A stretch of DNA of 64,000 nucleotides from Salipiger sp. CCB-MM3 (lineage in GTDB: Bacteria; Pseudomonadota; Alphaproteobacteria; Rhodobacterales; Rhodobacteraceae): contig NZ_CP014596.1 of the NCBI RefSeq assembly GCF_001687105.1, positions 1,301,001 through 1,365,000 of the forward strand, given 5' to 3'. The notes under the pieces were generated by a model. The model was not told the origin of the DNA. It did not search any database and worked only from the letters and a program-made list of their open reading frames with translations. Below, piece after piece: positions 1 to 64,000 of this stretch. Position 1 is the stretch's first letter; every line of letters starts with the position of its first letter. The position numbers and the translations under genes are program-made.

Positions 1-782
1 TTGATATAGGCGCGGCTGCCCTCGACCTTGGCCGGGATGACATTCATCCCCGGCGAGCCGATGAAATAGCCGACAAAGGTGTGCTCGGGCCGCTCGAAGA
101 GTTCCTCGGGCGTGCCGATCTGCACCACGCGCCCGTCGTACATCACCACCACCTTGTCGGCGAAGGTCAGCGCCTCGGTCTGGTCATGGGTGACGTAGAT
201 CATCGTGTGGCCGAAATCGCGGTGCAGCTTCTTGAGCTGGGTGCGCAATTCCCACTTCATATGCGGGTCGATCACCGTCAGCGGCTCGTCGAAGAGCAGC
301 GCGTTGACGTCCTTGCGCACCATGCCGCGCCCGAGGCTGATCTTCTGCTTGGCGTCGGCGGTGAGCCCGCTGCACTTGCGGCGCAGCTGGTCCTCCATAC
401 CGATCATCCGGGCGATTTCCTGCACGCGCTCGGCGACATAGCTCTCATCGCGGCCACGGTTGCGCAGCGGGAAGGCGAGATTGTCGCGCACGGTCATCGT
501 GTCGTAGACGACGGGAAACTGGAACACCTGCGCGATGTTGCGCTCTGCGGTGGGGGCGTGAGTCATGTCCTGACCGTCGAACAGCACCCTGCCCTGCGAC
601 GGTGTCAGCAGACCCGAGATGATGTTGAGCAGCGTGGACTTGCCGCAGCCCGAGGATCCTAGAAGCGCATAGGCGCCGCCGTCGTCCCAATCGTGGGTCA
701 TCTCCTTCAGCGCAAAATCCGCCTCCGAGCCGGGGTTCGGCAGGTAGCTGTGCGCGAGGTTGTCGAGCGTGATTTTTGCCAT
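1..782 (-). CDS. glpT: glycerol ABC transporter ATP-binding protein GlpT (partial, 3' end off the left edge)
   Basis: One of the two ATPases of the alphaproteobacterial glycerol importer (GlpSTPQV type), acting on the cytoplasmic face of the inner membrane. The visible 260 residues carry Walker A GSSGCGKST (42-50), Walker B with FDEP (164-167) and an H-loop in YVTHD (His199). Where the ABC signature LSGGQ should lie the sequence reads LTADAKQ (140-146), so its own signature is degenerate. ATG at 782 lies 12 nt after the glpS stop, so the two are translated together in the glpD-glpS-glpT order known from rhizobia. The permeases and the binding protein would lie beyond the edge. Confidence 0.9.
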   Translation of the reverse strand, partial: MAKITLDNLAHSYLPNPGSEADFALKEMTHDWDDGGAYALLGSSGCGKSTLLNIISGLLTPSQGRVLFDGQDMTHAPTAERNIAQVFQFPVVYDTMTVRDNLAFPLRNRGRDESYVAERVQEIARMIGMEDQLRRKCSGLTADAKQKISLGRGMVRKDVNALLFDEPLTVIDPHMKWELRTQLKKLHRDFGHTMIYVTHDQTEALTFADKVVVMYDGRVVQIGTPEELFERPEHTFVGYFIGSPGMNVIPAKVEGSRAYI

Positions 783-794
783 TCCCGTCCCTCC

Positions 795-1883
795 TCAGGC
801 AGCCAGCGCGTAGGCGGCGGGGGCGACAAGCTCGCCCTCCTCGCCAAAGACGTAAACGTGGCGCGGGTCGAGCCAGACATCGAGCGGCGCGCCGAGGTCC
901 AGATCGTGCACGCCGTGCACCAGCCCCACCCAGCGCGCGCCATGATGGTCGAGATGCACGAAGGTCTCGGACCCGGTCAGCTCGGTCACCTGCAGTGTGG
1001 TGGTAAAGCGCAGGGCGTCGGGCGCGTGCTGCAGGATCTCCAGATGGTTGGGACGGAACCCGGCGGTGTAGCGCCCGTCGGGCAGCTCGGAAAGTTTGCC
1101 AGCGGCGGGCGCGCTCTGGCCATCGCCGAACATCAGCCGATCGCCGGTCTTGGAGATCTGCAGGAAGTTCATCGGCGGGTCGCTGAAAACGCGTGCCGTG
1201 GTGGCATCGGCAGGCTGGCGGTAGACCTCGGGGGTCGGGCCGAACTGGGTGACGCGCCCTTCCCACAGCGTGGCAGTATTGCCGCCGAGCAGCAGCGCCT
1301 CTTCGGGTTCGGTGGTCGCGTAGACGAAGATCGAGCCGGAAGCCTCGAAAATCTTTGGAATTTCCACCCTCAACTCTTCGCGCAATTTATAATCGAGGTT
1401 GGCCAGCGGCTCGTCGAGCAGCACCAGACCCGCGTTCTTTACCAGCGCCCGCGCCAGTGCGCAGCGCTGCTGCTGCCCGCCCGAAAGCTCCAGCGGCTTG
1501 CGCGTCAGCATCGGCGTCAGCTTCATCAGCTCGGCGCTTTCGCGCACGCGCCGGTCGATCTCGGCCTTGCCCACGCCCATCAGCTTCATCGGCGAGGCGA
1601 TGTTGTCGTAGACGGTCATCGACGGGTAGTTGATGAACTGCTGGTAGACCATCGCCACCTTGCGGTCCTGAACCCGCATCCCGGTGACGTCCTTGCCCTC
1701 CCAGAAGATGCGCCCGGTGGTCGGCGCATCCAGCCCCGCCATCAATCGCATCAGCGTCGTCTTGCCCGAGAGCGTCGGGCCAAGCAGCACGTTCATCGTG
1801 CCGTTCTCGAGCGTCAGATCCGTCGGGGCAATATGCACCTGCCCCTCGACGTTCTTTGAAACGCCCTTCAATTCCAGCGACAT
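795..1883 (-). CDS. glpS: glycerol ABC transporter ATP-binding protein GlpS
   Basis: Second ATPase of the glycerol importer, 362 aa, with an N-terminal ABC ATPase domain and a C-terminal MalK/UgpC-like OB-type regulatory region. Walker A is GPTLSGKTT (35-43), the signature LSGGQ (133-137) is canonical and Walker B is LVLLDEP (153-159). The H-loop histidine is missing: the aligned stretch reads YATTE, with Thr191 where GlpT has His199. It therefore complements GlpT, which keeps the histidine but has lost the signature. It lies between glpD (36 nt upstream) and glpT (12 nt downstream), evidently one operon. Confidence 0.92.
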   Translation of the reverse strand: MSLELKGVSKNVEGQVHIAPTDLTLENGTMNVLLGPTLSGKTTLMRLMAGLDAPTTGRIFWEGKDVTGMRVQDRKVAMVYQQFINYPSMTVYDNIASPMKLMGVGKAEIDRRVRESAELMKLTPMLTRKPLELSGGQQQRCALARALVKNAGLVLLDEPLANLDYKLREELRVEIPKIFEASGSIFVYATTEPEEALLLGGNTATLWEGRVTQFGPTPEVYRQPADATTARVFSDPPMNFLQISKTGDRLMFGDGQSAPAAGKLSELPDGRYTAGFRPNHLEILQHAPDALRFTTTLQVTELTGSETFVHLDHHGARWVGLVHGVHDLDLGAPLDVWLDPRHVYVFGEEGELVAPAAYALAA

Positions 1884-1919
1884 AAGGTCCTCCTCCCCGC
1901 GCCGTATGTCTCCGCCGTG

Positions 1920-3515
1920 CTATTCGGCGGCGTCGGCCCTTTCGCGGCGGGATGTCATCCAGCCGTCCAGTGCCGAGATCTCCTCCTCGCTCAGGCGCAG
2001 CCCGAGCTTGGTGCGTCGCCACACCACATCTTCGGCCGTGCGGGCAAACTCATGCCGCATCAGCCAGATCACTTCCGCCTTTGTGAGCGTCGCGCCGAAA
2101 TCCCTCCCAAGATCCTCCGCGCCTTTTGCCTCTCCCAGCAGGGTCTCCGCCTCGGTGCCATAGGCGCGCACGAGACGCAGCGCCCAAGTGTCACTGAGGA
2201 ATGGATATTTGCCGCGCAATCCTTGCACCAGCGCCGCTACGCCGTCGACCGGGAAATCGCCCCCTGCGAGCGGAACGCCAGCGGTCCATGCGCCCTTGCT
2301 CAGCGAGATATGTTCGCCGATCTTTTCCAGCGCGCTTTCGGCCAGGCGGCGGTAAGTGGTGATTTTGCCGCCGAAGACGTTGAGCACCGGGGCGCCGTCC
2401 TTGGCGTCGACCTTCAGCGTATAGTCGCGGGTCGCCGCCGTGGCACTTGAGGCGCCGTCGTCATAGAGCGGGCGCACGCCGGAATAGGTCCAGACCACAT
2501 CGTCCTTCGAGATCGACTTGGCGAAATAGCGGTTGGCGAAGTCGATCAGGTAGTCGCGCTCTTCCGGCGTGCAGACCGGGCGCTGCGCCGGGTCCTTGTG
2601 CTCGGAGTCGGTGGTGCCGATCAGAGTGAAATCGCGTTCATAGGGGATGGCGAAGATGATCCGCCCGTCGGTGCCCTGAAAGAAATAGCACTTGTCATGA
2701 TCATAGAGCTTGCGCGTGACGATATGGCTGCCGCGCACCAGCCGCACGCCTTCGCGCGACGGCAGGTCGATCTTGTCATGGATGATGTCGCCGACCCACG
2801 GCCCGCCCGCATTGATCAGCATCTTGGCATAATGCGTGGCGGTCTTGCCGGTCTCGGTGTCTTCGGTCTCGACCCGCCACAGATCGCCCTCGCGCTGCGC
2901 GTGGGTGACCTTGGTGCGGGTCATGATCTTGGCGCCGCGCGCTTCGGCGTCGCGGGCATTGAGCGCCACCAGACGGGAATCCTCGACCCAGCAATCGGAG
3001 TACTCATAGGCGCGCTCGAACCGCTCTTGCAGTGGTGCGCCCTCTTTCGTGCCCTTGAGCGACAACGTGGAGGTGCCCGGCAGGATCTTTCGCCCGCCGA
3101 GGTTGTCGTACATGAACAGACCCATGCGGATCAGCCACGCCGGGCGCCGCCCCTTCATCCAAGGCATGACCTTGCTCAGCATCTTCGAGATCGGCGTCTC
3201 GCTCTCGAAGCGCATGTCGGGGTGGTAGGGCAGCACGAAACGCATGGGCCAGCTGATGTGGGGCATGGCGCGCAGCAGCACCTCGCGCTCGATCAGCGCC
3301 TCGCGGACAAGCCGCACCTCGAGATATTCAAGATAGCGCAGGCCGCCGTGGAACAGCTTGGTCGACGAGGACGAGGTGGCCGACGCCAGATCGCCCATTT
3401 CCGCCAGCACCACCGAGGCGCCCCGCCCCGCAGCGTCGCGCGCAATGCCGCAGCCGTTGATGCCGCCGCCGATCACGAAAAGATCGCTGGGGGATGTGCT
3501 TTGGCCGTCGGTCAC
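1920..3515 (-). CDS. glpD: aerobic glycerol-3-phosphate dehydrogenase
   Basis: FAD-dependent, membrane-associated oxidation of sn-glycerol 3-phosphate to dihydroxyacetone phosphate, passing electrons to quinone. 531 aa is the usual family length. The N-terminus has the Rossmann dinucleotide-binding motif VIGGGINGCGIARDAAGRG (about 14-32), followed by the GlpD-typical stretch around SSSSTKLFHGGLRYLE and the C-terminal helical DAO_C domain. It is the first gene of the leftward glpD-glpS-glpT operon and is divergent from glpR, 235 nt away. A glycerol kinase is needed to complete the route and is not in the window. Confidence 0.96.
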   Translation of the reverse strand: MTDGQSTSPSDLFVIGGGINGCGIARDAAGRGASVVLAEMGDLASATSSSSTKLFHGGLRYLEYLEVRLVREALIEREVLLRAMPHISWPMRFVLPYHPDMRFESETPISKMLSKVMPWMKGRRPAWLIRMGLFMYDNLGGRKILPGTSTLSLKGTKEGAPLQERFERAYEYSDCWVEDSRLVALNARDAEARGAKIMTRTKVTHAQREGDLWRVETEDTETGKTATHYAKMLINAGGPWVGDIIHDKIDLPSREGVRLVRGSHIVTRKLYDHDKCYFFQGTDGRIIFAIPYERDFTLIGTTDSEHKDPAQRPVCTPEERDYLIDFANRYFAKSISKDDVVWTYSGVRPLYDDGASSATAATRDYTLKVDAKDGAPVLNVFGGKITTYRRLAESALEKIGEHISLSKGAWTAGVPLAGGDFPVDGVAALVQGLRGKYPFLSDTWALRLVRAYGTEAETLLGEAKGAEDLGRDFGATLTKAEVIWLMRHEFARTAEDVVWRRTKLGLRLSEEEISALDGWMTSRRERADAAE

Positions 3516-3577
3516 GAGAGTCTCCTGCTGGTTGGCGGCAGGCTAAACCCGGAGCGCGCATTGACGCAAGTCAAATG

Positions 3578-3593
3578 TTTTCGTTTTCGTTCG
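3578..3593. promoter_or_regulatory. candidate GlpR operator (TTTTCG direct repeats)
   Basis: Two abutting TTTTCG units (3578-3583, 3584-3589) and a shortened TTCG (3590-3593) lie 63 nt upstream of glpD in the divergent glpD/glpR region. DeoR-family regulators often bind short direct repeats of this kind. A related purine-rich stretch on the + strand just before the glpR start (about 3729-3745) could be a second site. Assignment to GlpR is inferred from position. Confidence 0.4.
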
Positions 3594-3667
3594 GATTGCG
3601 GCGCACTCTAGATTTACCCGCAAGACACCATGTTTTCATGGAAGTTTTTCTCCCACCTTTGCATGTG

Positions 3668-3684
3668 CAGCATAAATTATGCTG
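3668..3684. promoter_or_regulatory. perfect 8-1-8 palindrome in the glpD/glpR intergenic region
   Basis: CAGCATAA-a-TTATGCTG is an exact inverted repeat with one central base, 67 nt upstream of the glpR start codon. Its AT-rich core in a GC-rich genome and its position suggest an operator overlapping the glpR promoter. Which regulator binds it is unknown. Confidence 0.45.
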
Positions 3685-3750
3685 GAAAACCTCTGCGTTT
3701 GCGCGTTTCTATGGGGCCAATCCGCGCAAAGCGAAAGAAACCGAACACGC

Positions 3751-4512
3751 ATGTCCCAATCCTTCCGCCACCCCGAGATTCTCGAGATCGCCCGCCGCGA
3801 CGGCAAGGTCACCGTCGAGGGGCTGGCGCAGCATTTCGGCGTGACGCTGCAGACCATCCGCCGCGACCTTACCGAACTGGCTGACGCCGGGCGGCTCGAG
3901 CGCGTGCATGGCGGCGCGGTGCTGCCCTCGGGCACGATGAACATCGGCTACGAGGAGCGGCGCCATCTCAATATGGAGGGCAAGACCGGCATCGCCCGCG
4001 CCTGCGCCGAGCGCATCCCGCATGGCATCTCGCTGTTTCTCAACATCGGCACCAGCACCGAGGCGGTGGCGCGCGAGCTGTTGCACCACAAGGGGCTGAT
4101 GGTGGTCACCAACAATATGAACGTCGCCACGATCCTCGCCGCCAATCCCGATTGCGACGTGCTGCTCACCGGCGGCAGCCTGCGCCGCACCGATGGCGGG
4201 CTCATCGGCACACTGGCGACCGAGAGCATCCGGCAGTTCAAGTTCGATCTTGCGGTGATTGGCTGCTCGGCGCTGGATCTGGAGGGCGACATCCTCGATT
4301 TCGACATTCAGGAGGTCGGCGTGAGCCGCGCCATCCTGCGCCAGTCGCGGCGGACCTTCCTTGTTGCGGACCACTCGAAATTCAAGCGCAGCGCCCCGGC
4401 GCGGATCGCCTCGCTGTCCGAGATCGATATGTTCGTCACCGACAGGTCGCTCGAGCCGAGCTTGGCCGAAGCTTGCGCCGGATGGGGCTGCGAGGTGGTG
4501 GTGGCACGCTGA
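3751..4512 (+). CDS. glpR: DeoR-family glycerol regulon repressor
   Basis: A 253-aa DeoR-family regulator. The N-terminal helix-turn-helix contains the family signature ending in RRDLTELADAGRLERVHGG (about 35-53), and the C-terminal sugar-phosphate-sensing DeoRC domain follows (about 75-235). I chose ATG 3751, which starts MSQSFRHPEIL as in other GlpR proteins. An in-frame ATG at 3679 would add 24 atypical residues and sits inside the palindrome region. Being divergent from glpD-glpS-glpT, it most likely represses that operon and is relieved by glycerol 3-phosphate, as known for GlpR. Confidence 0.88.
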   Translation: MSQSFRHPEILEIARRDGKVTVEGLAQHFGVTLQTIRRDLTELADAGRLERVHGGAVLPSGTMNIGYEERRHLNMEGKTGIARACAERIPHGISLFLNIGTSTEAVARELLHHKGLMVVTNNMNVATILAANPDCDVLLTGGSLRRTDGGLIGTLATESIRQFKFDLAVIGCSALDLEGDILDFDIQEVGVSRAILRQSRRTFLVADHSKFKRSAPARIASLSEIDMFVTDRSLEPSLAEACAGWGCEVVVAR

Positions 4513-4545
4513 TCCGCCACAAGAAAACCTGCCGCAAAAGAAAAC

Positions 4546-4572
4546 GCCGGCCGAGGAGGCTCCCCGGCCGGC
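4546..4572 (-). terminator. terminator between convergent glpR and PQQ dehydrogenase genes
   Basis: The stem GCCGGCCG/CGGCCGGC (4546-4553 with 4565-4572) is extended inwards by GG/CC around one mismatch. On the minus strand it is followed by TTTTCTTTT (complement of 4536-4544), the pattern of an intrinsic terminator for the leftward dehydrogenase gene. It may also stop glpR transcripts. Confidence 0.75.
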
Positions 4573-4595
4573 GCGTGTTCAGGTTTTGAGGCAGA

Positions 4596-7004
4596 TCAGC
4601 CCTGCGGCAGCGCGTAGGCGATCAGATAGTCGCCGCGATCCGGGGACTGACGGGCACCGCCAGCCGAGATCACGATGTACTGCCGCCCGTCCTTCTGGCT
4701 GACGTAGGAGATCGGCGTGCCCTGCGAGCCGACGGGCATGCGGGCCTTCCAGACCTCCTTGCCGGTCGCGCTGTCGAAGGCGCGCAGGTAGTAGTCCTGG
4801 GTCGCAGCGAAGAACACGAGCCCGCCTTGGGTGCTCAGCGAGCCGCCGATGGTGGGCATGCCCACGGGCATCGGCAGATGCATCTTCATGCCAAAGAGCA
4901 CGGTGTCCTGAACGGTGCCGAGCGGCGCTTCCCATGCGACCTGCTGGGTGTCCATGTCGATCGCGGTGAGCGTGCCGAACGGCGGCTCCTGGCAGGGGAT
5001 GCCAAGCGGCGACAGGAAGCGGTTCTTGTTCACCGAATAGGGTGTGCCCTTGAGCGGCACGCCGCCCATCACGGTGTTGACCGCTTCGGAGCCGTTCGAG
5101 GCGGCCGCCTCGGGGTCTTGCTCCATCATGTGCACCCAGAGGCCGAGACGCATGTCGTTGACGAAGACGGTGTTGGCCGTCGGGTCATACGACAGACCAC
5201 CCCAGTTCATGCCACCAAGCGAGCCGGGGAATGACAGCGAGTAATCGGTGTCCGGCGCGGTGAACAGGCCCTCATAGCGGTAGCCTTTGAAGATCACCCG
5301 GCACATCAGCTGATCGAAGGGGGTCGCGCCCCACATGTCGGCCTCGGTCAGATGCGGTGCACCGATCTGCGGCATGCCCACCGATTTCGGCTGGGTCAGC
5401 GCGTATTTCTCGCCGGGAATGGTCGCGGGTTTCACCGGGACTTCCTCGACATCGGTCAGCGGCTCGCCGGTGACCCGGTCCAGCACGAAGATCTGCCCCG
5501 CCTTGGTGCCGAAGACCAGCGCGGGCGTGCCTTTGAAGTCGATCAGCGTCGGCTGCATCGGCACGTCAAAGTCCCACAGGTCGTGGTGCACCGTCTGATA
5601 GACCCACTTCTCGTCGCCGGTGGTGGCGTCGAGCGCGAGGATCGAGGCGCCGTATTTCTCGTCTTCCGGGGTGCGGTCCACGCCCCAGAGGTCGATGGCG
5701 GCGTTGCCGACCGGCATGAACACGGTGTTGGAGGCCGCGTCATAGGTCATCGGCGCCCAGACGTTCGGGGTCGAACGGGTGTAGGCATTGCCGTCCGCAG
5801 GGGCGTCGCGATCCTCGGGGTTGCCCGGATCGAAGGCCCATTTCATCTCGCCAGTGATCACATCAAAGCCGCGCATCACGCCGCCCGGCATGTCGAGCGC
5901 CACGTTGTCGGCCACGCGCCCCCCCACGACGACGGTCGAGCCCGCGAGCGTCGGCGGCGAGGTCAGCGAATAGAGCGGCGATTGCGCCGCGCCGAGGCCT
6001 TCCTTGAGGTCGACCATGCCGGCATCGCCAAAGTCCGCGCAGAGTTCGCCGGTTTCGGCGTCGAGCGCCACGAGCACTGCGTCGATGGTGTTCATGAAGA
6101 TGCGGCGCTGGCAGGCGGCGTCATCAGACAGGTCCACCGGGGTGACCGGGGTCGCGTTCGGCAACGTCGGCTGCGGCAGCGGGGCTGCGGCGTCGAAATA
6201 GGCCAGACCGCGGCAGCGCACCCAAGTGCGGGTCTCGGTCGGGAAGTCGTGGCGCCAGTTCTCGGTGCCCGAGGTGGCATCGATCGAAATCACCGTGTTG
6301 TTCGGCGTGCAGAAGAACAGATCATCGCCCACCTGCAGCGGGGTGCCCTGATCTTCGGCGCCACCGCCACCGGGGCTGACCGGCGTGTCACCGGTTTGGA
6401 ACGTCCATGCGACCTCAAGCTCGCTCACGTTCTCCGGGGTGATCTGGTCGAGCGCGGCAAAGCGGTTCTCGTCCCCGTTGGCACCATAGCTGGACCAATC
6501 CTGCGCGGCATCGGCAGGCGCGGGCGTCTCGCCAGCGGCAACCTTGCTGTTCAGCTGGCCGTGCGGCTGGAACATGCCCCAGCCCATGCCAAGCACGGCA
6601 ATCAGGGCCACCGCGGCGACGCCAAGCCATGTGCCGGTCATCGGTTTGCGGCCCGCGCGCTTCAGTGTCAGCGGGTGCAGCGCGATGATCGCGACGAAGG
6701 CGCAGAGGAAGGTGAAGATCCGGGCGTGCAGAGCCCAGAAATCGAGACCGGCTTCCCAGAAGGCCCAGATCACCGTGAGCACGAATGCGACGGTGTAGAT
6801 CACCGCGCCCGCAGGAGCGCCGCGCGCGATCTGGATGCCCGAGACGAGCAGGGCAAGGCCCATGAGAAGGTAATACCAGCTGCCGCCGCGCGCGATGAGC
6901 ATCACGCCGCCGCCAGCCAGTCCGAGACCCGCGAGCGCAACCAGCGCGCCCAGCAGGATCATCAGCCACACCAGTGGCCGTGACAGGGAGGAGGATTGTG
7001 TCAT
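4596..7004 (-). CDS. membrane-bound PQQ-dependent dehydrogenase (glucose/quinate/shikimate family)
   Basis: An 802-aa inner-membrane quinoprotein. The N-terminal ~150 residues form about five hydrophobic helices (the quinone-interacting anchor of Gcd/QuiA proteins). The rest is a periplasmic eight-bladed PQQ propeller, with family-typical stretches such as WSSYGANGDENRFAALDQI, HHDLWDFDVPMQPTL and a C-terminal GGARQSPDRGDYLIAYALP. It oxidises a sugar or cyclitol in the periplasm and reduces ubiquinone. Length and layout fit both glucose dehydrogenase (Gcd) and quinate/shikimate dehydrogenase (QuiA), and sequence alone does not settle which. A shikimate catabolic operon lies 13 kb away. It is monocistronic, ending at the hairpin at 4546-4572. 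Confidence 0.88.
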   Translation of the reverse strand: MTQSSSLSRPLVWLMILLGALVALAGLGLAGGGVMLIARGGSWYYLLMGLALLVSGIQIARGAPAGAVIYTVAFVLTVIWAFWEAGLDFWALHARIFTFLCAFVAIIALHPLTLKRAGRKPMTGTWLGVAAVALIAVLGMGWGMFQPHGQLNSKVAAGETPAPADAAQDWSSYGANGDENRFAALDQITPENVSELEVAWTFQTGDTPVSPGGGGAEDQGTPLQVGDDLFFCTPNNTVISIDATSGTENWRHDFPTETRTWVRCRGLAYFDAAAPLPQPTLPNATPVTPVDLSDDAACQRRIFMNTIDAVLVALDAETGELCADFGDAGMVDLKEGLGAAQSPLYSLTSPPTLAGSTVVVGGRVADNVALDMPGGVMRGFDVITGEMKWAFDPGNPEDRDAPADGNAYTRSTPNVWAPMTYDAASNTVFMPVGNAAIDLWGVDRTPEDEKYGASILALDATTGDEKWVYQTVHHDLWDFDVPMQPTLIDFKGTPALVFGTKAGQIFVLDRVTGEPLTDVEEVPVKPATIPGEKYALTQPKSVGMPQIGAPHLTEADMWGATPFDQLMCRVIFKGYRYEGLFTAPDTDYSLSFPGSLGGMNWGGLSYDPTANTVFVNDMRLGLWVHMMEQDPEAAASNGSEAVNTVMGGVPLKGTPYSVNKNRFLSPLGIPCQEPPFGTLTAIDMDTQQVAWEAPLGTVQDTVLFGMKMHLPMPVGMPTIGGSLSTQGGLVFFAATQDYYLRAFDSATGKEVWKARMPVGSQGTPISYVSQKDGRQYIVISAGGARQSPDRGDYLIAYALPQG

Positions 7005-7140
7005 TTTCTTTCCCGTTCAGAGGGTTGGAATACCATTCGAGCCGGAAATTTCGCCTTGCCCCCTCCTCCCCTGGGCAACGCGCGACTCAAATGGACTGTT
7101 TCGTTAATTCCACCCGCGACAAGTGGACGCAAGGGCAGTT

Positions 7141-7159
7141 TTGCACTTTCTTGGTGCAA
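7141..7159. promoter_or_regulatory. inverted repeat upstream of the PQQ dehydrogenase gene
   Basis: TTGCAC-N7-GTGCAA with a third TGCAC at 7163-7167 lies in the 243-nt gap between the dehydrogenase start (7004) and the binding-protein stop (7248). The rest of the gap is unremarkable apart from the AT-rich run at about 7202-7214. Possible operator; no regulator is assigned. Confidence 0.3.
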
Positions 7160-7247
7160 GAATGCACAGCTCAAACACGGCTACGCTGAATAGGTGGGCA
7201 GAAAATATATATATGGAGGGGGCTATGCGGTCCGGCGCCCAAGCCCC

Positions 7248-8333
7248 TCAGGGGCCAAATCCCGGCCCCTCGGTGTCGGGCGCAAAGGCTTCGTCCCACA
7301 GCGAAAACAGCCGTGCCCGCGTGCTGCCGTCCAATGCCAGCAAGAGCGGCGGTGCCAGCGCGATCAGGCGCCGGGCGCTGGGAAGCAGGCTGGTCTCATC
7401 CGGGTCGCTCGGGGTGATCAGCCCAAGCTCCGACAGCATCGCCTGCGCCTCGGTGGTCAGCAAAAACTCGAGCAGCCGCTCGCCGCCTTCCACATGCGGT
7501 GCATTCTTGGGGATCATGTAACTGCGCGAGACGATCAGCGTGTAGTCCTCGGGCAGGATCACCCCCACCCTGCCCCCTTCGCCGTCGCGCGCGGCGGCGG
7601 CGGCATAGGACCCCAGCACATTGTAAGCGATGAGATACCGCCCTTTTGCCACGCCGTCGATGATTGCCGCCGAACAGCAGGTGGCGATGGCACCGACGCG
7701 AGAGAAGGCTTCGAGCATCGCGCCGAACGTGGTCGCCTCAAGGCTGTCGGCATGGGCAAAGAGATAACCAAGCCCTGAGGCCTCGATGTCATAGGTGGCG
7801 ATCTTTCCACGCAGCAGGTCGGGCCGGTTGCGCATCAGGTCGAGCAATTCGAAACGGCTGCGCGGCACATCTGATCCGCGAATGGCGCCGGTGTTGTAGA
7901 TGATCACCGCGGGCTCTTCGGTGATGCCCCAAAGCTCGTCGCGCCAGCGGCGCGAGGCGGGCAGCGCATCCGTGCGCGGCGACTGGTAGCGATGCGCGCA
8001 GGCGGCGTTGACCAGCCATGTCATCTGATGGGCGCCCGAGGAAAACACGGCGTCAGCCGCCGGGGCCGCTCCTTCGCAGGCCGCGCGGCTGTTGTCGAAT
8101 AGATTGTTCGAGCCCCATTGCTCATAGCGCACCGACAGATCCGGATTGCGCGCGGTAAAGCGCTCGATCACCGGGCGGATGATCGACAGATCGGTGGTCG
8201 AGCGCAGGACAAGCTCGGTGGGGGCACTGCCGATGACGTCGATCCGCTCCTGTGCGGCGGCGGCCAGTGGCACGACAAGGGGCGCCACCAGCGTGATCAG
8301 CGCCAGAGCGACGCGAGACAGCAAATCGATCAC
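7248..8333 (-). CDS. periplasmic extracellular solute-binding protein encoded with the TctD/TctE sensor system
   Basis: A 361-aa protein with an N-terminal signal peptide (hydrophobic residues about 6-22, ending AAAA-Q) and a type 2 periplasmic-binding fold reminiscent of iron/thiamine-type ABC binding proteins. The GTG start at 8333 overlaps the kinase stop by GTGA; the open frame extends upstream, but only inside the kinase gene. No ABC permease or ATPase accompanies it. Its partners are the kinase and response regulator in the same leftward operon, so it may serve as a ligand-presenting accessory to the kinase's periplasmic domain rather than as a transporter part. That role is inferred. 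Ligand unknown. Confidence 0.8.
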   Translation of the reverse strand: MIDLLSRVALALITLVAPLVVPLAAAAQERIDVIGSAPTELVLRSTTDLSIIRPVIERFTARNPDLSVRYEQWGSNNLFDNSRAACEGAAPAADAVFSSGAHQMTWLVNAACAHRYQSPRTDALPASRRWRDELWGITEEPAVIIYNTGAIRGSDVPRSRFELLDLMRNRPDLLRGKIATYDIEASGLGYLFAHADSLEATTFGAMLEAFSRVGAIATCCSAAIIDGVAKGRYLIAYNVLGSYAAAAARDGEGGRVGVILPEDYTLIVSRSYMIPKNAPHVEGGERLLEFLLTTEAQAMLSELGLITPSDPDETSLLPSARRLIALAPPLLLALDGSTRARLFSLWDEAFAPDTEGPGFGP

Positions 8334-9742
8334 GGGGCGTCCTCCTCGCTGGGCGGCTCTGCCGGGAGCAGCAGAGAGATGCGAAAGCCGTTCTCTGGAT
8401 GCTCGAGCGCAATCCGCCCGCCAAAGGCCGCAGCCACGGCGCTGACGATCGCCAGCCCCAGCCCGGCGCTGTCCTCGCGGGAACTGCTGCTGCGCTCGAA
8501 ACGCTGGCCAAGCCGGGCGGCCACCTCGGGGGTGGGCCCGGCGCCGCTGTCCTGCACCCAAAGCGCGGCCTCGGCCCCGCGCAGTTCAGCACCAACGGCG
8601 ATGGGCGGGGTGCCGTGCTTGAGCGCATTGGCCAGAAGGTTCTTGGCCGCCTCTCCCACCGAAAACGCATCGGCGCGCACCATCACCGGCTCTTCGCCGA
8701 TCTCCAGCCGCAGGTCCGCCCCCGGCGCGAGCAGCGCGTGGTCGGAACGCTCCATCAGGTCCAGCGCCACCTCGCGCAGATCGAGCGGCGTGCGCGGCGC
8801 GCTTTCGGTGCGGTGAATGACCAGCGCGCGGGACAGAAGCTGATCGAGCAATGCGCCCAGCGACCGCGTGCGGGTCAGCAGCCGCGCCAGCGCCCGCTGC
8901 CGCGCGGCTTCATCCTCCAGATCCTGTATCGATTCGGCCTGCACACGGATCGCCGCCACCGGCGTGCGAAGCTGATGCGCCGCGTCCGAGATCAGGTTGC
9001 GCATCCCCTCCATCTGCCGGTCGAGCCGTCCCATGAAGCGGTTCATCGAGTCCAGCATCACCGTCAGTTCCCGCGGCAGCCGGTCGGTGGGCACCGGGGT
9101 CAGATCATAGGGATCGCGCTGCAGCAGATCCTCGGACAGCGCCTCCAGCGGGCGCATCGCCGAGCGGGTCACCACCCAAGACATCACCAAAAGCGCCAGC
9201 CCGGCCAGCAGCATAGGCAGCAAAGCGTCGAGCGTCAGGTCAAGCGCCATCGCCTGCCGCGCGCGCAGGGTCTGGCCCACGGTGACCGAGATGCCGCCGG
9301 AAAAATCGCGCTCGGCAAAGCGCCGGGTGAGACGGACGAAACGCGCCTCCTCACCATTCAGCCGGGCATCGAAGAACTCGGGTGCCCCGCCCCCGCTACG
9401 CCGGCCCTGCGGCGCAATCAGCGTCTCGTCGAGTCCGGTGATCAGCTCCTCCCCCGGACCGCGCACCGAGTAGTGGATGCGGTCCTCGGGCGCTTGCGCC
9501 AGCAATTCAAAGGCCGAGACCGGCAGGTCGACCAAAGGCGTGCCGCTCTGAATGCGGATCGAGGCGGCGATGTCCTGCGCCGCGCCCAGCAAGATCCGGT
9601 CGTAGGATTGCCGCGCCGCCAGCCGCCCGTTGTAAAGCGTCGAGGCGGCCACCAGCAGGCCGCCGACCAGCAGGATCAGCACCACCGCGCCCAGCACCCG
9701 CGCCGACAGGCTGGACGGCAGCCGCGCCGTGCCCTCAGCCAT
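8330..9742 (-). CDS. tctE: sensor histidine kinase, TctE type
   Basis: A 470-aa membrane sensor kinase. Transmembrane segments lie near residues 14-35 and 185-205 and flank a ~150-residue periplasmic domain of the TctE N-terminal type (TctE_N-like ARQSYDRILLGAAQDIA). A HAMP-like linker, a HisKA dimerisation domain with H-box DAAHQLRTP (about residue 250) and an HATPase domain with N-box NLLANALKHG and G-box SAGLGLAIV follow. Its start overlaps the response-regulator stop by 8 nt and its stop overlaps the binding-protein start. Being divergent from tctCBA, it is expected to sense the tricarboxylate-like substrate and control that transporter. Confidence 0.9.
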   Translation of the reverse strand: MAEGTARLPSSLSARVLGAVVLILLVGGLLVAASTLYNGRLAARQSYDRILLGAAQDIAASIRIQSGTPLVDLPVSAFELLAQAPEDRIHYSVRGPGEELITGLDETLIAPQGRRSGGGAPEFFDARLNGEEARFVRLTRRFAERDFSGGISVTVGQTLRARQAMALDLTLDALLPMLLAGLALLVMSWVVTRSAMRPLEALSEDLLQRDPYDLTPVPTDRLPRELTVMLDSMNRFMGRLDRQMEGMRNLISDAAHQLRTPVAAIRVQAESIQDLEDEAARQRALARLLTRTRSLGALLDQLLSRALVIHRTESAPRTPLDLREVALDLMERSDHALLAPGADLRLEIGEEPVMVRADAFSVGEAAKNLLANALKHGTPPIAVGAELRGAEAALWVQDSGAGPTPEVAARLGQRFERSSSSREDSAGLGLAIVSAVAAAFGGRIALEHPENGFRISLLLPAEPPSEEDAP

Positions 9743-10406
9743 CGAGGCCGATCCGGTAGCCTACGCCGCGCTGCGTGACGATGCCGACACCGCTGCCCGC
9801 GAGCTTTTTGCGCAGACGGGCGATGTAAAGCTCGATCGCATTCACCCCGACGTCGGCATCGCCGAACCCATAGAGGGAATCGTAAAGGCGGCTCTTCCCG
9901 AGATAATTTCCCTGATGCCGGAGCAGCACGCCAAGCAGCGCGGCCTCGCGTCCGGTCAGATCGAGCCGCTTGCCCTCCAGCGTGGCGCTCTGCCCTGCCG
10001 GGGAAAAGGCCAGCGGGCCAAGCACGATCTCGGATCCCTTCTGGTCCGCTTCGCGCCGAACCAAGGCACGCAGCCGCGCCTCAAGCTCGCGCTGGTCGAA
10101 AGGTTTGCCAAGATAGTCGTCCGCGCCAAGGTCGAGCGCGCTCACCCGGTCGTCCACCGAGACCAACGCGGTCAGCATCAGCACCGGCGTGCGGTCGCCC
10201 GCGGCGCGCATGTCGCGCAGCAACCGCAGCCCCGATCCGTCGGGCAGATTGATGTCGAGCACCATCGCGTCATAGCTCTGCACGGCGCGGAAATCTTCAG
10301 CCGCTTCAAGGCAATCGGCCACGTCGCACACGATGCCGGACTGCGCGAGCCGCGTACTGACCCCCTCGGCAAGATCGCTAGCATCCTCGACCATCAGAAC
10401 ACGCAT
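9735..10406 (-). CDS. tctD: OmpR-family response regulator, TctD type
   Basis: A 223-aa protein with a receiver domain (acidic pair E7-D8, phospho-acceptor Asp51 in VLDINLPDG, Lys in LGKPFD) and a C-terminal winged helix (Trans_reg_C, about 125-220, ending TQRGVGYRIGLDG). The ATG at 10406 gives the standard MRVLMVED start; an upstream in-frame extension lies antisense to tctC and is not used. First gene of the leftward operon with the kinase and binding protein. Direct repeats in the gap to tctC (10450-10481) are likely its operator. Confidence 0.9.
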   Translation of the reverse strand: MRVLMVEDASDLAEGVSTRLAQSGIVCDVADCLEAAEDFRAVQSYDAMVLDINLPDGSGLRLLRDMRAAGDRTPVLMLTALVSVDDRVSALDLGADDYLGKPFDQRELEARLRALVRREADQKGSEIVLGPLAFSPAGQSATLEGKRLDLTGREAALLGVLLRHQGNYLGKSRLYDSLYGFGDADVGVNAIELYIARLRKKLAGSGVGIVTQRGVGYRIGLDG

Positions 10407-10449
10407 GGCACTGGTACTCCTCTTCGCTGACGAAGCGTTCCGGCGCGCT

Positions 10450-10481
10450 AACAGGTCTCTGACAGGTTCGCGACAGCTTCG
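10450..10481 (+). promoter_or_regulatory. three direct repeats at 11-bp spacing upstream of tctC (candidate TctD boxes)
   Basis: AACAGGTCTC (10450-10459), GACAGGTTCG (10461-10470) and GACAGCTTCG (10472-10481) are imperfect direct repeats, each displaced by 11 bp, one helical turn. This tandem arrangement is how OmpR/PhoB-type dimers bind. They lie 43 nt upstream of tctD and 118 nt upstream of tctC. Confidence 0.55.
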
Positions 10482-10598
10482 TGGCTTAGAGACACGTCTT
10501 AACCCGCAACCGGGGAGGCTGCAAAGCGCAGTCGGGTTCTGCGGGGAACTGACGGGGTCGCGTTCGGTATGCGCGGCGCCGACCATGAGGAGGATACC

Positions 10599-11588
10599 AT
10601 GTTTATCAATGCAACCCGCGGCCTCATTGCCGCGACCGTTCTGGGTGTTTCCGCCCTTGCCGCTCAGGCGCAGGACTATACCCCCGAGAACCCCGAGTGC
10701 ATCGCACCGGCGAACCCCGGCGGTGGCTGGGACTTCACCTGCCGTCAGGTCGGCAAATCCATGCAGGATCTCGGGCTGATCTCGAAGACCATGCAGGTAG
10801 TCAACCTCGCAGGCGGCGGCGGCGGCGTGGCCTTCGCCGAAGTGGTCAACAAGCGCGGCGACGACAACGATCTGATCGTTGCGGCCAGCTCGGCCACCGC
10901 GACCCGTCTGGCGCAAGGCGCCTATCCGGGCAACACCACCGATCAGGTGCGCTGGCTGGCGTCGATCGGCGCGGACTACGGCGTGCTTGCGGTGTCCGCT
11001 GACAGCGAGATCGAGACGCTTCCGCAACTGCTCGACATGATCAAGGCAGACCCGCGGTCGGTCTCTGTGGCGGGCGGCTCGGCCGTTGGCGGCTGGGACC
11101 ACCTGAAGGTGCTGATCGCCGCATCCGCCTATGGCATCGAAGACGTGCGCAAGGTGAAATACGTGGCCTTCGACGGCGGCGGCGAGGCGGTGACCCAGCT
11201 GCTCGCAGGCTCGGTGCAGGCCTTCACCGGTGACGCATCCGAAGCCAAAGGCTTTGTCGACTCCGGCGACATCAAGGTCATCGCCGTGCTCGCGCCCGAG
11301 CGTCTGGAAGGCGACTTCGCCGATTTCCCGACCGCCAAGGAACAGGGTGTCGACGCCATCGGTGCCAACTGGCGCGGCTTCTACGCCCCCGAGGGCATGA
11401 GCGACGAAGCCTACAACGCTTGGGTTTCGAAGATCGGTGATCTCTATGCCTCCGACGAGTGGAAAGAGATCATGTCGGCCAATGGCCTCGCCCCGCTCGA
11501 CCTGCAGGGCGAAGAGTTCGAGCAGTTCGTCTCGGACAGCGTGAGCGAGATCCAGAACATCTCGCGCGAGATCGGCATCATTAAGTGA
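10599..11588 (+). CDS. tctC: tripartite tricarboxylate transporter substrate-binding protein TctC
   Basis: A 329-aa periplasmic binding protein of the Bug/TctC family. A signal peptide (about 1-24, ending AAQAQ) is followed by the two-lobed fold, with family features such as CIAPANPGGGWDFTCRQVG near the mature start and the stretch VNLAGGGGGVAFAEV. ATG 10599 is preceded by GAGGAGG at good spacing; an in-frame ATG at 10569 lacks one. It delivers a carboxylate, classically citrate or tricarballylate, to the TctAB permease encoded downstream. A long hairpin follows the stop. Confidence 0.92.
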   Translation: MFINATRGLIAATVLGVSALAAQAQDYTPENPECIAPANPGGGWDFTCRQVGKSMQDLGLISKTMQVVNLAGGGGGVAFAEVVNKRGDDNDLIVAASSATATRLAQGAYPGNTTDQVRWLASIGADYGVLAVSADSEIETLPQLLDMIKADPRSVSVAGGSAVGGWDHLKVLIAASAYGIEDVRKVKYVAFDGGGEAVTQLLAGSVQAFTGDASEAKGFVDSGDIKVIAVLAPERLEGDFADFPTAKEQGVDAIGANWRGFYAPEGMSDEAYNAWVSKIGDLYASDEWKEIMSANGLAPLDLQGEEFEQFVSDSVSEIQNISREIGIIK

Positions 11589-11606
11589 CCTGATCCCACG
11601 CTCGGC

Positions 11607-11640
11607 GCGGCGGGCCCTTTCCTCCCAGAGGGCCCGCCGC
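11607..11640 (+). terminator. intra-operon hairpin after tctC
   Basis: A perfect 12-bp stem (11607-11618 with 11629-11640, GCGGCGGGCCCT) with a 10-nt loop and no U-tract lies between tctC and tctB. It probably stabilises the 3' end of the binding-protein message or partly attenuates read-through, raising TctC over TctAB. Confidence 0.6.
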
Positions 11641-11677
11641 CTCCTAATATCCTTTCACGCAAACCAAGGGGGATCCC

Positions 11678-12109
11678 ATGAGTGACCGCATCTTCGGCCT
11701 CTTCGGCCTGGCGCTCGCCATCTTCTTTGCCTGGGCGGCGCTGCAGATCGAGGAGAGCTTCCTCTCTGACGAAGTCGGCCCCAAGGCCTTCCCGCTGATC
11801 ATCGCCACCATCCTCGGCATCTCGTCCATCTTCATCGCGCTGAAACCGGACGCCGAACCGCAGTGGCCCGCCCTGCCCCGTCTGGTCGAGATTCTCGCCG
11901 CTGTCGTGGTGATGATCCTCTACGCCGAGTTCCTGCCGATCGCAGGGTTCGTCATCGCCACCGCCGTTGCCGCCGCCTATCTGACGTGGCGCCTTGGCAG
12001 CGCGCCGCTGCAGTCGCTGCTGATCGGCGTGCTGACCTCTGTCGGCATCTACGTTGTCTTCCATCTGGCGCTGGGGCTGTCGCTCGCCCGCGGCCCGCTG
12101 GGCTTCTGA
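11678..12109 (+). CDS. tctB: tripartite tricarboxylate transporter small permease TctB
   Basis: A 143-aa inner-membrane protein with about four hydrophobic segments (near 8-25, 38-55, 70-95, 105-130) and the TctB-typical arrangement of an N-terminal FGLFGLALAIFFAWAALQI helix. AAGGGGG lies 7 nt upstream of the ATG. It partners with TctA, which follows after 13 nt. Confidence 0.88.
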   Translation: MSDRIFGLFGLALAIFFAWAALQIEESFLSDEVGPKAFPLIIATILGISSIFIALKPDAEPQWPALPRLVEILAAVVVMILYAEFLPIAGFVIATAVAAAYLTWRLGSAPLQSLLIGVLTSVGIYVVFHLALGLSLARGPLGF

Positions 12110-12122
12110 GGAGAGGGCCGAA

Positions 12123-13661
12123 ATGGACGTATTCGCAAGTCTCGGCGACGGTTTTGCCGTTGCCTTCACCCTGCAGAACCTCGGCCTCGCGCTGCTGGGC
12201 TGCTTTCTGGGCACCATCATGGGCGCGCTGCCGGGCCTTGGCCCGTCGAACGGCGTCGCCATCCTGATCCCGCTCGCCTTCACCCTCGGGCTTGGCCCGA
12301 CGCCCTCGCTGATCCTACTGACCTCGGTCTATTACGGCGCCATGTACGGCGGGCGGATCAGTTCGATCCTGCTTGGCATTCCCGGTGACGAACCGGCGAT
12401 GATGACCGTGCTCGACGGCCACCCGATGGCCAAGAAGGGCATGGCCGGCGAGGCGCTCTCGCTGTCGGGCATCGCTTCCTTCGTCGGTGCGTTCTTAGCC
12501 ACATGGGGCCTGATCTTCCTCGCGCCACAACTGGTGAAGATCGCGCTGCTGTTCGGACCGGCGGAATATTTCGCCCTCTTCGCGCTGGCCTTCGCCACGC
12601 TTGGCGGCGTGTCGTCGACCAATCAGGCGAAATCGGCCTTCGCCGCCATGCTCGGCCTTGGCCTTGCGATGATCGGCGTCGACACCCAGACCGGCGTGCC
12701 GCGCTTCACCTTCGGCGAAGTGCACCTCTATGACGGTCTCGATTTCCTCGTGGCTATCGTTGGCCTCTTCGCTCTGTCGGAAGTCTTCATCTTCCTCGAG
12801 CATCGCCACGGCAGCGCTGATGCGTCCTCGAACCAGCTGAAGCTGGGCCGCCTCACCCCGCCGATGTCGATGATCAAGAAATGCACCCCCACCATGCTGC
12901 GCACCTCGGTGCTGGGCTTCATCGCGGGCGTTCTGCCCGGCGCGGGGGCTTCGCTGGGCTCGTTCATCTCGTACTCGATGGAAAAGCGGCTGGTGGACAA
13001 GGAAGGCACTTTCGGCACCGGGGATCCGCGCGGCGTGGCCGCCCCCGAGGCGGGCAACAACGCCGCCGCCGGTGGCGCGCTGGTGCCGATGTTGGCGCTG
13101 GGTGTGCCGGGCTCGGGCACCACGGCGGTTCTGCTGGCGGTGCTGCTGTCGCTCAACATCACCCCCGGCCCGCTGCTCTTTGCCCAGAACCCCGATGTGG
13201 TCTGGGGCCTGATCGCCGCGCTCTTCATCGCCAACATCATGCTGCTGGCGCTGAACATCCCGATGGTGGGCATCTTCACCCGCGTGCTGATGGTGCCGCC
13301 GCGCATCCTGATGCCGATCGTCGCCATGGTCAGCTTTGTCGGCATCTACGGCATCTCGGGCTCGAGCTTCGATCTGCTGATCATGATCGGCTTTGGCGTG
13401 ATGGGCTGGGTGCTGCGCAAGCTCGACGTGCCGCTGGTGCCGATCATCCTCGGCACGCTGCTTGGCAACACGATGGAGAACAACCTGCGCCGCGCGATCA
13501 CCATCGACAACGGCGATTGGTTCACCCTGATCGACAGTCCGCTGTCGATCGCACTCTGGGCCATCGCGATCCTCGGCTTCATCATGCCGCTGATCGTGGG
13601 CCGCGTGGTGCGCGCCAAGATGCACCGCCGCCGGGACGAAGAAGGCGTGCTGAGCGACTGA
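12123..13661 (+). CDS. tctA: tripartite tricarboxylate transporter large permease TctA
   Basis: A 512-aa membrane protein with about 12 hydrophobic segments. It carries the TctA hallmark glycine-rich motifs GTIMGALPGLGPSNGVAILIP (about 33-53) and, in the second repeat, FIAGVLPGAGASLGSFISY and AAPEAGNNAAAGGALVPMLALGVPGSGTTAVLL. These form the proposed substrate pathway of a secondary carboxylate symporter. ATG 12123 has GAGGAG upstream; earlier in-frame starts overlap tctB. Last gene of the tctCBA operon, ending at an intrinsic terminator. Confidence 0.93.
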   Translation: MDVFASLGDGFAVAFTLQNLGLALLGCFLGTIMGALPGLGPSNGVAILIPLAFTLGLGPTPSLILLTSVYYGAMYGGRISSILLGIPGDEPAMMTVLDGHPMAKKGMAGEALSLSGIASFVGAFLATWGLIFLAPQLVKIALLFGPAEYFALFALAFATLGGVSSTNQAKSAFAAMLGLGLAMIGVDTQTGVPRFTFGEVHLYDGLDFLVAIVGLFALSEVFIFLEHRHGSADASSNQLKLGRLTPPMSMIKKCTPTMLRTSVLGFIAGVLPGAGASLGSFISYSMEKRLVDKEGTFGTGDPRGVAAPEAGNNAAAGGALVPMLALGVPGSGTTAVLLAVLLSLNITPGPLLFAQNPDVVWGLIAALFIANIMLLALNIPMVGIFTRVLMVPPRILMPIVAMVSFVGIYGISGSSFDLLIMIGFGVMGWVLRKLDVPLVPIILGTLLGNTMENNLRRAITIDNGDWFTLIDSPLSIALWAIAILGFIMPLIVGRVVRAKMHRRRDEEGVLSD

Positions 13662-13686
13662 CCCCTCACCCCGCTTTGCACGACAA

Positions 13687-13713
13687 GGCCCCCGCCACGG
13701 CGGGGGCCTTTTT
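13687..13713 (+). terminator. intrinsic terminator of tctCBA
   Basis: GGCCCCCGCC pairs with GGCGGGGGCC around a very short loop (13687-13708), followed by five T (13709-13713). It lies 25 nt after the tctA stop and just before the convergent D-amino-acid enzyme gene. Confidence 0.88.
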
Positions 13714-13740
13714 CATTCGACCAATGGCGCTCGGACCTGC

Positions 13741-14874
13741 TTACCAGCCGCCGAAGCGCGCCCAGCTTTGCAGCGGACCAGGGCGCGCGGGGATCACCGA
13801 ATAGCCGCCGTGCTGCGCCGCCGTGGCACAGGCATGGTTGGGCAGGATGCGCAGCAGCGTGCCCACCGGCAGATCGGGCATGGGGCCGGCGGCGCCGTCG
13901 CGACGCGCGATGATGCCGTGTTCCTGATTGGCCGCGGTGACGATCAGATCGGGGATCACCCGCCCCTCGGCGTCGCACACAATGCCATAGCCCTGATCCA
14001 CCGCCTGCGCCGCCGTGCCGCGATCGCGTGACATTGCCATCCAGCCCGCGTCGATCAGCACCCAGCCCTTGTCGGGCTGATGGCCGATCACCGACGCCAG
14101 AACCGACAGCGCGACATCCTCGGTCGTGCACACGCCGATGCCCGCCATCACCAGATCGAAGAACATATAGACCCCGGCGCGCAGTTCGGTGACCCCGGTG
14201 AGGTCTTGTGCCGCGTGGGCGGTGGGCGTCGAGCCGACGCTGACCACCGGGCAAGCCATCCCCGCCGCGCGCAGCGCCTCTGCAGCCGCCACGGTGGCGG
14301 CGCGCTCGCGTTCGGCAAATTCGGCATGCGCTTCTGCGCCCGACACGCCATAGCTTTCGCCCGCGTGGGTCACCACGCCGCGCAGCGCGTCTGCACCCGT
14401 CAGAATGCGCGCAATCTCGAGCAGGCTCGGGTCTTCCGCCGAGAGCCCGCCGCGATGGCCGTCGCTGTCGATCTCGATCAGCGCCGGGATGCCCGCCTCG
14501 GCCACTGCCCGCGCCTGCCCGACGCTGTCGAGGATCACCACCAGATCACAGCCGCGCCCGCGCAGCGCCTGCACGCGCGGCAGCTTTCCGGGCGCGATCC
14601 CAACCGCATAGAGAATGTCATTGTACCCGGCGGCGGCAAAAACCTCGGCCTCTGCCAGCGTCGAGACGGTGATCGGCCCCGGAGTGCCGCCGCTCATCCG
14701 CTCGGCCACCTCCAGCGATTTCGCGGTCTTCATATGCGGGCGCAGGGTAACGCCCAGATCCGCCGCGTGCTGCGAAAGCCGCGCGAGATTGCGCAGCATC
14801 TTCGCCTCGTCAAGGATCAGCGCCGGCGTGGTGAGCCCTTCGAAAATGGCGGGATGTGTGGACATGGGCGACAT
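13741..14874 (-). CDS. PLP-dependent D-serine dehydratase / D-threonine aldolase family enzyme (DSD1-like)
   Basis: A 377-aa fold-type III PLP enzyme. The N-terminal alanine-racemase-like TIM barrel has the PLP lysine in RPHMKTAKS (Lys near 49), and the C-terminal domain contains PNHACATAAQ, whose His-x-Cys pair binds the catalytic metal in D-serine dehydratases and D-threonine aldolases. It likely cleaves or deaminates a D-3-hydroxyamino acid. It may start at MSPMSTHP (14874) or 9 nt later. It is divergent from a TRAP operon that ends in a racemase-family gene, hinting at a D-amino-acid (or hydroxy-aspartate-like) uptake and degradation locus. The exact substrate cannot be read from sequence. 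Confidence 0.85.
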   Translation of the reverse strand: MSPMSTHPAIFEGLTTPALILDEAKMLRNLARLSQHAADLGVTLRPHMKTAKSLEVAERMSGGTPGPITVSTLAEAEVFAAAGYNDILYAVGIAPGKLPRVQALRGRGCDLVVILDSVGQARAVAEAGIPALIEIDSDGHRGGLSAEDPSLLEIARILTGADALRGVVTHAGESYGVSGAEAHAEFAERERAATVAAAEALRAAGMACPVVSVGSTPTAHAAQDLTGVTELRAGVYMFFDLVMAGIGVCTTEDVALSVLASVIGHQPDKGWVLIDAGWMAMSRDRGTAAQAVDQGYGIVCDAEGRVIPDLIVTAANQEHGIIARRDGAAGPMPDLPVGTLLRILPNHACATAAQHGGYSVIPARPGPLQSWARFGGW

Positions 14875-14973
14875 GGGCGGCTCTCCTTGCGTTCTGGCCT
14901 GTCACGGCTTTGCGCGCTTTTACCCGTTTCGCCGGGTTTTGACAGGCACCCGCCCGCGCGCAGCATTTGCATA

Positions 14974-15006
14974 GGAACGATGCGGCAACTCCCGATGCGG
15001 CGTTCC
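14974..15006. promoter_or_regulatory. inverted and direct repeats in the gap between the D-amino-acid enzyme and TRAP genes
   Basis: GGAACG (14974-14979) and CGTTCC (15001-15006) form an inverted repeat around two direct copies of GATGCGGC (14979-14986, 14994-15001) in the 235-nt divergent region. It is a candidate operator. No dedicated regulator gene is in this locus; the nearest is the TetR gene at 18879. Confidence 0.35.
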
Positions 15007-15109
15007 AATGGCGAAAAACTTCTGCAAACCTCGTTGCAAATGACTCGCCGATCAACATTGATGGCGGGACAGAACAATAAAAACCAATGCAACCACAGAG
15101 AGGTACACC

Positions 15110-16078
15110 ATGAAGTTCACCGCAGCCGCGTTCCTGACGCTGACCACCGCGCTCGCAGGCGCCGCCTCGGCCGAGACCTGGGACATGCCGATGGCCTACC
15201 CGGCCAGCAACTACCACACCGAGAACGCCCAGATGTTCGCCGACGCCGTCAAAGAGTGCACCGGCGGCGAGTTGGAGATCGTGATCCACGCGGGCGGCTC
15301 GCTGTTCAAGGGTGACGAGATCAAGCGCGCCGTGCAACTGGGCGAAGCCCAGATCGGCGAGCGCCTTCTGTCGGCCCATGCCAACGAAGACCCGGTTTTC
15401 GCCTACGACTCGATCCCCTTCCTCGCCACCTCCTTCGAGGCGTCCGAAAAGCTGCGCGCCGCCGCAGAGCCGACGCTTGCCAAGGTGCTCGAAGCGCAGA
15501 ACATCGTGCCGCTCTACTCGGTGCCGTGGCCGCCGCAGGGGCTGTATTTCTCCAAGCCCGTCACCACGCCCGAAGAGATGGAAGGCGTGAAGTTCCGCGC
15601 CTACAACTCGATCACCGCGGAAGTCGCTGAACTGGCGGGCATGGTGCCGACGCAGGTTGAAGCCGCCGATCTCAAGCAGGCACTGGCCACCGGCGTCGTC
15701 TCGGCGATGATCTCTTCGGGCGCCACCGGCGTGGACGAAAGCGTCTGGGAGGACATGACCAACTTCTACGACGTGAAGGCTTGGCTGCCGCGCAACACGG
15801 TCTTTGCCAACAAAGACGCGCTTGACGGTCTGTCGGACGAAGCCCGGACCTGCGTGATGGACGAGGCCGAAGCCGCCCAGACCCGCGGCGCCGAGAAGGC
15901 AGCCGAACTGGCAGGCGGTTTCGTCAAGACGCTGGCCGACAACGGCATGGACGTGAACCCGCCCGCCGAGGCGATCACCACCAAGCTGCAGGAGATCGGC
16001 AAGACCATGACCGCCGAGTGGAAAGAGAACGCCGGCGAGAACGGTGCCGCGATCATCGACGCCTACGACGCCGAGTAA
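15110..16078 (+). CDS. TRAP transporter substrate-binding protein DctP (locus 1)
   Basis: A 322-aa periplasmic protein with signal peptide (1-20, ending AASA-E) and DctP-family fold. It keeps the region around VKFRAYNS (residue ~166) that holds the conserved carboxylate-binding arginine of DctP proteins, but the rest is diverged from C4-dicarboxylate binders. It begins an operon with the fused DctQM permease 150 nt downstream and a racemase-family gene. The ligand is inferred to be an amino-acid-like carboxylate from the neighbours. AGAGAGG precedes the ATG. Confidence 0.9.
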   Translation: MKFTAAAFLTLTTALAGAASAETWDMPMAYPASNYHTENAQMFADAVKECTGGELEIVIHAGGSLFKGDEIKRAVQLGEAQIGERLLSAHANEDPVFAYDSIPFLATSFEASEKLRAAAEPTLAKVLEAQNIVPLYSVPWPPQGLYFSKPVTTPEEMEGVKFRAYNSITAEVAELAGMVPTQVEAADLKQALATGVVSAMISSGATGVDESVWEDMTNFYDVKAWLPRNTVFANKDALDGLSDEARTCVMDEAEAAQTRGAEKAAELAGGFVKTLADNGMDVNPPAEAITTKLQEIGKTMTAEWKENAGENGAAIIDAYDAE

Positions 16079-16098
16079 GGACAAGGCAACGCTGATAC

Positions 16099-16127
16099 GG
16101 GGCGTCCCGGTCTTGCCGGGGCGCCCC
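16099..16127 (+). terminator. intra-operon hairpin after dctP (locus 1)
   Basis: A 12-bp GC-rich stem (16099-16110 with 16116-16127, one G-U pair) with a 5-nt loop, 20 nt after the dctP stop and with no U-tract. It likely protects or enriches the binding-protein part of the transcript. Confidence 0.55.
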
Positions 16128-16228
16128 TGCGCCATCCGCACCCGCGGTGTGGTGCCGGTGTTGCGGGCCCCGATATGACCTCTCAAGAGACCCTAGAAAA
16201 AGACCAAGAGACCACAGGAGGGCAGCCC

Positions 16229-18136
16229 ATGCGCCGCATCTTGGACGGGATTTATACCACGTCAGGTTATGGCGCCGCGCTGGCGCTGATCGCCATCCTC
16301 TGCCTTGTCGTGGCGCAGATGGTCACCCGCTGGCTCGGCATCCTGCTGCCCGGCGGGGCCAATTACGCGGGCTACGCCATGGCCGCGGCCTCTTTCCTCG
16401 CGCTGGCCGACACCTTCCGCCGCAACGAGCATATCCGCGTCGGCATGCTGGTCGAACGCGGCGGCGCTTGGCGGCGCGGCATCGAGATCTGGTGCTATAC
16501 CGCCGCCGCCGTGGTGGCGCTCTTCTTTGCGTGGTACGCGGTTCAGACGCCGATCCTCAGCCACAAGATCAACGACGTCAGCCAAGGGCAGGATGGCACG
16601 CCGCTGTGGATCCCGCAGATCGTCATGGCGGTGGGCGCGGTGCTGCTGGCCGTTGCGGTGATCGACAGTCTGATCGGCCTTCTCTTCACCCCCAGCATGG
16701 GCGTCGACGACCCGCGCGAGCCGCTTCTGCGCGACGCGCTCGGCTCGGTCAAAGCGCGGCTGATCCTTTTCGCGGCCTGCGCGCTGGTGCTCTATGCCGC
16801 TGTCCACCTGATGACCGGCTTCGACCGCGACGCGGTGGGGCTCAAGATCGGTGTCTTCCTCTTCGTGCTGTTCTTCCTGCTGGGCTCGGGCCTCTGGGTC
16901 GGGCTGGCGCTGATGGGGGTCGCCTATATGGGGATGATCGGCTTCACCCCGCGCAACCCGGGCAGTTCGATGAGCATAACCGTCTGGACCTCGGCCTCGA
17001 GCTGGACGCTGACCTCGCTGCCGCTGTTCATCTGGATGGGGGAAATCCTTTACCGCACGAGGCTTTCCGAGGATATGTTCAAGGGGCTCGCGCCGTGGCT
17101 TTCGCGCTTTCCGGGGGGCTTGCTGCACTCCAACGTGGTGGGCTGCACGGTCTTCGCGGCGGTCTCGGGCTCCTCTGCGGCCACGCTGACAACGGTCGGC
17201 AAGATGTCGATCCCCGAGCTGCGCAAGCGCGGCTATCCCGAGTTCATGATCGTCGGCACGCTGGCGGGTGCCGCGACGCTGGGTCTGATGATCCCGCCCT
17301 CGCTGACGCTGATCGTCTATGGCGTGACAGTGAAGCAGAGCGTCACCGGCCTCTTCATGGCGGGCGTCTTTCCGGGACTGGTGCTGGCGACCATGTTCAT
17401 GGCCTATATCGCGATCTGGTCAGTGGTCCGCCGCGATCAGGCACCCGATCCCGAGCCCGCCATGTCGTTCGGCGAGAAACTCCGCGCCTCGACCCTGCTG
17501 ATCCCGGTGATCGCGCTGATCATGGTCGTCATCGGCTCCATGTACCTTGGCATCGCCACGGCGACCGAGGCCGCGGCCTTCGGGGTGATCGGCGCGCTGG
17601 TGCTGGCGCTGCTGCAGGGCTCGCTCAGCTGGCAGGCGTTCCGCGAGAGCCTCTTTGGCGCCACCCGCACCTCGGCGATGATCGCTCTGATCCTGATGGG
17701 CGCGAGCTTCCTGACGCTGGCCATGGGCTTTACCGGCGTGCCGCGCGCGCTGGCCGGAGTGATCGCGGCGTGGGATCTCTCGCCGGTGGCACTGATCGCG
17801 GCGCTGACGGTGTTCTACATCATCATCGGCATGTTCCTTGACGGGATCTCGGCGGTGGTGCTCACCATGGCGATCATCGAGCCGATGATCCGCGCCGCAG
17901 GGATCGACCTGATCTGGTTCGGCATCTTCATCGTGGTGGTGGTCGAGATGGCGCAGGTCACCCCGCCGGTGGGCTTCAACCTCTTCGTGCTGCAGGGGAT
18001 GACCCGCCACGACATGAGCTACATCGCCCGCACCGCGCTGCCGATGTTCCTGATCATGGTGCTGATGGTCGGCGTGCTGGTGGCCTTCCCCGGCCTTGCC
18101 ACATGGCTGCCAGAGACGGTACAGGCCGCGCAATGA
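16229..18136 (+). CDS. TRAP transporter fused DctQ-DctM permease
   Basis: A 635-aa inner-membrane protein combining both TRAP permease subunits. Residues ~1-180 form the DctQ-like small subunit (four helices), a linker helix follows near 185-210, and residues ~210-635 are the DctM-like large subunit of the ion-transporter superfamily, with VSGSSAATLTTVGKMSIPEL and MIPPSLTLIVYGV marking the first half and EMAQVTPPVGFNLFVLQG the second. I chose ATG 16229 because AGGAGG lies 7 nt upstream; an ATG at 16175 would add 18 hydrophilic residues. It works with the upstream DctP. Confidence 0.92.
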   Translation: MRRILDGIYTTSGYGAALALIAILCLVVAQMVTRWLGILLPGGANYAGYAMAAASFLALADTFRRNEHIRVGMLVERGGAWRRGIEIWCYTAAAVVALFFAWYAVQTPILSHKINDVSQGQDGTPLWIPQIVMAVGAVLLAVAVIDSLIGLLFTPSMGVDDPREPLLRDALGSVKARLILFAACALVLYAAVHLMTGFDRDAVGLKIGVFLFVLFFLLGSGLWVGLALMGVAYMGMIGFTPRNPGSSMSITVWTSASSWTLTSLPLFIWMGEILYRTRLSEDMFKGLAPWLSRFPGGLLHSNVVGCTVFAAVSGSSAATLTTVGKMSIPELRKRGYPEFMIVGTLAGAATLGLMIPPSLTLIVYGVTVKQSVTGLFMAGVFPGLVLATMFMAYIAIWSVVRRDQAPDPEPAMSFGEKLRASTLLIPVIALIMVVIGSMYLGIATATEAAAFGVIGALVLALLQGSLSWQAFRESLFGATRTSAMIALILMGASFLTLAMGFTGVPRALAGVIAAWDLSPVALIAALTVFYIIIGMFLDGISAVVLTMAIIEPMIRAAGIDLIWFGIFIVVVVEMAQVTPPVGFNLFVLQGMTRHDMSYIARTALPMFLIMVLMVGVLVAFPGLATWLPETVQAAQ

Positions 18137-18142
18137 TCCCAC

Positions 18143-18164
18143 GGGGGCCGGTGCGCCGGCCCCC
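18143..18164 (+). terminator. hairpin between the fused permease and racemase genes
   Basis: A perfect 9-bp stem GGGGGCCGG/CCGGCCCCC with a TGCG tetraloop, 6 nt after the permease stop and with no U-tract. Partial terminator or mRNA-stability element. Confidence 0.45.
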
Positions 18165-18186
18165 GACCAACCGACAGGCTTCGCGC

Positions 18187-18876
18187 ATGACGCCCTTCAT
18201 CGGCATCCTCAGCCTCGACACGCAGTTCCCGCGCATCCTTGGGGACGCGGGCAATCCCGGCAGCTACCATCTGCCCGCCCGCGTGCGCGTGGTTCCGGGC
18301 GCGGGCAGCCCGGATATCGTCCGCAACGGACGCCCGGCACCGCAGCTGGTGGATGCCTTCCGAGAGGCTGCCGAAGAGTTGGCCGCGGAAGGCGCCTGCC
18401 TGATCACCTCCACCTGCGGCTTCCTGATCTCGGTGCAGCGTGAGATCGCCGCTGCCCTGCCCGTGCCCGTGGTGCTCTCGGGGCTGTGCCTGCTGCCGAT
18501 GGCGCGGCAGATGACCGGCGGGCGCCCCATCGGCGTGCTGACCGCCTCCGCCGCCGCGCTGGGGCCGGAGACGATCCGCGCCGCTGGCGCCGCGCCCGAT
18601 GAAGTGCGGATCGGGGGCCTTCAGGACAGCGCCCTTTTCGCCCGGACCTTCCTTGCCGCGAAGGCCCGCCAGAACGCCAGCTTCGACCGGACGCAGATGC
18701 AGAGCGAGGTCTGCGCCGCGGCAGAGGCGCTGGTCAGCCGCGCGCCGGAAATCGCGGCCATCGTTCTGGAATGCGGAAACCTGCCGCCCTACGCGGACGC
18801 GATCCGCCGCGTCACCGGGCGGCCAGTGTTCTCGATCCTCGACGCGGCACGGCTGGTGGCGCCTGCGCCGGCCTGA
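18187..18876 (+). CDS. aspartate/glutamate racemase family protein
   Basis: A 229-aa protein of the Asp/Glu/hydantoin racemase superfamily, with two cysteine-containing motifs at the expected places, STCGFL (about residue 78) and VLECGNLPPY (about 197). These supply the two-cysteine acid/base pair of cofactor-independent racemases. ATG 18187 (MTPFIGILSL) begins the first beta strand; the earlier in-frame ATGs at 18103 and 18133 would overlap the permease. It may racemise or isomerise the compound imported by the adjacent TRAP system, before the PLP enzyme at 13741 acts. Substrate unknown. Confidence 0.8.
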   Translation: MTPFIGILSLDTQFPRILGDAGNPGSYHLPARVRVVPGAGSPDIVRNGRPAPQLVDAFREAAEELAAEGACLITSTCGFLISVQREIAAALPVPVVLSGLCLLPMARQMTGGRPIGVLTASAAALGPETIRAAGAAPDEVRIGGLQDSALFARTFLAAKARQNASFDRTQMQSEVCAAAEALVSRAPEIAAIVLECGNLPPYADAIRRVTGRPVFSILDAARLVAPAPA

Positions 18877-18878
18877 GG

Positions 18879-19592
18879 TCAGCCCGCGCTTTCCGAGCCA
18901 CCCGGCGTCGCGGGACATAGGCTGTCGATCCGCGCGGGATCCTTCAGCACCGCCGCCAGAATGCCGCGCACCGCCGAGCGGCGCAGCAGCGCTTGCCCCT
19001 CGTCGGTGAAGAGCGCCGGACCGAAGTTGGTCGAGAAAGTCGCCTGGTTCGCCACGTTGAAGAAGCTCATCGCGCTGATTTGCCAGTGCAGCGCCACCGG
19101 CGAGATGTCCGGGAGGAACAGCCCCGCCGCGCTGCCCGCGCGGCAGATCTTCTCGACCACGCCAATCGCCCGTTCGTTCTTTGCTGCCAGCGCCTGCATC
19201 TTCTTCATGTGGCGCGCTTCGTGAATGTTCTCGATCATCACGAGGCGAATGAACTCGGGATTGCGGCGGTGGTGGTCGAAGGTGAACTCCAAGAGCGCCT
19301 TCAGCGCCGCATCCGGTGGCAGCCCTTCGAGATCAAGCTCTGCCTCGCCGCCGCGCACCTCGGCATAGCACTCTTCCAGCACCGCCTCGTAGAGCGATTC
19401 CTTGTCCCCGAAATAGTAGAAGATCATCCGCTTCGAGGTCGTCGTCTGCGCGGCGATGTCCTCGATTCGTGTCCCCGTAAGCCCACGGCGGGCGAACTCG
19501 CTGCGCGCCACGCGCAGGATATCGGCCTTCACCGCTTCGGGATTCTGTTTCCAGCCCCGTGACTTTGCTCGATTTTCCGCAGGCCTCCCCAT
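18879..19592 (-). CDS. TetR-family regulator, probably of the shikimate catabolic operon
   Basis: A 237-aa TetR/AcrR regulator. The N-terminal helix-turn-helix is preceded by a basic tail (KSRGWKQN) and includes ILRVARSEFARRGLTGTRIEDIAAQTTTSKRMIFYYFGDKESLYEAVL (about 25-72); the C-terminal ligand-binding helices include an FDHHRRNPEFIRLVMIENIHEARH stretch. It is divergent from the dehydrogenase gene of the shikimate operon and most likely its repressor. Its 3' end nearly touches the racemase-family gene (2 nt apart, convergent). Confidence 0.88.
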   Translation of the reverse strand: MGRPAENRAKSRGWKQNPEAVKADILRVARSEFARRGLTGTRIEDIAAQTTTSKRMIFYYFGDKESLYEAVLEECYAEVRGGEAELDLEGLPPDAALKALLEFTFDHHRRNPEFIRLVMIENIHEARHMKKMQALAAKNERAIGVVEKICRAGSAAGLFLPDISPVALHWQISAMSFFNVANQATFSTNFGPALFTDEGQALLRRSAVRGILAAVLKDPARIDSLCPATPGGSESAG

Positions 19593-19653
19593 GCGTCCTC
19601 CTCACGTCCTCTTGAACGCTATCCTACATTTTTAACCCGCCGGTTCAATTCAC

Positions 19654-19696
19654 TTGACAATTTAACTGCTGAGTACAATGCTGCGACAACTTGTCA
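19654..19696 (+). promoter_or_regulatory. promoter/operator region of the shikimate operon
   Basis: A TTGACA box (19654-19659) and a TACAAT box (19674-19679) lie upstream of the dehydrogenase gene, but with a 14-nt spacer that is short for a housekeeping promoter. TGACAA (19655-19660) and TTGTCA (19691-19696) form an inverted pair, the second within the palindrome GACAA-C-TTGTC (19685-19695). A plausible TetR-family operator overlapping the promoter. Confidence 0.4.
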
Positions 19697-19723
19697 GACA
19701 CGCGAAGTTGGGGGGAGGCCGCT

Positions 19724-20626
19724 TTGGAGAACGCGCAAACAAGAGAAGACAGTTTGCTTGCCGGCCTGATCGGTCAGGGCATCGCGCTGTCGCGCACCCC
19801 GCTGATGCAGATGCAAGAAGCGCGCGCACAAGGTCTTTTCACCACCTATAAAAAGCTCGACATGGACGCGCCGCAGCGCAAGGACATGACGCTGGCGCAG
19901 ATGGTCTCTGCCGCCGAGGCCGCGGGCTTTGACGGGCTGAACATCACCTATCCCTATAAGATCGACGTGATCGACCTGCTCGACGAGTTGTCGGAGAACG
20001 CCCGCGCCGTGGGCGCGGTGAACACCGTCGTCTTCGAGAACGGCAAGCGGACCGGCCACAACACCGACATGTGGGGCTTTGCCGAAAGCTTCCGCCGGGG
20101 CCTCGATGGCGCCGATACGCGCCACGCATTGCTGCTTGGTGCAGGTGGCGCAGGTGTGGCCGTGGCCCATGCGCTGGCCGATTGCGGCGTCGAGACGCTG
20201 TCGATCTTCGACACCGATCCGGCGCGGGCCGAAGGGCTTGCCAAGCTGGTCGCCAGCAACCGCCCCGGCACCAAGACGCAGGCGGTCAGCGATATCGCCG
20301 CGCTCTTTGCCGAAGGCCGTCCGAACGGTGTGGTCAACTGCACGCCCATGGGCATGGCCAAACTGCCGGGCATGGCAATCGACGAAGACCTTATCGAAGC
20401 CGATCTGTGGGTCGCGGATATCGTGTATTTTCCGCTCGAGACCCAGCTCATTGCGACCGCGCGCGCCAAGGGCTGCCGCGTCCTGCCCGGCTCGGGCATG
20501 GCGGTGTTCCAAGCGGTGCGCGCCTTCGAACTCTTTACCGGTCGGCCCGCCGATCCGGTTCGCATGAAGGCGACGTTCGACGCCTTCGACCAGCCCGCGC
20601 AAGACGCGGGCAACACGAAACGCTGA
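19724..20626 (+). CDS. quinate/shikimate dehydrogenase, QsuD/AroE family
   Basis: A 300-aa NAD(P)-dependent dehydrogenase. The N-terminal substrate domain has SRTPLMQ and GLNITYPYK (catalytic Lys), then GAVNTVVF and GHNTDMWGF (substrate Asp), and the nucleotide-binding loop is GAGGAGVAVAHAL. The LGLIGQG-SRTP-type start and the D(I)VYFPLET stretch resemble catabolic Corynebacterium QsuD more than biosynthetic AroE. Start: TTG 19724 has GGGGAGG 6 nt upstream; a TTG at 19691 in the same frame lacks a Shine-Dalgarno. First gene of the shikimate operon, oxidising shikimate to 3-dehydroshikimate (and possibly quinate to 3-dehydroquinate). Confidence 0.86.
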   Translation: MENAQTREDSLLAGLIGQGIALSRTPLMQMQEARAQGLFTTYKKLDMDAPQRKDMTLAQMVSAAEAAGFDGLNITYPYKIDVIDLLDELSENARAVGAVNTVVFENGKRTGHNTDMWGFAESFRRGLDGADTRHALLLGAGGAGVAVAHALADCGVETLSIFDTDPARAEGLAKLVASNRPGTKTQAVSDIAALFAEGRPNGVVNCTPMGMAKLPGMAIDEDLIEADLWVADIVYFPLETQLIATARAKGCRVLPGSGMAVFQAVRAFELFTGRPADPVRMKATFDAFDQPAQDAGNTKR

Positions 20627-20637
20627 GGGAGGAATTC

Positions 20638-21648
20638 ATGCGTTCTATCACCAAGTCTCTGCTTGCCGTCACTGCACTCTGCGGCAGCCTCGCCGCAACC
20701 ACCGCAGGCGCTCAGACCCTGCGCGTCGCGCACGTGGATCCGGACGAGTGGACCGGCTCGAAGAAAGGCGCCGCGGCGCAGATCTTCAAGAACATCGTCG
20801 AGGGCGAGTCGGACATGACCGTCGAGCTGTTCCCGGCGGGTGCGCTCGGCAACGAAGACGAGCTGGTCGCGCAGGTGCAGGACAACCTGACCCAGGTCGC
20901 GCTGGTTTCCGGCGCCATGTCCAAGGTCTGCCCGGCCGCTTCGGTGCTGGACATCCCCTACACCTTCTCCTCGGCCACCGTCGCATGGGACGTGCTGGAC
21001 GGCGAGTTTGGCGACGCGCTGGCGCAGCACTGCCTCGAAGAGACCGGCCTGCGCACGCTGGCCTACGGCGAGACCGGCTTCCGCAACTTCACCAACAACA
21101 CCCGCGAGATCAAATCGCCCGCGGATATGGAAGGTCTGAAGTTCCGCGTGCAGCCGATCCCGCTTTACGTGGAGATGGTGAAGGGTCTTGGCGGTGAGCC
21201 GACCCCGATCGCATGGACCGAACTGCCGAACGCGCTGTCGACCGGCGTGGTCGACGGTCAGGAAAATCCGGTTGGCGTGATCTACAACAACGGCCTGCAC
21301 AAGCTGCAGAAATACATGACCCTCGACGGTCACGTTTACGCCGCCGACTTCATCGTGATCTCGGACGAGTTCTACGACATGCTCGAGCCGGCGCAGCAGG
21401 AAGTGGTCGCCAAGGCCGCGCGCATCGCCGGCAACATGGGCCGCGCCATCCAGCAGTGGAACACCGCGCAGGGCGTCGGTGCCGTGCAGGAAGAAGGCAT
21501 GGAAGTCTACGCGCCGACCGCCGACGAGATTGCAGCCTTTGCAGAAAAGGCGCAACCTGCGGTCGTCGAATACCTCCGCGGCGAACTGGGCGACGATGCC
21601 GAGTGGATCGACCGTCTGCAGACCGCCGTCTCGGAAGTCTCGCAGTAA
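20638..21648 (+). CDS. TRAP transporter substrate-binding protein DctP (shikimate operon)
   Basis: A 336-aa periplasmic protein with signal peptide ending TAGAQ (about residue 25) and a DctP fold including LKFRVQPIPLYVEMVKGLGGEPTPIAWTELPNALSTGVVDGQENP, where the Arg near 165 should bind the substrate carboxylate. GGGAGGA precedes the ATG, which follows the dehydrogenase stop by 11 nt. Its place between two shikimate catabolic genes suggests that it captures shikimate/quinate or a related cyclic acid. Confidence 0.9.
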   Translation: MRSITKSLLAVTALCGSLAATTAGAQTLRVAHVDPDEWTGSKKGAAAQIFKNIVEGESDMTVELFPAGALGNEDELVAQVQDNLTQVALVSGAMSKVCPAASVLDIPYTFSSATVAWDVLDGEFGDALAQHCLEETGLRTLAYGETGFRNFTNNTREIKSPADMEGLKFRVQPIPLYVEMVKGLGGEPTPIAWTELPNALSTGVVDGQENPVGVIYNNGLHKLQKYMTLDGHVYAADFIVISDEFYDMLEPAQQEVVAKAARIAGNMGRAIQQWNTAQGVGAVQEEGMEVYAPTADEIAAFAEKAQPAVVEYLRGELGDDAEWIDRLQTAVSEVSQ

Positions 21649-21663
21649 TCTGCGACCCCATTG

Positions 21664-21697
21664 GCCGGGCCGCATGAATGCGGCCCGGCTTTTCTTT
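21664..21697 (+). terminator. terminator-like hairpin after dctP (shikimate operon)
   Basis: The 11-12-bp stem GCCGGGCCGCAT/ATGCGGCCCGGC (21664-21675 with 21678-21689) is followed by TTTTCTTT. It has intrinsic-terminator form but lies inside the operon, so partial termination probably yields more DctP than permease. Confidence 0.7.
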
Positions 21698-21762
21698 ACG
21701 GCCTGCCCCGCAGGTCCGCCTTTTGGCCCGTCCGCTCGGGCCTTGTCTTCGGAGGAGCCACG

Positions 21763-22290
21763 ATGGATCGTCTCACCCGTGCCGCCCGATGGGTTTTTGC
21801 CTTCGGCGCCGGCCTCAGCATGGCGCTGGTCTTTCTCATCATTTTCGTCAACTCGATCCGGCGCTACGCCGTTGGCCGCTCCGTCCCGTGGGGCGAGGAG
21901 CTGCCGATCTACCTGACGATCTACGGCGTGATGTTCGGCCTTGCGCTGGCCTATCTGAGCGACAGCCACATCCGCTTCACCGTGATTTCCGACATGCTGC
22001 CGAAGCGCGTGCGCCATTGGGTGTTTACCGCTGCCGATGTCATGGGCATCGCCGCGGGCATTGGGCTGGCCTATGCGGGCCACGTCTTTGCGCTGCGCCG
22101 CGGAGGCGTCGACTCCTCTGGGCTGAAAGCGACCGCGGACGCGCTGGCGCAAAGCACCGGCATCGACGCGCTGGTCTGGCTCGGCAAGGTCGGCCCTTAC
22201 CAATATGCCGTTGCGTTCGGCGGGGCGATCCTCGCCATCGCGGCCACCCTGAAACTGATCCAGCGGCTGACCGGCCGCACGGAGGTCTGA
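21763..22290 (+). CDS. TRAP transporter small permease DctQ (shikimate operon)
   Basis: A 175-aa membrane protein with four predicted helices (about 10-30, 48-68, 90-110, 140-160) and the DctQ signature around RRYAVGRSVPWGEELPIYLTIYGVMFGLALA. GGAGGAG lies 6 nt before ATG 21763, ruling out the earlier in-frame start at 21661, which falls in the hairpin. It pairs with the DctM encoded 4 nt downstream. Confidence 0.9.
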   Translation: MDRLTRAARWVFAFGAGLSMALVFLIIFVNSIRRYAVGRSVPWGEELPIYLTIYGVMFGLALAYLSDSHIRFTVISDMLPKRVRHWVFTAADVMGIAAGIGLAYAGHVFALRRGGVDSSGLKATADALAQSTGIDALVWLGKVGPYQYAVAFGGAILAIAATLKLIQRLTGRTEV

Positions 22291-22294
22291 GCCA

Positions 22295-23569
22295 ATGGTC
22301 TATCTCATCCTGATCGGCGGCCTGCTGGCCGGTGCCCCTATCGCCATCGCGATCATCGCGGCGCTGCTTTATTTCATGGCCACCGGCGAAGCGCCCTACA
22401 CGCTCCGCATCGTGCCGACCGAGATCTACAAGGGTCTCAACTCCTTCCCGCTGCTGGCCATTCCGCTGTTCGTTCTGGCGGGCGAGCTGATGAACGAAAG
22501 CGGCATCACTGGCCGTATCATCGCTTTTGCCAACGTGCTGGTGGGCCGCATGCGCGCCGGTCTTGCACTGGTGAACATCTGGGCCTCGGTGATTTTCGCG
22601 GGCCTTTCTGGCTCGGCTGTGGCCGACACCTCGGCGATTGGCCGGGTGTTCATCCCCGAGATGGAAAAGCACGGCTATGACCGCAGCTTCGCCGCCGCGC
22701 TGACCGCCGCCTCTTCGGTGATCGGCCCGATCATCCCGCCGTCGATCCCGGTGATCATCTATGCGCTGATCGTGTCGGGCGTGTCGGTTCCGGCGCTGTT
22801 CCTCGCGGGCGTGATCCCCGGCATCCTGCTGGCGGTGTTCCTGTCGGCCTACGTCATGCTGACCGTGAAGGTCGACAAGGGCGACCAGACCGGAGATCTG
22901 GGCGGGCCGTCGAATGGACAGGCGCTGCTGCAGGGCATCCTGCCGCTCTTGATGCCGGTGCTGGTGGTGGGCTCGATCCTGCTGGGCATCGTGACCCCGA
23001 CCGAGGCCGCGAGCTTTGCCGTGGGCTACGCGCTGATCCTCGGCCTTTTCGTCTACCGCAACATCCGCCTCTCGGCCCTGCCCCGGATCTTCTCGGGCGC
23101 CATGCGCGACAGCGCGGTGATCCTGATCATCATCGCCGCCGTTTCGGCTGCCAACTGGCTGCTCACCTACAACCGCGTGCCGAACATGCTGACCGACTGG
23201 GTGCTGACCAATGTCGACAGCAAGACCACCTTCCTGCTGGCGGTGATCGTGCTCTTCCTCTTCGTGGGCCTGTTCCTCGAAGGCATCGCAGCGATGCTGG
23301 TGCTGGTGCCGATCCTGCACCCGATCGCCGTGTCGATGGGCGTCGATCCGACCCACTTCGGCATTCTGGTCATCTTCAACCTGATGATCGGCCTGATCAC
23401 CCCGCCGCTCGGATTGTGTCTCTTCGTTGCCGAAGGGGTCGCCAATGTGGGCATGGCGCGTCTTATCCGCTCGATCATGCCGTTCTTCTTTGTCGAGGTG
23501 CTGGTCTTGTTCATCCTGACCTTCGTGCCCGAAACGGTGATCTGGCTGCCGCGCGTGCTCGGCTATTAA
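22295..23569 (+). CDS. TRAP transporter large permease DctM (shikimate operon)
   Basis: A 424-aa large permease with about 12 hydrophobic segments, ion-transporter superfamily. Characteristic motifs are FAGLSGSAVADTSAIGRVFIPEMEK and GPIIPPSIPVIIY in the first half and GLITPPLGLCLFVAEGVANV near the end. Together with DctP and DctQ it makes a Na+-driven importer for the substrate of this operon. Confidence 0.93.
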   Translation: MVYLILIGGLLAGAPIAIAIIAALLYFMATGEAPYTLRIVPTEIYKGLNSFPLLAIPLFVLAGELMNESGITGRIIAFANVLVGRMRAGLALVNIWASVIFAGLSGSAVADTSAIGRVFIPEMEKHGYDRSFAAALTAASSVIGPIIPPSIPVIIYALIVSGVSVPALFLAGVIPGILLAVFLSAYVMLTVKVDKGDQTGDLGGPSNGQALLQGILPLLMPVLVVGSILLGIVTPTEAASFAVGYALILGLFVYRNIRLSALPRIFSGAMRDSAVILIIIAAVSAANWLLTYNRVPNMLTDWVLTNVDSKTTFLLAVIVLFLFVGLFLEGIAAMLVLVPILHPIAVSMGVDPTHFGILVIFNLMIGLITPPLGLCLFVAEGVANVGMARLIRSIMPFFFVEVLVLFILTFVPETVIWLPRVLGY

Positions 23570-23582
23570 GGAGGGACGCCCC

Positions 23583-25472
23583 ATGAAGACCGCGATCGCC
23601 ACCGTCTCGATCTCGGGCACCCTGCCCGAGAAGCTCGAGGCCATCGCCGCCGCCGGGTTCGACGGGGTGGAAATCTTCGAGCAGGATTTCATCGCCCATG
23701 ACGGCGGCGCCCGCGAGGTCGGCCGGATGATCCGCGACCACGGGCTGGAGATCCCGCTGTTCCAGCCCTTCCGCGACTTCGAGTGCCTGCCCGAGCCGCT
23801 GCGCTCGAAAGCCTTCGACCGTGCCAAGCGCAAGTTCGACGTGATGCAGGAACTGGGCACCGACCTGATCCTGATCTGCTCTTCCGTGCACCCGCGCTCG
23901 CTGGGCGGCATCCAGCGCGCGGCGAATGATCTTGCCGAGCTTGGCGAGATCGCCAAGGAGCGCGGCATCCGTCTCGGCTATGAGGCGCTGGCGTGGGGCC
24001 GCCACATCAACGATCACCGCGACGCATGGGAGATCGTGCGGCAGGCCGACCATTCCAACGTCGGCATCATCCTCGACAGTTTCCACACGCTGGGCCGCAA
24101 GCTTGACCCGGAATCGATCCGCGCGATCCCCGGCGAGAAGATCTTCTTCGTGCAGCTGGCCGATGCGCCGGCGATCGAGATGGACCTTCTCTATTGGTCG
24201 CGCCACTTCCGCAACATGCCCGGCGAGGGCGATCTGGAAGTTAAACGCTTCATGCAGGCGGTGATGGCGGCGGGCTACAAGGGACCGATCAGTCTCGAGA
24301 TCTTCAACGACCAGTTCCGCGGCAGCAACGCCCGCGCCACGGCGCAGGACGGCTATCGCTCGCTCATCGCGCTGATGGACGATGTGCGCCGCGCCGAGCC
24401 CGAGACCAAGATCGACATGCCCGCCATCCCGCCGCGCGTGCGCGCCGAGGATGTGAGCTTTGTCGAATTTGCCGCCCGCGACGGCGAGGTCGAGACGTTA
24501 ACCGACATGCTGCGCACCTTGGGTTTCCGCAACGCCGCCAAGCACCGCAACAAGGCGATCACGCTCTGGCAACAGGGCGACGTGCGGATCGTGGTGAACT
24601 CGGAAACGGAAGGCCATGCGGCGCATGTCTGGAACACGCGCGGCCTGTCGGTCTGCGACATCGGCCTGCAGGTGTCCTCGGCCCATGACACGGTAGAGCG
24701 CGCCACCGCGCTCGGCTCGCCGACCTTCTCGCAGCCGACCGGGCCGGGTGAGCTGGCGATCCCGGCGATCCGCGGGCTGGGCGGTTCGGTGATGCATTTC
24801 ATCGACGGCACCAGCGGCCTCGGCGAGGTCTGGGACGTGGAGTTCGAAGCCACCGGCGAGGCCAAGGCGCCCGGCGCGGGCCTGACCCATGTGGATCACC
24901 TCGCGCAGACCATGTCTTACGAGGACATGCTGAGTTGGACTTTGTTCTACAGCACGCTCTTCGACATGGAAAAATCCCCCATGGTCGATGTCATCGACCC
25001 CGATGGTCTGGTGCGCAGTCAGGTGGTGGAAAGCGCCGCAGGACGGCTGAAGATCACGCTCAATGGCGCCGAAACCCATCGCACCTTGGCCGGGCGTTTC
25101 CTTGCCTCCACCTTCGGGGCTTCGGTGCAGCATATCGCGCTTTCGACCGACGACATCTTCGCCTCGGTCGCGCAGATGCAAAAGCTGGGCTTCCAGCCGC
25201 TGCCGATCCCCGGCAACTATTACGACGATCTGGCAGCGCGCTTCGATATGCCCGACGGGCTGCTCGAGCGTCTGCGGGCGGGCAACATCCTCTATGACCG
25301 TGAGGGCGAGGCCGAGTTCTTCCAGGTCTACAGCCGTGCCTTCGCGGGCGGCATGTTCTTCGAGATCGTGCAGCGCGGACCGGGCTACAAGGGCTTTGGC
25401 GGGCCCAACGCCCCCTTCCGCATCGCCGCGCAAAAGCGCCTTGGGCCGAGCAAGGGCATCCCGCAGTCCTGA
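23583..25472 (+). CDS. quiC: 3-dehydroshikimate dehydratase fused to a 4-hydroxyphenylpyruvate dioxygenase-like domain (QuiC type)
   Basis: A 629-aa two-domain protein. Residues ~1-275 are a xylose-isomerase-like TIM barrel with metal-ligand strands (LGYEALAWGRHIND, ILDSFHTLGR, SLEIFNDQF), as in 3-dehydroshikimate dehydratases that make protocatechuate. Residues ~290-620 form two VOC modules like HPPD, and the dioxygenase iron ligands look intact (His439, His517, Glu594). This fusion is the known QuiC1 architecture of pseudomonads. Last gene of the operon, starting 13 nt after dctM. It converts 3-dehydroshikimate to protocatechuate; what the VOC half does is not established from sequence. Confidence 0.9.
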   Translation: MKTAIATVSISGTLPEKLEAIAAAGFDGVEIFEQDFIAHDGGAREVGRMIRDHGLEIPLFQPFRDFECLPEPLRSKAFDRAKRKFDVMQELGTDLILICSSVHPRSLGGIQRAANDLAELGEIAKERGIRLGYEALAWGRHINDHRDAWEIVRQADHSNVGIILDSFHTLGRKLDPESIRAIPGEKIFFVQLADAPAIEMDLLYWSRHFRNMPGEGDLEVKRFMQAVMAAGYKGPISLEIFNDQFRGSNARATAQDGYRSLIALMDDVRRAEPETKIDMPAIPPRVRAEDVSFVEFAARDGEVETLTDMLRTLGFRNAAKHRNKAITLWQQGDVRIVVNSETEGHAAHVWNTRGLSVCDIGLQVSSAHDTVERATALGSPTFSQPTGPGELAIPAIRGLGGSVMHFIDGTSGLGEVWDVEFEATGEAKAPGAGLTHVDHLAQTMSYEDMLSWTLFYSTLFDMEKSPMVDVIDPDGLVRSQVVESAAGRLKITLNGAETHRTLAGRFLASTFGASVQHIALSTDDIFASVAQMQKLGFQPLPIPGNYYDDLAARFDMPDGLLERLRAGNILYDREGEAEFFQVYSRAFAGGMFFEIVQRGPGYKGFGGPNAPFRIAAQKRLGPSKGIPQS

Positions 25473-25493
25473 GCCACCACAAAGCAAAAAACG

Positions 25494-25525
25494 AAACGCC
25501 CGCCGGTTCAATTCGGCGGGCGTTT
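25494..25525. terminator. bidirectional terminator between quiC and the nucleoside hydrolase gene
   Basis: A 12-bp stem AAACGCCCGCCG/CGGCGGGCGTTT with an 8-nt loop. On the minus strand it is followed by a run of six T (complement of 25485-25490), ending the leftward catabolic operon. On the + strand the stem itself ends in TTT and can stop the quiC transcript. Confidence 0.85.
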
Positions 25526-25550
25526 GCGTCGCAGCGCTGATCCTTAGGCG

Positions 25551-26453
25551 TCAGCCGCCGAAGGTCTCCATGAACAGCCGCTTCACCTCGACCGGATCGC
25601 AGGACAGCGCGATTTCGACCTCGGGCCGCCCAGTGCAGCGCAGCGTGTTGCCGATCTCGGGGCCGTCCAGCGTCACCTGCAGCGGCGCGCGTTCGATGCC
25701 GACGATCTGCGGCATGATGCAGGCCATGACCGCCAGCGGATCATGCAGCCCGCAGCCTTCGACGCCGACCGAGCGGTAGAAATCCAGATAGAAATGGCTC
25801 ATCTCGCGCAGGAAGGCACCATGCTCGGGATCGCGCCGTTCCAGTTCGGCGAAGTCCTCGGCCCGCAGCAGCACCTGCATCGTCACATCGAGCCCGACCA
25901 TGCAGATGTTCGCCCCGCTCTGCAGCACGATGTCGAGCGCATGCGGGTCGTGATAGGTGTTGGCCTCGGCGTGGGGCGAGATATTGCCGGGCGCATCCAG
26001 CGCGCCGCCCATGAAGACGATGCGCTTTACGTTCCGGGCAAACTCGGGATCGAGGCGGATCGCGTCGGCGATATTGGTGATCGGGCCGATCGGGCAGAGC
26101 ACAAGCTCGCCCTTATGCTCGCGCGCCATACGCACGAGGAACTCTGCCGCGGTCTCGTCCAGCTTTGCGCCCTTGGGCGTCATCTCGGGCAGGCTGCCAA
26201 AGCCTTCGGGGCCGTGCACGTGATGGCTCGGCGTCGCAGGCGGCAATTCCAGCGCCTTGGCCGCGCCTTCGGCCACCGGGATGTCGAGCCCGGCGCGCTC
26301 GACAAGATAGAGCGCATTGCGCGTCGCCTGCGCGACGGTGACATTGCCAAAGACGGTGGTCAGCCCCAGCAGGTCGATCTGCGGCTGCGCGGCGGCGTAG
26401 AGGATGGCAAGGGCGTCGTCGACGCCGGGGTCGGTATCGATGATGAGTTTCAT
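25551..26453 (-). CDS. inosine-uridine preferring nucleoside hydrolase family protein
   Basis: A 300-aa N-ribohydrolase-fold protein. It has the calcium-binding signature DTDPGVDDA (residues ~6-14), the stretch FMGGALDAPGNISPHAEANTYHDPHA and the catalytic GCGLHDPLAV with the leaving-group histidine, so it should be an active glycosidase on a ribonucleoside or analogue. I chose ATG 26453 because MKLIIDTDPG is the standard start; a start at 26471 is possible. Last gene of the leftward seven-gene operon. A ribosyl-bond hydrolase in this company is unexpected. Confidence 0.86.
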   Translation of the reverse strand: MKLIIDTDPGVDDALAILYAAAQPQIDLLGLTTVFGNVTVAQATRNALYLVERAGLDIPVAEGAAKALELPPATPSHHVHGPEGFGSLPEMTPKGAKLDETAAEFLVRMAREHKGELVLCPIGPITNIADAIRLDPEFARNVKRIVFMGGALDAPGNISPHAEANTYHDPHALDIVLQSGANICMVGLDVTMQVLLRAEDFAELERRDPEHGAFLREMSHFYLDFYRSVGVEGCGLHDPLAVMACIMPQIVGIERAPLQVTLDGPEIGNTLRCTGRPEVEIALSCDPVEVKRLFMETFGG

Positions 26454-26567
26454 GCGTCGGTCCAAGGTCATGGGCGCCGGGAGGCGTCTCCACATCCCGG
26501 CGAAATCCATACCGCTCTACCCCGCGGCACGGCGCAGGGGAACCGGGAAAACGGGCCTGCCACTGTC

Positions 26568-28055
26568 TCAGGCGGCGGCGTATTCAGCCCGCAGCGCCTT
26601 GCGGCGGATCTTGCCAAAGCCGTCGCGGGGTAGCACCTCGCAGATGTGGAAGCGTTTCGGCACTTCCTGCGGGCCGAGGTGCTGGTGGCAGAAAGCGCGC
26701 AGCGCCGCCTCGTCGAGGACGCTGCCCTCCTTCGGCACGACACAGGCGAGAACCTTCTGGCCCCACTCCCGGTCGTCCACGCCAAAGACCACCGCGTCGC
26801 CCACCTGAGGCGCGCGCAGCAGCACGGCCTCGACGGTCTCGGGGTGGACCTTCACGCCGCCGGTGTTGATCACATCATCGCGCCGCCCGCCGAGGTAGAG
26901 ATAGCCCTCCTCATCCAGCCAGCCGACATCGCCGATGCTCTGAAAGCCATCGGCGTCGCGTTCGGGGGCCGGGGCGTCCGGGCCGGTGTAATGGCTGCGT
27001 CCCGACAGGTCATCGGGGCGCATAAAGATCTCGCCCGGCGCGCCCACAGGCTGCAGCTGCCCATCCGCGCCATAGATCCGGATTTCCGTTTCGAAGCCGC
27101 GCCCGACCGAGCCCTGATGGGTCAGCCATTCGGCACCGGTGATGGTGGTCTGGCCGGTGTTCTCGCCCGAGCCGTACATCTCTGTCACGCGCTCCGGCCC
27201 CAGAACCTCGATCCACGCCTGTTTGAGCCAGCCCGCGCAGGGCGCACCGGTGTGATAGAGCGCGTGCAGGCTGGCAAGGGTCGCGCCGCTGTCCTCCAGC
27301 CGGTCATACATGCGCACCATCATCGTCGGCACCAGCATGGCAAAGCCCACCTCATGGGCGTCGATGGCCTGCAGGGCGCGAACCGCGTCGAAGCGTTCCA
27401 TGAGCACCAGCCGGTTGCCCTCGAAAAGGCCGTTCTGCGCCCATGTGAAGGGCGCGTTGTGGGACATGGCCCCGCAGACCAACTGCGTCTGATCGCAGCG
27501 GAACCCCAGACGCGGCGCCACCCGTCCCCAGCTTGCGCCGGGCACGCGGGTGAAGGGGCGGTCGTCGCACATCATCTTGGGCAGGCCGGTGGAGCCGCCC
27601 GAAAGCACGATCTTGCCCGGCAGCGGGATACGGTCCTCGACCGGCGTGGCGGGCAGGCTTGCCGCCAGCGCCTCGAAGTCGGCCAGCGAGATATCCCCCA
27701 GCCCCTCGGGCTGCCCGATCACCAACGCCGCACCGCTACGCACTTTCATGGCGGCGGCGGTCTCGGGCCGGATGCCGGGGTCGAGCACCATGGTCGTCGC
27801 ACCCACCCGCCAGACCGCGACGGCCAGCGCCAGATGGGCGGGGATGTTCCCAAGGGCGAAAGCGACCACATCGCCCTGCCCCACGCCGCGCGCGATCAGC
27901 GCGCGGGCGAACCCGTCGGCCATGGCATTGAGCCCCGACCAGCTCAGCGATTGCGCCTCTCCGCGCGCGGGCAGAAAGCACACCGCTTCGGCATCGCCGC
28001 GCTCGGCGGCCAGTTGGCGCAGCCGCGCGCCATAGCTGATCGGGGTTTGGGTCAT
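26568..28055 (-). CDS. AMP-binding (class I adenylate-forming) acyl-CoA synthetase-like protein
   Basis: A 495-aa ANL-superfamily ligase. The P-loop LSGGSTGLPK (about 182-191), the aromatic/acidic motif YGSGENTGQT (about 297), the hinge GRRDDVINTGG (about 392) and the C-terminal catalytic Lys in GFGKIRRKAL are all present, so it should activate a carboxylic acid to its acyl-CoA. Compared with classical fatty acyl-CoA synthetases it is short, and its specificity is unknown. Located between DUF3830 (7 nt upstream) and the nucleoside hydrolase, it probably activates the acid imported by the operon's TRAP system for the divergent acyl-CoA dehydrogenase and hydratase. Confidence 0.85.
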   Translation of the reverse strand: MTQTPISYGARLRQLAAERGDAEAVCFLPARGEAQSLSWSGLNAMADGFARALIARGVGQGDVVAFALGNIPAHLALAVAVWRVGATTMVLDPGIRPETAAAMKVRSGAALVIGQPEGLGDISLADFEALAASLPATPVEDRIPLPGKIVLSGGSTGLPKMMCDDRPFTRVPGASWGRVAPRLGFRCDQTQLVCGAMSHNAPFTWAQNGLFEGNRLVLMERFDAVRALQAIDAHEVGFAMLVPTMMVRMYDRLEDSGATLASLHALYHTGAPCAGWLKQAWIEVLGPERVTEMYGSGENTGQTTITGAEWLTHQGSVGRGFETEIRIYGADGQLQPVGAPGEIFMRPDDLSGRSHYTGPDAPAPERDADGFQSIGDVGWLDEEGYLYLGGRRDDVINTGGVKVHPETVEAVLLRAPQVGDAVVFGVDDREWGQKVLACVVPKEGSVLDEAALRAFCHQHLGPQEVPKRFHICEVLPRDGFGKIRRKALRAEYAAA

Positions 28056-28062
28056 GGATGCC

Positions 28063-28476
28063 TCAGACTTCCTCGAAGTGGATGTCCTGCGCCCCGTCCC
28101 ACAGAACCTTGGGGCCGATCTCGGCCAGCTTGTCGAGGTTCGAGGTCAGGGTGATGAAATGGTTGCCCGCAAGCTGCCCCATCTTCGAGGCGAAATGCAC
28201 GCCGCCGTAGGCCAGCAGGATCTCGGTCTCCGAAATACCGCCCGGATAGAGGATGAACTGCCCCGGTGCCGGATAGCTGGTGTGGTTTTCATATTCGACG
28301 CCGAAATCGGTCTCGCCGAGCGGGATCCACACGCCCTCGCCGCTCCAACGCACGTGCACCACCTTGCTGGTATAGGGCATCTGCGCGCGGAAGGCGGCGA
28401 CGGTCTTGGGCGCCGCCTCTTCCTCGAAGCGCGCGTCGAATTCGATGCCCGCGATGGTGACTTTGAGTTTGGTCAT
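28063..28476 (-). CDS. DUF3830 family protein
   Basis: A 137-aa protein matching the DUF3830 family by its overall pattern (LKVTIAGIEFDARFEEEAAPKTVAAFRAQMPY near the start, SGEGVWIPLG, and a GGVHFASKMGQLAGNHF stretch). This is a cyclophilin-like small beta barrel of unknown function, often seen beside transport and hydrolase genes in proteobacterial catabolic clusters. No signal peptide. It lies between dctM (20 nt) and the AMP-ligase gene (7 nt). Confidence 0.75.
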   Translation of the reverse strand: MTKLKVTIAGIEFDARFEEEAAPKTVAAFRAQMPYTSKVVHVRWSGEGVWIPLGETDFGVEYENHTSYPAPGQFILYPGGISETEILLAYGGVHFASKMGQLAGNHFITLTSNLDKLAEIGPKVLWDGAQDIHFEEV

Positions 28477-28496
28477 GGGATGGTCCTTGAAAGAAG

Positions 28497-29783
28497 TCAG
28501 TCGATGAGCCCGAAGAGCCGCGGCAGGAACAGCGACAGGTCGGGAATGAAGGTCACCGCGATCAGCATGGCAAAGAGCCCGGCGAGCGGCCAGCCAAGGC
28601 GGCGCGACACCTGCAGCACCGTGCGGCCCGCGACGCTGGACGACACGAAGAGCGACACGCCGTAGGGCGGCGTCACCGTGCCGATGGCGCAGTTGAGGAT
28701 CACCAACAGTGAGAAGTGCAGCGGGTCGACGCCCATCTGCGCCGCGATCGGCGAGAGCACCGGCACGATAATCAGGATCGCCGCGATGGTCTCGAGGAAC
28801 ATGCCCACAAAGAGGAACAGCAGGTTAGCGATGATCAGGAAGATCACTTGGCTGCTGGACACGCTGGCAATCCAATCGCCGAGGATCTGCGGCACATTGG
28901 CATTGGCGATGAGCCACGAGAAGACGCTGGCGGTGCCGATGATCAGCATGACTGCGGCAGAAAGAGAAGCGGTGCGCAGGATCAGCCCCGGCAGCGCCGA
29001 GAGCTTCAGGTCGCGATAGACGAAGGCACCGACGAGCAGACCGTAGAAGCCGGAAACCGCGGCAGCCTCGGTCGGGGTGAAGATACCCCCGAGGATGCCG
29101 CCGAGGATCAGCACCGGCATCCCGGCGGCGGGCAGCGCGGCCCAGCCGGTGCGGCCTAGGCGCGCCATGGTGAAAGGCTCGGCGTCACGGTAGGTCTCGC
29201 CGCCCTTCTTGGCTTGGAAGTAAGCGATGAGCATCAGCATCACGATGCACATCAGCCCCGGCAGAACGCCCGACACAAAGAGCGCGCCGATCGACACGTT
29301 GGACACCACGGCGAGGATCACCATGGTCAGGCTCGGCGGGATGACCTGCGCGATGGATCCGGCGCAGGCGATCAGCGCCGCGCCGAAGTCGACGTCATAG
29401 CCCCGGCGGCGCAGCTGCGGCTGCATGATCGCCGAGATCGCGGCGGTGTCCGCCGAGCCAGACCCCGAGATCGCTGCAAGACCGGCGGCGGCGACGCAAC
29501 TCACCTGATAGAGGCTGCCGACCACCCAGCCGATCAGCGCAGAGGCGAAATCCACGATGCGGCGCGAGATGCCGCCCGCGTCCATGATCACCCCGGCAAA
29601 GACGAAGAAGGGAATGGCCATCAGGGTGAAGGAGTTGAGCCCCGCAAAAACGCGCTGGCTGACGATGGCGACGGGCACATCGGTGGTGGTGACCAGCGCC
29701 AGCACGGCAGAGGCGCCCAGCACAAAGACCACCGGAACACCGAGGGCGAGAAGGAAAACGAAGGCGGCAGCGATCACGATCAT
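28497..29783 (-). CDS. TRAP transporter large permease DctM (locus 3)
   Basis: A 428-aa large permease with about 12 hydrophobic helices and the DctM motifs AISGSGSADTAAISAIMQPQLRRRGYD, AQVIPPSLTMVILAVVS and, near the end, GTVTPPYGVSLFVSSSVAGR. ATG 29783 shares its first base with the dctQ stop (TGATG); an upstream frame extension runs inside dctQ. It imports the substrate of this operon with the adjacent DctQ and DctP. Confidence 0.93.
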   Translation of the reverse strand: MIVIAAAFVFLLALGVPVVFVLGASAVLALVTTTDVPVAIVSQRVFAGLNSFTLMAIPFFVFAGVIMDAGGISRRIVDFASALIGWVVGSLYQVSCVAAAGLAAISGSGSADTAAISAIMQPQLRRRGYDVDFGAALIACAGSIAQVIPPSLTMVILAVVSNVSIGALFVSGVLPGLMCIVMLMLIAYFQAKKGGETYRDAEPFTMARLGRTGWAALPAAGMPVLILGGILGGIFTPTEAAAVSGFYGLLVGAFVYRDLKLSALPGLILRTASLSAAVMLIIGTASVFSWLIANANVPQILGDWIASVSSSQVIFLIIANLLFLFVGMFLETIAAILIIVPVLSPIAAQMGVDPLHFSLLVILNCAIGTVTPPYGVSLFVSSSVAGRTVLQVSRRLGWPLAGLFAMLIAVTFIPDLSLFLPRLFGLID

Positions 29784-30295
29784 CAGAGCGCCTCCTCGGC
29801 GTCGGGTTCGGGCGGCGGGAAGGGATTGTCCCAACGCTGGATGACCGAAAGCAGCAGTTCCAGCACCATGTAGCCCGCGCCGAACGGCAGGCAGAGATAG
29901 ACGTATTTCATCGGCATGCGCAGCGCCGGCGAGCTTTGGAAGCTGCCCATCTTCAGCAGCGGCAGGCTGCCCCATGCGAGCGCCGCCAGAAAGGCGGTGA
30001 TGACCAGTGCGATGGCGATCAGCGCCACGCGCGCCATCGGCAGCGGCAGCTGCGCGGGCAGCATGTCGATGGCCACGTGCTGGCCCTTGGCTACGGCTAC
30101 GCCCGCCCCCATCAGCACCAGCCAGATCTGGCTGAAGGTGGCGATCTCGGTGGCCTGCGCGATCGAGTAGTTGAAGACATAGCGCCCGCCGACCTGCACC
30201 AGCACCGAGATCATCATCACCGTGAAGAGCAGGATCACCACGCCCGAGACGACACGGCGCAGGGCGAGGCAGAGGCGTTCGAGAATTGCGAACAT
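29783..30295 (-). CDS. TRAP transporter small permease DctQ (locus 3)
   Basis: A 170-aa membrane protein with four hydrophobic helices and the DctQ core GRYVFNYSIAQATEIATFSQIWLVLMGAGVAVAKGQHVAIDM. It is translationally coupled to dctM and follows dctP by 83 nt, a gap that contains a strong hairpin (30328-30356). Confidence 0.9.
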   Translation of the reverse strand: MFAILERLCLALRRVVSGVVILLFTVMMISVLVQVGGRYVFNYSIAQATEIATFSQIWLVLMGAGVAVAKGQHVAIDMLPAQLPLPMARVALIAIALVITAFLAALAWGSLPLLKMGSFQSSPALRMPMKYVYLCLPFGAGYMVLELLLSVIQRWDNPFPPPEPDAEEAL

Positions 30296-30327
30296 GGGCG
30301 GGCTTTCTTGCGGCAGTCAGAGGAGAG

Positions 30328-30356
30328 GCCCGGCCACGGGAAGGACGTGGCCGGGC
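30328..30356 (-). terminator. intra-operon hairpin after dctP (locus 3)
   Basis: A perfect 11-bp stem GCCCGGCCACG/CGTGGCCGGGC (30328-30338 with 30346-30356) with a 7-nt loop, between dctP and dctQ and without a U-tract. It probably raises the binding-protein to permease ratio. Confidence 0.55.
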
Positions 30357-30378
30357 AGTTGGGTCGAGCTCGGGGAGC

Positions 30379-31356
30379 TTACTCGACCGATTTCACCAGA
30401 TCGAAGATCTTCTTCTGGGCGTCGCTTTCGAGGTACTTTTGCTGCACCGGAGCGGCCGCTTCGCGGAAGGCGTCGACGTCGGGGTGGGTGATGTTCACGC
30501 CGACTTTCTCGAGATCACCGAAGCGGGCGTTGTCGGAGGCGAGATAGGCAGCGCGCTCGGCCTTGCCGGCTGCGAGGCCCGCTTCGTCGAGGGCTTTTTG
30601 GGTGTCTGCGTCCAGCGCCTCATAGGCAGCCTTGCCCATGATCACCGGCGCGACCAGTTCCAGCCAGCCAACCACGGCCCAATCGGGTGCGACCTCATAG
30701 AACTTCTGCGAGTAGAAGTTGGTGTTGGCCGCTTCCGCACCGTCGACCACGCCGGTCTCGATGGCACCGTAAAGCTCGGTGTAGGCGATCGGGGTGGCAT
30801 TGGCACCGAAGGCGTTGAACGTGTCCACGTGAGCCGGGTTCTGCATGGTGCGGATCTTCAGGCCTGCCATGTCGTCGAGCGACTCGATCGGCTTTTTGGT
30901 CATGATGTGACGGGTGCCCGCCGAGAAGACCGACAGCAGGTGGAAGCCCTGCGCGTCCAGCGCCGAGCCAATGGCGTCCAGCACTTCGGGATCGCTCAGG
31001 GCGCGGTCCATCTGCTCGGCATCGTCAAACAGGAACGGCAGCGAGAAAACCGACAGGTCGGGCACGAAGTTCGCCAGCGTCGAGTTGGCGGTCACGGCGA
31101 TGTCCACGGTGCCCATCTGGGTGCCTTGGATGCTTTCCATCTCGTCGCCGAGGGTGGCGTTGTCATAGACCTCGATGGTCGCCTTGCCGCCCGACTTCTC
31201 TTCGAGGATCTCGGCCATCTTGCGCATGCCGACGCCATAGGGCTCGTCGGCGTTGGCGTTGTGGCTGGCCTTGAGGGTGATCTCCTGCGCGAAGGCCGGG
31301 GCGGAGACGAGCGTTGCGCCAAGCGCGACGCAGAGGGCAAGATTGGTGAGTTTCAT
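30379..31356 (-). CDS. TRAP transporter substrate-binding protein DctP (locus 3)
   Basis: A 325-aa periplasmic protein with signal peptide ending AFAQE (about 23) and classical DctP features: SFHLLSVFSAGTRHIMT-like strand, AGLKIRTMQNPAHVDTFNAFGANATPIAYTELYGAIETGVVDGAE, with the binding Arg in KIRTMQ near residue 170. It is clearly related to the DctP at 37552 (shared KIRTMQNPVHV/ELYGA/GVVDGAE), so the two loci may take related ligands. Second gene of the leftward operon, after the DapA-family gene. Confidence 0.93.
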   Translation of the reverse strand: MKLTNLALCVALGATLVSAPAFAQEITLKASHNANADEPYGVGMRKMAEILEEKSGGKATIEVYDNATLGDEMESIQGTQMGTVDIAVTANSTLANFVPDLSVFSLPFLFDDAEQMDRALSDPEVLDAIGSALDAQGFHLLSVFSAGTRHIMTKKPIESLDDMAGLKIRTMQNPAHVDTFNAFGANATPIAYTELYGAIETGVVDGAEAANTNFYSQKFYEVAPDWAVVGWLELVAPVIMGKAAYEALDADTQKALDEAGLAAGKAERAAYLASDNARFGDLEKVGVNITHPDVDAFREAAAPVQQKYLESDAQKKIFDLVKSVE

Positions 31357-31421
31357 CTGTTTATTCCCTGATGGGTTTCTCTCTGTTGGGGCGGAAATTT
31401 TCCCCCGGCACGGGGCCGGGA

Positions 31422-32300
31422 TCAGGCCTCCGCCAGCAGCCCCAGATCGGTCATGATGGTTTCCAGCTCGGCGCGCTTGGCCTGCGGCAGAGGCAGGCGC
31501 GGCGGGCGCGGGTCGCCCATGGGGCGGCCGATCATCTGCATCGCGGCCTTGGTGGCCGAGACATAGAGGTCACCTGCCAATGCGTTGATCAGCGGCAGGC
31601 TTTTTACATAGAGATCGCGGCCCTCTCCGGAGCCGTCGACCGTCCGCTCGAAGGTCTGCGCCGAAAGCTTCGGTGCGATGTTGGACATCACCGAGCTGTA
31701 GCCCTCGGCGCCTGCCAGATAGCTTTCCCAAGGATAATACCCGGCAAACACCGTCATCCGGCCATTGCAGGCCTCCAGAAGCTCGGTCACCCGGTGCACG
31801 TTCTTCGACGTGTCCTTGATGTAAGAGATGTTGTCGACTTCCGACAGCCGCCCGACCAGCGCCGCGCTGAGATCGACATTCGCGGTGAACGGGTTGTTGT
31901 AGAGCATCACCGGGATCGACAGCGCCTCGGCGACGCGGGTGAAATGCACAACCAGTTCCTCGTCGGTGGGCGAGGAGTAATAGGGTGGCACCAGCATTAC
32001 GCCATCAGCGCCCAGCAGTTCGGCCTCGCGACTCAGCGACACCGCCTCGTCGGTCCATTCGGCGGCGGTGCCGATCAGCACCGGCACCCGGCCCGCGGCC
32101 TGCTGGATCACTGCCTCGGCGACCGCGGTACGCTCTTCGCGGGTGAGCGACAGAAACTCGCCGGTGCTGCCCAGCGGGATGAGCCCGTGCACGCCTTCCT
32201 CGATCTGCCAGTCGACATAAGAGCGCAGCGCATCGAGATCGACGCGGCCCTGCGAGTCGAACGGTGTGACGCAGACGGTGTAGCTGCCCTTGAAGGTCAT
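31422..32300 (-). CDS. DapA-family (dihydrodipicolinate synthase/N-acetylneuraminate lyase) aldolase
   Basis: A 292-aa class I aldolase-fold protein with the full DapA catalytic set: GSTGE (44-48), Tyr134 in LYNNP and the Schiff-base Lys162 in YIKDTS. It most likely makes or breaks a C-C bond to pyruvate; as part of a transporter-linked catabolic operon it is more likely a lyase than lysine-biosynthetic DapA. Start at ATG 32300 (MTFKGSYTV); the frame stays open upstream without similarity. First gene of the leftward operon, facing the tautomerase gene across a 143-nt regulatory gap. Confidence 0.87.
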   Translation of the reverse strand: MTFKGSYTVCVTPFDSQGRVDLDALRSYVDWQIEEGVHGLIPLGSTGEFLSLTREERTAVAEAVIQQAAGRVPVLIGTAAEWTDEAVSLSREAELLGADGVMLVPPYYSSPTDEELVVHFTRVAEALSIPVMLYNNPFTANVDLSAALVGRLSEVDNISYIKDTSKNVHRVTELLEACNGRMTVFAGYYPWESYLAGAEGYSSVMSNIAPKLSAQTFERTVDGSGEGRDLYVKSLPLINALAGDLYVSATKAAMQMIGRPMGDPRPPRLPLPQAKRAELETIMTDLGLLAEA

Positions 32301-32368
32301 TGCGGTCCTTTCCGACTTCCTTGGCTCGGCAGCGGGTCGCCGATCCAAACCTCTTGCAGCCACGTTCG

Positions 32369-32380
32369 ATCTGATCAGAT
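32369..32380. promoter_or_regulatory. perfect 12-bp palindrome ATCTGATCAGAT in the divergent promoter region
   Basis: A self-complementary site midway between the DapA-family gene (leftward) and the tautomerase gene (rightward). Its half-site TCAGAT recurs in other promoter regions of the catabolic region. The most likely ligand is the GntR/FCD regulator encoded at 34473, since FCD-type regulators bind short palindromes; this is inference. Confidence 0.55.
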
Positions 32381-32443
32381 AATGAGTCAACTCACAGAGC
32401 CAACACCGCGCCCCTCGGCGCCGCTTCCCCAAGGAGACTGACC

Positions 32444-32809
32444 ATGCCCTTCATCGAAATCATCGACCGCGACGCGACCGAGGAAATACGGGAGGTTGCG
32501 ACGAAAGACATGACTGATGGTCTCTGCCAGGCCTTCGGGATCAAGCCGGAAATCGTCACCTGCTATTATTTTTCAGCACCTCACTATTCCTACGGACATG
32601 CTGGAAAATATGGCAAAAATGCTGAAAACTTCCGCATCTTCATAAAAGTACATGCCTTCCCGCGGCCCCAGGAGGCCAAGGAGACCGCCGCCCAAGCGAT
32701 CACCGAGGCGGTGGCGAGTGCCTATGGGGCGAGCCCGAAGGACGTGATCGTCTACTTTTTTGATCGCAGCCCTACCGATGCCTTCCACGCCGGGAAAGCC
32801 TCGGCTTGA
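32444..32809 (+). CDS. tautomerase-superfamily protein
   Basis: A 121-aa protein starting Met-Pro-Phe, so that removal of Met exposes the catalytic N-terminal proline of the 4-oxalocrotonate tautomerase/MIF superfamily. At about 120 residues it is twice the size of a 4-OT monomer but lacks a second internal Pro start, placing it with the longer single-chain tautomerases. It has a tandem TCYYFSAPHYSYGHAGKYGKN insertion rich in Tyr and His. First gene of the rightward tautomerase/acyl-CoA dehydrogenase/MaoC/gntR unit; it may interconvert enol and keto acids made by the nearby lyases. Confidence 0.72.
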   Translation: MPFIEIIDRDATEEIREVATKDMTDGLCQAFGIKPEIVTCYYFSAPHYSYGHAGKYGKNAENFRIFIKVHAFPRPQEAKETAAQAITEAVASAYGASPKDVIVYFFDRSPTDAFHAGKASA

Positions 32810-32832
32810 CCGGGCGGCATCCGGCTGTGTAG

Positions 32833-32850
32833 CTGATGATCAGATCAAAT
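32833..32850 (+). promoter_or_regulatory. CTGATgATCAG site upstream of the acyl-CoA dehydrogenase gene
   Basis: CTGAT-G-ATCAG (32833-32843) is an odd inverted repeat sharing TGATCAGAT with the 32369-32380 palindrome and running into CAGATCAAAT (32841-32850). It lies in the 66-nt gap before the dehydrogenase start. Candidate second operator of the same regulator. Confidence 0.4.
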
Positions 32851-32875
32851 CTCAAATTCACGAACGGAGATCACA

Positions 32876-34018
32876 TTGGATCAGTTCTATACTGAAGAGC
32901 AGCGCATGGTGCGCGAGACCGCGCGCCGCCTCTCGGATGACGTGGTCGCCCCCGCCGCTGCCGCCATCGACCGCGACGACGAATTTCCCCGCCCGATCTA
33001 CGAAGCGCTGGCCGAGCAAGGGCTTTTCGGCGTCGCCCTGCGCGAAGAAGCGGGCGGCGTCGGGCTTGATGCCATGGCCGCCTGCATCGTCATGGAAGAG
33101 ATCGCGCGCGGCGCGGGTGCGGTCGGCAATGCCTTCGCGATCCCGGTCGAAGCGGCGCTGTTTCTCGACCACCACGGCTCGGAGCAGCACAAGGCGCTGA
33201 TTCCCGGCATCCTCGAGGGCAAGGTGATTCCGGCCACCGCGGTGACCGAACCCGACCACGGCTCGGATGTGGCGGCGATGAAGACCACCGCTCGACGCGA
33301 CGGTGATGAATATGTCATCAAAGGCACCAAGGCGTGGGTCACTTTCGGGCAGGTCGCCGATGTGATCATGGTCTTTGCCAAGACCGATCCCGACGCCGGG
33401 CATCGGGGCATTTCGTGCATTCTGGTGGAAACCGACCGCCCCGGCGTGATCCGCGGCAAATCCGAGGAACTGCTCGGGATGCACGGGCTCGCCGAATGCA
33501 TGGTCAGTTTCGACGACGTGCGCGTGCCGGTCACAAATCTGATCGGGCCGGAGCATGGCGCCTTCAAGATGGCGATGGAGAACTTTAATTTCTCGCGCCT
33601 GATGATGTCGTCCATGGCGCTTGGCATGGCGCAGGCGGCGATGGAGGATGCCATCGCCTACGCCGGTGACCGCAAGCAGTTCGGCAAGCCGATCTTCGAG
33701 CATCAGGCGGTGCAGTTCATGATCGCCGACATGGCCAAGGACATCGCCGCCGCCCGACTGCTAATCCACAATGCCGCGAAACTCTATGACGCGGGCAAGC
33801 CGATTGCGCTGGAAGCGGCGCAGGCCAAGCTCTTCACCACCGACATGGCGCAGGTGCACATCTCGAACGCGCTGCAGATCCACGGCGGCAACGGCTACTC
33901 GCGCGAGTTCCGGGTCGAGCGCCTGTTCCGCGACGTGCGGCTCAGCCAGATCTATGAGGGCACCAACCAGATCCAGCGCATGATCATCGCGCGGCAAGTG
34001 CAGAAGGCTTACGCATGA
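32876..34018 (+). CDS. acyl-CoA dehydrogenase
   Basis: A 380-aa FAD acyl-CoA dehydrogenase with all three domains: an alpha N-domain, a beta middle domain containing TEPDHGSDVAAMKTTA and KAWVTFGQVAD, and an alpha C-domain with YAGDRKQFGKPIF, QIHGGNGYSREF and YEGTNQIQR, whose Glu361 is the expected catalytic base of short/medium-chain enzymes. The start is TTG 32876 (MDQFYTEEQ) with GGAGA 5 nt upstream. Its stop overlaps the MaoC start (ATGA). It should introduce an alpha-beta double bond into the acyl-CoA made by this region's ligase or CoA transferase. Confidence 0.9.
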   Translation: MDQFYTEEQRMVRETARRLSDDVVAPAAAAIDRDDEFPRPIYEALAEQGLFGVALREEAGGVGLDAMAACIVMEEIARGAGAVGNAFAIPVEAALFLDHHGSEQHKALIPGILEGKVIPATAVTEPDHGSDVAAMKTTARRDGDEYVIKGTKAWVTFGQVADVIMVFAKTDPDAGHRGISCILVETDRPGVIRGKSEELLGMHGLAECMVSFDDVRVPVTNLIGPEHGAFKMAMENFNFSRLMMSSMALGMAQAAMEDAIAYAGDRKQFGKPIFEHQAVQFMIADMAKDIAAARLLIHNAAKLYDAGKPIALEAAQAKLFTTDMAQVHISNALQIHGGNGYSREFRVERLFRDVRLSQIYEGTNQIQRMIIARQVQKAYA

Positions 34019-34458
34019 ACCTCTTCTACGAAGACGTTGAGATCGGCCGGACCTATACCACCGGCACGCATGAGATCACCGTGGCGGATATCGCCGATTT
34101 CTGCCGCCTGACGCGCGACCACCACCCGCTGCACACCGACGAGGCCTATGCCAGAGAAGCTGGCTTCCCCGGCATCATCGCGCATGGGCTCTATGGTCTT
34201 GCGCTGATGGAAGGGCTGAAGACCGAGCTCAAGCTTTATGAGGAGACATCCATCGCCTCGCTTGGCTGGAACGACGTACGCTTCAAGCATCCCATCGTGG
34301 CCGGCGACACGGTCTACGTGGAGATGGATTTCACCGCCAAACGCGAGAGCGGCTCGCGCCCTGCCGGAATTATCACCGAAGCGGTGCGGCTGATGCGCGA
34401 TGACGGCACGTTGCTGATCGATGCCGAGCATATCAGCTTGATCCGCAAGAGGCCCTGA
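34015..34458 (+). CDS. MaoC-family (R)-enoyl-CoA hydratase-like protein
   Basis: A 147-aa single hotdog domain. It has the MaoC/(R)-hydratase signature DFCRLTRDHHPLHTDEAYAREAGFPGIIAHGLYGLALMEG, including the catalytic Asp and His of the hydratase-2 motif (about 30-36). It should hydrate the enoyl-CoA produced by the translationally coupled dehydrogenase. Followed after 14 nt by the GntR gene. Confidence 0.87.
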   Translation: MNLFYEDVEIGRTYTTGTHEITVADIADFCRLTRDHHPLHTDEAYAREAGFPGIIAHGLYGLALMEGLKTELKLYEETSIASLGWNDVRFKHPIVAGDTVYVEMDFTAKRESGSRPAGIITEAVRLMRDDGTLLIDAEHISLIRKRP

Positions 34459-34472
34459 CAGAAGGTCACGCC

Positions 34473-35144
34473 ATGCCCAACGAAGCGCTTGCCCTCGACA
34501 CCGCACAGAACTCCGTGGATCAGGCCACCCGCCTGATCCGCGAGGATATTCTTTCGGGGCGCATCGCTCCTGGCGAACGGCTGAAGACCGCGGAACTGGC
34601 CAAGCGGCTGGGGTTCTCGACCATGCCGCTGCGCGAGGCGCTGCGCAAGCTCGAGGGCGAAGGGCTGGTCGAGATCGAGCCCAATCGCGGCGCCACCGTG
34701 CGCCAGCTTGACCGCGCCTATATCACCGATCTTTTCGAGCTGAATACCGAGCTGCGGATCTTCGCCGTGCGGCGCGGCATGATGGCCCTCACCTTGGAGC
34801 GGATCCGCGAGCTTGAGGCGCTGGCCGCCGAATATCGCGCGCATCTCGAGGCTGGTGAGGACATAGAGGCGATCGACACCAACCGCCGCTTCAACGCTCG
34901 GTTGGTGGAGTTTGGCGGCAATCGCGAGGCGCTGCGGGTCTTCCTGCGCGGTTGGGACACGATCTTTGCCTTTCGCCGCGGCTATGGCTACGGCACCGGG
35001 CGGCGACGGGTCATGGCCGAAGAGATGCAACTGCTGATCGACGCACTGCGCAGACAGGATGCCACCACCGCCGAAGCGATCCTGCGGATGCAGAACGCGG
35101 CGATGATGGAAGACCTCGTCTCGCGGATCGCCCCCGAAGGCTGA
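34473..35144 (+). CDS. GntR-family (FCD/FadR subfamily) transcriptional regulator
   Basis: A 223-aa regulator. The N-terminal winged helix contains ILSGRIAPGERLKTAELAKRLGFSTMPLREALRKLEGEGLVEIEPNRGATV (about 20-72), and the all-helical FCD domain (about 80-215) keeps the histidine-poor but typical LNTELRIFAVRRGM and RRFNARLVEFGGN helices. Last gene of the rightward unit, so it likely regulates this unit and the divergent transporter operon through the TGATCAGAT sites. The inducer is probably an organic acid or acyl-CoA; unknown. Confidence 0.88.
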   Translation: MPNEALALDTAQNSVDQATRLIREDILSGRIAPGERLKTAELAKRLGFSTMPLREALRKLEGEGLVEIEPNRGATVRQLDRAYITDLFELNTELRIFAVRRGMMALTLERIRELEALAAEYRAHLEAGEDIEAIDTNRRFNARLVEFGGNREALRVFLRGWDTIFAFRRGYGYGTGRRRVMAEEMQLLIDALRRQDATTAEAILRMQNAAMMEDLVSRIAPEG

Positions 35145-35173
35145 CCGCTTTCACCTCTTGATGCAGGGAATTG

Positions 35174-35195
35174 GCCCGGGCGGTGTCGCCCGGGC
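35174..35195. terminator. hairpin between convergent gntR and outer-membrane protein genes
   Basis: The 9-bp stem GCCCGGGCG/CGCCCGGGC with a GTGT tetraloop lies between two convergent genes and is followed by TCTTG on the + strand. A weak bidirectional terminator. Confidence 0.5.
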
Positions 35196-35204
35196 TCTTG
35201 CGCA

Positions 35205-35798
35205 TCAGTAGCGGTAGTTCAGCGAGATATTCAGCTGTGTCGTGTCGAGCTTGAGGTCCGTTTTGTCGAAGTCTTCAAACTCGCTGTAGACGATCTCTGC
35301 GCCGATGGTCCACGTGTCCGACAGGAAGGTCTCGGACCCGAAACCGACGAAATACCCGTCGGAATCCCCCACCTTCAGGTCTCCGCCGTCGTGATAGGCA
35401 CGGGCATAGCCCCCGGTGCCATAGATCATCGTATTGCCAGCATCATAGCCTGCACGGGCGCCGACGCGCAGAATGCCGGTCAGCTCTCCGGCCTCACCAA
35501 ATTCGGCGCCGATCCAGTCATACTGGACACCGCCGCCAACCACCCACGACCCCAGATCGTAATCGTAGTAGGCCTTGAGCCCGTAATCGCCGGTTTCCTC
35601 GTAATCGTCGTCGGCATTGCTTGTGTCAAACGCACCATAGCCAAGCTGAATGCCGACAGAGCCGCCGGTCCAATCGCGGGTCATGGGCACCGGCACGGGA
35701 ACGGCAACGGGGGTGTAGACGGGCGCGGGCTCGAGGCTGCCTGCAAATGCGGGAGCGGCAGCCAGTGCGGCCAGCAGCGCGGTGCTTGCGAATTTCAT
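35205..35798 (-). CDS. outer-membrane beta-barrel protein
   Basis: A 197-aa protein with signal peptide (1-19, ending AFAG), a Pro/Val-rich linker (PAPVYTPVAVPVPVPM), then alternating amphipathic strands typical of an eight-stranded OmpA-like/OMP25-31 barrel, ending in the aromatic C-terminus NYRY that BAM substrates use. It may be a small porin or structural barrel. It is alone in its transcription unit, with its promoter in the 267-nt gap upstream. A link to the catabolic genes is not evident from sequence. Confidence 0.82.
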   Translation of the reverse strand: MKFASTALLAALAAAPAFAGSLEPAPVYTPVAVPVPVPMTRDWTGGSVGIQLGYGAFDTSNADDDYEETGDYGLKAYYDYDLGSWVVGGGVQYDWIGAEFGEAGELTGILRVGARAGYDAGNTMIYGTGGYARAYHDGGDLKVGDSDGYFVGFGSETFLSDTWTIGAEIVYSEFEDFDKTDLKLDTTQLNISLNYRY

Positions 35799-35967
35799 GA
35801 TCTCTGCTCCAATTTCAAATTATTCGAAAAGTCTTTGAGGCCCCGCCGGGGGGGGCATGAGAGCAGAGTAAGCCCGGCGCGAGATTCACCCTATACGTGT
35901 TTCAAAAGGAAACCGTCAGCCCGTGTCGCAAGAGGCACGCTTTCTCGCCCTCTTGCCATGATCACAG

Positions 35968-36011
35968 GCGGCATTCAGCCTATGGGTGTACTCTTTGAGC
36001 GGCATTCAGCC
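35968..36011 (+). repeat. 13-bp exact direct repeat (GCGGCATTCAGCC), 31 bp apart
   Basis: Copies at 35968-35980 and 35999-36011 lie in the gap between the outer-membrane protein gene and the end of the dihydropyrimidinase gene. The 31-bp period is about three helical turns. Operator-like or a small duplication. The rest of the 35799-36065 gap shows only the AT-rich outer-membrane protein leader. Confidence 0.5.
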
Positions 36012-36065
36012 GTGCCAGACCTACAGGCACGAAGAAGGGGGCGATCCACGCCAACCCCTACCCCG

Positions 36066-37475
36066 TCATGCACCGAAGGCTTGGCTTGTGCCGCGCTCGA
36101 GGTAGACGCCCGCGTCGCGCGCGCCGGTCACCTCGCCCTCTTCAAAGATCGTCTTGCCGCGCAGGATGGTGCGCACCGGCCAGCCCGTCACTTCGAGCCC
36201 TTCGAAGGGCGTGTAGTCGCAGTCATGGTGCATCAGCGACTGCGAGATGGTCACTTCGCGCGCCGGATCCCACAGGGTGATGTCGGCGTCCGCACCCACC
36301 GCGATGGTGCCCTTGAGCGGGTAAAGACCAAAGAGCTTGGCAGGGTTTGTCGCGGTCAGCGCCACGAAACGCTCGATCGGGATGCGGCCCTTCGAAACCC
36401 CCTCGGAGAAGAGGATCGGCAGCCGCGTCTCGATGCCGGGAATGCCGTTGGGCACCCAGCGGAACGAGGTGCGCGCGCCCTCTACGTCCTTGCCCTTGTC
36501 ATCCTCGAAGCGGAACGGGCAATGATCGGACGAGAAGATATCGAAGGTGCCGTCGCGCAGCCCTTCCCAGATCGCCTTTTGGCTGTCGGTGTCGCGGGGC
36601 GGCGGCGAGCAGACGTATTTCGCCCCCTCGAAATCCATGTTGAGCCCTTTGAGGTCGTCAGCGGTGAGCGTGATGTACTGCGGGCAGGTCTCGGCCCAGA
36701 TGTTCATGCCGCGCCGCTTGGCCCATTGGATCTGCTCCATCGGATCGCGGCCAGAGACGTGGACGATGGTGATCGGCACATCGGTCAGTTCGGCGTGGCT
36801 GATCGCGCGATGGGTGGCCTCGCGCTCGACCGACTGCGGACGGCTTTCGGCGTGGTAATAGGGCGCGGTCTTGCCTGCCTCCTCCAGCCGCTTGGCCATG
36901 TAGCGGATCGCGTCGTAGCCCTCGGCATGGACCATGACCATGGCCTTCTCGCGCCGCGCCACATCAAAGACATCCAGCAGCTGCGCGTCGTTCAGCACCA
37001 TGTCGTCGTAGGTCATGAAGACCTTGAACGAGGTATAGCCCGCCTTGACCAGCGCCGGCAGTTCCTGCCCCAGCACCTGCGGCGTCGGATCGGTGATGAT
37101 CAAATGGAACGAGGTGTCGACGTAGCATTTGCCCTCGGCAGCCTCGTGATAGGCCTGCACCGCCTCGCGCAGTGACTGGCCCTTCTGCTGCAGGGCAAAG
37201 GGCATGACGGTGGTGTTGCCCCCCGCCGCCGCCGAGCGCGTCCCGCTCTCAAAGCCGTCAGCCATGACCACGCCGCCACCCTGATGCTGCTCGAGATGCA
37301 CATGCGCGTCGATCCCGCCCGGAAGCGCCAGAAGCCCCGCGGCGTCGATCTCTTCGCGCGCGGGGCCGACGTCTTCGGCGATGGTGACGATGCGCCCGTC
37401 CCTTATGCCGATCTCCGCTTTGATGCGGTCGGCGGCAGTGACGATCTCGGCGTTGCGGATGGCGGTATCGAGCAT
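36066..37475 (-). CDS. hydA: dihydropyrimidinase / D-hydantoinase
   Basis: A 469-aa cyclic amidohydrolase. The metal site is complete: HVHLEQ (near 57-62), the carbamylated Lys in SFKVFMTYD (about 148), His in MVHAEG and IVHVSG, and Asp in SSDHCPFR (about 316). It hydrolyses dihydropyrimidines, hydantoins or similar cyclic imides to N-carbamoyl amino acids. Start at ATG 37475 (MLDTAIRNAE); an ATG six codons earlier is less likely. Last gene of a leftward TRAP operon (dctQ-dctM-dctP-hydA), implying that the imported compound or a product is a cyclic ureide or imide. The usual partners PydA and PydC are not in the window. Confidence 0.93.
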   Translation of the reverse strand: MLDTAIRNAEIVTAADRIKAEIGIRDGRIVTIAEDVGPAREEIDAAGLLALPGGIDAHVHLEQHQGGGVVMADGFESGTRSAAAGGNTTVMPFALQQKGQSLREAVQAYHEAAEGKCYVDTSFHLIITDPTPQVLGQELPALVKAGYTSFKVFMTYDDMVLNDAQLLDVFDVARREKAMVMVHAEGYDAIRYMAKRLEEAGKTAPYYHAESRPQSVEREATHRAISHAELTDVPITIVHVSGRDPMEQIQWAKRRGMNIWAETCPQYITLTADDLKGLNMDFEGAKYVCSPPPRDTDSQKAIWEGLRDGTFDIFSSDHCPFRFEDDKGKDVEGARTSFRWVPNGIPGIETRLPILFSEGVSKGRIPIERFVALTATNPAKLFGLYPLKGTIAVGADADITLWDPAREVTISQSLMHHDCDYTPFEGLEVTGWPVRTILRGKTIFEEGEVTGARDAGVYLERGTSQAFGA

Positions 37476-37501
37476 GCTTCGGTCTTTCCTCAAATTCGGA
37501 T

Positions 37502-37541
37502 CGGGCCCGCGGCGGATAGGGAGGGAGACGCCGCGGGCCCG
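37502..37541 (-). terminator. intra-operon hairpin after dctP (locus 4)
   Basis: A perfect 13-bp stem CGGGCCCGCGGCG/CGCCGCGGGCCCG (37502-37514 with 37529-37541) with a 14-nt loop lies between dctP and hydA. No U-tract; an attenuating or mRNA-stabilising element. Confidence 0.6.
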
Positions 37542-37551
37542 AGGGGCCTGC

Positions 37552-38514
37552 TTACTTGGTCAGCGCTTCGAACAGCGCCTTCTGACCTTCGGTGGTAAGC
37601 TGGCTTTCGTAAAGCGGCTGCGACGCTTCGATGAAGGGCGCGGTGTCCGGCTTGGTGATGGTCACCCCGTGCTCTTTGAAGCTGTCGAGCAGCGGCTGCT
37701 CTTGGTCGACGACATACTGGCGCTGCCACGTGGCGGCTTCCGAACCGGCGTCCATCAGCGCGGTCTGGATGTTCTCGGGAAGCGCGTCGAAAGCGTCTTT
37801 CTTCATGGTGACCGGCGCGGTCATGTTGAGCCAGCCGACCAGCGCAAAATCGGGTGCGACTTCATAGAACTTCATGCCATCATAGCCGGTGGAGGCCCCT
37901 TCGGCCCCATCAACCACACCCGACTGCAGCGCGCCGTAAAGCTCCGAATAGGACATCGGCGTGGGGTTGGCGCCGTAGGCGCGGAAGGCCTCGACGTGCA
38001 CCGGGTTCTGCATGGTGCGGATCTTCATGCCAGCGAGGTCATCCATGCTCTCAATCGGCTTGGAGGTCATCAGGTGGCGGATGCCCGAAGAGAAGACGGC
38101 GAGCAGCTGGAAGCCCGAGCCGTTGGCCGAGGTTTCCATCATGTCCCAGTTCGCATCGACCTTCTCGCCAAGCGCGGGGATCGAGGGGAAGAGGAACGGC
38201 AGATCGAAAACCTTATAGTCCTCGACGTAGTTCGACAGCATGGCGTTCGAGGTCATGCCCATGTCGAGCGAGCCGAGCATGACGCCCTCGACGGTCTGCT
38301 GCTCGTCGCCAAGCTGGCCACCGGCATAGATCTCCAGCGTGGCGGCGCCGTCGGTCTTTTCTTCCAGCAGTTCCTTCATCTTCTGCAGGCCCATGTCCTG
38401 CACCTCGCCCGCGGCGTTGGTGTGGGCGACCTTGAAGGTGTAATCGGCGGCAAAGGCAGGCGCCGCGGCGAATGCGGCCAGTGCCGCGATTGTGGTGAGA
38501 ACCTTGTTGGACAT
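37552..38514 (-). CDS. TRAP transporter substrate-binding protein DctP (locus 4)
   Basis: A 320-aa periplasmic protein with signal peptide ending AFAAD (about 23). The DctP core AGMKIRTMQNPVHVEAFRAYGANPTPMSYSELYGALQSGVVDGAE is closely related to the locus-3 protein and keeps the substrate Arg in KIRTMQ. Start at ATG 38514 (MSNKVLTTI), after a Shine-Dalgarno-like purine stretch (AAAGAGAAAA on the coding strand). Here the gene order is Q-M-P, with dctP third and dihydropyrimidinase fourth. Confidence 0.93.
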   Translation of the reverse strand: MSNKVLTTIAALAAFAAAPAFAADYTFKVAHTNAAGEVQDMGLQKMKELLEEKTDGAATLEIYAGGQLGDEQQTVEGVMLGSLDMGMTSNAMLSNYVEDYKVFDLPFLFPSIPALGEKVDANWDMMETSANGSGFQLLAVFSSGIRHLMTSKPIESMDDLAGMKIRTMQNPVHVEAFRAYGANPTPMSYSELYGALQSGVVDGAEGASTGYDGMKFYEVAPDFALVGWLNMTAPVTMKKDAFDALPENIQTALMDAGSEAATWQRQYVVDQEQPLLDSFKEHGVTITKPDTAPFIEASQPLYESQLTTEGQKALFEALTK

Positions 38515-38570
38515 TGCTGTTTTCTCTTTCTTTTTTGGTCGGTGAGTGGTGGTAGGGCAGCGCCCCTCGG

Positions 38571-39848
38571 TCACAGCAGGACCGAGGGAAGCCAGAGGGA
38601 GACGGCGGGCACGAAAGTGACCAGCAGCAGCGCCATGAGCATGCAGCCAAGCGGCAGCCAGACCTTGCGCGAGACCTGCTCGATGCGCCGTCCCGCAACG
38701 GTGGAGGCGACGTAAAGGCAGATGCCATAGGGCGGCGTGATCAGCCCGATCGAGAGGTTCAGCGCGGTAATCACCCCGAACTGCACCGGGTTGATGCCGT
38801 AGCTTTGCGCCATGGGGAGCAGGATCGGCAGCAGGATCAGCACCGCCGAAATGCTCTCCATGAACATGCCGACAACGAGCAGCAGCAGGTTCACGATCAG
38901 CAGAAAGACGATTGGGTTGTCGGTCACCCCGGTCAGCCAGTCCTTGAGCATCGCCGGGAAGCCCTGCGTCGCGATGATCCACGTAAAGACCGAAGCGGTG
39001 GAGATGATGATCAGCACCGTCGCCGAAAGACTGATCGCCTTGAGGAAGATGCGCGGCAGATCGCGCGGCTTCAGCTCGCGGTAGATGAACATGGTGACGA
39101 TCAGCGTGGTGAAGAGCGCCACGCAGGCCGCCTCGGTGGCGGTAAAGATGCCGCCGACGATGCCGCCGATGATCACGATGGGCACCAGCAGGCCGGGGGC
39201 CGCGTCGATGAACCCGGCGCGCAGGCGCTTGAAGGTGAACGCTTCCTGATCGCGGTAGGCATCTCCGCCGCGCTTGGCGTAAAGCCAGCAACCGACCATC
39301 AGCCCGATCATCACCAGCAGGCCCGGCACGATGCCGCCAAGGAACATGGCCCCGATCGACTGGTTGGCCGTGATGGCGATGACGATCATCACGATGGACG
39401 GCGGGATGATCGAGGCGAGCGAGCCCGAGGCCGCGATCACCGCCGAGGCAAGGTCGATGTCATAGCGCCGCTTGCGCATCTCCGGCGTCATCACCGCGCT
39501 GATCGCAGCGGTGTCCGCCGAGCCAGAGCCCGAGATCGCCGCGAGGCCGGTGCCGGTCACGATCGACACCATGTAGAGCGAGCCGGTGATCCATCCCACC
39601 AGCGCACTGGCGAGGTTGACGAAGCGCCGCGCGATGCCGCCCGCCTCCATCAGCAGCCCCGAGGCCACGAAGAAGGGGATCGCCATGAGGGTGAATGAAC
39701 TGATGCCGCCGTAGACCCGCTGCGCCACGATCGAGATCGGCGCGGTGGTGGTCAGCTCGATCGCCAGCAGGGCCGCGATGCCGAGCGCCAGAACGATGGG
39801 CGTGCCCGAGATGAGAAGTACGAGGAAGCCGCCGCCTGCCCAGATCAT
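38571..39848 (-). CDS. TRAP transporter large permease DctM (locus 4)
   Basis: A 425-aa large permease with about 12 helices and the motifs AISGSGSADTAAISAVMTPEMRKRRYD, SIIPPSIVMIVIAIT and GLITPPYGICLYVASTVAGRR. It is close to the locus-3 DctM. Start ATG overlaps the dctQ stop (ATGA). Confidence 0.93.
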   Translation of the reverse strand: MIWAGGGFLVLLISGTPIVLALGIAALLAIELTTTAPISIVAQRVYGGISSFTLMAIPFFVASGLLMEAGGIARRFVNLASALVGWITGSLYMVSIVTGTGLAAISGSGSADTAAISAVMTPEMRKRRYDIDLASAVIAASGSLASIIPPSIVMIVIAITANQSIGAMFLGGIVPGLLVMIGLMVGCWLYAKRGGDAYRDQEAFTFKRLRAGFIDAAPGLLVPIVIIGGIVGGIFTATEAACVALFTTLIVTMFIYRELKPRDLPRIFLKAISLSATVLIIISTASVFTWIIATQGFPAMLKDWLTGVTDNPIVFLLIVNLLLLVVGMFMESISAVLILLPILLPMAQSYGINPVQFGVITALNLSIGLITPPYGICLYVASTVAGRRIEQVSRKVWLPLGCMLMALLLVTFVPAVSLWLPSVLL

Positions 39849-40438
39849 GCCGCCGCCTCCGCGTCCTGCGCCTGTTCGGCGGTCTGATCAGCACGGCCCG
39901 GGTGCAGCACCTTGGGCAGCGAGGTCACGGCAAATTCGATCAGGAAGTAGCCAAAGCCCACCGGCAGCGCCATGTAGGGGATCGCCATGGGAATGCGCAG
40001 CGCCGGGGATTTCACCACAAAGCCGATGGCCAGCATCGACAGCGAGCCCACGACAACCACGCCAAGGAACCACAGCCCCAGCAGCAGGCTCGCGCCATTG
40101 CACAGGCGCTGCACCGGCAGCGGCGCCTTGCGGATCAGCACGTCGACCCCGACGTGTTGGTTGTAGCGCATGGCGATCCCGGCCCCGAGCAGCGTCAGCC
40201 AGACCTGCGCGAAGGTCGCGGTCTCCTCGCTCCAGGCGATCGAGTAGTTGAAGAAGTAGCGGCCGATGATCTGTGCGGCGATGGCGCAGGCCATATAGGC
40301 CAGCAGCAGCAGCGCCACCCCATCGACCAACCGGCGCAGCAGGGTCAGGCAAAATTGCAGAAATCTGATCAGGTTCGGGGTCGGCGCGCTTTGCTGCGCG
40401 CCTGCCGTTCCGCCGTTGCTGGTCGTCCGATCGTGCAT
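39845..40438 (-). CDS. TRAP transporter small permease DctQ (locus 4)
   Basis: A 197-aa small permease with a ~25-residue hydrophilic N-terminus, four helices, and the DctQ core GRYFFNYSIAWSEETATFAQVWLTLLGAGIAMRYNQHVGVDVL. ATG 40438 has a near-perfect AAGGAGGTG Shine-Dalgarno 6 nt upstream, which decides against the ATG at 40498. First gene of the operon with dctM, dctP and hydA. Confidence 0.92.
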   Translation of the reverse strand: MHDRTTSNGGTAGAQQSAPTPNLIRFLQFCLTLLRRLVDGVALLLLAYMACAIAAQIIGRYFFNYSIAWSEETATFAQVWLTLLGAGIAMRYNQHVGVDVLIRKAPLPVQRLCNGASLLLGLWFLGVVVVGSLSMLAIGFVVKSPALRIPMAIPYMALPVGFGYFLIEFAVTSLPKVLHPGRADQTAEQAQDAEAAA

Positions 40439-40646
40439 GGACGCACCTCCTTTTGTCTCGGTGGTGCCGCGGGTATCCAAGGGCGGACCCAGCGTCACCG
40501 TCGCCGGTTTTCATAGGAGGTTACCGCCAAGCGGACGGCACGGAAGCTATCGGACTATAAATATCGTGATAGGAAGTATTTAACGCGCCGCTTTTTCTAA
40601 TATTCCGCAGAAATTCGATCTAGCCTCCAGATGACACAAAAATGCG

Positions 40647-40686
40647 CAGATCAAAAATCGGTCTAAATATGAGTTTCAGATCAAAT
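40647..40686 (+). promoter_or_regulatory. CAGATCAAA direct repeats between dctQ and the aldolase gene
   Basis: CAGATCAAAA (40647-40656) and CAGATCAAAT (40677-40686) are 30 bp apart, just upstream of the aldolase start. The second is identical to the sequence at 32841-32850 before the acyl-CoA dehydrogenase gene and includes TCAGAT. The 40439-40620 stretch is AT-rich near 40555-40615 and probably holds the divergent promoters. Confidence 0.45.
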
Positions 40687-40704
40687 ATGATGCAGGATGA
40701 AAAC

Positions 40705-41442
40705 ATGGCAACCCCGAAGTTCGGCCTCGCCTTCTGTCTTCTGGGCCGCGCCGAGGCGGTTCTTCTGGCCCGCGGCGCGGGATTCGATTTTGCGGTGATC
40801 GACATGGAGCACGGCCCGCTTGGCATGAGCGAGCTTGGGCAGGCCGCGGCGGCGGGCATCGCGGCGGGTCTGCCAGTGTTCGGGCGCGTCACCGGCCCCG
40901 GCTCGCCGGATATCGCGCGGGTGCTGGACTGCGGCGCAAGCGGCGTGATCGTGCCGCATGTGGACAGCGCCTCGGACGCCTGCCGCATCGCCGAGGCCTG
41001 CCGATTTGCACCGCGTGGCACGCGCGCCCTGCCCGGCCCCCTGCCCGCGCTGGACTATCGTGTGGTGCCCGCGGCGGAGCTGACCGAGAAGGCCGAAAAA
41101 GGGATCAAAGTCATCGCAATGATCGAAAGCGCTGCAGCGCTGGCTGCGGTCGAAGACATCGCCGCCGTGCCCGGCATCGACATGCTGATGATCGGCAGCA
41201 ACGATCTGGCCGACGGCATCGGGCGGCGCGGTCAGCTGGATCACCCGGATGTGGCCGCAGCCTTCGCAAGGATCGCAGCGGCAGCAACGGGCAACGGTTG
41301 CGCTTTTGGTGTGATGGGGCTGCCGCAGGCACTGCTGAAGAGCCACGCGCTGGAGTTGGGGGCGAGCCATATCGTCGCCACCAATGAGACCAATCTGATT
41401 GCAGAAGGAGGCGCCGCGCTGCTACGCCAGATGCGCGGCTAA
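40705..41442 (+). CDS. HpcH/HpaI-family class II aldolase
   Basis: A 245-aa metal-dependent pyruvate aldolase of the 2,4-dihydroxyhept-2-ene-1,7-dioate aldolase/2-keto-3-deoxy-rhamnonate aldolase family. Motifs: FAVIDMEHGPLG (about 29-40), GVIVPHVDSASDA (about 94), MIESAAALAAVEDIAAVPGID (about 153) and MIGSNDLADG. Glu155-type and Asp ligands for Mg/Mn are present. ATG 40705 has AGGA at -12; ATGs at 40687 and 40690 are alternatives. It likely splits a 4-hydroxy-2-oxo acid into pyruvate and an aldehyde. Divergent from the TRAP-dihydropyrimidinase operon. Confidence 0.85.
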   Translation: MATPKFGLAFCLLGRAEAVLLARGAGFDFAVIDMEHGPLGMSELGQAAAAGIAAGLPVFGRVTGPGSPDIARVLDCGASGVIVPHVDSASDACRIAEACRFAPRGTRALPGPLPALDYRVVPAAELTEKAEKGIKVIAMIESAAALAAVEDIAAVPGIDMLMIGSNDLADGIGRRGQLDHPDVAAAFARIAAAATGNGCAFGVMGLPQALLKSHALELGASHIVATNETNLIAEGGAALLRQMRG

Positions 41443-41455
41443 GGTCGGAGGCCCA

Positions 41456-41479
41456 GCCCGGCTCAGACCTGAGCCGGGC
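41456..41479. terminator. hairpin between convergent aldolase and LysR genes
   Basis: The stem GCCCGGCTCAG/CTGAGCCGGGC (41456-41466 with 41469-41479, effective loop about 4 nt) overlaps the last codons and stop of the LysR gene. It probably acts as a shared terminator for convergent transcripts. Confidence 0.6.
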
Positions 41480-42392
41480 GCTGGCTTTCCGCCCTGACCT
41501 CGGCAAGCCGCAGCGCCACACGCTCGCGGAACGCCTTGATGAAGCGCTGGGTCTGGCGCGAGGGGGTCTTGGTCTTCAGCATGGCCGCCGAAAGACCAAA
41601 GCTCAGCTCAGCGGCATAGGGGCGGACCACCAGACCGGGCCGCATGGCGCTATAGGCCGACAGCTCGTCGATCAGCGCCACGCCCCAGCCCTCGCGGACA
41701 ACACGGGCGGCGGCGTTCATGAAGCGGGTCTCGATCGTCGGACGATAGTCGAGCCCCTGCGCGCGGAAACTGTCGGCCAGCATGAGCCCGATGCGGTTGG
41801 CCACCTGCGGGCCGACCATCGGGCGCTCGGCCAGATCTTTGGGGCTCACCGCGTCGAGCTTCGCCAGCGGATCGCTTTCGTCGCAGAGCACCACTGCGCG
41901 CAACTCGTCGACCTTTTCGTAAGTCAGCGCCTGCCGCTCGTAGGGCGAGAGCATGAAGGCCACGTCGGCCACCCCGTTCTCGACCACCTGCAGCACGCTA
42001 TCGAGCAACCGGGTCTCGAGCGAGACCTGAATGCGCGGGTAGTCACGGGCATAATCGGCGATCACCCGCGGCAGCACGCCTTCGCTCAGTTCGGCGGTAG
42101 AGGCGATGCGGATGCGCCCGATCCGCCCCATCCGCAGATCCGCCGCGCGCTGGTTCACCGCGTCGCGTAGCAAAAACAGCGGCTCGGACTCCTCAAGCAG
42201 GATCAGCGCCTCTTCGGTGGGCGAAAGGCGGTTGCTGACCCGCTCAAAGAGCGGAAAGCCCAGCACGGTTTCGATGTGCCGGATGGTGTTCGAGATAGAG
42301 GGCTGGGACATGCCGAGGCGCTCCGCGGCGCCGACGGTGGTACGATATTGCACCACGGCGCGGAGAATTTCGAGCTGACGAAGGTTCAGCAT
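41463..42392 (-). CDS. LysR-family transcriptional regulator
   Basis: A 309-aa regulator. The N-terminal helix-turn-helix reads LNLRQLEILRAVVQYRTTVGAAERLGMSQPSISNTIRHIE (2-41), and the C-terminal LysR substrate-binding domain spans about 90-295. ATG 42392 gives the standard MLNLRQLE start; a frame extension to 42479 encodes only a Gly-Lys-Pro-Ala repeat from the tandem DNA repeat upstream. It lies 97 nt downstream of DUF4286 in the same direction and may be the tail of the long CoA-transferase operon and its activator. Confidence 0.87.
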   Translation of the reverse strand: MLNLRQLEILRAVVQYRTTVGAAERLGMSQPSISNTIRHIETVLGFPLFERVSNRLSPTEEALILLEESEPLFLLRDAVNQRAADLRMGRIGRIRIASTAELSEGVLPRVIADYARDYPRIQVSLETRLLDSVLQVVENGVADVAFMLSPYERQALTYEKVDELRAVVLCDESDPLAKLDAVSPKDLAERPMVGPQVANRIGLMLADSFRAQGLDYRPTIETRFMNAAARVVREGWGVALIDELSAYSAMRPGLVVRPYAAELSFGLSAAMLKTKTPSRQTQRFIKAFRERVALRLAEVRAESQRPAQV

Positions 42393-42447
42393 GTCGCCGA
42401 TGGGATACCCCTGTCCTTGCTTTGCCTTTGCCGGTTTCCCTTGTGCT

Positions 42448-42477
42448 GGCTTTGCCAGTCCCGGCTTTCCCAGTCCC
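42448..42477 (+). repeat. tandem 15-bp repeat upstream of the LysR gene
   Basis: GGCTTTGCCAGTCCC (42448-42462) is followed directly by GGCTTTCCCAGTCCC (42463-42477), 14 of 15 identical, with further degenerate CTTTGCC units to about 42417. The stretch is pyrimidine-rich and sits in the LysR leader. Replication-slippage repeat or regulator site. Confidence 0.6.
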
Positions 42478-42489
42478 ATTCGGGCCGCC

Positions 42490-42777
42490 TCAGCTTTGCG
42501 TCAGACGGATGCGGTGAAAGTTGCGCACCTTGTCGGTGAACGGCCCGAAGCCTTTGATAGCATTGAATTCAGGCGTTTCATAGGCCTCGGGTCCGGTGAT
42601 CGTGTAGATCGCCACATGGCGCGGCCCGCCCTCGATGCATTTCTCACGGCGCGCGTCCAGCCAGCCGGGACAGGCAAGAATGTCGGGCAGATGGGTCTTT
42701 TCGTACCACTCGTCAAAGGCGGCCTCATCCTCGGGGTCGATGTCGACAAAGACGATATGGGTTTGCAGTTGGGTCAC
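42490..42777 (-). CDS. DUF4286-like (EthD/dimeric alpha-beta barrel) small protein
   Basis: A 95-aa protein resembling DUF4286 ferredoxin-like folds, with a VFVDIDPEDEAAFDEWYEKTHLPDIL start, CPGWLDARREK and YTITGPEAYETPEF. These small dimeric barrels often accompany catabolic lyases and monooxygenases; function not established. The GTG start at 42777 overlaps the stop of the upstream DapA-family gene (GTGA). Confidence 0.7.
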   Translation of the reverse strand: MTQLQTHIVFVDIDPEDEAAFDEWYEKTHLPDILACPGWLDARREKCIEGGPRHVAIYTITGPEAYETPEFNAIKGFGPFTDKVRNFHRIRLTQS

Positions 42778-43697
42778 AGGATCAGCTCCAGACAGGGACG
42801 AAGGGCGGTCATCAGCGCGGCAAGCTCCGTAGGCTCGATGCGCGGCGTGGGGGCACGGCAGGCCGGGCTGTCGATGCGTCCCAGTTCGGCAAGGCAAGCC
42901 TTGAGGCGCGCGGCGGCCAGATGGCCGGGCGCGGCATAAACCAGCTTGGCCAGCCCAAAGAGCGCCTCGTGGATCATCCGCGCCTCGTCGATCTCGCCCG
43001 CGCGGACATGGGCGTCGAGCCCGGTGATCAGTTCCGGCACCAGCGCCGCGAGGCTGACCGCCGAGCCATCGCTGCCCAGCATGAAACAGGGAAAGAGATG
43101 CTCGTCGCCCGAGGCCATGACGGCCACATCGGCGCGCATCTCGCGGGCGATGCGGCGGGTCACCTCATAGGCTTTGGTCTCCCAGCTGCCTTCCTTGATG
43201 CCCACCACGCTGTCGATCTCGAGCAGCTGGCGCAGCACGTCCGGCGTGTAGGCCAGCTTGAACGAGCCCACCGAGCCCTGAAACAGGTAGACCGGCGCGC
43301 CAGTCGCCTCGGCGATGCCGCGGTGATGCGCGACGATGGCGCGCGGATCGGCCCCCAGCGCCCAAGAGAACGGCGCGAAGACCATGATCGCATCGGCCCC
43401 GGCGCGCAGCGCGGCCTGCGCATCGGCGGCGGCGGTGGCGGTGGTCTCGGCGCTGACCGCGGCGAGGATGCGGCGCTTGCCCGCCACCTCGCGCGCGATG
43501 CGCACCACCTCGGCCTGCTCGGCGCGGGTCATGTGGATGCCCTCGCCCGCATGGCCGTTGAGCAGCAGACCCGCCTGCCCCGGATCGGACAGCACGGTCT
43601 GGAAGTGCCGCTCGAGGCTGGCGCGGTCGAGCGCGCCCTCCTCGGTCATCGGGCAGATCGTCGCCGCGTAGAGACCGCCATGCGCCGCCGCACTCAT
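42774..43697 (-). CDS. atypical DapA-family lyase, paralog B
   Basis: A 307-aa class I aldolase-fold protein. The Schiff-base Lys168 (VVGIKEGS) is kept, but the DapA GTTGE motif is NGHAGE (47-52) and the catalytic Tyr-Asn pair is Phe139-Gln140 (YLFQG). Without that tyrosine the proton relay of canonical DapA or N-acetylneuraminate lyase cannot operate in the same way, so the reaction is probably different. It lies directly after, and overlaps by TGATG, paralog A, which has the same substitutions. Part of the CoA-transferase operon. Confidence 0.8.
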   Translation of the reverse strand: MSAAAHGGLYAATICPMTEEGALDRASLERHFQTVLSDPGQAGLLLNGHAGEGIHMTRAEQAEVVRIAREVAGKRRILAAVSAETTATAAADAQAALRAGADAIMVFAPFSWALGADPRAIVAHHRGIAEATGAPVYLFQGSVGSFKLAYTPDVLRQLLEIDSVVGIKEGSWETKAYEVTRRIAREMRADVAVMASGDEHLFPCFMLGSDGSAVSLAALVPELITGLDAHVRAGEIDEARMIHEALFGLAKLVYAAPGHLAAARLKACLAELGRIDSPACRAPTPRIEPTELAALMTALRPCLELIL

Positions 43698-44626
43698 CAC
43701 AGCACCTCGGCGGCGATCAGCGCCTTGCGCACGCCCTCGCGCACGGCCTCGGACTGCGGCAGCAGCGGCAGACGCGGCGCGGCGTTCTTGATCACGCCGA
43801 GCATCTGCAGCCCGTCCTTCATGCGGGTGTGCATGTCGATCACCGGCGCGGGGCCGTAGATCGCCCGCACCACCGGATAGAGCCGGTCGTTGGCAGCGCG
43901 CATCTTGGCCAGATCCATCTCTTCCGACGCCTGCCACAGATCGGCCAGCAAGCCGGGCACGAGGCTGGCGAGGCCCGAGAGGATACCGTCCCCCCCCAGA
44001 GCGACCTGCGCAAAGAACCAGTGGAAGTTCGACGGCAGGATCGCCGTGTCGGGGCCTGCGGCCTTCACCGCGCGGCGGTTCTCGTCATAGGCCAGCAGCG
44101 TCGCCGAGCCTTCCTTGATCGCGATGACCTCGGGGATCTGCGCGATCTCGGCCAGCACCGGGGTCGCGAGGCCAAAGCCCGAGCCGATGGGGAACTGGAA
44201 GTGCGACAAAGGCATCTGGATCTCGCGCGCCAGAAGCTCATACATCTTCACCGCCGCCGACGTGTTGGCATTGCCGCCGCCAAGCGCCTCGGGCGGGAAG
44301 ATCACCGCCACATCGGCACCCGCCTCGCGCAGCATCTCGGCCTGACGCAGCGCGTCGGGGATGCCGGTCGGCACGATGCCCGCAAGCAGCGGCTGGTCCT
44401 TGTGGATCTGGTCACGGGTGCGCTTGATCACCTCGACCTTCTCGGCGTCGGTGAGCGCGGTGGCCTCGCCCGCGTGGCCGTTGACGAAGACGCAATCGGT
44501 GGTCTCGGACTTGGCGCAATGGTCGAGCACGGCGGAATAGCCGTCCCAGTCGATCGCGCCCGCCTCGTCGAAGGGCAGCACGGTGGCAACGGTGATGCCG
44601 CGAAGATCCTTACCGGTCAGGGTCAT
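43697..44626 (-). CDS. atypical DapA-family lyase, paralog A
   Basis: A 309-aa class I aldolase-fold protein paralogous to the next gene. NGHAGE occupies 49-54, Phe143-Gln144 (HFQFP) stands where DapA has Tyr-Asn, and Lys171 (AIKEGS) is retained. The start overlaps the MaoC-like stop (ATGA). The two proteins together may form a hetero-oligomer or act on two stereoisomers. The pathway is unknown; other genes of the operon activate and oxidise an acyl-CoA. Confidence 0.8.
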   Translation of the reverse strand: MTLTGKDLRGITVATVLPFDEAGAIDWDGYSAVLDHCAKSETTDCVFVNGHAGEATALTDAEKVEVIKRTRDQIHKDQPLLAGIVPTGIPDALRQAEMLREAGADVAVIFPPEALGGGNANTSAAVKMYELLAREIQMPLSHFQFPIGSGFGLATPVLAEIAQIPEVIAIKEGSATLLAYDENRRAVKAAGPDTAILPSNFHWFFAQVALGGDGILSGLASLVPGLLADLWQASEEMDLAKMRAANDRLYPVVRAIYGPAPVIDMHTRMKDGLQMLGVIKNAAPRLPLLPQSEAVREGVRKALIAAEVL

Positions 44627-45057
44627 GCGATTACTCTCTTTCTCGGAAATTTCAGCGTGGCGTCGACTTTCAGTACCTCGACGCCCTCTTCGTTTTTCGC
44701 GCTGGCCTGCCAGTCGACGGTGCGGTTCTCTTCGTCCTTGCCGGAGATCCAGATGTCGAAGGTGATCGTGTCGCCGTAGCGCACCGCGCCGGTGAACCAA
44801 AAGCTGTCGCGGATCGACACGCCCACGGTGCCCACCAGCTCGGCGGTCAACACTGAGGTGCAGATGCCCGCCACCAGAATGCCCGGCGCCAGCCGTTCGC
44901 CGAAGCGGGTGGTCGAGGCATAGCCCTCGTCCACATGCACCGGGCCGAAATCGCCGGTGGCGGCGATATACATGGCGCCATCGGCCTCGGTGACGGTCTT
45001 GGAGACGGTGACGCGGTCGCCCACCTCCAGCTCGTCGATATTGCGGATGTCATACAT
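44623..45057 (-). CDS. MaoC-like hotdog protein, subunit A
   Basis: A 144-aa hotdog-fold protein with a MaoC-type core (ELEVGDRVTVSKTVTEADGAMYIAATGDFGPVHVDEGYASTTRFGERLAPGILVAG). The Asp and His of the hydratase motif lie at ATGDFGPVHVD, with Phe in place of the more common Asn/His pair. It is likely an enoyl-CoA hydratase half, encoded 2 nt after a second hotdog gene, so the two may form a heteromeric hydratase as in other paired MaoC systems. Confidence 0.78.
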   Translation of the reverse strand: MYDIRNIDELEVGDRVTVSKTVTEADGAMYIAATGDFGPVHVDEGYASTTRFGERLAPGILVAGICTSVLTAELVGTVGVSIRDSFWFTGAVRYGDTITFDIWISGKDEENRTVDWQASAKNEEGVEVLKVDATLKFPRKRVIA

Positions 45058-45059
45058 GC

Positions 45060-45458
45060 TCAGGCCTCCAGCGGCACCATGCGCGCGCTGCCGGTGATCA
45101 CCTCGTCACCCTCGACCAGAACCGACAGGCTGCAGGCGATGGCCTCGGGCGAGGCCTCGGTCACGGTGGCGGTGGCGGCAAGCGAGCTGCCCACCGGGAA
45201 CGCGCGGGAGAAGGAGACCGAGAAGTCGCCGATGCGCCATGCCGGGCCTGCAAGGCGGCCAAGCGCAGTGGTCAGCAGGCCGGAGGCGGCCAGCTCAAAG
45301 ACCGACATATCGGCAAGGCCCGCGCTCTTCGCATGGGCCCGGTCGACGTGGGTCTTGGTCATATTGCCGGTGATGCCGGTGAAAAAGCCCTGCTCGGCCA
45401 CGGTCATCGTCTTGCGGAAGGTGATGGCGGCCCCGGTTTCGGGAAGATCCTGTGTCAT
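45060..45458 (-). CDS. MaoC-like hotdog protein, subunit B
   Basis: A 132-aa hotdog-fold protein (FRKTMTVAEQGFFTGITGNMTKTHVDRAHAKSAGLADMSVFELAASGLLTTALGRL) with a hydratase-like ITGNMTKTHVD segment holding the conserved His. ATG 45458; the frame is open upstream only through the 45483-45530 extragenic repeat. Separated by 2 nt from subunit A. Probably one half of a paired enoyl-CoA hydratase or thioesterase. Confidence 0.74.
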   Translation of the reverse strand: MTQDLPETGAAITFRKTMTVAEQGFFTGITGNMTKTHVDRAHAKSAGLADMSVFELAASGLLTTALGRLAGPAWRIGDFSVSFSRAFPVGSSLAATATVTEASPEAIACSLSVLVEGDEVITGSARMVPLEA

Positions 45459-45482
45459 CGCTGTCTCGTCTGTTGCGCCGAG

Positions 45483-45528
45483 CCGGGGGCCAGCCCCCGG
45501 ACCCCCGGCGTATTTGGGGAACAATGAA
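45483..45528 (+). repeat. extragenic palindromic repeat, copy 1
   Basis: A GC-rich inverted segment (45483-45508, CCGGGGGC/GCCCCCGG plus a further CCCCCGG) is followed by GGCGTATTTGGGG and AACAATGAA (45507-45528). The 22-bp tail matches 62466-62487 (opposite strand) at 21 of 22 positions. It lies in the 80-nt gap between the acyl-CoA dehydrogenase and hotdog genes. It looks like a dispersed REP-type element. Confidence 0.65.
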
Positions 45529-45538
45529 GGCGGGCGAC

Positions 45539-46699
45539 TCAGAGCGTCAGGCCGCGCTTGATCACCGAGCGGGCGATCAGCATGCGGTGCACTTCGGAGG
45601 TGCCGTCGTAGATGCGGGTGACGCGGGCATCGCGGTAGATGCGCTCGAGCGGCAGCTCCTTGGTGAAGCCGTAGCCGCCAAAGACCTGAATGCCGCGGTC
45701 GGCGACGCGGCCGAGCATTTCCGAAGCCTGCACCTTGACCATCGACACTTTGTCGCGCGGGTCGAGGCCCTGATCGACTTCCCATGCGGTGTTGAGCACC
45801 ATCATACGGGTGGCGAAAATCTCCATGGCGCTGTCGGCGATCATCTGCTGCACCATCTGGAAATCGCCGATCGGCTGGCCGAACTGCTGGCGGGTGGCGG
45901 CATGCTCGCGCATCATCTCGAGCACACGGCTGGCCATGCCCACCGCACGCGCGCCGATGTGGCCGAGGCGGATGCCGCCGACATTGGCCATCATCACCTT
46001 GAAGCCGTTGCCGACCTCGCCCAGCACATTGCCCTTGGGGATGCGCACATCGTCGAAGTTCAGCTCGGCGTGGCCGTAGCCGCGGTGGCCCATCATCTTC
46101 TGGTTCCGCGCCACGGTGAAGCCGGGGGTGCCTTTGTCGACGATCAGCAGGCTGATGCCGCCGCGGGCGCGTTTCTCGGCGTCGGTGACCGCCATGACGA
46201 TCACGTAATCGGCGATATCGCCGTCAGAGATGAAGTGCTTGGTGCCGTTCAGCACCCATTCATCGCCGTCGAGATAGGCGTTGGTCTTGATCGCCGCCGC
46301 GTCCGAGCCGGCGCCCGGCTCGGTGATCGCCATGGCGCAGATCTTCTCGCCCTTTACCGTGGGATAGAGGTATTTGTCGCGCAGATCACCCTCGAAGGCT
46401 TCGAGCATCGGGTAGACCTGCCCGAAGATGCGCCGGATCAGCGCGTCGGAGGTCTGGCCGAGCTGCTCTTCGACAAGGCACATGTCCATCACGCCAAGGC
46501 CCGCGCCGCCGACCTCTTCGGACATGTTCATCGCGTAAAGGCCCAGCTCCTGCGCCTCGGCCTTTACCGCCGCCAGCTTCTCGGGCGGGATCTGCGCGGC
46601 CTCTTCCGTCTCCTGCTCGAGCGGCTGCACCTTTTCGCGCACGAAACGGCCCACCGCGTCGGTGATCATCTTCATCTCGTCGGAGATCGTGAAATCCAT
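45539..46699 (-). CDS. acyl-CoA dehydrogenase
   Basis: A 386-aa FAD acyl-CoA dehydrogenase with a complete three-domain layout: ITEPGAGSDAAAIKTNAY and KHFISDGDIADYVIVMA in the middle, HAATRQQFGQPIGDFQMVQ, QVFGGYGFTKELPLERIYRDARV and YDGTSEVHR at the end. The base position of SCAD/MCAD enzymes holds Asp365 instead of Glu. It is only distantly similar to the 32876 enzyme, so it acts on a different acyl-CoA. Second gene of the leftward operon after the CoA transferase. Confidence 0.9.
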   Translation of the reverse strand: MDFTISDEMKMITDAVGRFVREKVQPLEQETEEAAQIPPEKLAAVKAEAQELGLYAMNMSEEVGGAGLGVMDMCLVEEQLGQTSDALIRRIFGQVYPMLEAFEGDLRDKYLYPTVKGEKICAMAITEPGAGSDAAAIKTNAYLDGDEWVLNGTKHFISDGDIADYVIVMAVTDAEKRARGGISLLIVDKGTPGFTVARNQKMMGHRGYGHAELNFDDVRIPKGNVLGEVGNGFKVMMANVGGIRLGHIGARAVGMASRVLEMMREHAATRQQFGQPIGDFQMVQQMIADSAMEIFATRMMVLNTAWEVDQGLDPRDKVSMVKVQASEMLGRVADRGIQVFGGYGFTKELPLERIYRDARVTRIYDGTSEVHRMLIARSVIKRGLTL

Positions 46700-46743
46700 C
46701 TGTCTTGTCCTGCTGGGTATCTTGCTTGGGAGGGTGGCGCGGC

Positions 46744-47946
46744 TCAGCTGCGCATCTTGTCGGTTTCGACCACGGCGCCCGAAGCGATCAGCGCCTCGAT
46801 CTCGTCTTCGGAGAGACCTGCCTCGGCCAGCACCTCGCGGGTTTGCCCGCCAAGCGCCGGGGGCGCGCGGCGCACGGGCGGGGTCTCGCCGTCGTAGCGC
46901 ACCGGATGCGAGAGCATGACCATGGGCGTGCCCTTGCCGCTTTCGACCTCGGTGAAGGCCTTGAGGTGCTGCACCTGCGGGTTGCTCTTGAGCCCGTCGT
47001 AATCCTGAACGACCTCGTGCCAGACCCCGGCCTCGGTCAGCTTGGCAACCGCCTCTTCGGTGCTCAGCGCCGCCATGCCTTCGGTCACCATGCGGGAGAT
47101 CTCGCCGCGCTTGGAAAAGCCTTCATCGGCGGAGAGCTCTGCCAGTTGCGGCAGGCCGAGCGCGCCCGAAAGCTGCGGCGGCGTCGACATGGAGATCATC
47201 ACGTGGCCATCTTTGGTGGCGTAGATGCCGTAGGGCGCGGGGCTGAACCATGTGGCCATACCGTCCGAGCCGCGCGGCCCGGCGCGATCCGCGCCGTTCA
47301 TCCATGCGGTGATCGACTCGCCCTGCAGATCCATCGCGGCCTGCAGCATGTTCACCTCGACGCGGCGGGCGGTGCCGGTGCGCTCGCGCTCGAAGAGCGC
47401 CGCAACGATGCCTGCGACCGTCAGCGCGGCGGCATGGTGGTCAATCGGCACCGAGCCGACAGCGACAGGGCCGCTTTCCATGCTGCCGGTGTGCGCGGCG
47501 AGCCCGGCCATGGCCTGCAGCAGCACGTCCTGCCCCGGGCGCTTGGCATAGGGGCCGTCGGCGCCGTAGCCGGTGGTGGTGGCGTAGATGATGCGCGGGT
47601 TCACCTTGCGCATCTCGGCCTCCGACAGGCCCAGCTTGTCGAGCGTACCGGGGCGGAAGTTCTCCATCACCACGTCGGCGGTCTCGATCAGCCGCTTCAC
47701 CGCCGCGATGCCCTCGGGCGACTTGAGGTCCACGGCGATGGACCGCTTGTTGCGGCCGGTAGTGATATGGTTGACCGACGTGTCGTCGACAAAGCGGTTG
47801 GCCACCGCCCAATTGCGCTGGAAGGCGCCATTCAGCGGCTCGACAGTGATCACATCGGCACCGATGTCGCCAAGGTGCTGCGCGGCCGCCGGGCCGGACA
47901 GGAAGTGGTTGAAGCTCAGTACTCGGATGCCATCAAGCGCGCCCAT
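46744..47946 (-). CDS. CaiB/BaiF family CoA transferase (class III)
   Basis: A 400-aa formyl-CoA:oxalate CoA-transferase-like enzyme. Family motifs are GIRVLSFNHFLSGPAAAQHLGDIGADVITVEP at the start, TTGRNKRSIAVDLKSPEG, NFRPGTLDKLGL, and RPGQDVLLQAMAG with the catalytic Asp140. It transfers CoA to the pathway acid without ATP. First gene of the leftward operon CaiB-ACAD-hotdog-hotdog-DapA-like x2-DUF4286. The promoter region at 47947-48030 has an inverted TCAGAT pair. Confidence 0.92.
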   Translation of the reverse strand: MGALDGIRVLSFNHFLSGPAAAQHLGDIGADVITVEPLNGAFQRNWAVANRFVDDTSVNHITTGRNKRSIAVDLKSPEGIAAVKRLIETADVVMENFRPGTLDKLGLSEAEMRKVNPRIIYATTTGYGADGPYAKRPGQDVLLQAMAGLAAHTGSMESGPVAVGSVPIDHHAAALTVAGIVAALFERERTGTARRVEVNMLQAAMDLQGESITAWMNGADRAGPRGSDGMATWFSPAPYGIYATKDGHVMISMSTPPQLSGALGLPQLAELSADEGFSKRGEISRMVTEGMAALSTEEAVAKLTEAGVWHEVVQDYDGLKSNPQVQHLKAFTEVESGKGTPMVMLSHPVRYDGETPPVRRAPPALGGQTREVLAEAGLSEDEIEALIASGAVVETDKMRS

Positions 47947-47981
47947 GTCGGTCCCTCTGGTTGTTTCGAGAGAGACCCTAG

Positions 47982-48013
47982 GTCAGATGCGGAGGCCTGA
48001 GAATATATCTGAC
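47982..48013. promoter_or_regulatory. inverted GTCAGAT...ATCTGAC pair upstream of the CoA transferase operon
   Basis: GTCAGAT (47982-47988) and ATCTGAC (48007-48013) are separated by 18 bp, 36-67 nt upstream of the CoA transferase start, in an AT-richer patch. The half-site is that of the 32369-32380 palindrome. Confidence 0.45.
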
Positions 48014-48114
48014 TATGATAACTCAGCCGCCGAAAATTCGAAAAACGAATAGACGTGGGAAAGGCGAGTGATGCGCGCGACTTGGCCTTACCAAAATTGG
48101 CATTGCCAGAAACA

Positions 48115-48290
48115 GCAAAGGCCCATGGCGAGAGATATCTCGCTGGGTGTTTCAGGCCGTGTGCCGCTGCTCGGAAGGGTAAGGGGAACAGCGGCGATCC
48201 CAGGGAGGAGGAGAGGGATCGCCGCCAATTTCCGGAGCTCAGGGAGGAGGAGAGAGCCCCAGGAAACCCGATGACGCATCGCTGCGTCGT
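48115..48290 (-). ncRNA. candidate anti-Shine-Dalgarno small RNA of the 'cuckoo'/CcsR type
   Basis: Read on the minus strand, two stem-loops present the same 13-nt loop UCUCCUCCUCCCU containing CCUCCUCCC. Hairpin 1 pairs 48254-48262 with 48232-48240 (9 bp, two G-U; loop 48241-48253). Hairpin 2 pairs 48215-48225 with 48191-48201 (11 bp, perfect; loop 48202-48214). A 6-nt A/U-rich linker joins them. A third hairpin (48122-48147, bulged) followed by CUUUGCUGUUU could end the RNA. Paired hairpins with CCUCCUCCC loops define the alphaproteobacterial cuckoo RNAs (CcsR in Rhodobacter), which can mask ribosome-binding sites. Transcript ends are approximate; I see no DUF1127 gene upstream, as occurs beside Rhodobacter ccsR. 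Confidence 0.75.
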
Positions 48291-48981
48291 GTCTTGAAGT
48301 TAGCCAATGCTGCAGCGCCGCACAATGGTCAGCTTTGCAGACCTGTCTTGCCGTGGCGTCATAGCAACAGGCGCGCCGTGGCTCTGCTCAAAAGGTGAGC
48401 ATTGGGAGGGGCTTGGCGGCTGTCGGAGATACGAAATGCTTCAGCTTGAAAGCGCGACCCGAAACATTTGCTCATTGATTGAGCAAATGCGCCGAGCGCG
48501 CCATGGAATGACCTGAGCAATACAAAAATTGCTATGCGCTGGTTCCGCGCTGATGAACGATGCTTATCTGAAGGGGTATCCGGCCGCCCCAAACCCTCCC
48601 GAAGGGGCGACCGGATCGTTGCAGATGGCTACTCCTCCCAAAGCGCCATCATGCTGGTCGATCTGCTGAGCGCCTTGCGCCAGTGGGTCGACCGGAATGT
48701 CGTGTCGTGAACACAACACATGAAGAATTGGTGACTGTCCAGTGATTTCTCACCGGCAGACGTTGCGTCACAGCCTGCATTTTAGGCATGCGGCTGCCTG
48801 TGACAGCAAGCTGCGCACGCATAGCGCGAGCAAACCTCGCCTCCAGCAGCCCTGTTTATAGTCACGACAGCCGGCATTCCCTTTGACTGCAGGGGTTTGA
48901 AAGCTACGCGCCGGGGCCTATACCAAGGGCAAGCCGCGCTCAGCGCGCCCTACCCCCAAAGCCCTGCGAGGAGCCCGGACC
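48291..48981. other. gene-poor intergenic stretch
   Basis: No convincing gene. On the minus strand, TTGAGC (complement of 48385-48390) followed about 18 nt later by TTGCTAT is a possible promoter for the small RNA. On the + strand a 58-codon frame at 48534-48710 (MRWFRADERCLL..., ending VDRNVVS) has no Shine-Dalgarno and no family I recognise; it may be a gene remnant. GTCACAG (48767-48773) and CTGTGAC (48798-48804) form an inverted repeat upstream of the CinA-like gene. Base use is less GC-biased than in the flanking genes. Confidence 0.5.
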
Positions 48982-49707
48982 ATGCCCAATCCCACCGCCG
49001 CCATGCTGGTCATCGGAGATGAAATCCTCGCCGGTCGCACGCGCGATTCGAACATGCACTATCTGGCGCAGGAACTGACGAAGCACGGCATCGACCTGCG
49101 CGAGGCGCGGATGGTGGCGGACGATCATGATGCCATCGTCGCAGCGGTGACCACGCTCAAAGACGGCCATGATCACCTCTTCACCTCGGGCGGGATCGGC
49201 CCGACCCATGACGACATCACCGCCGACGCGGTGGCGGGTGCCTTTGGCGCGTCGATCGGCGTGCGTCAGGACGCTTATGATCTGTTGGCCGCGCATTACG
49301 AGCGGTCGGGACGCGAGTTCAACGAGGCGCGCCAGCGTATGGCACGCATCCCCGAGGGCGCGACGCTGATCGACAACCCGGTCTCCATCGCGCCCGGCTT
49401 CACCCTTGGCAATGTGCATGTGATGGCCGGTGTGCCGTCGGTGTTCGAGGCGATGGTGGCCTCGGTGCTGCCGAAGCTGACCGGCGGCGCGCCGCTGCTG
49501 TCGCAATCCCTGCGGATCGAACGCGGCGAAGGCGAGATCGCCGGACCGCTGGCGCAGCTCGCGGCGGATTTCCCTGACCTGTCGATCGGATCCTACCCAT
49601 TCCAGAAAGATGGGATCTACGGCGCGAACATCGTCATCCGTGGCTCTGAAGGCGCGCGCGTCGATGCGGCAATGACGCGCCTCGCCGCGCTCTTTCCCGC
49701 AAGCTGA
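48982..49707 (+). CDS. CinA-like molybdopterin-binding domain protein
   Basis: A 241-aa MoaB/MogA-fold protein of the competence/damage-inducible protein A N-terminal family. Motifs: AMLVIGDEILAGRTRDSN (about 8-25) and HLFTSGGIGPTHDDITADAVAGAFG (about 65-89). The C-terminal nicotinamide-nucleotide amidase domain of full-length CinA is absent, as in many alphaproteobacteria. GCGAGGAGC precedes the ATG. In E. coli-type relatives this domain hydrolyses ADP-ribose-like nucleotides; here the role is inferred. Confidence 0.87.
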   Translation: MPNPTAAMLVIGDEILAGRTRDSNMHYLAQELTKHGIDLREARMVADDHDAIVAAVTTLKDGHDHLFTSGGIGPTHDDITADAVAGAFGASIGVRQDAYDLLAAHYERSGREFNEARQRMARIPEGATLIDNPVSIAPGFTLGNVHVMAGVPSVFEAMVASVLPKLTGGAPLLSQSLRIERGEGEIAGPLAQLAADFPDLSIGSYPFQKDGIYGANIVIRGSEGARVDAAMTRLAALFPAS

Positions 49708-49796
49708 CCGGGCCGATTGCCCTCGCCCGCCACAGCCGCCATAGATGATGGCAAGGATGTAACCCGTACCGGCCGCGCCGCCGGCAGAGTGCCAAG

Positions 49797-50522
49797 ATGA
49801 CGCCAGACCTGCCAAGCCTCTACGCCACGATCGACACCACTTGGCCCGCCGCCTCAAAGGTGGCCGCGGGTCCGTGGCTGCTGCGACAGGGCGCGGGCGG
49901 CGGCAAGCGGGTGTCGTGCATCACCGCCGAGGATGGCTGGAGCCCCGACGATTTGCAGGCCGCCGAACAGGCGCAGCGGATGATGCAGCAGCAGCCGCTC
50001 TTCATGATCCGCGCCGGAGAGACGGCGCTGGACGTGGCGCTCGACTCGCGCGGCTATGAACTGATCGACGAGGTCAACCTCTGGGCCTGCCCGATTGCCC
50101 GGCTGACGCAGACGCCGCCGCACCGGATGAGCGCCTTCTCGCTCTGGGAGCCGCTGGCGGTGATGCGCGAGATCTGGGCCAAGGGCGGCATCGGCCCGGC
50201 GCGCGTGGGGGTGATGGAGCGCGCCGAATGCCCCAAAACGGCGCTCTTCGGGCGCGTCTCCGACAAGCCTGCCGGGGCGGGCTATTGCGGCATCCACGAC
50301 GGCATCGCCATGGTGCACGCGCTGGAGGTTCTGGGCGCGCACCGTGGCAAGGGTGTGGGCAAGGCCATGATGCGCCGCGCCGCGATCTGGGCCGAGGACC
50401 GGGGCGCGAAATGGATGTCGGTGGTCTGCCTGCGCGACAACGATGCGGCCAATGGCCTCTATGCTTCCCTCGGGATGGTGCTTGTGGGACAGTACCACTA
50501 CCGCATCAAACCCGGGACCTGA
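49797..50522 (+). CDS. GNAT-family N-acetyltransferase
   Basis: A 241-aa protein with a C-terminal GNAT fold. The acetyl-CoA pyrophosphate loop is HRGKGVGKAMMRRAA (about 181-195), preceded by an AMVHALEVLGA strand and followed by the NDAANGLYASLGM motif typical of the fold. The N-terminal ~100 residues are less conserved. Acceptor unknown. It starts 89 nt after the CinA-like gene and is followed after 4 nt by the AhpD-like gene. Confidence 0.85.
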   Translation: MTPDLPSLYATIDTTWPAASKVAAGPWLLRQGAGGGKRVSCITAEDGWSPDDLQAAEQAQRMMQQQPLFMIRAGETALDVALDSRGYELIDEVNLWACPIARLTQTPPHRMSAFSLWEPLAVMREIWAKGGIGPARVGVMERAECPKTALFGRVSDKPAGAGYCGIHDGIAMVHALEVLGAHRGKGVGKAMMRRAAIWAEDRGAKWMSVVCLRDNDAANGLYASLGMVLVGQYHYRIKPGT

Positions 50523-50526
50523 GCGC

Positions 50527-51096
50527 ATGACCAAGGACAGACCCACCGCCCTCGATCTGCCGATGGTCGACCCGCTTCCAGAGCGCACCCAGAAGTATTT
50601 CGACGTCTGCGAGGACAAGCTCGGGATGGTGCCCAATGTCCTGAAAGCGCATGCTTTCGACATCGCCAAGCTCGACGCCTTCACCGGGCTCTACAACGAG
50701 TTGATGCTGGCGGACTCGGGTCTGTCCAAGCTGGAACGCGAGATGATTGCCGTGGTGGTCTCGTCGATCAACCGCTGCTTCTACTGCCTGACCGCCCATG
50801 GCGCCGCCGTGCGCGACTTGTCGGGGGATCCGCAACTTGGCGAGATGCTGGTGATGAACTGGCGCGTCGCCGACCTGCCGCACCGCCAGCGCGCCATGCT
50901 GAGCTTTGCCGAGAAGATGACCAAGGCCAGCGCCGAGATCGCCGAATATGACCGCGAAGCCCTGCGCGACGCGGGGTTCTCTGAGCGCGACATCTGGGAC
51001 ATTGCCAATGTGGCGGGCTTTTTCAACATGACCAACCGGGTGGCCAGCGCCACCGATATGCGGCCGAATGACGACTACCACACGCAGGCGCGCTAA
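50527..51096 (+). CDS. carboxymuconolactone decarboxylase/AhpD-like peroxidase-related protein
   Basis: A 189-aa all-helical AhpD-superfamily protein of the peroxidase-related (YciW/PA0269) type. The redox motif CFYCLTAHG (Cys-x-x-Cys with downstream His, about 83-91) suggests alkylhydroperoxidase or disulfide-exchange activity. ATG 50527 follows the GNAT stop by 4 nt; an upstream in-frame start lies inside the GNAT gene. Its 3' end overlaps the OmpA-family gene by 29 nt. Confidence 0.87.
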   Translation: MTKDRPTALDLPMVDPLPERTQKYFDVCEDKLGMVPNVLKAHAFDIAKLDAFTGLYNELMLADSGLSKLEREMIAVVVSSINRCFYCLTAHGAAVRDLSGDPQLGEMLVMNWRVADLPHRQRAMLSFAEKMTKASAEIAEYDREALRDAGFSERDIWDIANVAGFFNMTNRVASATDMRPNDDYHTQAR

Positions 51097-52054
51097 ACGC
51101 CTCCTCCCTGCCCTCGCGCTGTCGCTTCTCTTTGCAGCGCCAGTTGCGGCGCTCGACCTTTCGCTGCCCGCGACCGCCCGGCTGGCGGAAGAGCGCATCA
51201 CCGATCCCGGCAGCTACGCCGTGCCGATCGCGCCCTGGACCGAGATGGAGGGGCTGCCCACCGCCGCCGTTGAGGGCCGCGTGCAGCGGCAGGCGTGGCG
51301 GCTCGACGCCTCGGGGCTGACGGTCTTGCAGATCATCGACCCGCTGCGCGCGCAGTTCGTCGATGCCGGCTGGGACATCTTGCTCGACTGCGAAGCGCGC
51401 AGCTGCGGCGGCTTTGACTTCCGCTTCGCCACCGAGGTGATGCGCGCGCCGGCGATGTATGTCGACCTCACCGCCTACCGTTTCCTTGCGGCGCGCGGAC
51501 CCGGCGGAGAGGTCCTCACCGTTCTTGCCAGCCGCAGCCCCGCGGCGGGTTTCCTGCAGGTGATCCGCGTCACGCCAAATACGCCCACAACTGTCGCGCC
51601 TGCAGTGCCCGGAGCCGCCGAGGCTGAAAGCAGCGAAGACGCCAACGCCGAGCCCGTGGTTGCCAGCGCCGAGCGCGACCTGATCGATACGCTGGAAGAG
51701 AACGGCCATGCCATCCTGCGCGATCTCGCCTTCGCTTCCGGGGCAGATGAGCTTGGAGAGGGACCGATTGACTCGCTCGACCGGCTGGCCAGCTTCCTGC
51801 GCGAGGATCCCGCGCGGCGCGTGCTTTTCGTGGGGCACACCGATGCGACAGGCTCGGCCGAGGCCAATGTGGCGATCTCGCGCAAGCGAGCCAACGCCGC
51901 GCGCAGCTATCTGCGGCAGCGCCACGATATCCCGGCAGCACAGATGGAGGCCGATGGCGCGGGCTATCTCGCGCCTGTGGCAAGCAATCTTGTCGAGCAA
52001 GGCCGCGAAGAGAACCGCCGTGTCGAGGTCGTGCTGCTGCCAGCGGTGGAGTGA
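51068..52054 (+). CDS. OmpA-family protein with periplasmic N-domain
   Basis: A 328-aa exported protein. The signal peptide is RRRAKRLLPALALSLLFAAPVAA-L (cleavage near 28). The N-domain (~30-175) resembles the DUF4892-type domain; then comes an Ala/Pro/Glu-rich linker and a C-terminal OmpA peptidoglycan-binding domain (~205-325) with VLFVGHTDATGSAEANVAISRKRANAARSYL and the NRRVEVVLL end. The start overlaps the preceding gene by 29 nt, so translation is probably coupled. It links the envelope to peptidoglycan; there is no beta-barrel. Confidence 0.87.
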   Translation: MTTTTRRRAKRLLPALALSLLFAAPVAALDLSLPATARLAEERITDPGSYAVPIAPWTEMEGLPTAAVEGRVQRQAWRLDASGLTVLQIIDPLRAQFVDAGWDILLDCEARSCGGFDFRFATEVMRAPAMYVDLTAYRFLAARGPGGEVLTVLASRSPAAGFLQVIRVTPNTPTTVAPAVPGAAEAESSEDANAEPVVASAERDLIDTLEENGHAILRDLAFASGADELGEGPIDSLDRLASFLREDPARRVLFVGHTDATGSAEANVAISRKRANAARSYLRQRHDIPAAQMEADGAGYLAPVASNLVEQGREENRRVEVVLLPAVE

Positions 52055-52081
52055 CCGCCGACCGAGCTTAGCTTTGATGCC

Positions 52082-52987
52082 TCAGGGGACCAGATCGCCA
52101 ACGCGGCCCGAGATCGGAGCGCCCTGCTCGCGCAGCACCGTGTCGAGATAGGCCTCGAACTGCATCGCAAGCTCGCGCGCCGGGCCGCCCACTTCGGTGC
52201 GAGAGACGACCACGCGCCGCTCGGTGTCGTAGTCGGGCAGCACGCGGGTCAGGCGCCCTACCCCCAGATCCCGCGCCACCACGAAATCCGGCAGGCAAGC
52301 GATGCCCAGACCGGCAAGGCAGGCTTCGAGCACGGTGCGGGTGTCGGAAAGCTCGATCCGCCGTTCGGTGGTCACCGGCGTGTCCGCGCCGCGCCGATCG
52401 GTCAGCGTCCAGATCACGCTCTCTTGCTCCGAAGGCAGATGCAGCAACCGATGCGAGGCCAGATCGCTGGCGCTGTTGGGGCGGCCCTGCGTCGCGAGAT
52501 AGAGCGAGGAGGCCACCACCACATGGGTGCTCACCGCCAGCGGGCGCCCGTCCATCACATCGCCTGCCTCGGTCGAGATGGACATATCGCAGCCCTCGGT
52601 CCCGGCGGGTTCGAACACCACCGACCCATCGGGATGCGACGCCAGAAAGCGACCGAGCCGCGGCAGGATCATATGCTCGACCAGTTCCGCCGGCGCGGCG
52701 ATCCGCAGCGCGGCCTCCTGCGGCTCTGCCAGCGCGCGCGCACAGGTGTCGGCCCAGTCGGCCTCGGCCAGCAGCTGCCGGGTCCAGCGGTAGTAGTGAT
52801 TGCCTTCGGTGGTCGGGCGGACCTGCCGGGTGGTGCGTTCAAAGAGCTTCAGACCAAGCCGTCGTTCCAGCGCAGCAACATTCTTTGAGACCGCCGCTTT
52901 CGACATTCCGAGTGCTTCTGCCGCAGCGGTGAACCCGCCGTGATCCATCACATGTGTGAACGCACGCAACTCGGCAAACTTGTCCAT
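52082..52987 (-). CDS. LysR-family regulator (CrgA-like subgroup)
   Basis: A 301-aa LysR regulator. The HTH FTHVMDHGGFTAAAEALGMSKAAVSKNVAALERRLGLKLFERTTRQVRPT (about 10-59) has the CrgA/AaeR-subgroup wording, with an effector domain at 88-295. It is divergent from the TetR gene at 53126 across a 138-nt region with an inverted repeat, so the two may cross-regulate. No obvious target operon of its own. Its 3' end lies 27 nt from the OmpA-family gene. Confidence 0.88.
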   Translation of the reverse strand: MDKFAELRAFTHVMDHGGFTAAAEALGMSKAAVSKNVAALERRLGLKLFERTTRQVRPTTEGNHYYRWTRQLLAEADWADTCARALAEPQEAALRIAAPAELVEHMILPRLGRFLASHPDGSVVFEPAGTEGCDMSISTEAGDVMDGRPLAVSTHVVVASSLYLATQGRPNSASDLASHRLLHLPSEQESVIWTLTDRRGADTPVTTERRIELSDTRTVLEACLAGLGIACLPDFVVARDLGVGRLTRVLPDYDTERRVVVSRTEVGGPARELAMQFEAYLDTVLREQGAPISGRVGDLVP

Positions 52988-53057
52988 TCCGACTCTCCAA
53001 AGACCTTACTGGGTAGTGCCCCGCCGCGGCTTATGTAGTCCAGAAGACAGTTTTTCA

Positions 53058-53088
53058 ACATTGTTAATTACACTGTTACTGACAATGT
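53058..53088. promoter_or_regulatory. inverted repeat ACATTGT-N17-ACAATGT in the LysR/TetR divergent region
   Basis: The arms at 53058-53064 and 53082-53088 flank an AT-rich centre containing GTTAATTAC and TGTTAC. It lies 38 nt upstream of the TetR start and 71 nt from the LysR start, as expected for a TetR-type autoregulatory operator overlapping both promoters. Confidence 0.5.
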
Positions 53089-53125
53089 CATGGACTTTCC
53101 GCAAATGTGCCTTAATCTCAGTGAC

Positions 53126-53776
53126 ATGACCCAGAAATCTCCCCGCCATCGCAGCAAAGAGGAAAAGAGTGCCGCCACCCGCGCCCGGCTGATTTCCGCC
53201 GCCCGGCGCCTTTTTGATAAGCACGGTTACCACAATGTCTCGGTTACCGAGATCGCCCGCGCCGCCGGTGTCACCCACGGGATGATTCACGTCTACTTCC
53301 ATTCCAAGGCCGGGCTGCTCTATGCGCTGATCCGCGACAACAACGCGGCGCAGATCGACACGCTCTCGGGCTCATTGCACGAATATGCGACGTTCGAGGA
53401 AAAGCTGCGCCACATCGTGACCGTCTTCGCCGAAGATGACCTGTCCGACCCGCAACTGATGGCCGTGATGCAGGCTTATTTCTGGCAATGGCCCGCAGAG
53501 ACCGAAGCCGAGAATCGCCTGCAACTGCGGCAGGCGCTTGCGCCGCTTTGGCAGGCGCTGCGCGATGAGCCCCGCTTTGCGCACCGCAGCGACGCGGAAA
53601 TCGACGATGCCGTCGAGGCGTTCTACGGCATCTACAGCCACGGTCTGCGCCCGGCGGTCTATACCGGGGCCAGCGCGGCAGACTGCGCTGACCGGATTGT
53701 TTCCCGCAGCATGATGCTCTTTACTGGATTGTCTCAGCCCGCGAGCGGCGCAGGCGCCGTCGCAGCCGCCATCTAG
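53126..53776 (+). CDS. TetR-family transcriptional regulator
   Basis: A 216-aa TetR regulator. HTH: RARLISAARRLFDKHGYHNVSVTEIARAAGVTHGMIHVYFHSKAGLLYALI (about 20-70), then a helical ligand domain with FYGIYSHGLRPAVY. I chose ATG 53126 (MTQKSPRH) over 53090, because the latter falls in the inverted-repeat promoter region. Regulated genes are not evident beyond the divergent LysR gene. Confidence 0.86.
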   Translation: MTQKSPRHRSKEEKSAATRARLISAARRLFDKHGYHNVSVTEIARAAGVTHGMIHVYFHSKAGLLYALIRDNNAAQIDTLSGSLHEYATFEEKLRHIVTVFAEDDLSDPQLMAVMQAYFWQWPAETEAENRLQLRQALAPLWQALRDEPRFAHRSDAEIDDAVEAFYGIYSHGLRPAVYTGASAADCADRIVSRSMMLFTGLSQPASGAGAVAAAI

Positions 53777-53803
53777 AAGGCACCCTGCCCCCAGACAAAA
53801 AAA

Positions 53804-53824
53804 CACCCCGGTCGCGCCGGGGTG
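53804..53824 (-). terminator. terminator between convergent tetR and lysR genes
   Basis: The 8-bp stem CACCCCGG/CCGGGGTG with a TCGCG loop. On the minus strand it is followed by seven T (complement of 53797-53803), a good intrinsic terminator for the LysR gene at 53862. It may also stop the TetR transcript. Confidence 0.8.
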
Positions 53825-53861
53825 CAGGTTGGCTTGGATCGAACAGCCTGAGGAAAAACGT

Positions 53862-54773
53862 TTACCAGTCCTGCGGGCCTTTGTCGGCGAAGGCATGGAC
53901 GAGGAAGTCGATGAAGGCGCGGACCTTCGGTTGGGTGAAACGGCCCGGCGGATAAACCGCATAGATGCCCTGCGTCTCGACCGGCAGATCCGGGATCGCA
54001 TCTTCGACAAGCCCCTGCTTCATCGCATCGGCGTAAAGATACGACGGCAGATAGGCGATCCCGAGACCCGCGATACAGGCGTTGAGCAGCGACTGCCCGT
54101 CGTTGACCGAAAGCCAGCCAGCGGTGCGCACCTGACGCTTTTCGCCCGACGGCGCGGTCACCTTCCAGACGTTGCCCGACGACTGGTTGGAATAATGCAG
54201 CAGCTTGTGCTCGTTGAGATCGTCGATCCGCATCGGACGCCCGAACTTCTGGAAGTACGACGGCGAGGCGATCATCCGCTTGGTGGTATCGGTGAGCTTG
54301 CGGGCGCGCAGCGTACTGTCTTCCAACTCGCCGATGCGCACAGCCATGTCGAAGCCTTCCGAGATCAATTCGACGTAGCGGTTGTTGAGCACCATGTTGA
54401 CGGTGATGTCGGGAAATTCGGCAAGGAACTCGCCCAGAACCGGGCTCAGATGGTTCACCCCGAAATCCGTCGCGACCGAGATGCGCAGCAGTCCCGAAGG
54501 CGCCGATTGCATGGAGGTGACCAGCGCGTCGGCTTCGCCTGCGTCGTTCAGCACACGGCGGGCGCGGTCGTAATAGGCAAGCCCGATCTCGGTCGGCGAG
54601 ACGCGGCGCGTCGTGCGGTTGAGCAGGCGCGCCCCCAGCCGGGCCTCCAGCGAGGAGACATGTTTCGAAACGGCCGACTTCGAGATCCCCATCTTCTTTG
54701 CCGCGTCTGTGAACCCTCCTTGGTCCACGACCATGGCAAAGGCCTCCATTTCGGTCAGTCGATCCATACCCAT
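53862..54773 (-). CDS. LysR-family regulator (CrgA-like subgroup)
   Basis: A 303-aa LysR regulator. The HTH FAMVVDQGGFTDAAKKMGISKSAVSKHVSSLEARLGARLLNRTTRRVSPTEIG (about 12-64) is similar in wording to the LysR at 52082, so the two are distant paralogs. The effector domain (90-298) ends FIDFLVHAFADKGPQDW. ATG 54773, or MDRLTEM 6 nt later. Stand-alone gene with its promoter in the 250-nt gap at 54774-55023, in which I see nothing else definite. Confidence 0.88.
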   Translation of the reverse strand: MGMDRLTEMEAFAMVVDQGGFTDAAKKMGISKSAVSKHVSSLEARLGARLLNRTTRRVSPTEIGLAYYDRARRVLNDAGEADALVTSMQSAPSGLLRISVATDFGVNHLSPVLGEFLAEFPDITVNMVLNNRYVELISEGFDMAVRIGELEDSTLRARKLTDTTKRMIASPSYFQKFGRPMRIDDLNEHKLLHYSNQSSGNVWKVTAPSGEKRQVRTAGWLSVNDGQSLLNACIAGLGIAYLPSYLYADAMKQGLVEDAIPDLPVETQGIYAVYPPGRFTQPKVRAFIDFLVHAFADKGPQDW

Positions 54774-55023
54774 ACCCTCACAATCGCTCGTCTGATATCG
54801 GTATCGTCCCGGAATGGGGCAGGACTTGGACGGAGCGGAGACAATATCGGGGTTTCGATGGGCACTGTGCCTGAGCGCGAAACCCGAAGGTAAAATGTGC
54901 TGAAGAACTGTTTCCGTCCTTCAAACGACCATGCCTGCCTCAGACCTCCGCCCGCCTTCGCCGCCGCCCTATGGTCACAATTACGGCCCTGCCCGTCTAT
55001 CAGGACCCCGAGCCAGACCGCGG

Positions 55024-55749
55024 CTAGTGCACTGCCCTCGCGCGACCGGCGAGCCAGCGCTCGTACTCGCGCTGCGCGCTCTCCAGCGTCTCGACGTTGA
55101 GCGTACGGGTGGTGAAGGCGCGGGACAGCGCCTTGACCCGCTTGTTCAGCGCCGGGCCCATATCCTCGCCCTCGACCCCAAGCTTGTCGTAAAGCGACAG
55201 CAGCCGGTTCTGGACGGTGCGCAGAGACATGCCGCGACGCTCGGCGATCAGCTTGTCCTGCAACCCAAGCGCAAGATCGAGCAGCACCGCATATTCGCTT
55301 TCATCCAGCGCATTGCGCGGCGAGGCGGTGCGACGCTGCAGCCGATGCACCTCGCGGTCGACCATGATCTGCCCCTCCATCAGCACCGCGCGCAGCGCCA
55401 GCTTCAGACGCTCGCGGGTGGCGGTCTTCAGCACGTAGCCATAGGCGCTGTCCTCGGGCACGATGCGCGAGATGCCCCGCAGATAGGCCTCGTCGGAATA
55501 ATTGGACCAGAACAGGATGCGCGTGCCGGGGCGCTCGGCCCAGATCGCGCGGGCGGCTTCGATGCCGTTCCGCCCGTCCATCTGCAGATCCATCACCACC
55601 GCCTCGATCCGGCCATCACGGGCCTCGGCCTCGCCAGCGGCACCGTCGGAGGCATGCAGCATCTCGGTCACCTCGGGCAGAGCCTCGGCAAGCGCGTCCT
55701 GCAGATAGGAGGCGTGAAACTGGTCGTCCTCGACAAGCAAGACTTTCAT
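55024..55749 (-). CDS. NarL/LuxR-type response regulator
   Basis: A 241-aa protein with receiver domain (acidic ED pair at 7-9, phospho-acceptor Asp54 in VVMDLQMDGRNG, Lys in YVLKTA) and a C-terminal LuxR-type HTH (LGLQDKLIAERRGMSLRTVQNRLLSLYDKLGV, about 168-198), then a further ~40-residue helical tail not usual in NarL. The start overlaps the kinase stop by 4 nt. The divergent sugar ABC operon is its probable target. Confidence 0.87.
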   Translation of the reverse strand: MKVLLVEDDQFHASYLQDALAEALPEVTEMLHASDGAAGEAEARDGRIEAVVMDLQMDGRNGIEAARAIWAERPGTRILFWSNYSDEAYLRGISRIVPEDSAYGYVLKTATRERLKLALRAVLMEGQIMVDREVHRLQRRTASPRNALDESEYAVLLDLALGLQDKLIAERRGMSLRTVQNRLLSLYDKLGVEGEDMGPALNKRVKALSRAFTTRTLNVETLESAQREYERWLAGRARAVH

Positions 55750-56975
55750 TCTTCGTTCTCCGGAAGGGTGACGGTCACGCGGGTGCCGCGATCGGCCACA
55801 ATTTCAAGATCGGCGCCAATCAGCTGGGCGCGGGTACGCAAATGAGAGAGCCCGGACCGGCGGCCGACCTCGGGGCCGATGCCCCTGCCGTCGTCGCTGA
55901 TCGTGACGCGCAGGCGCCGGGCGGGTTCGGAACTCACCGAGACGAGGATGCGGCGCGCGCCCGAATGGCGCGCGGCGTTGTTGATCGCCTCTTGTGTGAT
56001 GCGAAAGAGCGCGGTGCGCGCGGTCGAGCCAAGCCGGTCCGGCGCGCCATCGGTCTCATCCTCGACGTCCACTTCCACCGGCTCGGCCCCCACCGCGCGC
56101 TCCAGATGGACGCGCACCGCATGGGCGTAGCCGAAAAGATCGAGCAGCGTCGGCACGGCGGTGTCGATGAGCGCGCGCAGATCGTCGATCGTGTCGGTGA
56201 CCCGCTCGGCAAGCAGATCGCGGTCCAGCGGAGCGTCCCCGGTCAGATCCCGCAGGATCCGCGTCAGGTCGGCGAGCGTCTGGTCATGCAGATCCATGCC
56301 GATGCGCTGGCGCTCCTGCTCAAGCGTCTGGGTCAGTTCCAGCGCCCCCTGCCGCAGCCCCTCTGCCTCGTCCTGCGCGGCGGCACGGAAATGCGCCGCC
56401 TGCCGCGCCTTGCGCGCCGCATGCAGCGCGTGGAACCACGGCGCGAGCAGATTGCCGAGGTGCTGAAGCCGCGCGGCATCTGCCTTGTCGTAAAAGCCTT
56501 CGGTCTCATGCGAGATGTTGAGCGTGCCGGTCACCTTCCCCATGACCCGTAGCGGCACATTGATACGCGCGCGCAGGCGATGGTTGAGGATCGGCTCGCA
56601 ACAGGCGCCGGGGAATGTATAGCGCGGGTCCTCCATGGCATTGGCGCTGATCATCATCTCGCAACGGCCCTGCAGCAGATCGCGCACCGGCGAGTAATGC
56701 ACCCTCGTACGGCGGTGCGACCAGCGGGTCTCGATCCCCGCCTCATAGCTGACCACCCAGCCGGGGCTGTCGTGCAGGCAGATGTCGGCATGGGTGAAGG
56801 GGATCACCTCGGCGATGAGCGGCGCGATCGCCGCAAGCGCGGCGCTTATCTCGACCTCTTCGGACAGCCGCGCGCTGATCGCGTCGAACACGGTCTGTCT
56901 GCCAAGCCCAGCGGCGGCCTGCGCTACGGGCGCAGACCTGCCTTGCGCTGCACGAGCCGCTTGCGGTGAATTCAT
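55746..56975 (-). CDS. cytoplasmic GAF-domain histidine kinase (NarX/DegS HisKA_3 type)
   Basis: A 409-aa kinase without transmembrane segments. A GAF domain (about 45-185, with a Cys125-Cys126 pair in FPGACCEP) is followed by a coiled-coil signalling helix, a HisKA_3 dimerisation domain with ERQRIGMDLHDQTLADL (His230) and an HATPase domain with NNAARHSGARRI and DDGRGIG boxes. ATG 56975 is preceded by GGGGAGG; the ATG at 57014 lacks one. It senses a cytoplasmic signal, presumably linked to sugar status or redox, and phosphorylates the regulator encoded next to it. Divergent from the sugar importer. Confidence 0.87.
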   Translation of the reverse strand: MNSPQAARAAQGRSAPVAQAAAGLGRQTVFDAISARLSEEVEISAALAAIAPLIAEVIPFTHADICLHDSPGWVVSYEAGIETRWSHRRTRVHYSPVRDLLQGRCEMMISANAMEDPRYTFPGACCEPILNHRLRARINVPLRVMGKVTGTLNISHETEGFYDKADAARLQHLGNLLAPWFHALHAARKARQAAHFRAAAQDEAEGLRQGALELTQTLEQERQRIGMDLHDQTLADLTRILRDLTGDAPLDRDLLAERVTDTIDDLRALIDTAVPTLLDLFGYAHAVRVHLERAVGAEPVEVDVEDETDGAPDRLGSTARTALFRITQEAINNAARHSGARRILVSVSSEPARRLRVTISDDGRGIGPEVGRRSGLSHLRTRAQLIGADLEIVADRGTRVTVTLPENEE

Positions 56976-57008
56976 GATGCCTCCCCACGCGCCTCCTCTT
57001 GCGCGTCT

Positions 57009-57078
57009 CCGCAAGATGGCGCGTTACGCCGCAGAAGAAAACACCTTTTCCCGCAGAGTTCTTGCGGCTTTCCGCAAG
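57009..57078. promoter_or_regulatory. CCGCAAG sites in the kinase/ABC importer divergent region
   Basis: CCGCAAG occurs at 57009-57015 and 57072-57078 and, inverted, at 57061-57067. The last two form a perfect 7-4-7 inverted repeat (CTTGCGG-cttt-CCGCAAG). Related CCGCAGA and TGCGGG variants surround them. A likely operator for the NarL-type regulator controlling the ABC operon. Confidence 0.5.
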
Positions 57079-57186
57079 CGATCTGCGGGCTGCTCACTTT
57101 ACGGGCAGCTGCCGCAGGGGCAGCATGGGCGTGCCCGTGGAGGACGGGCGACCAGTGAGCGCCCGCAAAGGGCGATGGGAGGGAGA

Positions 57187-58209
57187 ATGACCAAGTTCCA
57201 ATTCGGAACCCGGATGCTGCTCGGCGCGGCGGGGCTTGCCATGGTGGTAGGCGGCGCAATGGCCGACACGTCCGGCAAGCGCATCGCGCTGTCGAACAAT
57301 TACGCGGGCAATTCGTGGCGTCAGGCGATGCTGCAGACCTTTCAGGAGGTCGGCTCGAAGGCGGTCGAGGAGGGAGTTGTCGCCGCGGCGGACGCCTATA
57401 CCACCTCCGAGAACCAAGCGACCGAACAGGCCGCGCAGATCCAGAACATGATCCTGCAGGGCTATGACGCGATCATCCTCAACGCCGCCTCGCCGACCGC
57501 GCTGAACGGCGCCGTGGAAGAGGCCTGCAACGCAGGCGTTACCGTGGTCAGCTTTGACGGTATCGTCACCGCGCCCTGCGCGTGGCGCATCGCGGTGGAC
57601 TTCAAGGCGATGGGCAAGGAGCAGGTCGAGTATCTCGCGCAGCGTCTGCCCGAGGGCGGCAACCTGCTGGAGATCCGCGGCCTTGCCGGGGTTTTCGTGG
57701 ATGACGAGATCCATGCGGGCATCGAGGAAGGCGTCAGCGAGAACAGCCAGTTCGAGATCGTCGGCTCGGTGCATGGCGACTGGGCACAGGACGTTGCGCA
57801 AAAGGCCGTGGCGGGCGTGCTGCCCTCGCTGCCCGATGTCGTGGGCGTGGTGACGCAGGGCGGCGACGGTTACGGCGCGGCGCAGGCGTTCAAGGCCGCG
57901 GGCCGCGACACGCCATTGATCGTGCTTGGCAATCGTCAGGACGAGATGCAGTGGTGGGCCGAGCAGCGCGATGCCAACGGCTATGAGACCATGTCGCTGT
58001 CGATCGCGCCGGGCGTGGCCTCGCTGGCCTTCTGGGTGGCGCAGCAGGTGCTGGACGGCGCCGAGGTGCCCAAGGATCTGACCGTGCCCTTCCTGAAGGT
58101 GACGCAGGACACGCTCGACGACGCTCTCGAGACCACGCCCGAAGGTTCGGTGGCCAACACGGTCTACACGCTCGACGACGCCAAGGCTGTTATCGAAGAG
58201 GCCATGTAA
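57187..58209 (+). CDS. sugar ABC transporter substrate-binding protein (RbsB-like)
   Basis: A 340-aa periplasmic protein with signal peptide (about 1-26, ending AMAD) and a Peripla_BP_4/ribose-binding-protein fold: SNNYAGNSWRQAM at the start, GYDAIILNAASPTALNGAVEEACNAGVTVVSFDG, and GVVTQGGDGYGAAQAF in the second lobe. ATG 57187 follows GGGAGGGAGA; a long upstream open frame is unrelated. First gene of the SBP-ATPase-permease-permease-lactonase operon. Ligand probably a sugar, lactone or polyol. Confidence 0.9.
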   Translation: MTKFQFGTRMLLGAAGLAMVVGGAMADTSGKRIALSNNYAGNSWRQAMLQTFQEVGSKAVEEGVVAAADAYTTSENQATEQAAQIQNMILQGYDAIILNAASPTALNGAVEEACNAGVTVVSFDGIVTAPCAWRIAVDFKAMGKEQVEYLAQRLPEGGNLLEIRGLAGVFVDDEIHAGIEEGVSENSQFEIVGSVHGDWAQDVAQKAVAGVLPSLPDVVGVVTQGGDGYGAAQAFKAAGRDTPLIVLGNRQDEMQWWAEQRDANGYETMSLSIAPGVASLAFWVAQQVLDGAEVPKDLTVPFLKVTQDTLDDALETTPEGSVANTVYTLDDAKAVIEEAM

Positions 58210-58215
58210 GCCATC

Positions 58216-59646
58216 ATGAGTACCGCAGCCCAAGCGGCTGCGCCGATCGTCGCCCTGACCGATGCCGCCAAGCATTTCGGTCCGGTCAGGGCGCTCGACG
58301 GCGTGAGCCTGTCCATCTCTCCGGGAGACTGCCTTGGCCTTGTCGGCCACAATGGCGCCGGGAAATCCACGCTCGTCAACGTGGTCAATGGCGGGCTCGC
58401 GCCCTCCTCGGGCACCGTCACCTTTCCCGCCTCCAGCGCGCCCAACGCGCTGACCGCCGGGGTGCGCTCGGTGTTTCAGGAACTTTCGCTCTGCCCGAAC
58501 CTGACGGCGGCAGAGAACCTGCGCATTTCGCATTCCGCGCTTCGGGGGCTGAACTGGCGCCCCCCTGCGCGCGCCGAGATCCGCGCCGCGCTGGATCAGG
58601 TGTTTCCCGGCCATGGCATCGACGCCGACGCGCCGGTCGACACGCTGACCATCGCCGAGCGGCAGATGGTCGAGATCGCCATCGGTTTTGCCCCGCGCGG
58701 CACCGAGGCGCGGCTGGTCATCCTCGACGAGCCCACCTCGTCGCTGGATGCGGGCATCGCCGAACAGTTGCTCGCGCACATCAAGACCTTCTGCGCGCAA
58801 GGCGGCGCGGTGATCTTCATCTCTCACATGCTGGGCGAGATTTTCGAGGTCGCGACCCGCATCCTCGTGATGAAGGACGGCAAGGTCGTCGCCGAGAAGC
58901 CCGCCGGGGGCTTCACCCGTCAGGGACTGGTCGATGCCATGGGCCATGTGGCTGCCGAGGGCACCGCCGCGCAGGCGGGTCGGGTGCAGGGCGCGGAAGT
59001 CGTGCACACGCCCGAAGGGCTCTGCGCGCGCGAAGGAGAGATCGTCGGCCTTTCGGGGCTCGCGGGCCATGGGCAGGCCGAGGCGCTGGCGCGGCTCTAT
59101 CTTGGGGCCACCTCCTCGTGGCGCAGCCCGCGCGGGGCGGGGATGGTCTTTGTCGCCGGGGATCGGGGCCGGGATGGCGTGCTGCCGCTCTGGTCGATCC
59201 TGCGCAACGCCTCGATCTCGATCCTGCCGCAGATCGCCAAACGCGGCATGGTCGACCGCCCCCGCGAGGCCGAGATCATCGCCGAGTGGAAAAAGCGCAT
59301 CGGCATCCGCACCGATGATGTGACCAACCCCATTCTGTCGCTCTCGGGCGGCAACCAGCAGAAGGTGCTCTTCGCCCGCGCGCTCGCCTCCTCCGCCCCG
59401 GTAGTGGTGATGGACGATCCCATGCGCGGCGTCGACGTGGGCACCAAACAGGACGTCTACGCCATGATCCGCGCCGAGGCCGCCAAGGGCCGCACCTTCC
59501 TTTGGTATTCGACCGAGACCGAGGAGGTCTGCCAATGCGACCGCGTCTTCGTGTTCCGCAACGGCGAGATCTCTGCCGAACTGACCGGTGACGAGATCAC
59601 CGAGGAGCGCATCCTCGAGGCCTCTTTCGAGATGGAAGGGGCGTGA
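58216..59646 (+). CDS. sugar ABC transporter ATP-binding protein (RbsA/MglA type)
   Basis: A 476-aa protein with two fused ABC ATPase domains. The first has Walker A GHNGAGKST (44-52), a degenerate signature LTIAERQ and ILDEPTSSLD. The second has the typically degenerate Walker A region (GLSGLAGHGQAE), a canonical LSGGNQQKV and VVMDDPMRGVDVG with Asp in place of the catalytic Glu. This is the usual asymmetry of the family; length is slightly below the usual ~500. Starts 6 nt after the binding-protein gene. Confidence 0.92.
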   Translation: MSTAAQAAAPIVALTDAAKHFGPVRALDGVSLSISPGDCLGLVGHNGAGKSTLVNVVNGGLAPSSGTVTFPASSAPNALTAGVRSVFQELSLCPNLTAAENLRISHSALRGLNWRPPARAEIRAALDQVFPGHGIDADAPVDTLTIAERQMVEIAIGFAPRGTEARLVILDEPTSSLDAGIAEQLLAHIKTFCAQGGAVIFISHMLGEIFEVATRILVMKDGKVVAEKPAGGFTRQGLVDAMGHVAAEGTAAQAGRVQGAEVVHTPEGLCAREGEIVGLSGLAGHGQAEALARLYLGATSSWRSPRGAGMVFVAGDRGRDGVLPLWSILRNASISILPQIAKRGMVDRPREAEIIAEWKKRIGIRTDDVTNPILSLSGGNQQKVLFARALASSAPVVVMDDPMRGVDVGTKQDVYAMIRAEAAKGRTFLWYSTETEEVCQCDRVFVFRNGEISAELTGDEITEERILEASFEMEGA

Positions 59647-59647
59647 C

Positions 59648-60577
59648 GTGAAGCTCTTTGCGAAATACCGGATCCTCTTGCCCGTGGTCTCGCTGGCAGT
59701 GCTGCTGGCGGCGACCTTCTACATGCAGCCGCGGGCGATGAGCTATTTTGGGCTCAACCTGCTCTTCAACCTCGCGGTGCCCATCGCGCTGGCGACCATC
59801 GCGCAGATGATGATCATCATGGTCAACGACATCGACCTGTCGCTTGGTGCCTTCGTGTCGCTGGTGGCCTGCGTCACCGCGACCTTCCTCAATGACAGCC
59901 CCATGCTGGGCGTGCTGATCCTGCTGGCGCTCGTGCTGAGCTATGCCGCGCTTGGCGCGGTGATCCACGCGCTTGACCTGCCCGCCATCGTGGTGACTTT
60001 GGGCATGTCCTTCGTCTGGGGCGGGCTGGCTCTGTTCATCCTCCCCTCGCCCGGCGGCGCGAGCCCCGGCTGGCTGCGCACGTTGATGACCGTCAAGCCG
60101 CCCTACATTCCCATGGCGGTCTGCGCCTCGGTGATCATCGCGGTGGTGACCCACCTGCTGGTGATCCGCTCGGGCATCGGTACGGTGCTGCGCGGGGTCG
60201 GCGGCAACGCCCGCTCGGTGCAGCGCGCAGGCTGGCCGGTGGTCCGTCTGAAGGCGCTGGCCTATGGCCTCGCCGGGCTTTTCGGGGTCTTCGCGGGCAT
60301 GGCGCTGGTGGGTCTCACCACCTCGGCCGATGCCAATATCGCGCTGCGCTACACCTTGCTGTCCATTGCCGGGGTGATCCTCGGCGGCGGCGAGTTCACC
60401 GGCGGCAAGGTCAGCCCGGTGGGCGCGGTCATCGGCGCGCTCACCCTGACCCTCGCCGCGTCTTTCCTGAGCTTCCTGCGGCTCTCGCCCGATTGGCAGA
60501 TCGGCGCGCAGGGGGCGATCCTGATCCTTGTCCTGACGGCGCGGCTGCTCTTCACCCGCCGCGACGCGCAGGCATGA
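59648..60577 (+). CDS. sugar ABC transporter permease 1 (RbsC-like)
   Basis: A 309-aa BPD_transp_2 permease with about eight to ten helices. It includes the ADINLSVG-like motif as VNDIDLSLGAFVSLV and ends with GVILGGGEFTGGKVSPVGAVIGALTLTLAA. The GTG start at 59648 lies 1 nt after the ATPase stop with AAGGGG upstream; the earlier ATG in frame lies inside the ATPase gene. It pairs with the second permease to form the channel. Confidence 0.88.
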   Translation: MKLFAKYRILLPVVSLAVLLAATFYMQPRAMSYFGLNLLFNLAVPIALATIAQMMIIMVNDIDLSLGAFVSLVACVTATFLNDSPMLGVLILLALVLSYAALGAVIHALDLPAIVVTLGMSFVWGGLALFILPSPGGASPGWLRTLMTVKPPYIPMAVCASVIIAVVTHLLVIRSGIGTVLRGVGGNARSVQRAGWPVVRLKALAYGLAGLFGVFAGMALVGLTTSADANIALRYTLLSIAGVILGGGEFTGGKVSPVGAVIGALTLTLAASFLSFLRLSPDWQIGAQGAILILVLTARLLFTRRDAQA

Positions 60578-60587
60578 GGAGGCGCGC

Positions 60588-61523
60588 ATGAAACTCATCT
60601 CGAAACCCTGGGTCTGGTCCTGGGTCGCCGCCGCCGCCGCCTTCGCGCTGACCGTCGTGCTGACCGAGGGGCGCGGCGCCGGAGAACTGGCCTATGCCGC
60701 GCTCAGCTTCGGGGCCTTCGCCGCCATCGTCGGCCTCGGGCAGATGCTGGTGATCACGCTGGGGCCGGGCAATGTGGACCTGTCGATCCCGGCCACGATG
60801 ACGCTTTCGGGCACGCTGGCGCTAAAGGCCATGGGCTCGGATCCGGGCACGGCGTGGATGGGGCTTGGCGTGGCGATCCTCGTCGGCTTCGGCACAGGTC
60901 TGGCCAATTTCGCGCTGATCTACCTGCTGCGGCTGCCGCCGATTATTGCCACGCTGGCCGCCTCGCTTGTCTATCAGTCGCTGGCGATCTGGTCGAACCG
61001 CGGGCTGCGGATCAAGCCTCCTGCCGGGCTCGCCGACTTCGCGACCGGACGCACCATGGGCATTCCCAACGTAGCTCTGGTGGGACTGGGCCTGTCGCTG
61101 CTGATCTGGCTGCTGCTCGAACGCTCGGTCTGGGGCCGCTGGCTGCTGGCCTCGGGGCAGAACCTGCGCGCCGCGCGGCTCGCCGGGGTGCCGGTCGAGG
61201 CGGTCCGCGCCGCAACCTATGTGGCCGTCACCGTCTTTGCCGCCATCGCGGGCTACCTGCTGGCCAGTTTCTCGGGCGGCGCGGCGCTCAACATGGGGGC
61301 CGAGTACCTGCTGATGTCGATCGCCGTGGTGGTCATCGGCGGCACCTCCATCGCCGGGGGCTTTTCCAATGTGCCGGGCGTCTGGGGCGCCTCGCTCTTC
61401 ATGTTCCTCGTCGTCTCCATGCTCAACTCCTACGGCGCGGGCGCCGGGGTGCGCATGGTGCTGACCGGTCTCATCATCATCGGCATCGTGATTGCCGCCA
61501 GCACGAGGAGGGTTCAGCGATGA
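60588..61523 (+). CDS. sugar ABC transporter permease 2 (RbsC-like)
   Basis: A 311-aa BPD_transp_2 permease paralogous to the preceding gene, with GPGNVDLSIPATMTLSGTLALKAMG and AVVVIGGTSIAGGFSNVPGVWGASLFMFLVVSMLNSYGAG. Two separate permease genes imply a heterodimeric channel, unlike the single RbsC of enteric bacteria. GAGGAGG precedes the ATG. Its stop overlaps the lactonase start (ATGA). Confidence 0.9.
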   Translation: MKLISKPWVWSWVAAAAAFALTVVLTEGRGAGELAYAALSFGAFAAIVGLGQMLVITLGPGNVDLSIPATMTLSGTLALKAMGSDPGTAWMGLGVAILVGFGTGLANFALIYLLRLPPIIATLAASLVYQSLAIWSNRGLRIKPPAGLADFATGRTMGIPNVALVGLGLSLLIWLLLERSVWGRWLLASGQNLRAARLAGVPVEAVRAATYVAVTVFAAIAGYLLASFSGGAALNMGAEYLLMSIAVVVIGGTSIAGGFSNVPGVWGASLFMFLVVSMLNSYGAGAGVRMVLTGLIIIGIVIAASTRRVQR

Positions 61524-62458
61524 TCCGCAACCCCGAGCATCTGGAAATCCATGACGCGCGCTTTCGCCGCCTCGTCCATCCGATGGGCAAGCTCGAACGG
61601 CTCTGCACCGGTTTCACATGGACCGAAGGGCCGGTGTGGTTCGGCGACCGAAACGCGCTGATCTTCTCCGAGATCCCGTCCCAGACGCTGTACCAGTGGA
61701 CCGAAGGGCCCAGCGGCGGGCTCAGCACCTTCCGCGCGCAGAGCCAGTTCAACAATGGCAACACCCGCGATCCTTTGGGGCGGCTCGTGGGCTGCCGCCA
61801 TGGCACGCGCGACGTGGTGCGCACCGAGCACGACGGATCGCTCACCGTGCTGGCTTCCGCGCACGCGGGCAAACGTCTCAACTCGCCCAATGACGTGGTG
61901 GTCAGTTCTGATGGTGCCGTGTGGTTCACCGACCCGACCTACGGCATCATTTCGAACTTCGAGGGCAACCGCGCAGAGCCCGAACAAGCCGCCCGCCATG
62001 TCTTCCGCATCCCGCCCGAGGGCGGCGCGCCGGTGCCGGTGATCTCGGACTTCGCGCAACCCAATGGCCTTTGCTTCTCGCCGGATGAGAGCCTCCTCTA
62101 CGTGGCCGAAAGCGGCTCGAGCCATGACGACAGCGTGCCCTCGGTGATCCGCAAATACGCGGTGGAAGGCGCTGCGCTGACGCCGCTCGGCGCTTTCGCC
62201 ACGCTCGACTGCGGCCTGCCCGACGGCATGCGCTGCGACATCGAGGGCAACCTCTGGTCCTCGGCGGGTGACGGGGTGCATTGCTTCGCGCCGGACGGCA
62301 CGCTGCTGGGCAAGATCCTCGTGCCCGAGGTGGTCGCCAATCTCTGCTTCGGCGGGCCCGACGGCCAGCGCATGTACATCACCGCGACAAGCTCGATCTA
62401 CCGCGTCTTCGTTGACGTGAAAGGCGCCGAGCCCTGGACCCGCAGCACCCGAGCCTGA
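61520..62458 (+). CDS. SMP-30/gluconolactonase/LRE family protein
   Basis: A 312-aa six-bladed propeller hydrolase. Metal ligands of the family are visible: Glu in FTWTEGPVW (about 37), Asn in LNSPNDVVVS (about 130), and Asp in FSPDESLLYVAES (about 195). It opens sugar lactones (gluconolactone-type) to acids. The ATGA overlap with permease 2 shows it belongs to the importer operon, suggesting that the imported sugar is oxidised to a lactone, perhaps by a dehydrogenase elsewhere, or that a lactone is imported. Confidence 0.9.
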   Translation: MIRNPEHLEIHDARFRRLVHPMGKLERLCTGFTWTEGPVWFGDRNALIFSEIPSQTLYQWTEGPSGGLSTFRAQSQFNNGNTRDPLGRLVGCRHGTRDVVRTEHDGSLTVLASAHAGKRLNSPNDVVVSSDGAVWFTDPTYGIISNFEGNRAEPEQAARHVFRIPPEGGAPVPVISDFAQPNGLCFSPDESLLYVAESGSSHDDSVPSVIRKYAVEGAALTPLGAFATLDCGLPDGMRCDIEGNLWSSAGDGVHCFAPDGTLLGKILVPEVVANLCFGGPDGQRMYITATSSIYRVFVDVKGAEPWTRSTRA

Positions 62459-62465
62459 CCGCCCT

Positions 62466-62512
62466 TTCATTGTTCCTCAAATACGCCCGCCGAAGGCGAT
62501 CCCCCGCCTCCG
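62466..62512 (-). repeat. extragenic palindromic repeat, copy 2
   Basis: On the minus strand a GC-rich inverted segment (about 62488-62512) precedes GGCGTATTTGAGG and AACAATGAA (62487-62466), which matches the tail of copy 1 (45507-45528) with one mismatch. It lies just after the lactonase stop. Confidence 0.65.
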
Positions 62513-62638
62513 GTTCCGCCGCCGCCTTCAAAAACCCGTGTCCGGAAAAGTCGGAACAGCGGGCGGGCCCTTCCCGTTGCATATCCAGACGCGCCCAAGA
62601 CGGCGCCTTAATTGCAAGACAGATGGAAGGAGACCCTC

Positions 62639-63199
62639 ATGACCGCCATCAGCACCGCAAAGATCCTGATTATCGCCACCAATGGATTCGAGCAGTCGGA
62701 ACTGGAATTCCCGCGCGACCAGTTGCGCGTGAAAGGCGCCGAGGTCCATGTGGCCACGCTCGACGGCAAACCCATCAAGGGCTGGGAAGGCACCGACTGG
62801 GGCCGCGAGGCCGAGGCCGACGCCAAGATCGCCGACGTCAATTCGCATGACTACGACGCGCTGGTGATCCCGGGCGGCCAGATCAACCCCGACCTGCTGC
62901 GGGTGGAGCCGGGTGTCATCAACCTCGTGAAAGACTTCCACAACGAGGGCAAGGTCATCGCAGCCGTCTGCCATGCCCCCTGGGTTCTGGTCGAAGCCGG
63001 CATCGTGAAAGGCCGCGAAGTCACCTCCTATGCGTCGATCAAGACCGATGTGATCAACGCGGGTGGCTCTTGGGTCGACGAAGAAGTGGCCTGCGACAAA
63101 GGCATCATCACCAGCCGCAAACCAGACGACCTGAAAGCCTTCGTCTCGAAAATCGTCGAAGAGATCGAAGAAGGTCAACACGATCGCAAGGCGGCGTAA
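62639..63199 (+). CDS. DJ-1/PfpI family type 1 glutamine amidotransferase-like protein
   Basis: A 186-aa single-domain protein of the PfpI/YhbO type. The nucleophile elbow is AAVCHAPWVLVEAG (Cys111, His112), with Glu in FEQSELEFP near residue 22 completing the site. Relatives are chaperone/deglycase or protease-like stress proteins. ATG 62639 has GGAAGGAGA upstream; an ATG at 62612 is less likely. Single gene ended by an intrinsic terminator. Confidence 0.9.
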   Translation: MTAISTAKILIIATNGFEQSELEFPRDQLRVKGAEVHVATLDGKPIKGWEGTDWGREAEADAKIADVNSHDYDALVIPGGQINPDLLRVEPGVINLVKDFHNEGKVIAAVCHAPWVLVEAGIVKGREVTSYASIKTDVINAGGSWVDEEVACDKGIITSRKPDDLKAFVSKIVEEIEEGQHDRKAA

Positions 63200-63225
63200 C
63201 CCTTCCGTACCGCTTTGCGACACCT

Positions 63226-63256
63226 GGCCGCGCCGGTCCCCCCGGCGCGGCCTTTT
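63226..63256 (+). terminator. intrinsic terminator after the PfpI gene
   Basis: A perfect 11-bp stem GGCCGCGCCGG/CCGGCGCGGCC (63226-63236 with 63242-63252) with a 5-nt loop, followed by TTTT. Confidence 0.85.
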
Positions 63257-63342
63257 GCTCGGAAGGCGACAGAGCTGCCCCCTGCCGCGAAAGCCCCCAA
63301 GGAAGGTGGATTTTCCGCGCCAACCCCGACCCCGCGCTCGGG

Positions 63343-64000
63343 TCAGTGAACCACACTACGCGCCGATTGAGTGTCCCACGCTTGATTGAGCCGAGCGAGC
63401 ATCTCGTCGCACAACGCCGCCACCCCAGGGGCGATAGCGACGTCGCGCCCGGCTCCGACAGACTTCGACGAGACGTGATAGCGATCGGCGGTCGCTAGAG
63501 ATTGATCACCCGCGAACCGTCGGATGGCATCCGTTTCCGCCTTGGGATTTTGCACGAAAATCTCGTAAGGGACCAAAAGCACCCGCGGGTCTTCCTCAAG
63601 CGCCTGCTGGAAGAAGAGCGTATTGCGCGCATACCAGAACAGCGCGGCGGCATCGGCTTCGGTCGGCTCTTCGACAGCCTCACGCACCCGCCGAAGCGTC
63701 TCGTCGGAGAGGTTCTCCCCACGCCAGTCACTTCGGTCGTTCAGAAGCGCCGAGAGGTCCCGGCGCCCGTTATCCTCGCCAAACATCCGGAGGTTCGAGC
63801 GCACCACATCGCGATAGTCGCGAAACATCCAAACCGCCCGGCACTGTGGAAAACCATCCAGCATCGCTTTGGCATTTTGGCTTTCGACAAGAGGCTTCAG
63901 GACGATCAGATCGGCCGTGTTCCTCTCCAACCGCGCCTTCACATCCTCAAGCGGACGCAGGCGCAATCCATGCGTATCCTGCGGATCGCTCAGCGCGCTC
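63343..64000 (-). CDS. sulfotransferase-domain protein (partial, 5' end off the right edge)
   Basis: The C-terminal ~218 residues of a PAPS-dependent sulfotransferase-like protein. RAVWMFRDYRDVVRSNLRMFG is the 3'-phosphate-binding region (Arg/Ser), preceded by LIVLKPLVESQ and followed by VLLVPYEIFVQNP (the YExL/DL helix region) and a short helical C-terminus. The frame stays open to the window edge, so the TTG at 63966 need not be the real start. It probably acts on a surface glycan or small molecule; the 63257-63342 gap is featureless. Confidence 0.78.
   Translation of the reverse strand, partial: SALSDPQDTHGLRLRPLEDVKARLERNTADLIVLKPLVESQNAKAMLDGFPQCRAVWMFRDYRDVVRSNLRMFGEDNGRRDLSALLNDRSDWRGENLSDETLRRVREAVEEPTEADAAALFWYARNTLFFQQALEEDPRVLLVPYEIFVQNPKAETDAIRRFAGDQSLATADRYHVSSKSVGAGRDVAIAPGVAALCDEMLARLNQAWDTQSARSVVH

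Follow-up and report, generated by a model that had tools for sequence, protein, structure and literature searches.

A solitary cuckoo/CcsR-like RNA with twin anti-Shine-Dalgarno loops and a linked three-hairpin element in Salipiger sp. CCB-MM3

Described anti-Shine-Dalgarno RNAs and the locus

The closest described counterparts of the RNA reported here are CcsR1-4 (RSs0680a-d) of Rhodobacter sphaeroides, which are represented in Rfam by RF02791, accompany ccaF1/DUF1127 and comprise two hairpins with CCUCCUCCC loops (PMC10253847, PMC3927594). Their promoters contain bases of the RpoHI/RpoHII type, at positions whose importance for one or other of these sigma factors is reported in R. sphaeroides (PMC3441632). 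Co-transcription with a DUF1127 gene, Hfq binding, maturation by RNase E and heat and oxidative-stress induction further characterise CcsR1-4. In rhizobia, alpha-r14/NfeR1 (RF02344) carries three anti-Shine-Dalgarno (aSD) hairpins with loops on varied stems, occurs in several copies per genome and has a promoter with a conserved upstream stretch, with transporter mRNAs as the main predicted targets (PMC10746234, PMC7143759). Acting redundantly, its aSD loops bring about silencing at the ribosome-binding sites of target mRNAs (PMC10746234). AbcR1/2 (alpha-r15) likewise combine aSD motifs with transporter targets, two CU-rich motifs in unpaired regions being described (PMC7143759), and an RNA that binds another sRNA is exemplified in Rhodobacter by the StsR-UpsM sponge (PMC8307010).

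The locus considered here belongs to Salipiger sp. CCB-MM3 and lies in a 64,000-nt stretch of contig NZ_CP014596.1, referred to as the window, between a CoA-transferase family III gene (PF02515; 46744-47946, minus strand) and a CinA-like gene (PF00994, MoCF_biosynth; 48982-49707, plus strand), both recognised with Pfam. The RNA that it encodes, termed type 1, belongs to the CCUCCUCCC-loop ("cuckoo" or CcsR-like) group as a solitary copy. As in CcsR1-4, two hairpins carry such loops and the RpoHI/RpoHII-type promoter bases are present; unlike CcsR1-4, the window copy is solitary, lacks DUF1127 and scores under the Rfam cut-off; it also possesses an additional 5' hairpin and lies near a second element (type 2). 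With NfeR1 it shares varied stems below its aSD loops, several copies per genome, the conserved stretch upstream of the promoter and transporters among the predicted targets, whereas it has two aSD hairpins and a plain 5' hairpin where NfeR1 has three aSD hairpins; its twin identical loops set it apart from AbcR1/2. The minus strand from 48293 to 48190, with a tail to about 48170, is read as a trans-acting sRNA with its own promoter that is predicted to block Shine-Dalgarno (SD) sites and to lower many proteins, a reading given a probability of roughly 0.87.

Structure, strand and conservation of the type-1 RNA

The core of the RNA (48190-48293, minus strand) follows a model, R2, built from nine solitary type-1 copies, and is supported by Rfam CcsR1 and by covariation; the window copy scores 121.7 bits with R2 and is itself among those nine. 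A short 5' hairpin (GACGCA-GCGA-TGCGTC, 48273-48288) is followed by aSD hairpin 1 (48229-48266) and aSD hairpin 2 (48191-48225), which present the same 13-nt loop, UCUCCUCCUCCCU, at 48253-48241 and 48214-48202, respectively. The initial annotation had proposed two separate minus-strand stems with one shared loop, namely a perfect 11-bp stem at 48191-48225 and 9 bp with two G-U pairs at 48232-48262. Both stems are present, and the fold lengthens the latter to 48229-48266, where a bulged U separates 7 bp (GGGGCUC/GAGCUCC) from 5 bp (UUUCC/GGAAA). Overlooked by that annotation were the 5' hairpin and the three-hairpin element at 48571-48705. Folding of 48100-48310 gives a z score of -4.74 on the minus strand, with none of 200 shuffles as good, against -2.32 on the plus strand, with 3 of 200 as good. 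Forty dinucleotide shuffles of the window contained no twins of the aSD hairpins, and CTCCTCC hairpins with a stem of at least 9 bp averaged 0.175 per shuffled window.

The covariance-model search suggested earlier matches both hairpins to Rfam CcsR1 over the whole length of the model (E 2e-13), at a score of 58.1 bits that is below the curated gathering score of 65.3. No family is reported for the entire window at Rfam gathering thresholds. The ar14 family (RF02344) scores 47.4 bits on type 1 against a cut-off of 58.8, its third aSD hairpin being absent, and AbcR1/2 do not occur among the ten Rfam matches of the same search. A distinguishing property of the cuckoo group is the repetition of one CCUCCUCCC-type loop over unlike stems in two or more hairpins, of which the window copy has two.

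Relatives of the RNA share a second property of that group, the conservation of loops above compensated stems. In an alignment of 23 type-1 copies (22 distinct), which was fitted to the structure, 97.8% of cells are paired, and among the 22 distinct copies 17 of the 29 pairs show changes on both sides; none of 500 shuffles reaches the covariation score. An unfitted MAFFT alignment of nine copies still gives 10 of 29 such pairs (1 of 500 shuffles). Both-side changes occur in all three stems, including each of the six pairs of the 5' hairpin (22 distinct rows), while CTCCTCCTCCCT is invariant in both loops of all 23 copies. The wobbles settle the strand as minus, with 27 G-U cells and only 2 A-C cells, and the sense strand folds lower in 19 of the 23 copies. 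A 63-aa minus-strand open reading frame over type 1 has no Pfam match.

A different explanation, that the twin hairpins are palindromic mobile DNA of the REP or MITE kind rather than an RNA gene, would account for several dispersed copies per genome and for the occurrence of the type 1-type 2 pair in different neighbourhoods. It is scarcely credible in view of both-side stem changes beneath invariant loops, strand-biased wobbles and promoter-like bases at a fixed distance.

Promoter, tail and relation to the downstream gene

Upstream of the RNA, a promoter-like sequence (48297-48325, minus strand) comprises TTGTGC, a 17-nt spacer and TAACTT (48302-48297). Its key bases are conserved: in the 22 solitary copies counted (of 23 type-1 rows, L152 left out), TTG at -36 to -34 is found in all 22 when two expected positions are allowed, A-12 in 22, T-9 in 20 and T-13 in 19. 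Farther upstream lies a box, CAAGACAGGTCTGCA (48336-48350, minus strand), with the consensus CA-N3-C-N-G-N3-TGC, each letter of which is shared by 20 or more of the 22 solitary copies aligned. The key bases match published RpoHI/RpoHII determinants; the promoter may be used by either sigma factor, and expression of the RNA, with induction under stress, would be expected. The genome has one RpoH match above the curated cut-off (365 bits) and two below it (270 and 144 bits). At the other end, a pyrimidine-rich tail of 21 nt (48170-48190, minus strand) has a mean pyrimidine content of 77% over 22 copies and contains CTCC or TTCC in every one of them. No run of more than four T was found in the 61 nt beyond the tail in these copies. 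An inverted repeat at 48115-48145 was considered as a terminator and rejected, as by eye the downstream DNA of the other copies has no counterpart.

The hairpins lie on the same strand as the CoA-transferase gene, whose start codon is about 245 nt downstream, and they could be conceived as a cis-acting 5' leader of that gene. Relatives and flank conservation speak against this, and the explanation was set aside as very unlikely. Alloyangia pacifica, the source of the closest named CoA-transferase found (95%), and S. mangrovisoli have similar DNA just before the gene but no cuckoo RNA immediately next to it (in A. pacifica one occurs about 3.2 kb upstream), and R2 has no match in loci L045, L046, L053, L056 and L067. 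Among solitary copies the downstream DNA differs and conservation is confined to the upstream side of type 1, with a mean z of 5.67 upstream and 1.60 downstream in 11 members.

Copies in the genome and in the family

The initial annotation had reported a single copy, which holds for the window but not for the genome. In 5.5 Mb there are 12 CcsR1 matches at E <1e-8, the next match appearing only at 0.03; at the lax E value of this search, 12 of 14 control genomes match too. None of the 12 reaches the cut-off of 65.3, the units of the DUF1127-linked array included. Six of them form that array (C1:2409130-2409752), directly downstream of a DUF1127 gene, as in the ccaF1-CcsR1-4 locus (PMC10253847); the other six, the window copy among them, are solitary. 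The genome has six DUF1127 matches, none on the contig of the window and one adjoining the array; the earlier statement that no DUF1127 gene stands beside the window copy was right, and the gene that accompanies CcsR1-4 is absent there. The cuckoo/CcsR-like identity proposed in that annotation is backed by Rfam CcsR1, covariation, the conserved promoter and the presence of a canonical array elsewhere in this genome.

CcsR1 matches with an E value of 0.01 or lower occur in 126 of 149 family genomes, the present one included, compared with 1 of 14 control genomes, and they exceed the gathering score in 8 of the 149. R2 finds matches in all 20 genus genomes when array units are included. At a cut of 83 bits chosen here, the solitary class accounts for 57 of the R2 matches listed, in 17 of 20 genus genomes, and matches below 83 bits are, by eye, mostly in tight clusters. 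The solitary class, equipped with a private 5' hairpin and promoter, forms together with the type-2 element linked to it a variant of the cuckoo group. Neither was described among the papers listed by literature searches; the original cuckoo paper was outside their reach and may describe solitary copies.

Proposed action and predicted targets

In the proposed mechanism, the promoter with RpoHI/RpoHII-type key bases would start a transcript in which the short 5' hairpin precedes two stable hairpins, both presenting UCUCCUCCUCCCU in the loop, and the pyrimidine-rich tail. By analogy with the relatives CcsR1-4 and NfeR1, the loops would pair with SD sites of the GGGAGGAG type and block ribosome binding. 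The synthesis of many proteins would thereby be lowered at once, transporter binding proteins probably included.

There are 32 places with AGGGAGGAG-N2-9-ATG, compared with 2 for the reversed pattern. Thirty of the places had loci, yielding 29 distinct proteins that were scanned, and seven of these are solute-binding proteins (four DctP, two Peripla_BP_4, one Peripla_BP_6). A control SD set of 35 places gave 30 with loci and 26 proteins of at least 60 aa, of which 20 were scanned and 6 were not; none of the 20 is solute-binding (Fisher p 0.03 against 7 of 29), while two ABC-transporter membrane proteins and one outer-membrane efflux protein are among the control proteins. The enrichment of solute-binding proteins among predicted targets is weak and suggestive only, and strong SD sites may simply mark highly expressed genes.

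Elsewhere in the window, two further hairpins with aSD-like loops stand immediately after transporter binding-protein genes. One, at 11607-11640 (plus strand), has 12 bp and a loop containing TTCCTCCC and lies between a TctC binding-protein gene and tctB; the other, at 37501-37542 (minus strand), has 14 bp and the loop TCTCCCTCCCTATC and lies directly behind a DctP binding-protein gene, ahead of an amidohydrolase gene.

A linked three-hairpin element

The type-2 element occupies 48571-48705 and can be read on either strand, with hairpins at 48578-48616, 48624-48650 and about 48655-48695. Its plus strand shows CCCTCCC and CTCCTCCC loops and its minus strand GGGAGG(AG) and GGGAGGAG loops. The corresponding model, R1, scores 123.1 bits on the window copy, which was included in building it, and no cut-off of Rfam 15 is reached by the window copy or by any of the nine loci scanned. 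The stem words GGCGACC/GGTCGCC are, by eye, common to type 1 and type 2. The element is conserved in A. pacifica, and at E 0.01 or better R1 is found in 15 of 20 genus genomes, with 21 matches listed. Across the 149 sampled family genomes it was found in three, under stricter filters by which weak matches are lost, and BLASTN with type 2 matched five, of which only G000 and G088 were counted as having members. The matches at L141-L143 were judged by eye, from their folds, to be due to chance. The match in G058 (L149) was rejected as type 2 and taken as a plain aSD RNA because it has CTTCCTCCC/CCTCCTCCC loops and a T-run. At G088 C3:483466 (L151), a strong hairpin with a T-run comes after a single aSD-loop hairpin, and this may be a further type of sRNA.

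A solitary cuckoo RNA is found at a distance of 130-679 nt from 16 of the 21 listed matches, in differing neighbourhoods; L152, being equal to L044, was represented by the latter. The remaining matches are the genome's own C3 copy, with a type-1 RNA about 7 kb off, and those at G157 C2, G158 C23, G088 C3 and G165 C1, with none in the DNA compared. Assuming 12 copies per genome, a rough binomial for the linkage gives 5e-31, which is an order of magnitude only because related genomes are not independent. With respect to the aSD strand of both elements, nine pairs are on opposite strands and seven on the same strand. Flanking DNA is common within the group of the window, L044, L174 and L175 and within that of L169 and L170, and there is little similarity among other pairs outside the RNA elements themselves; these differences rest on comparison of flanking DNA, and the calls of open reading frames were mechanical.

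Several observations concern the surroundings of the pair. Between type 1 and type 2 in L169 (about 7235-7603) there is a 56-aa open reading frame with no Pfam match, in a stretch that is similar in L169-L172 and placed elsewhere in L173. A tRNA gene adjoins the type-2 element in two loci (L148 1223-1295; L158 1183-1255). In the own C3 locus (L145, 4433-11520), about 7 kb with several open reading frames separate the cuckoo RNA from type 2, and the spacing in L165 and L166 is 130-148 nt.

Type 2 was aligned in 17 rows, omitting L152 (bit score equal to L044), L149, L151, L164, L167, L168 and two matches on type-1 RNAs. No reading frame is kept overall because member lengths differ by non-multiples of three, and type 2 as a whole was dismissed as coding. 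All six members of 133 nt that were tested nevertheless keep one minus-strand frame open, and this subgroup may encode a small protein.

The functional strand of type 2

Two readings of type 2 were weighed. One, which is quite possible although it falls short of even odds, holds that the plus strand encodes a second aSD RNA with three hairpins, similar to ar14/NfeR1 and, in the window, divergent from the cuckoo gene, whose effect it would supplement additively. On this strand ar14 is the best Rfam family, its highest score among nine loci being 38.5 bits (E 6e-4) and that in the window 20.9 bits, and CCTCC, counted over the element, occurs two to five times in each of the 17 members. The best of these scores stays under the cut-off of 58.8, and type-2 loops vary above conserved hairpin-1 stems, in contrast to the reported pattern of ar14, where three hairpins carry identical aSD loops. 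Covariation is weak as well: 8 of 31 pairs have both-side changes, a number equalled in 216 of 500 shuffles, and the 17 both-side cells and the score of 0.149 are each equalled in 8 of 500.

The other reading is only slightly less probable and would complement the main one rather than replace it: the minus strand (about 48712-48560) would show SD-like loops, GGGAGG and GGGAGGAG, that bind the loops of the cuckoo RNA, so that the locus would hold a repressor RNA and its decoy. Minus-strand type-2 loops are predicted to be complementary to type-1 loops, support for the strand being divided. Five type-2 loops, treated as free strands without the hairpin constraint, are predicted to pair with the type-1 loop at -13.5 to -25.5 kcal/mol, which exceeds the strength of their pairing with the 16S tail; in the minus-strand fold, the GGGAGGAG of hairpin 2 is partly paired. 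The linkage to type 1 in 16 of 21 listed matches also fits a decoy. Flank conservation was compared in 12 of the 17 type-2 members (own C3, L157, L159, L165 and L166 left out) and 11 type-1 copies. The type-2 flank that is upstream on the minus-strand reading is the conserved one (mean z 5.66 against 2.28), with a matching bias towards the promoter side in type 1 (5.67 against 1.60); for an RNA on the aSD strand the conserved type-2 flank would fall on the 3' side. Just beyond the third hairpin, this flank contains a promoter-like two-box element, CTGGAC-N15-ATGTGT (48716-48742, minus strand), which was noticed by eye and then searched for. CTGGAC occurs in 14 of the 17 members and is followed 15 nt on by ATGTG in 13 and ATGTGT in 11; the element is absent in own C3, L165 and L166, and may be something other than a promoter. 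On the side of the aSD strand, TTG-N14-19-(T/C)ANNT, a promoter-like pair, is present in 9 of the 17.

Folding divides in a similar way. Hairpins 1 and 2 fold lower on the minus strand in 17 of 17 members each, and the whole element does so in 16 of 17, whereas in type 1 it is the aSD strand that has the lower energy, in 19 of 23 copies; raw energies favour the G/U-rich strand through composition. In hairpin 1, the aSD strand would have 20 A-C against 4 G-U cells, 12 of the 20 coming from one added column pair. Hairpin 3 points to the aSD strand, with 20 G-U against 11 A-C cells there and a lower energy in 10 of 17 members (higher in 6, one tie). Shuffle-corrected folds favour the SD-loop strand in own C3 and L166 (z -3.94 and -3.91 against -1.90 and -0.76), whereas dinucleotide z scores favour the aSD strand in the window (-3.96 against -3.07), L155, L158 and L165.

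SroC and GcvB form an sRNA sponge pair. As in StsR-UpsM, type 2 on its minus strand would bind another sRNA; it would differ from both of these systems in that SD-mimic loops face aSD loops and the pair is genetically linked. No case of a linked sponge pair of this kind was among the papers listed by literature searches. The solitary cuckoo RNA and the linked SD-mimic RNA may, tentatively, form a two-RNA device that acts by loop-loop pairing.

Implications for cuckoo RNAs in the genus

RNAs with aSD loops could in principle reach many mRNAs, which raises the question of how a cell limits them. The genus to which this strain belongs multiplies solitary cuckoo copies outside the DUF1127 array. 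Type 2, if transcribed as an SD mimic, would be a linked decoy, and otherwise a second type of aSD RNA. Should the former apply, broad SD-directed repression would gain a built-in threshold or off-switch, and the two RNAs would have stayed linked in Alloyangia and Salipiger relatives while their position, orientation and neighbours changed.
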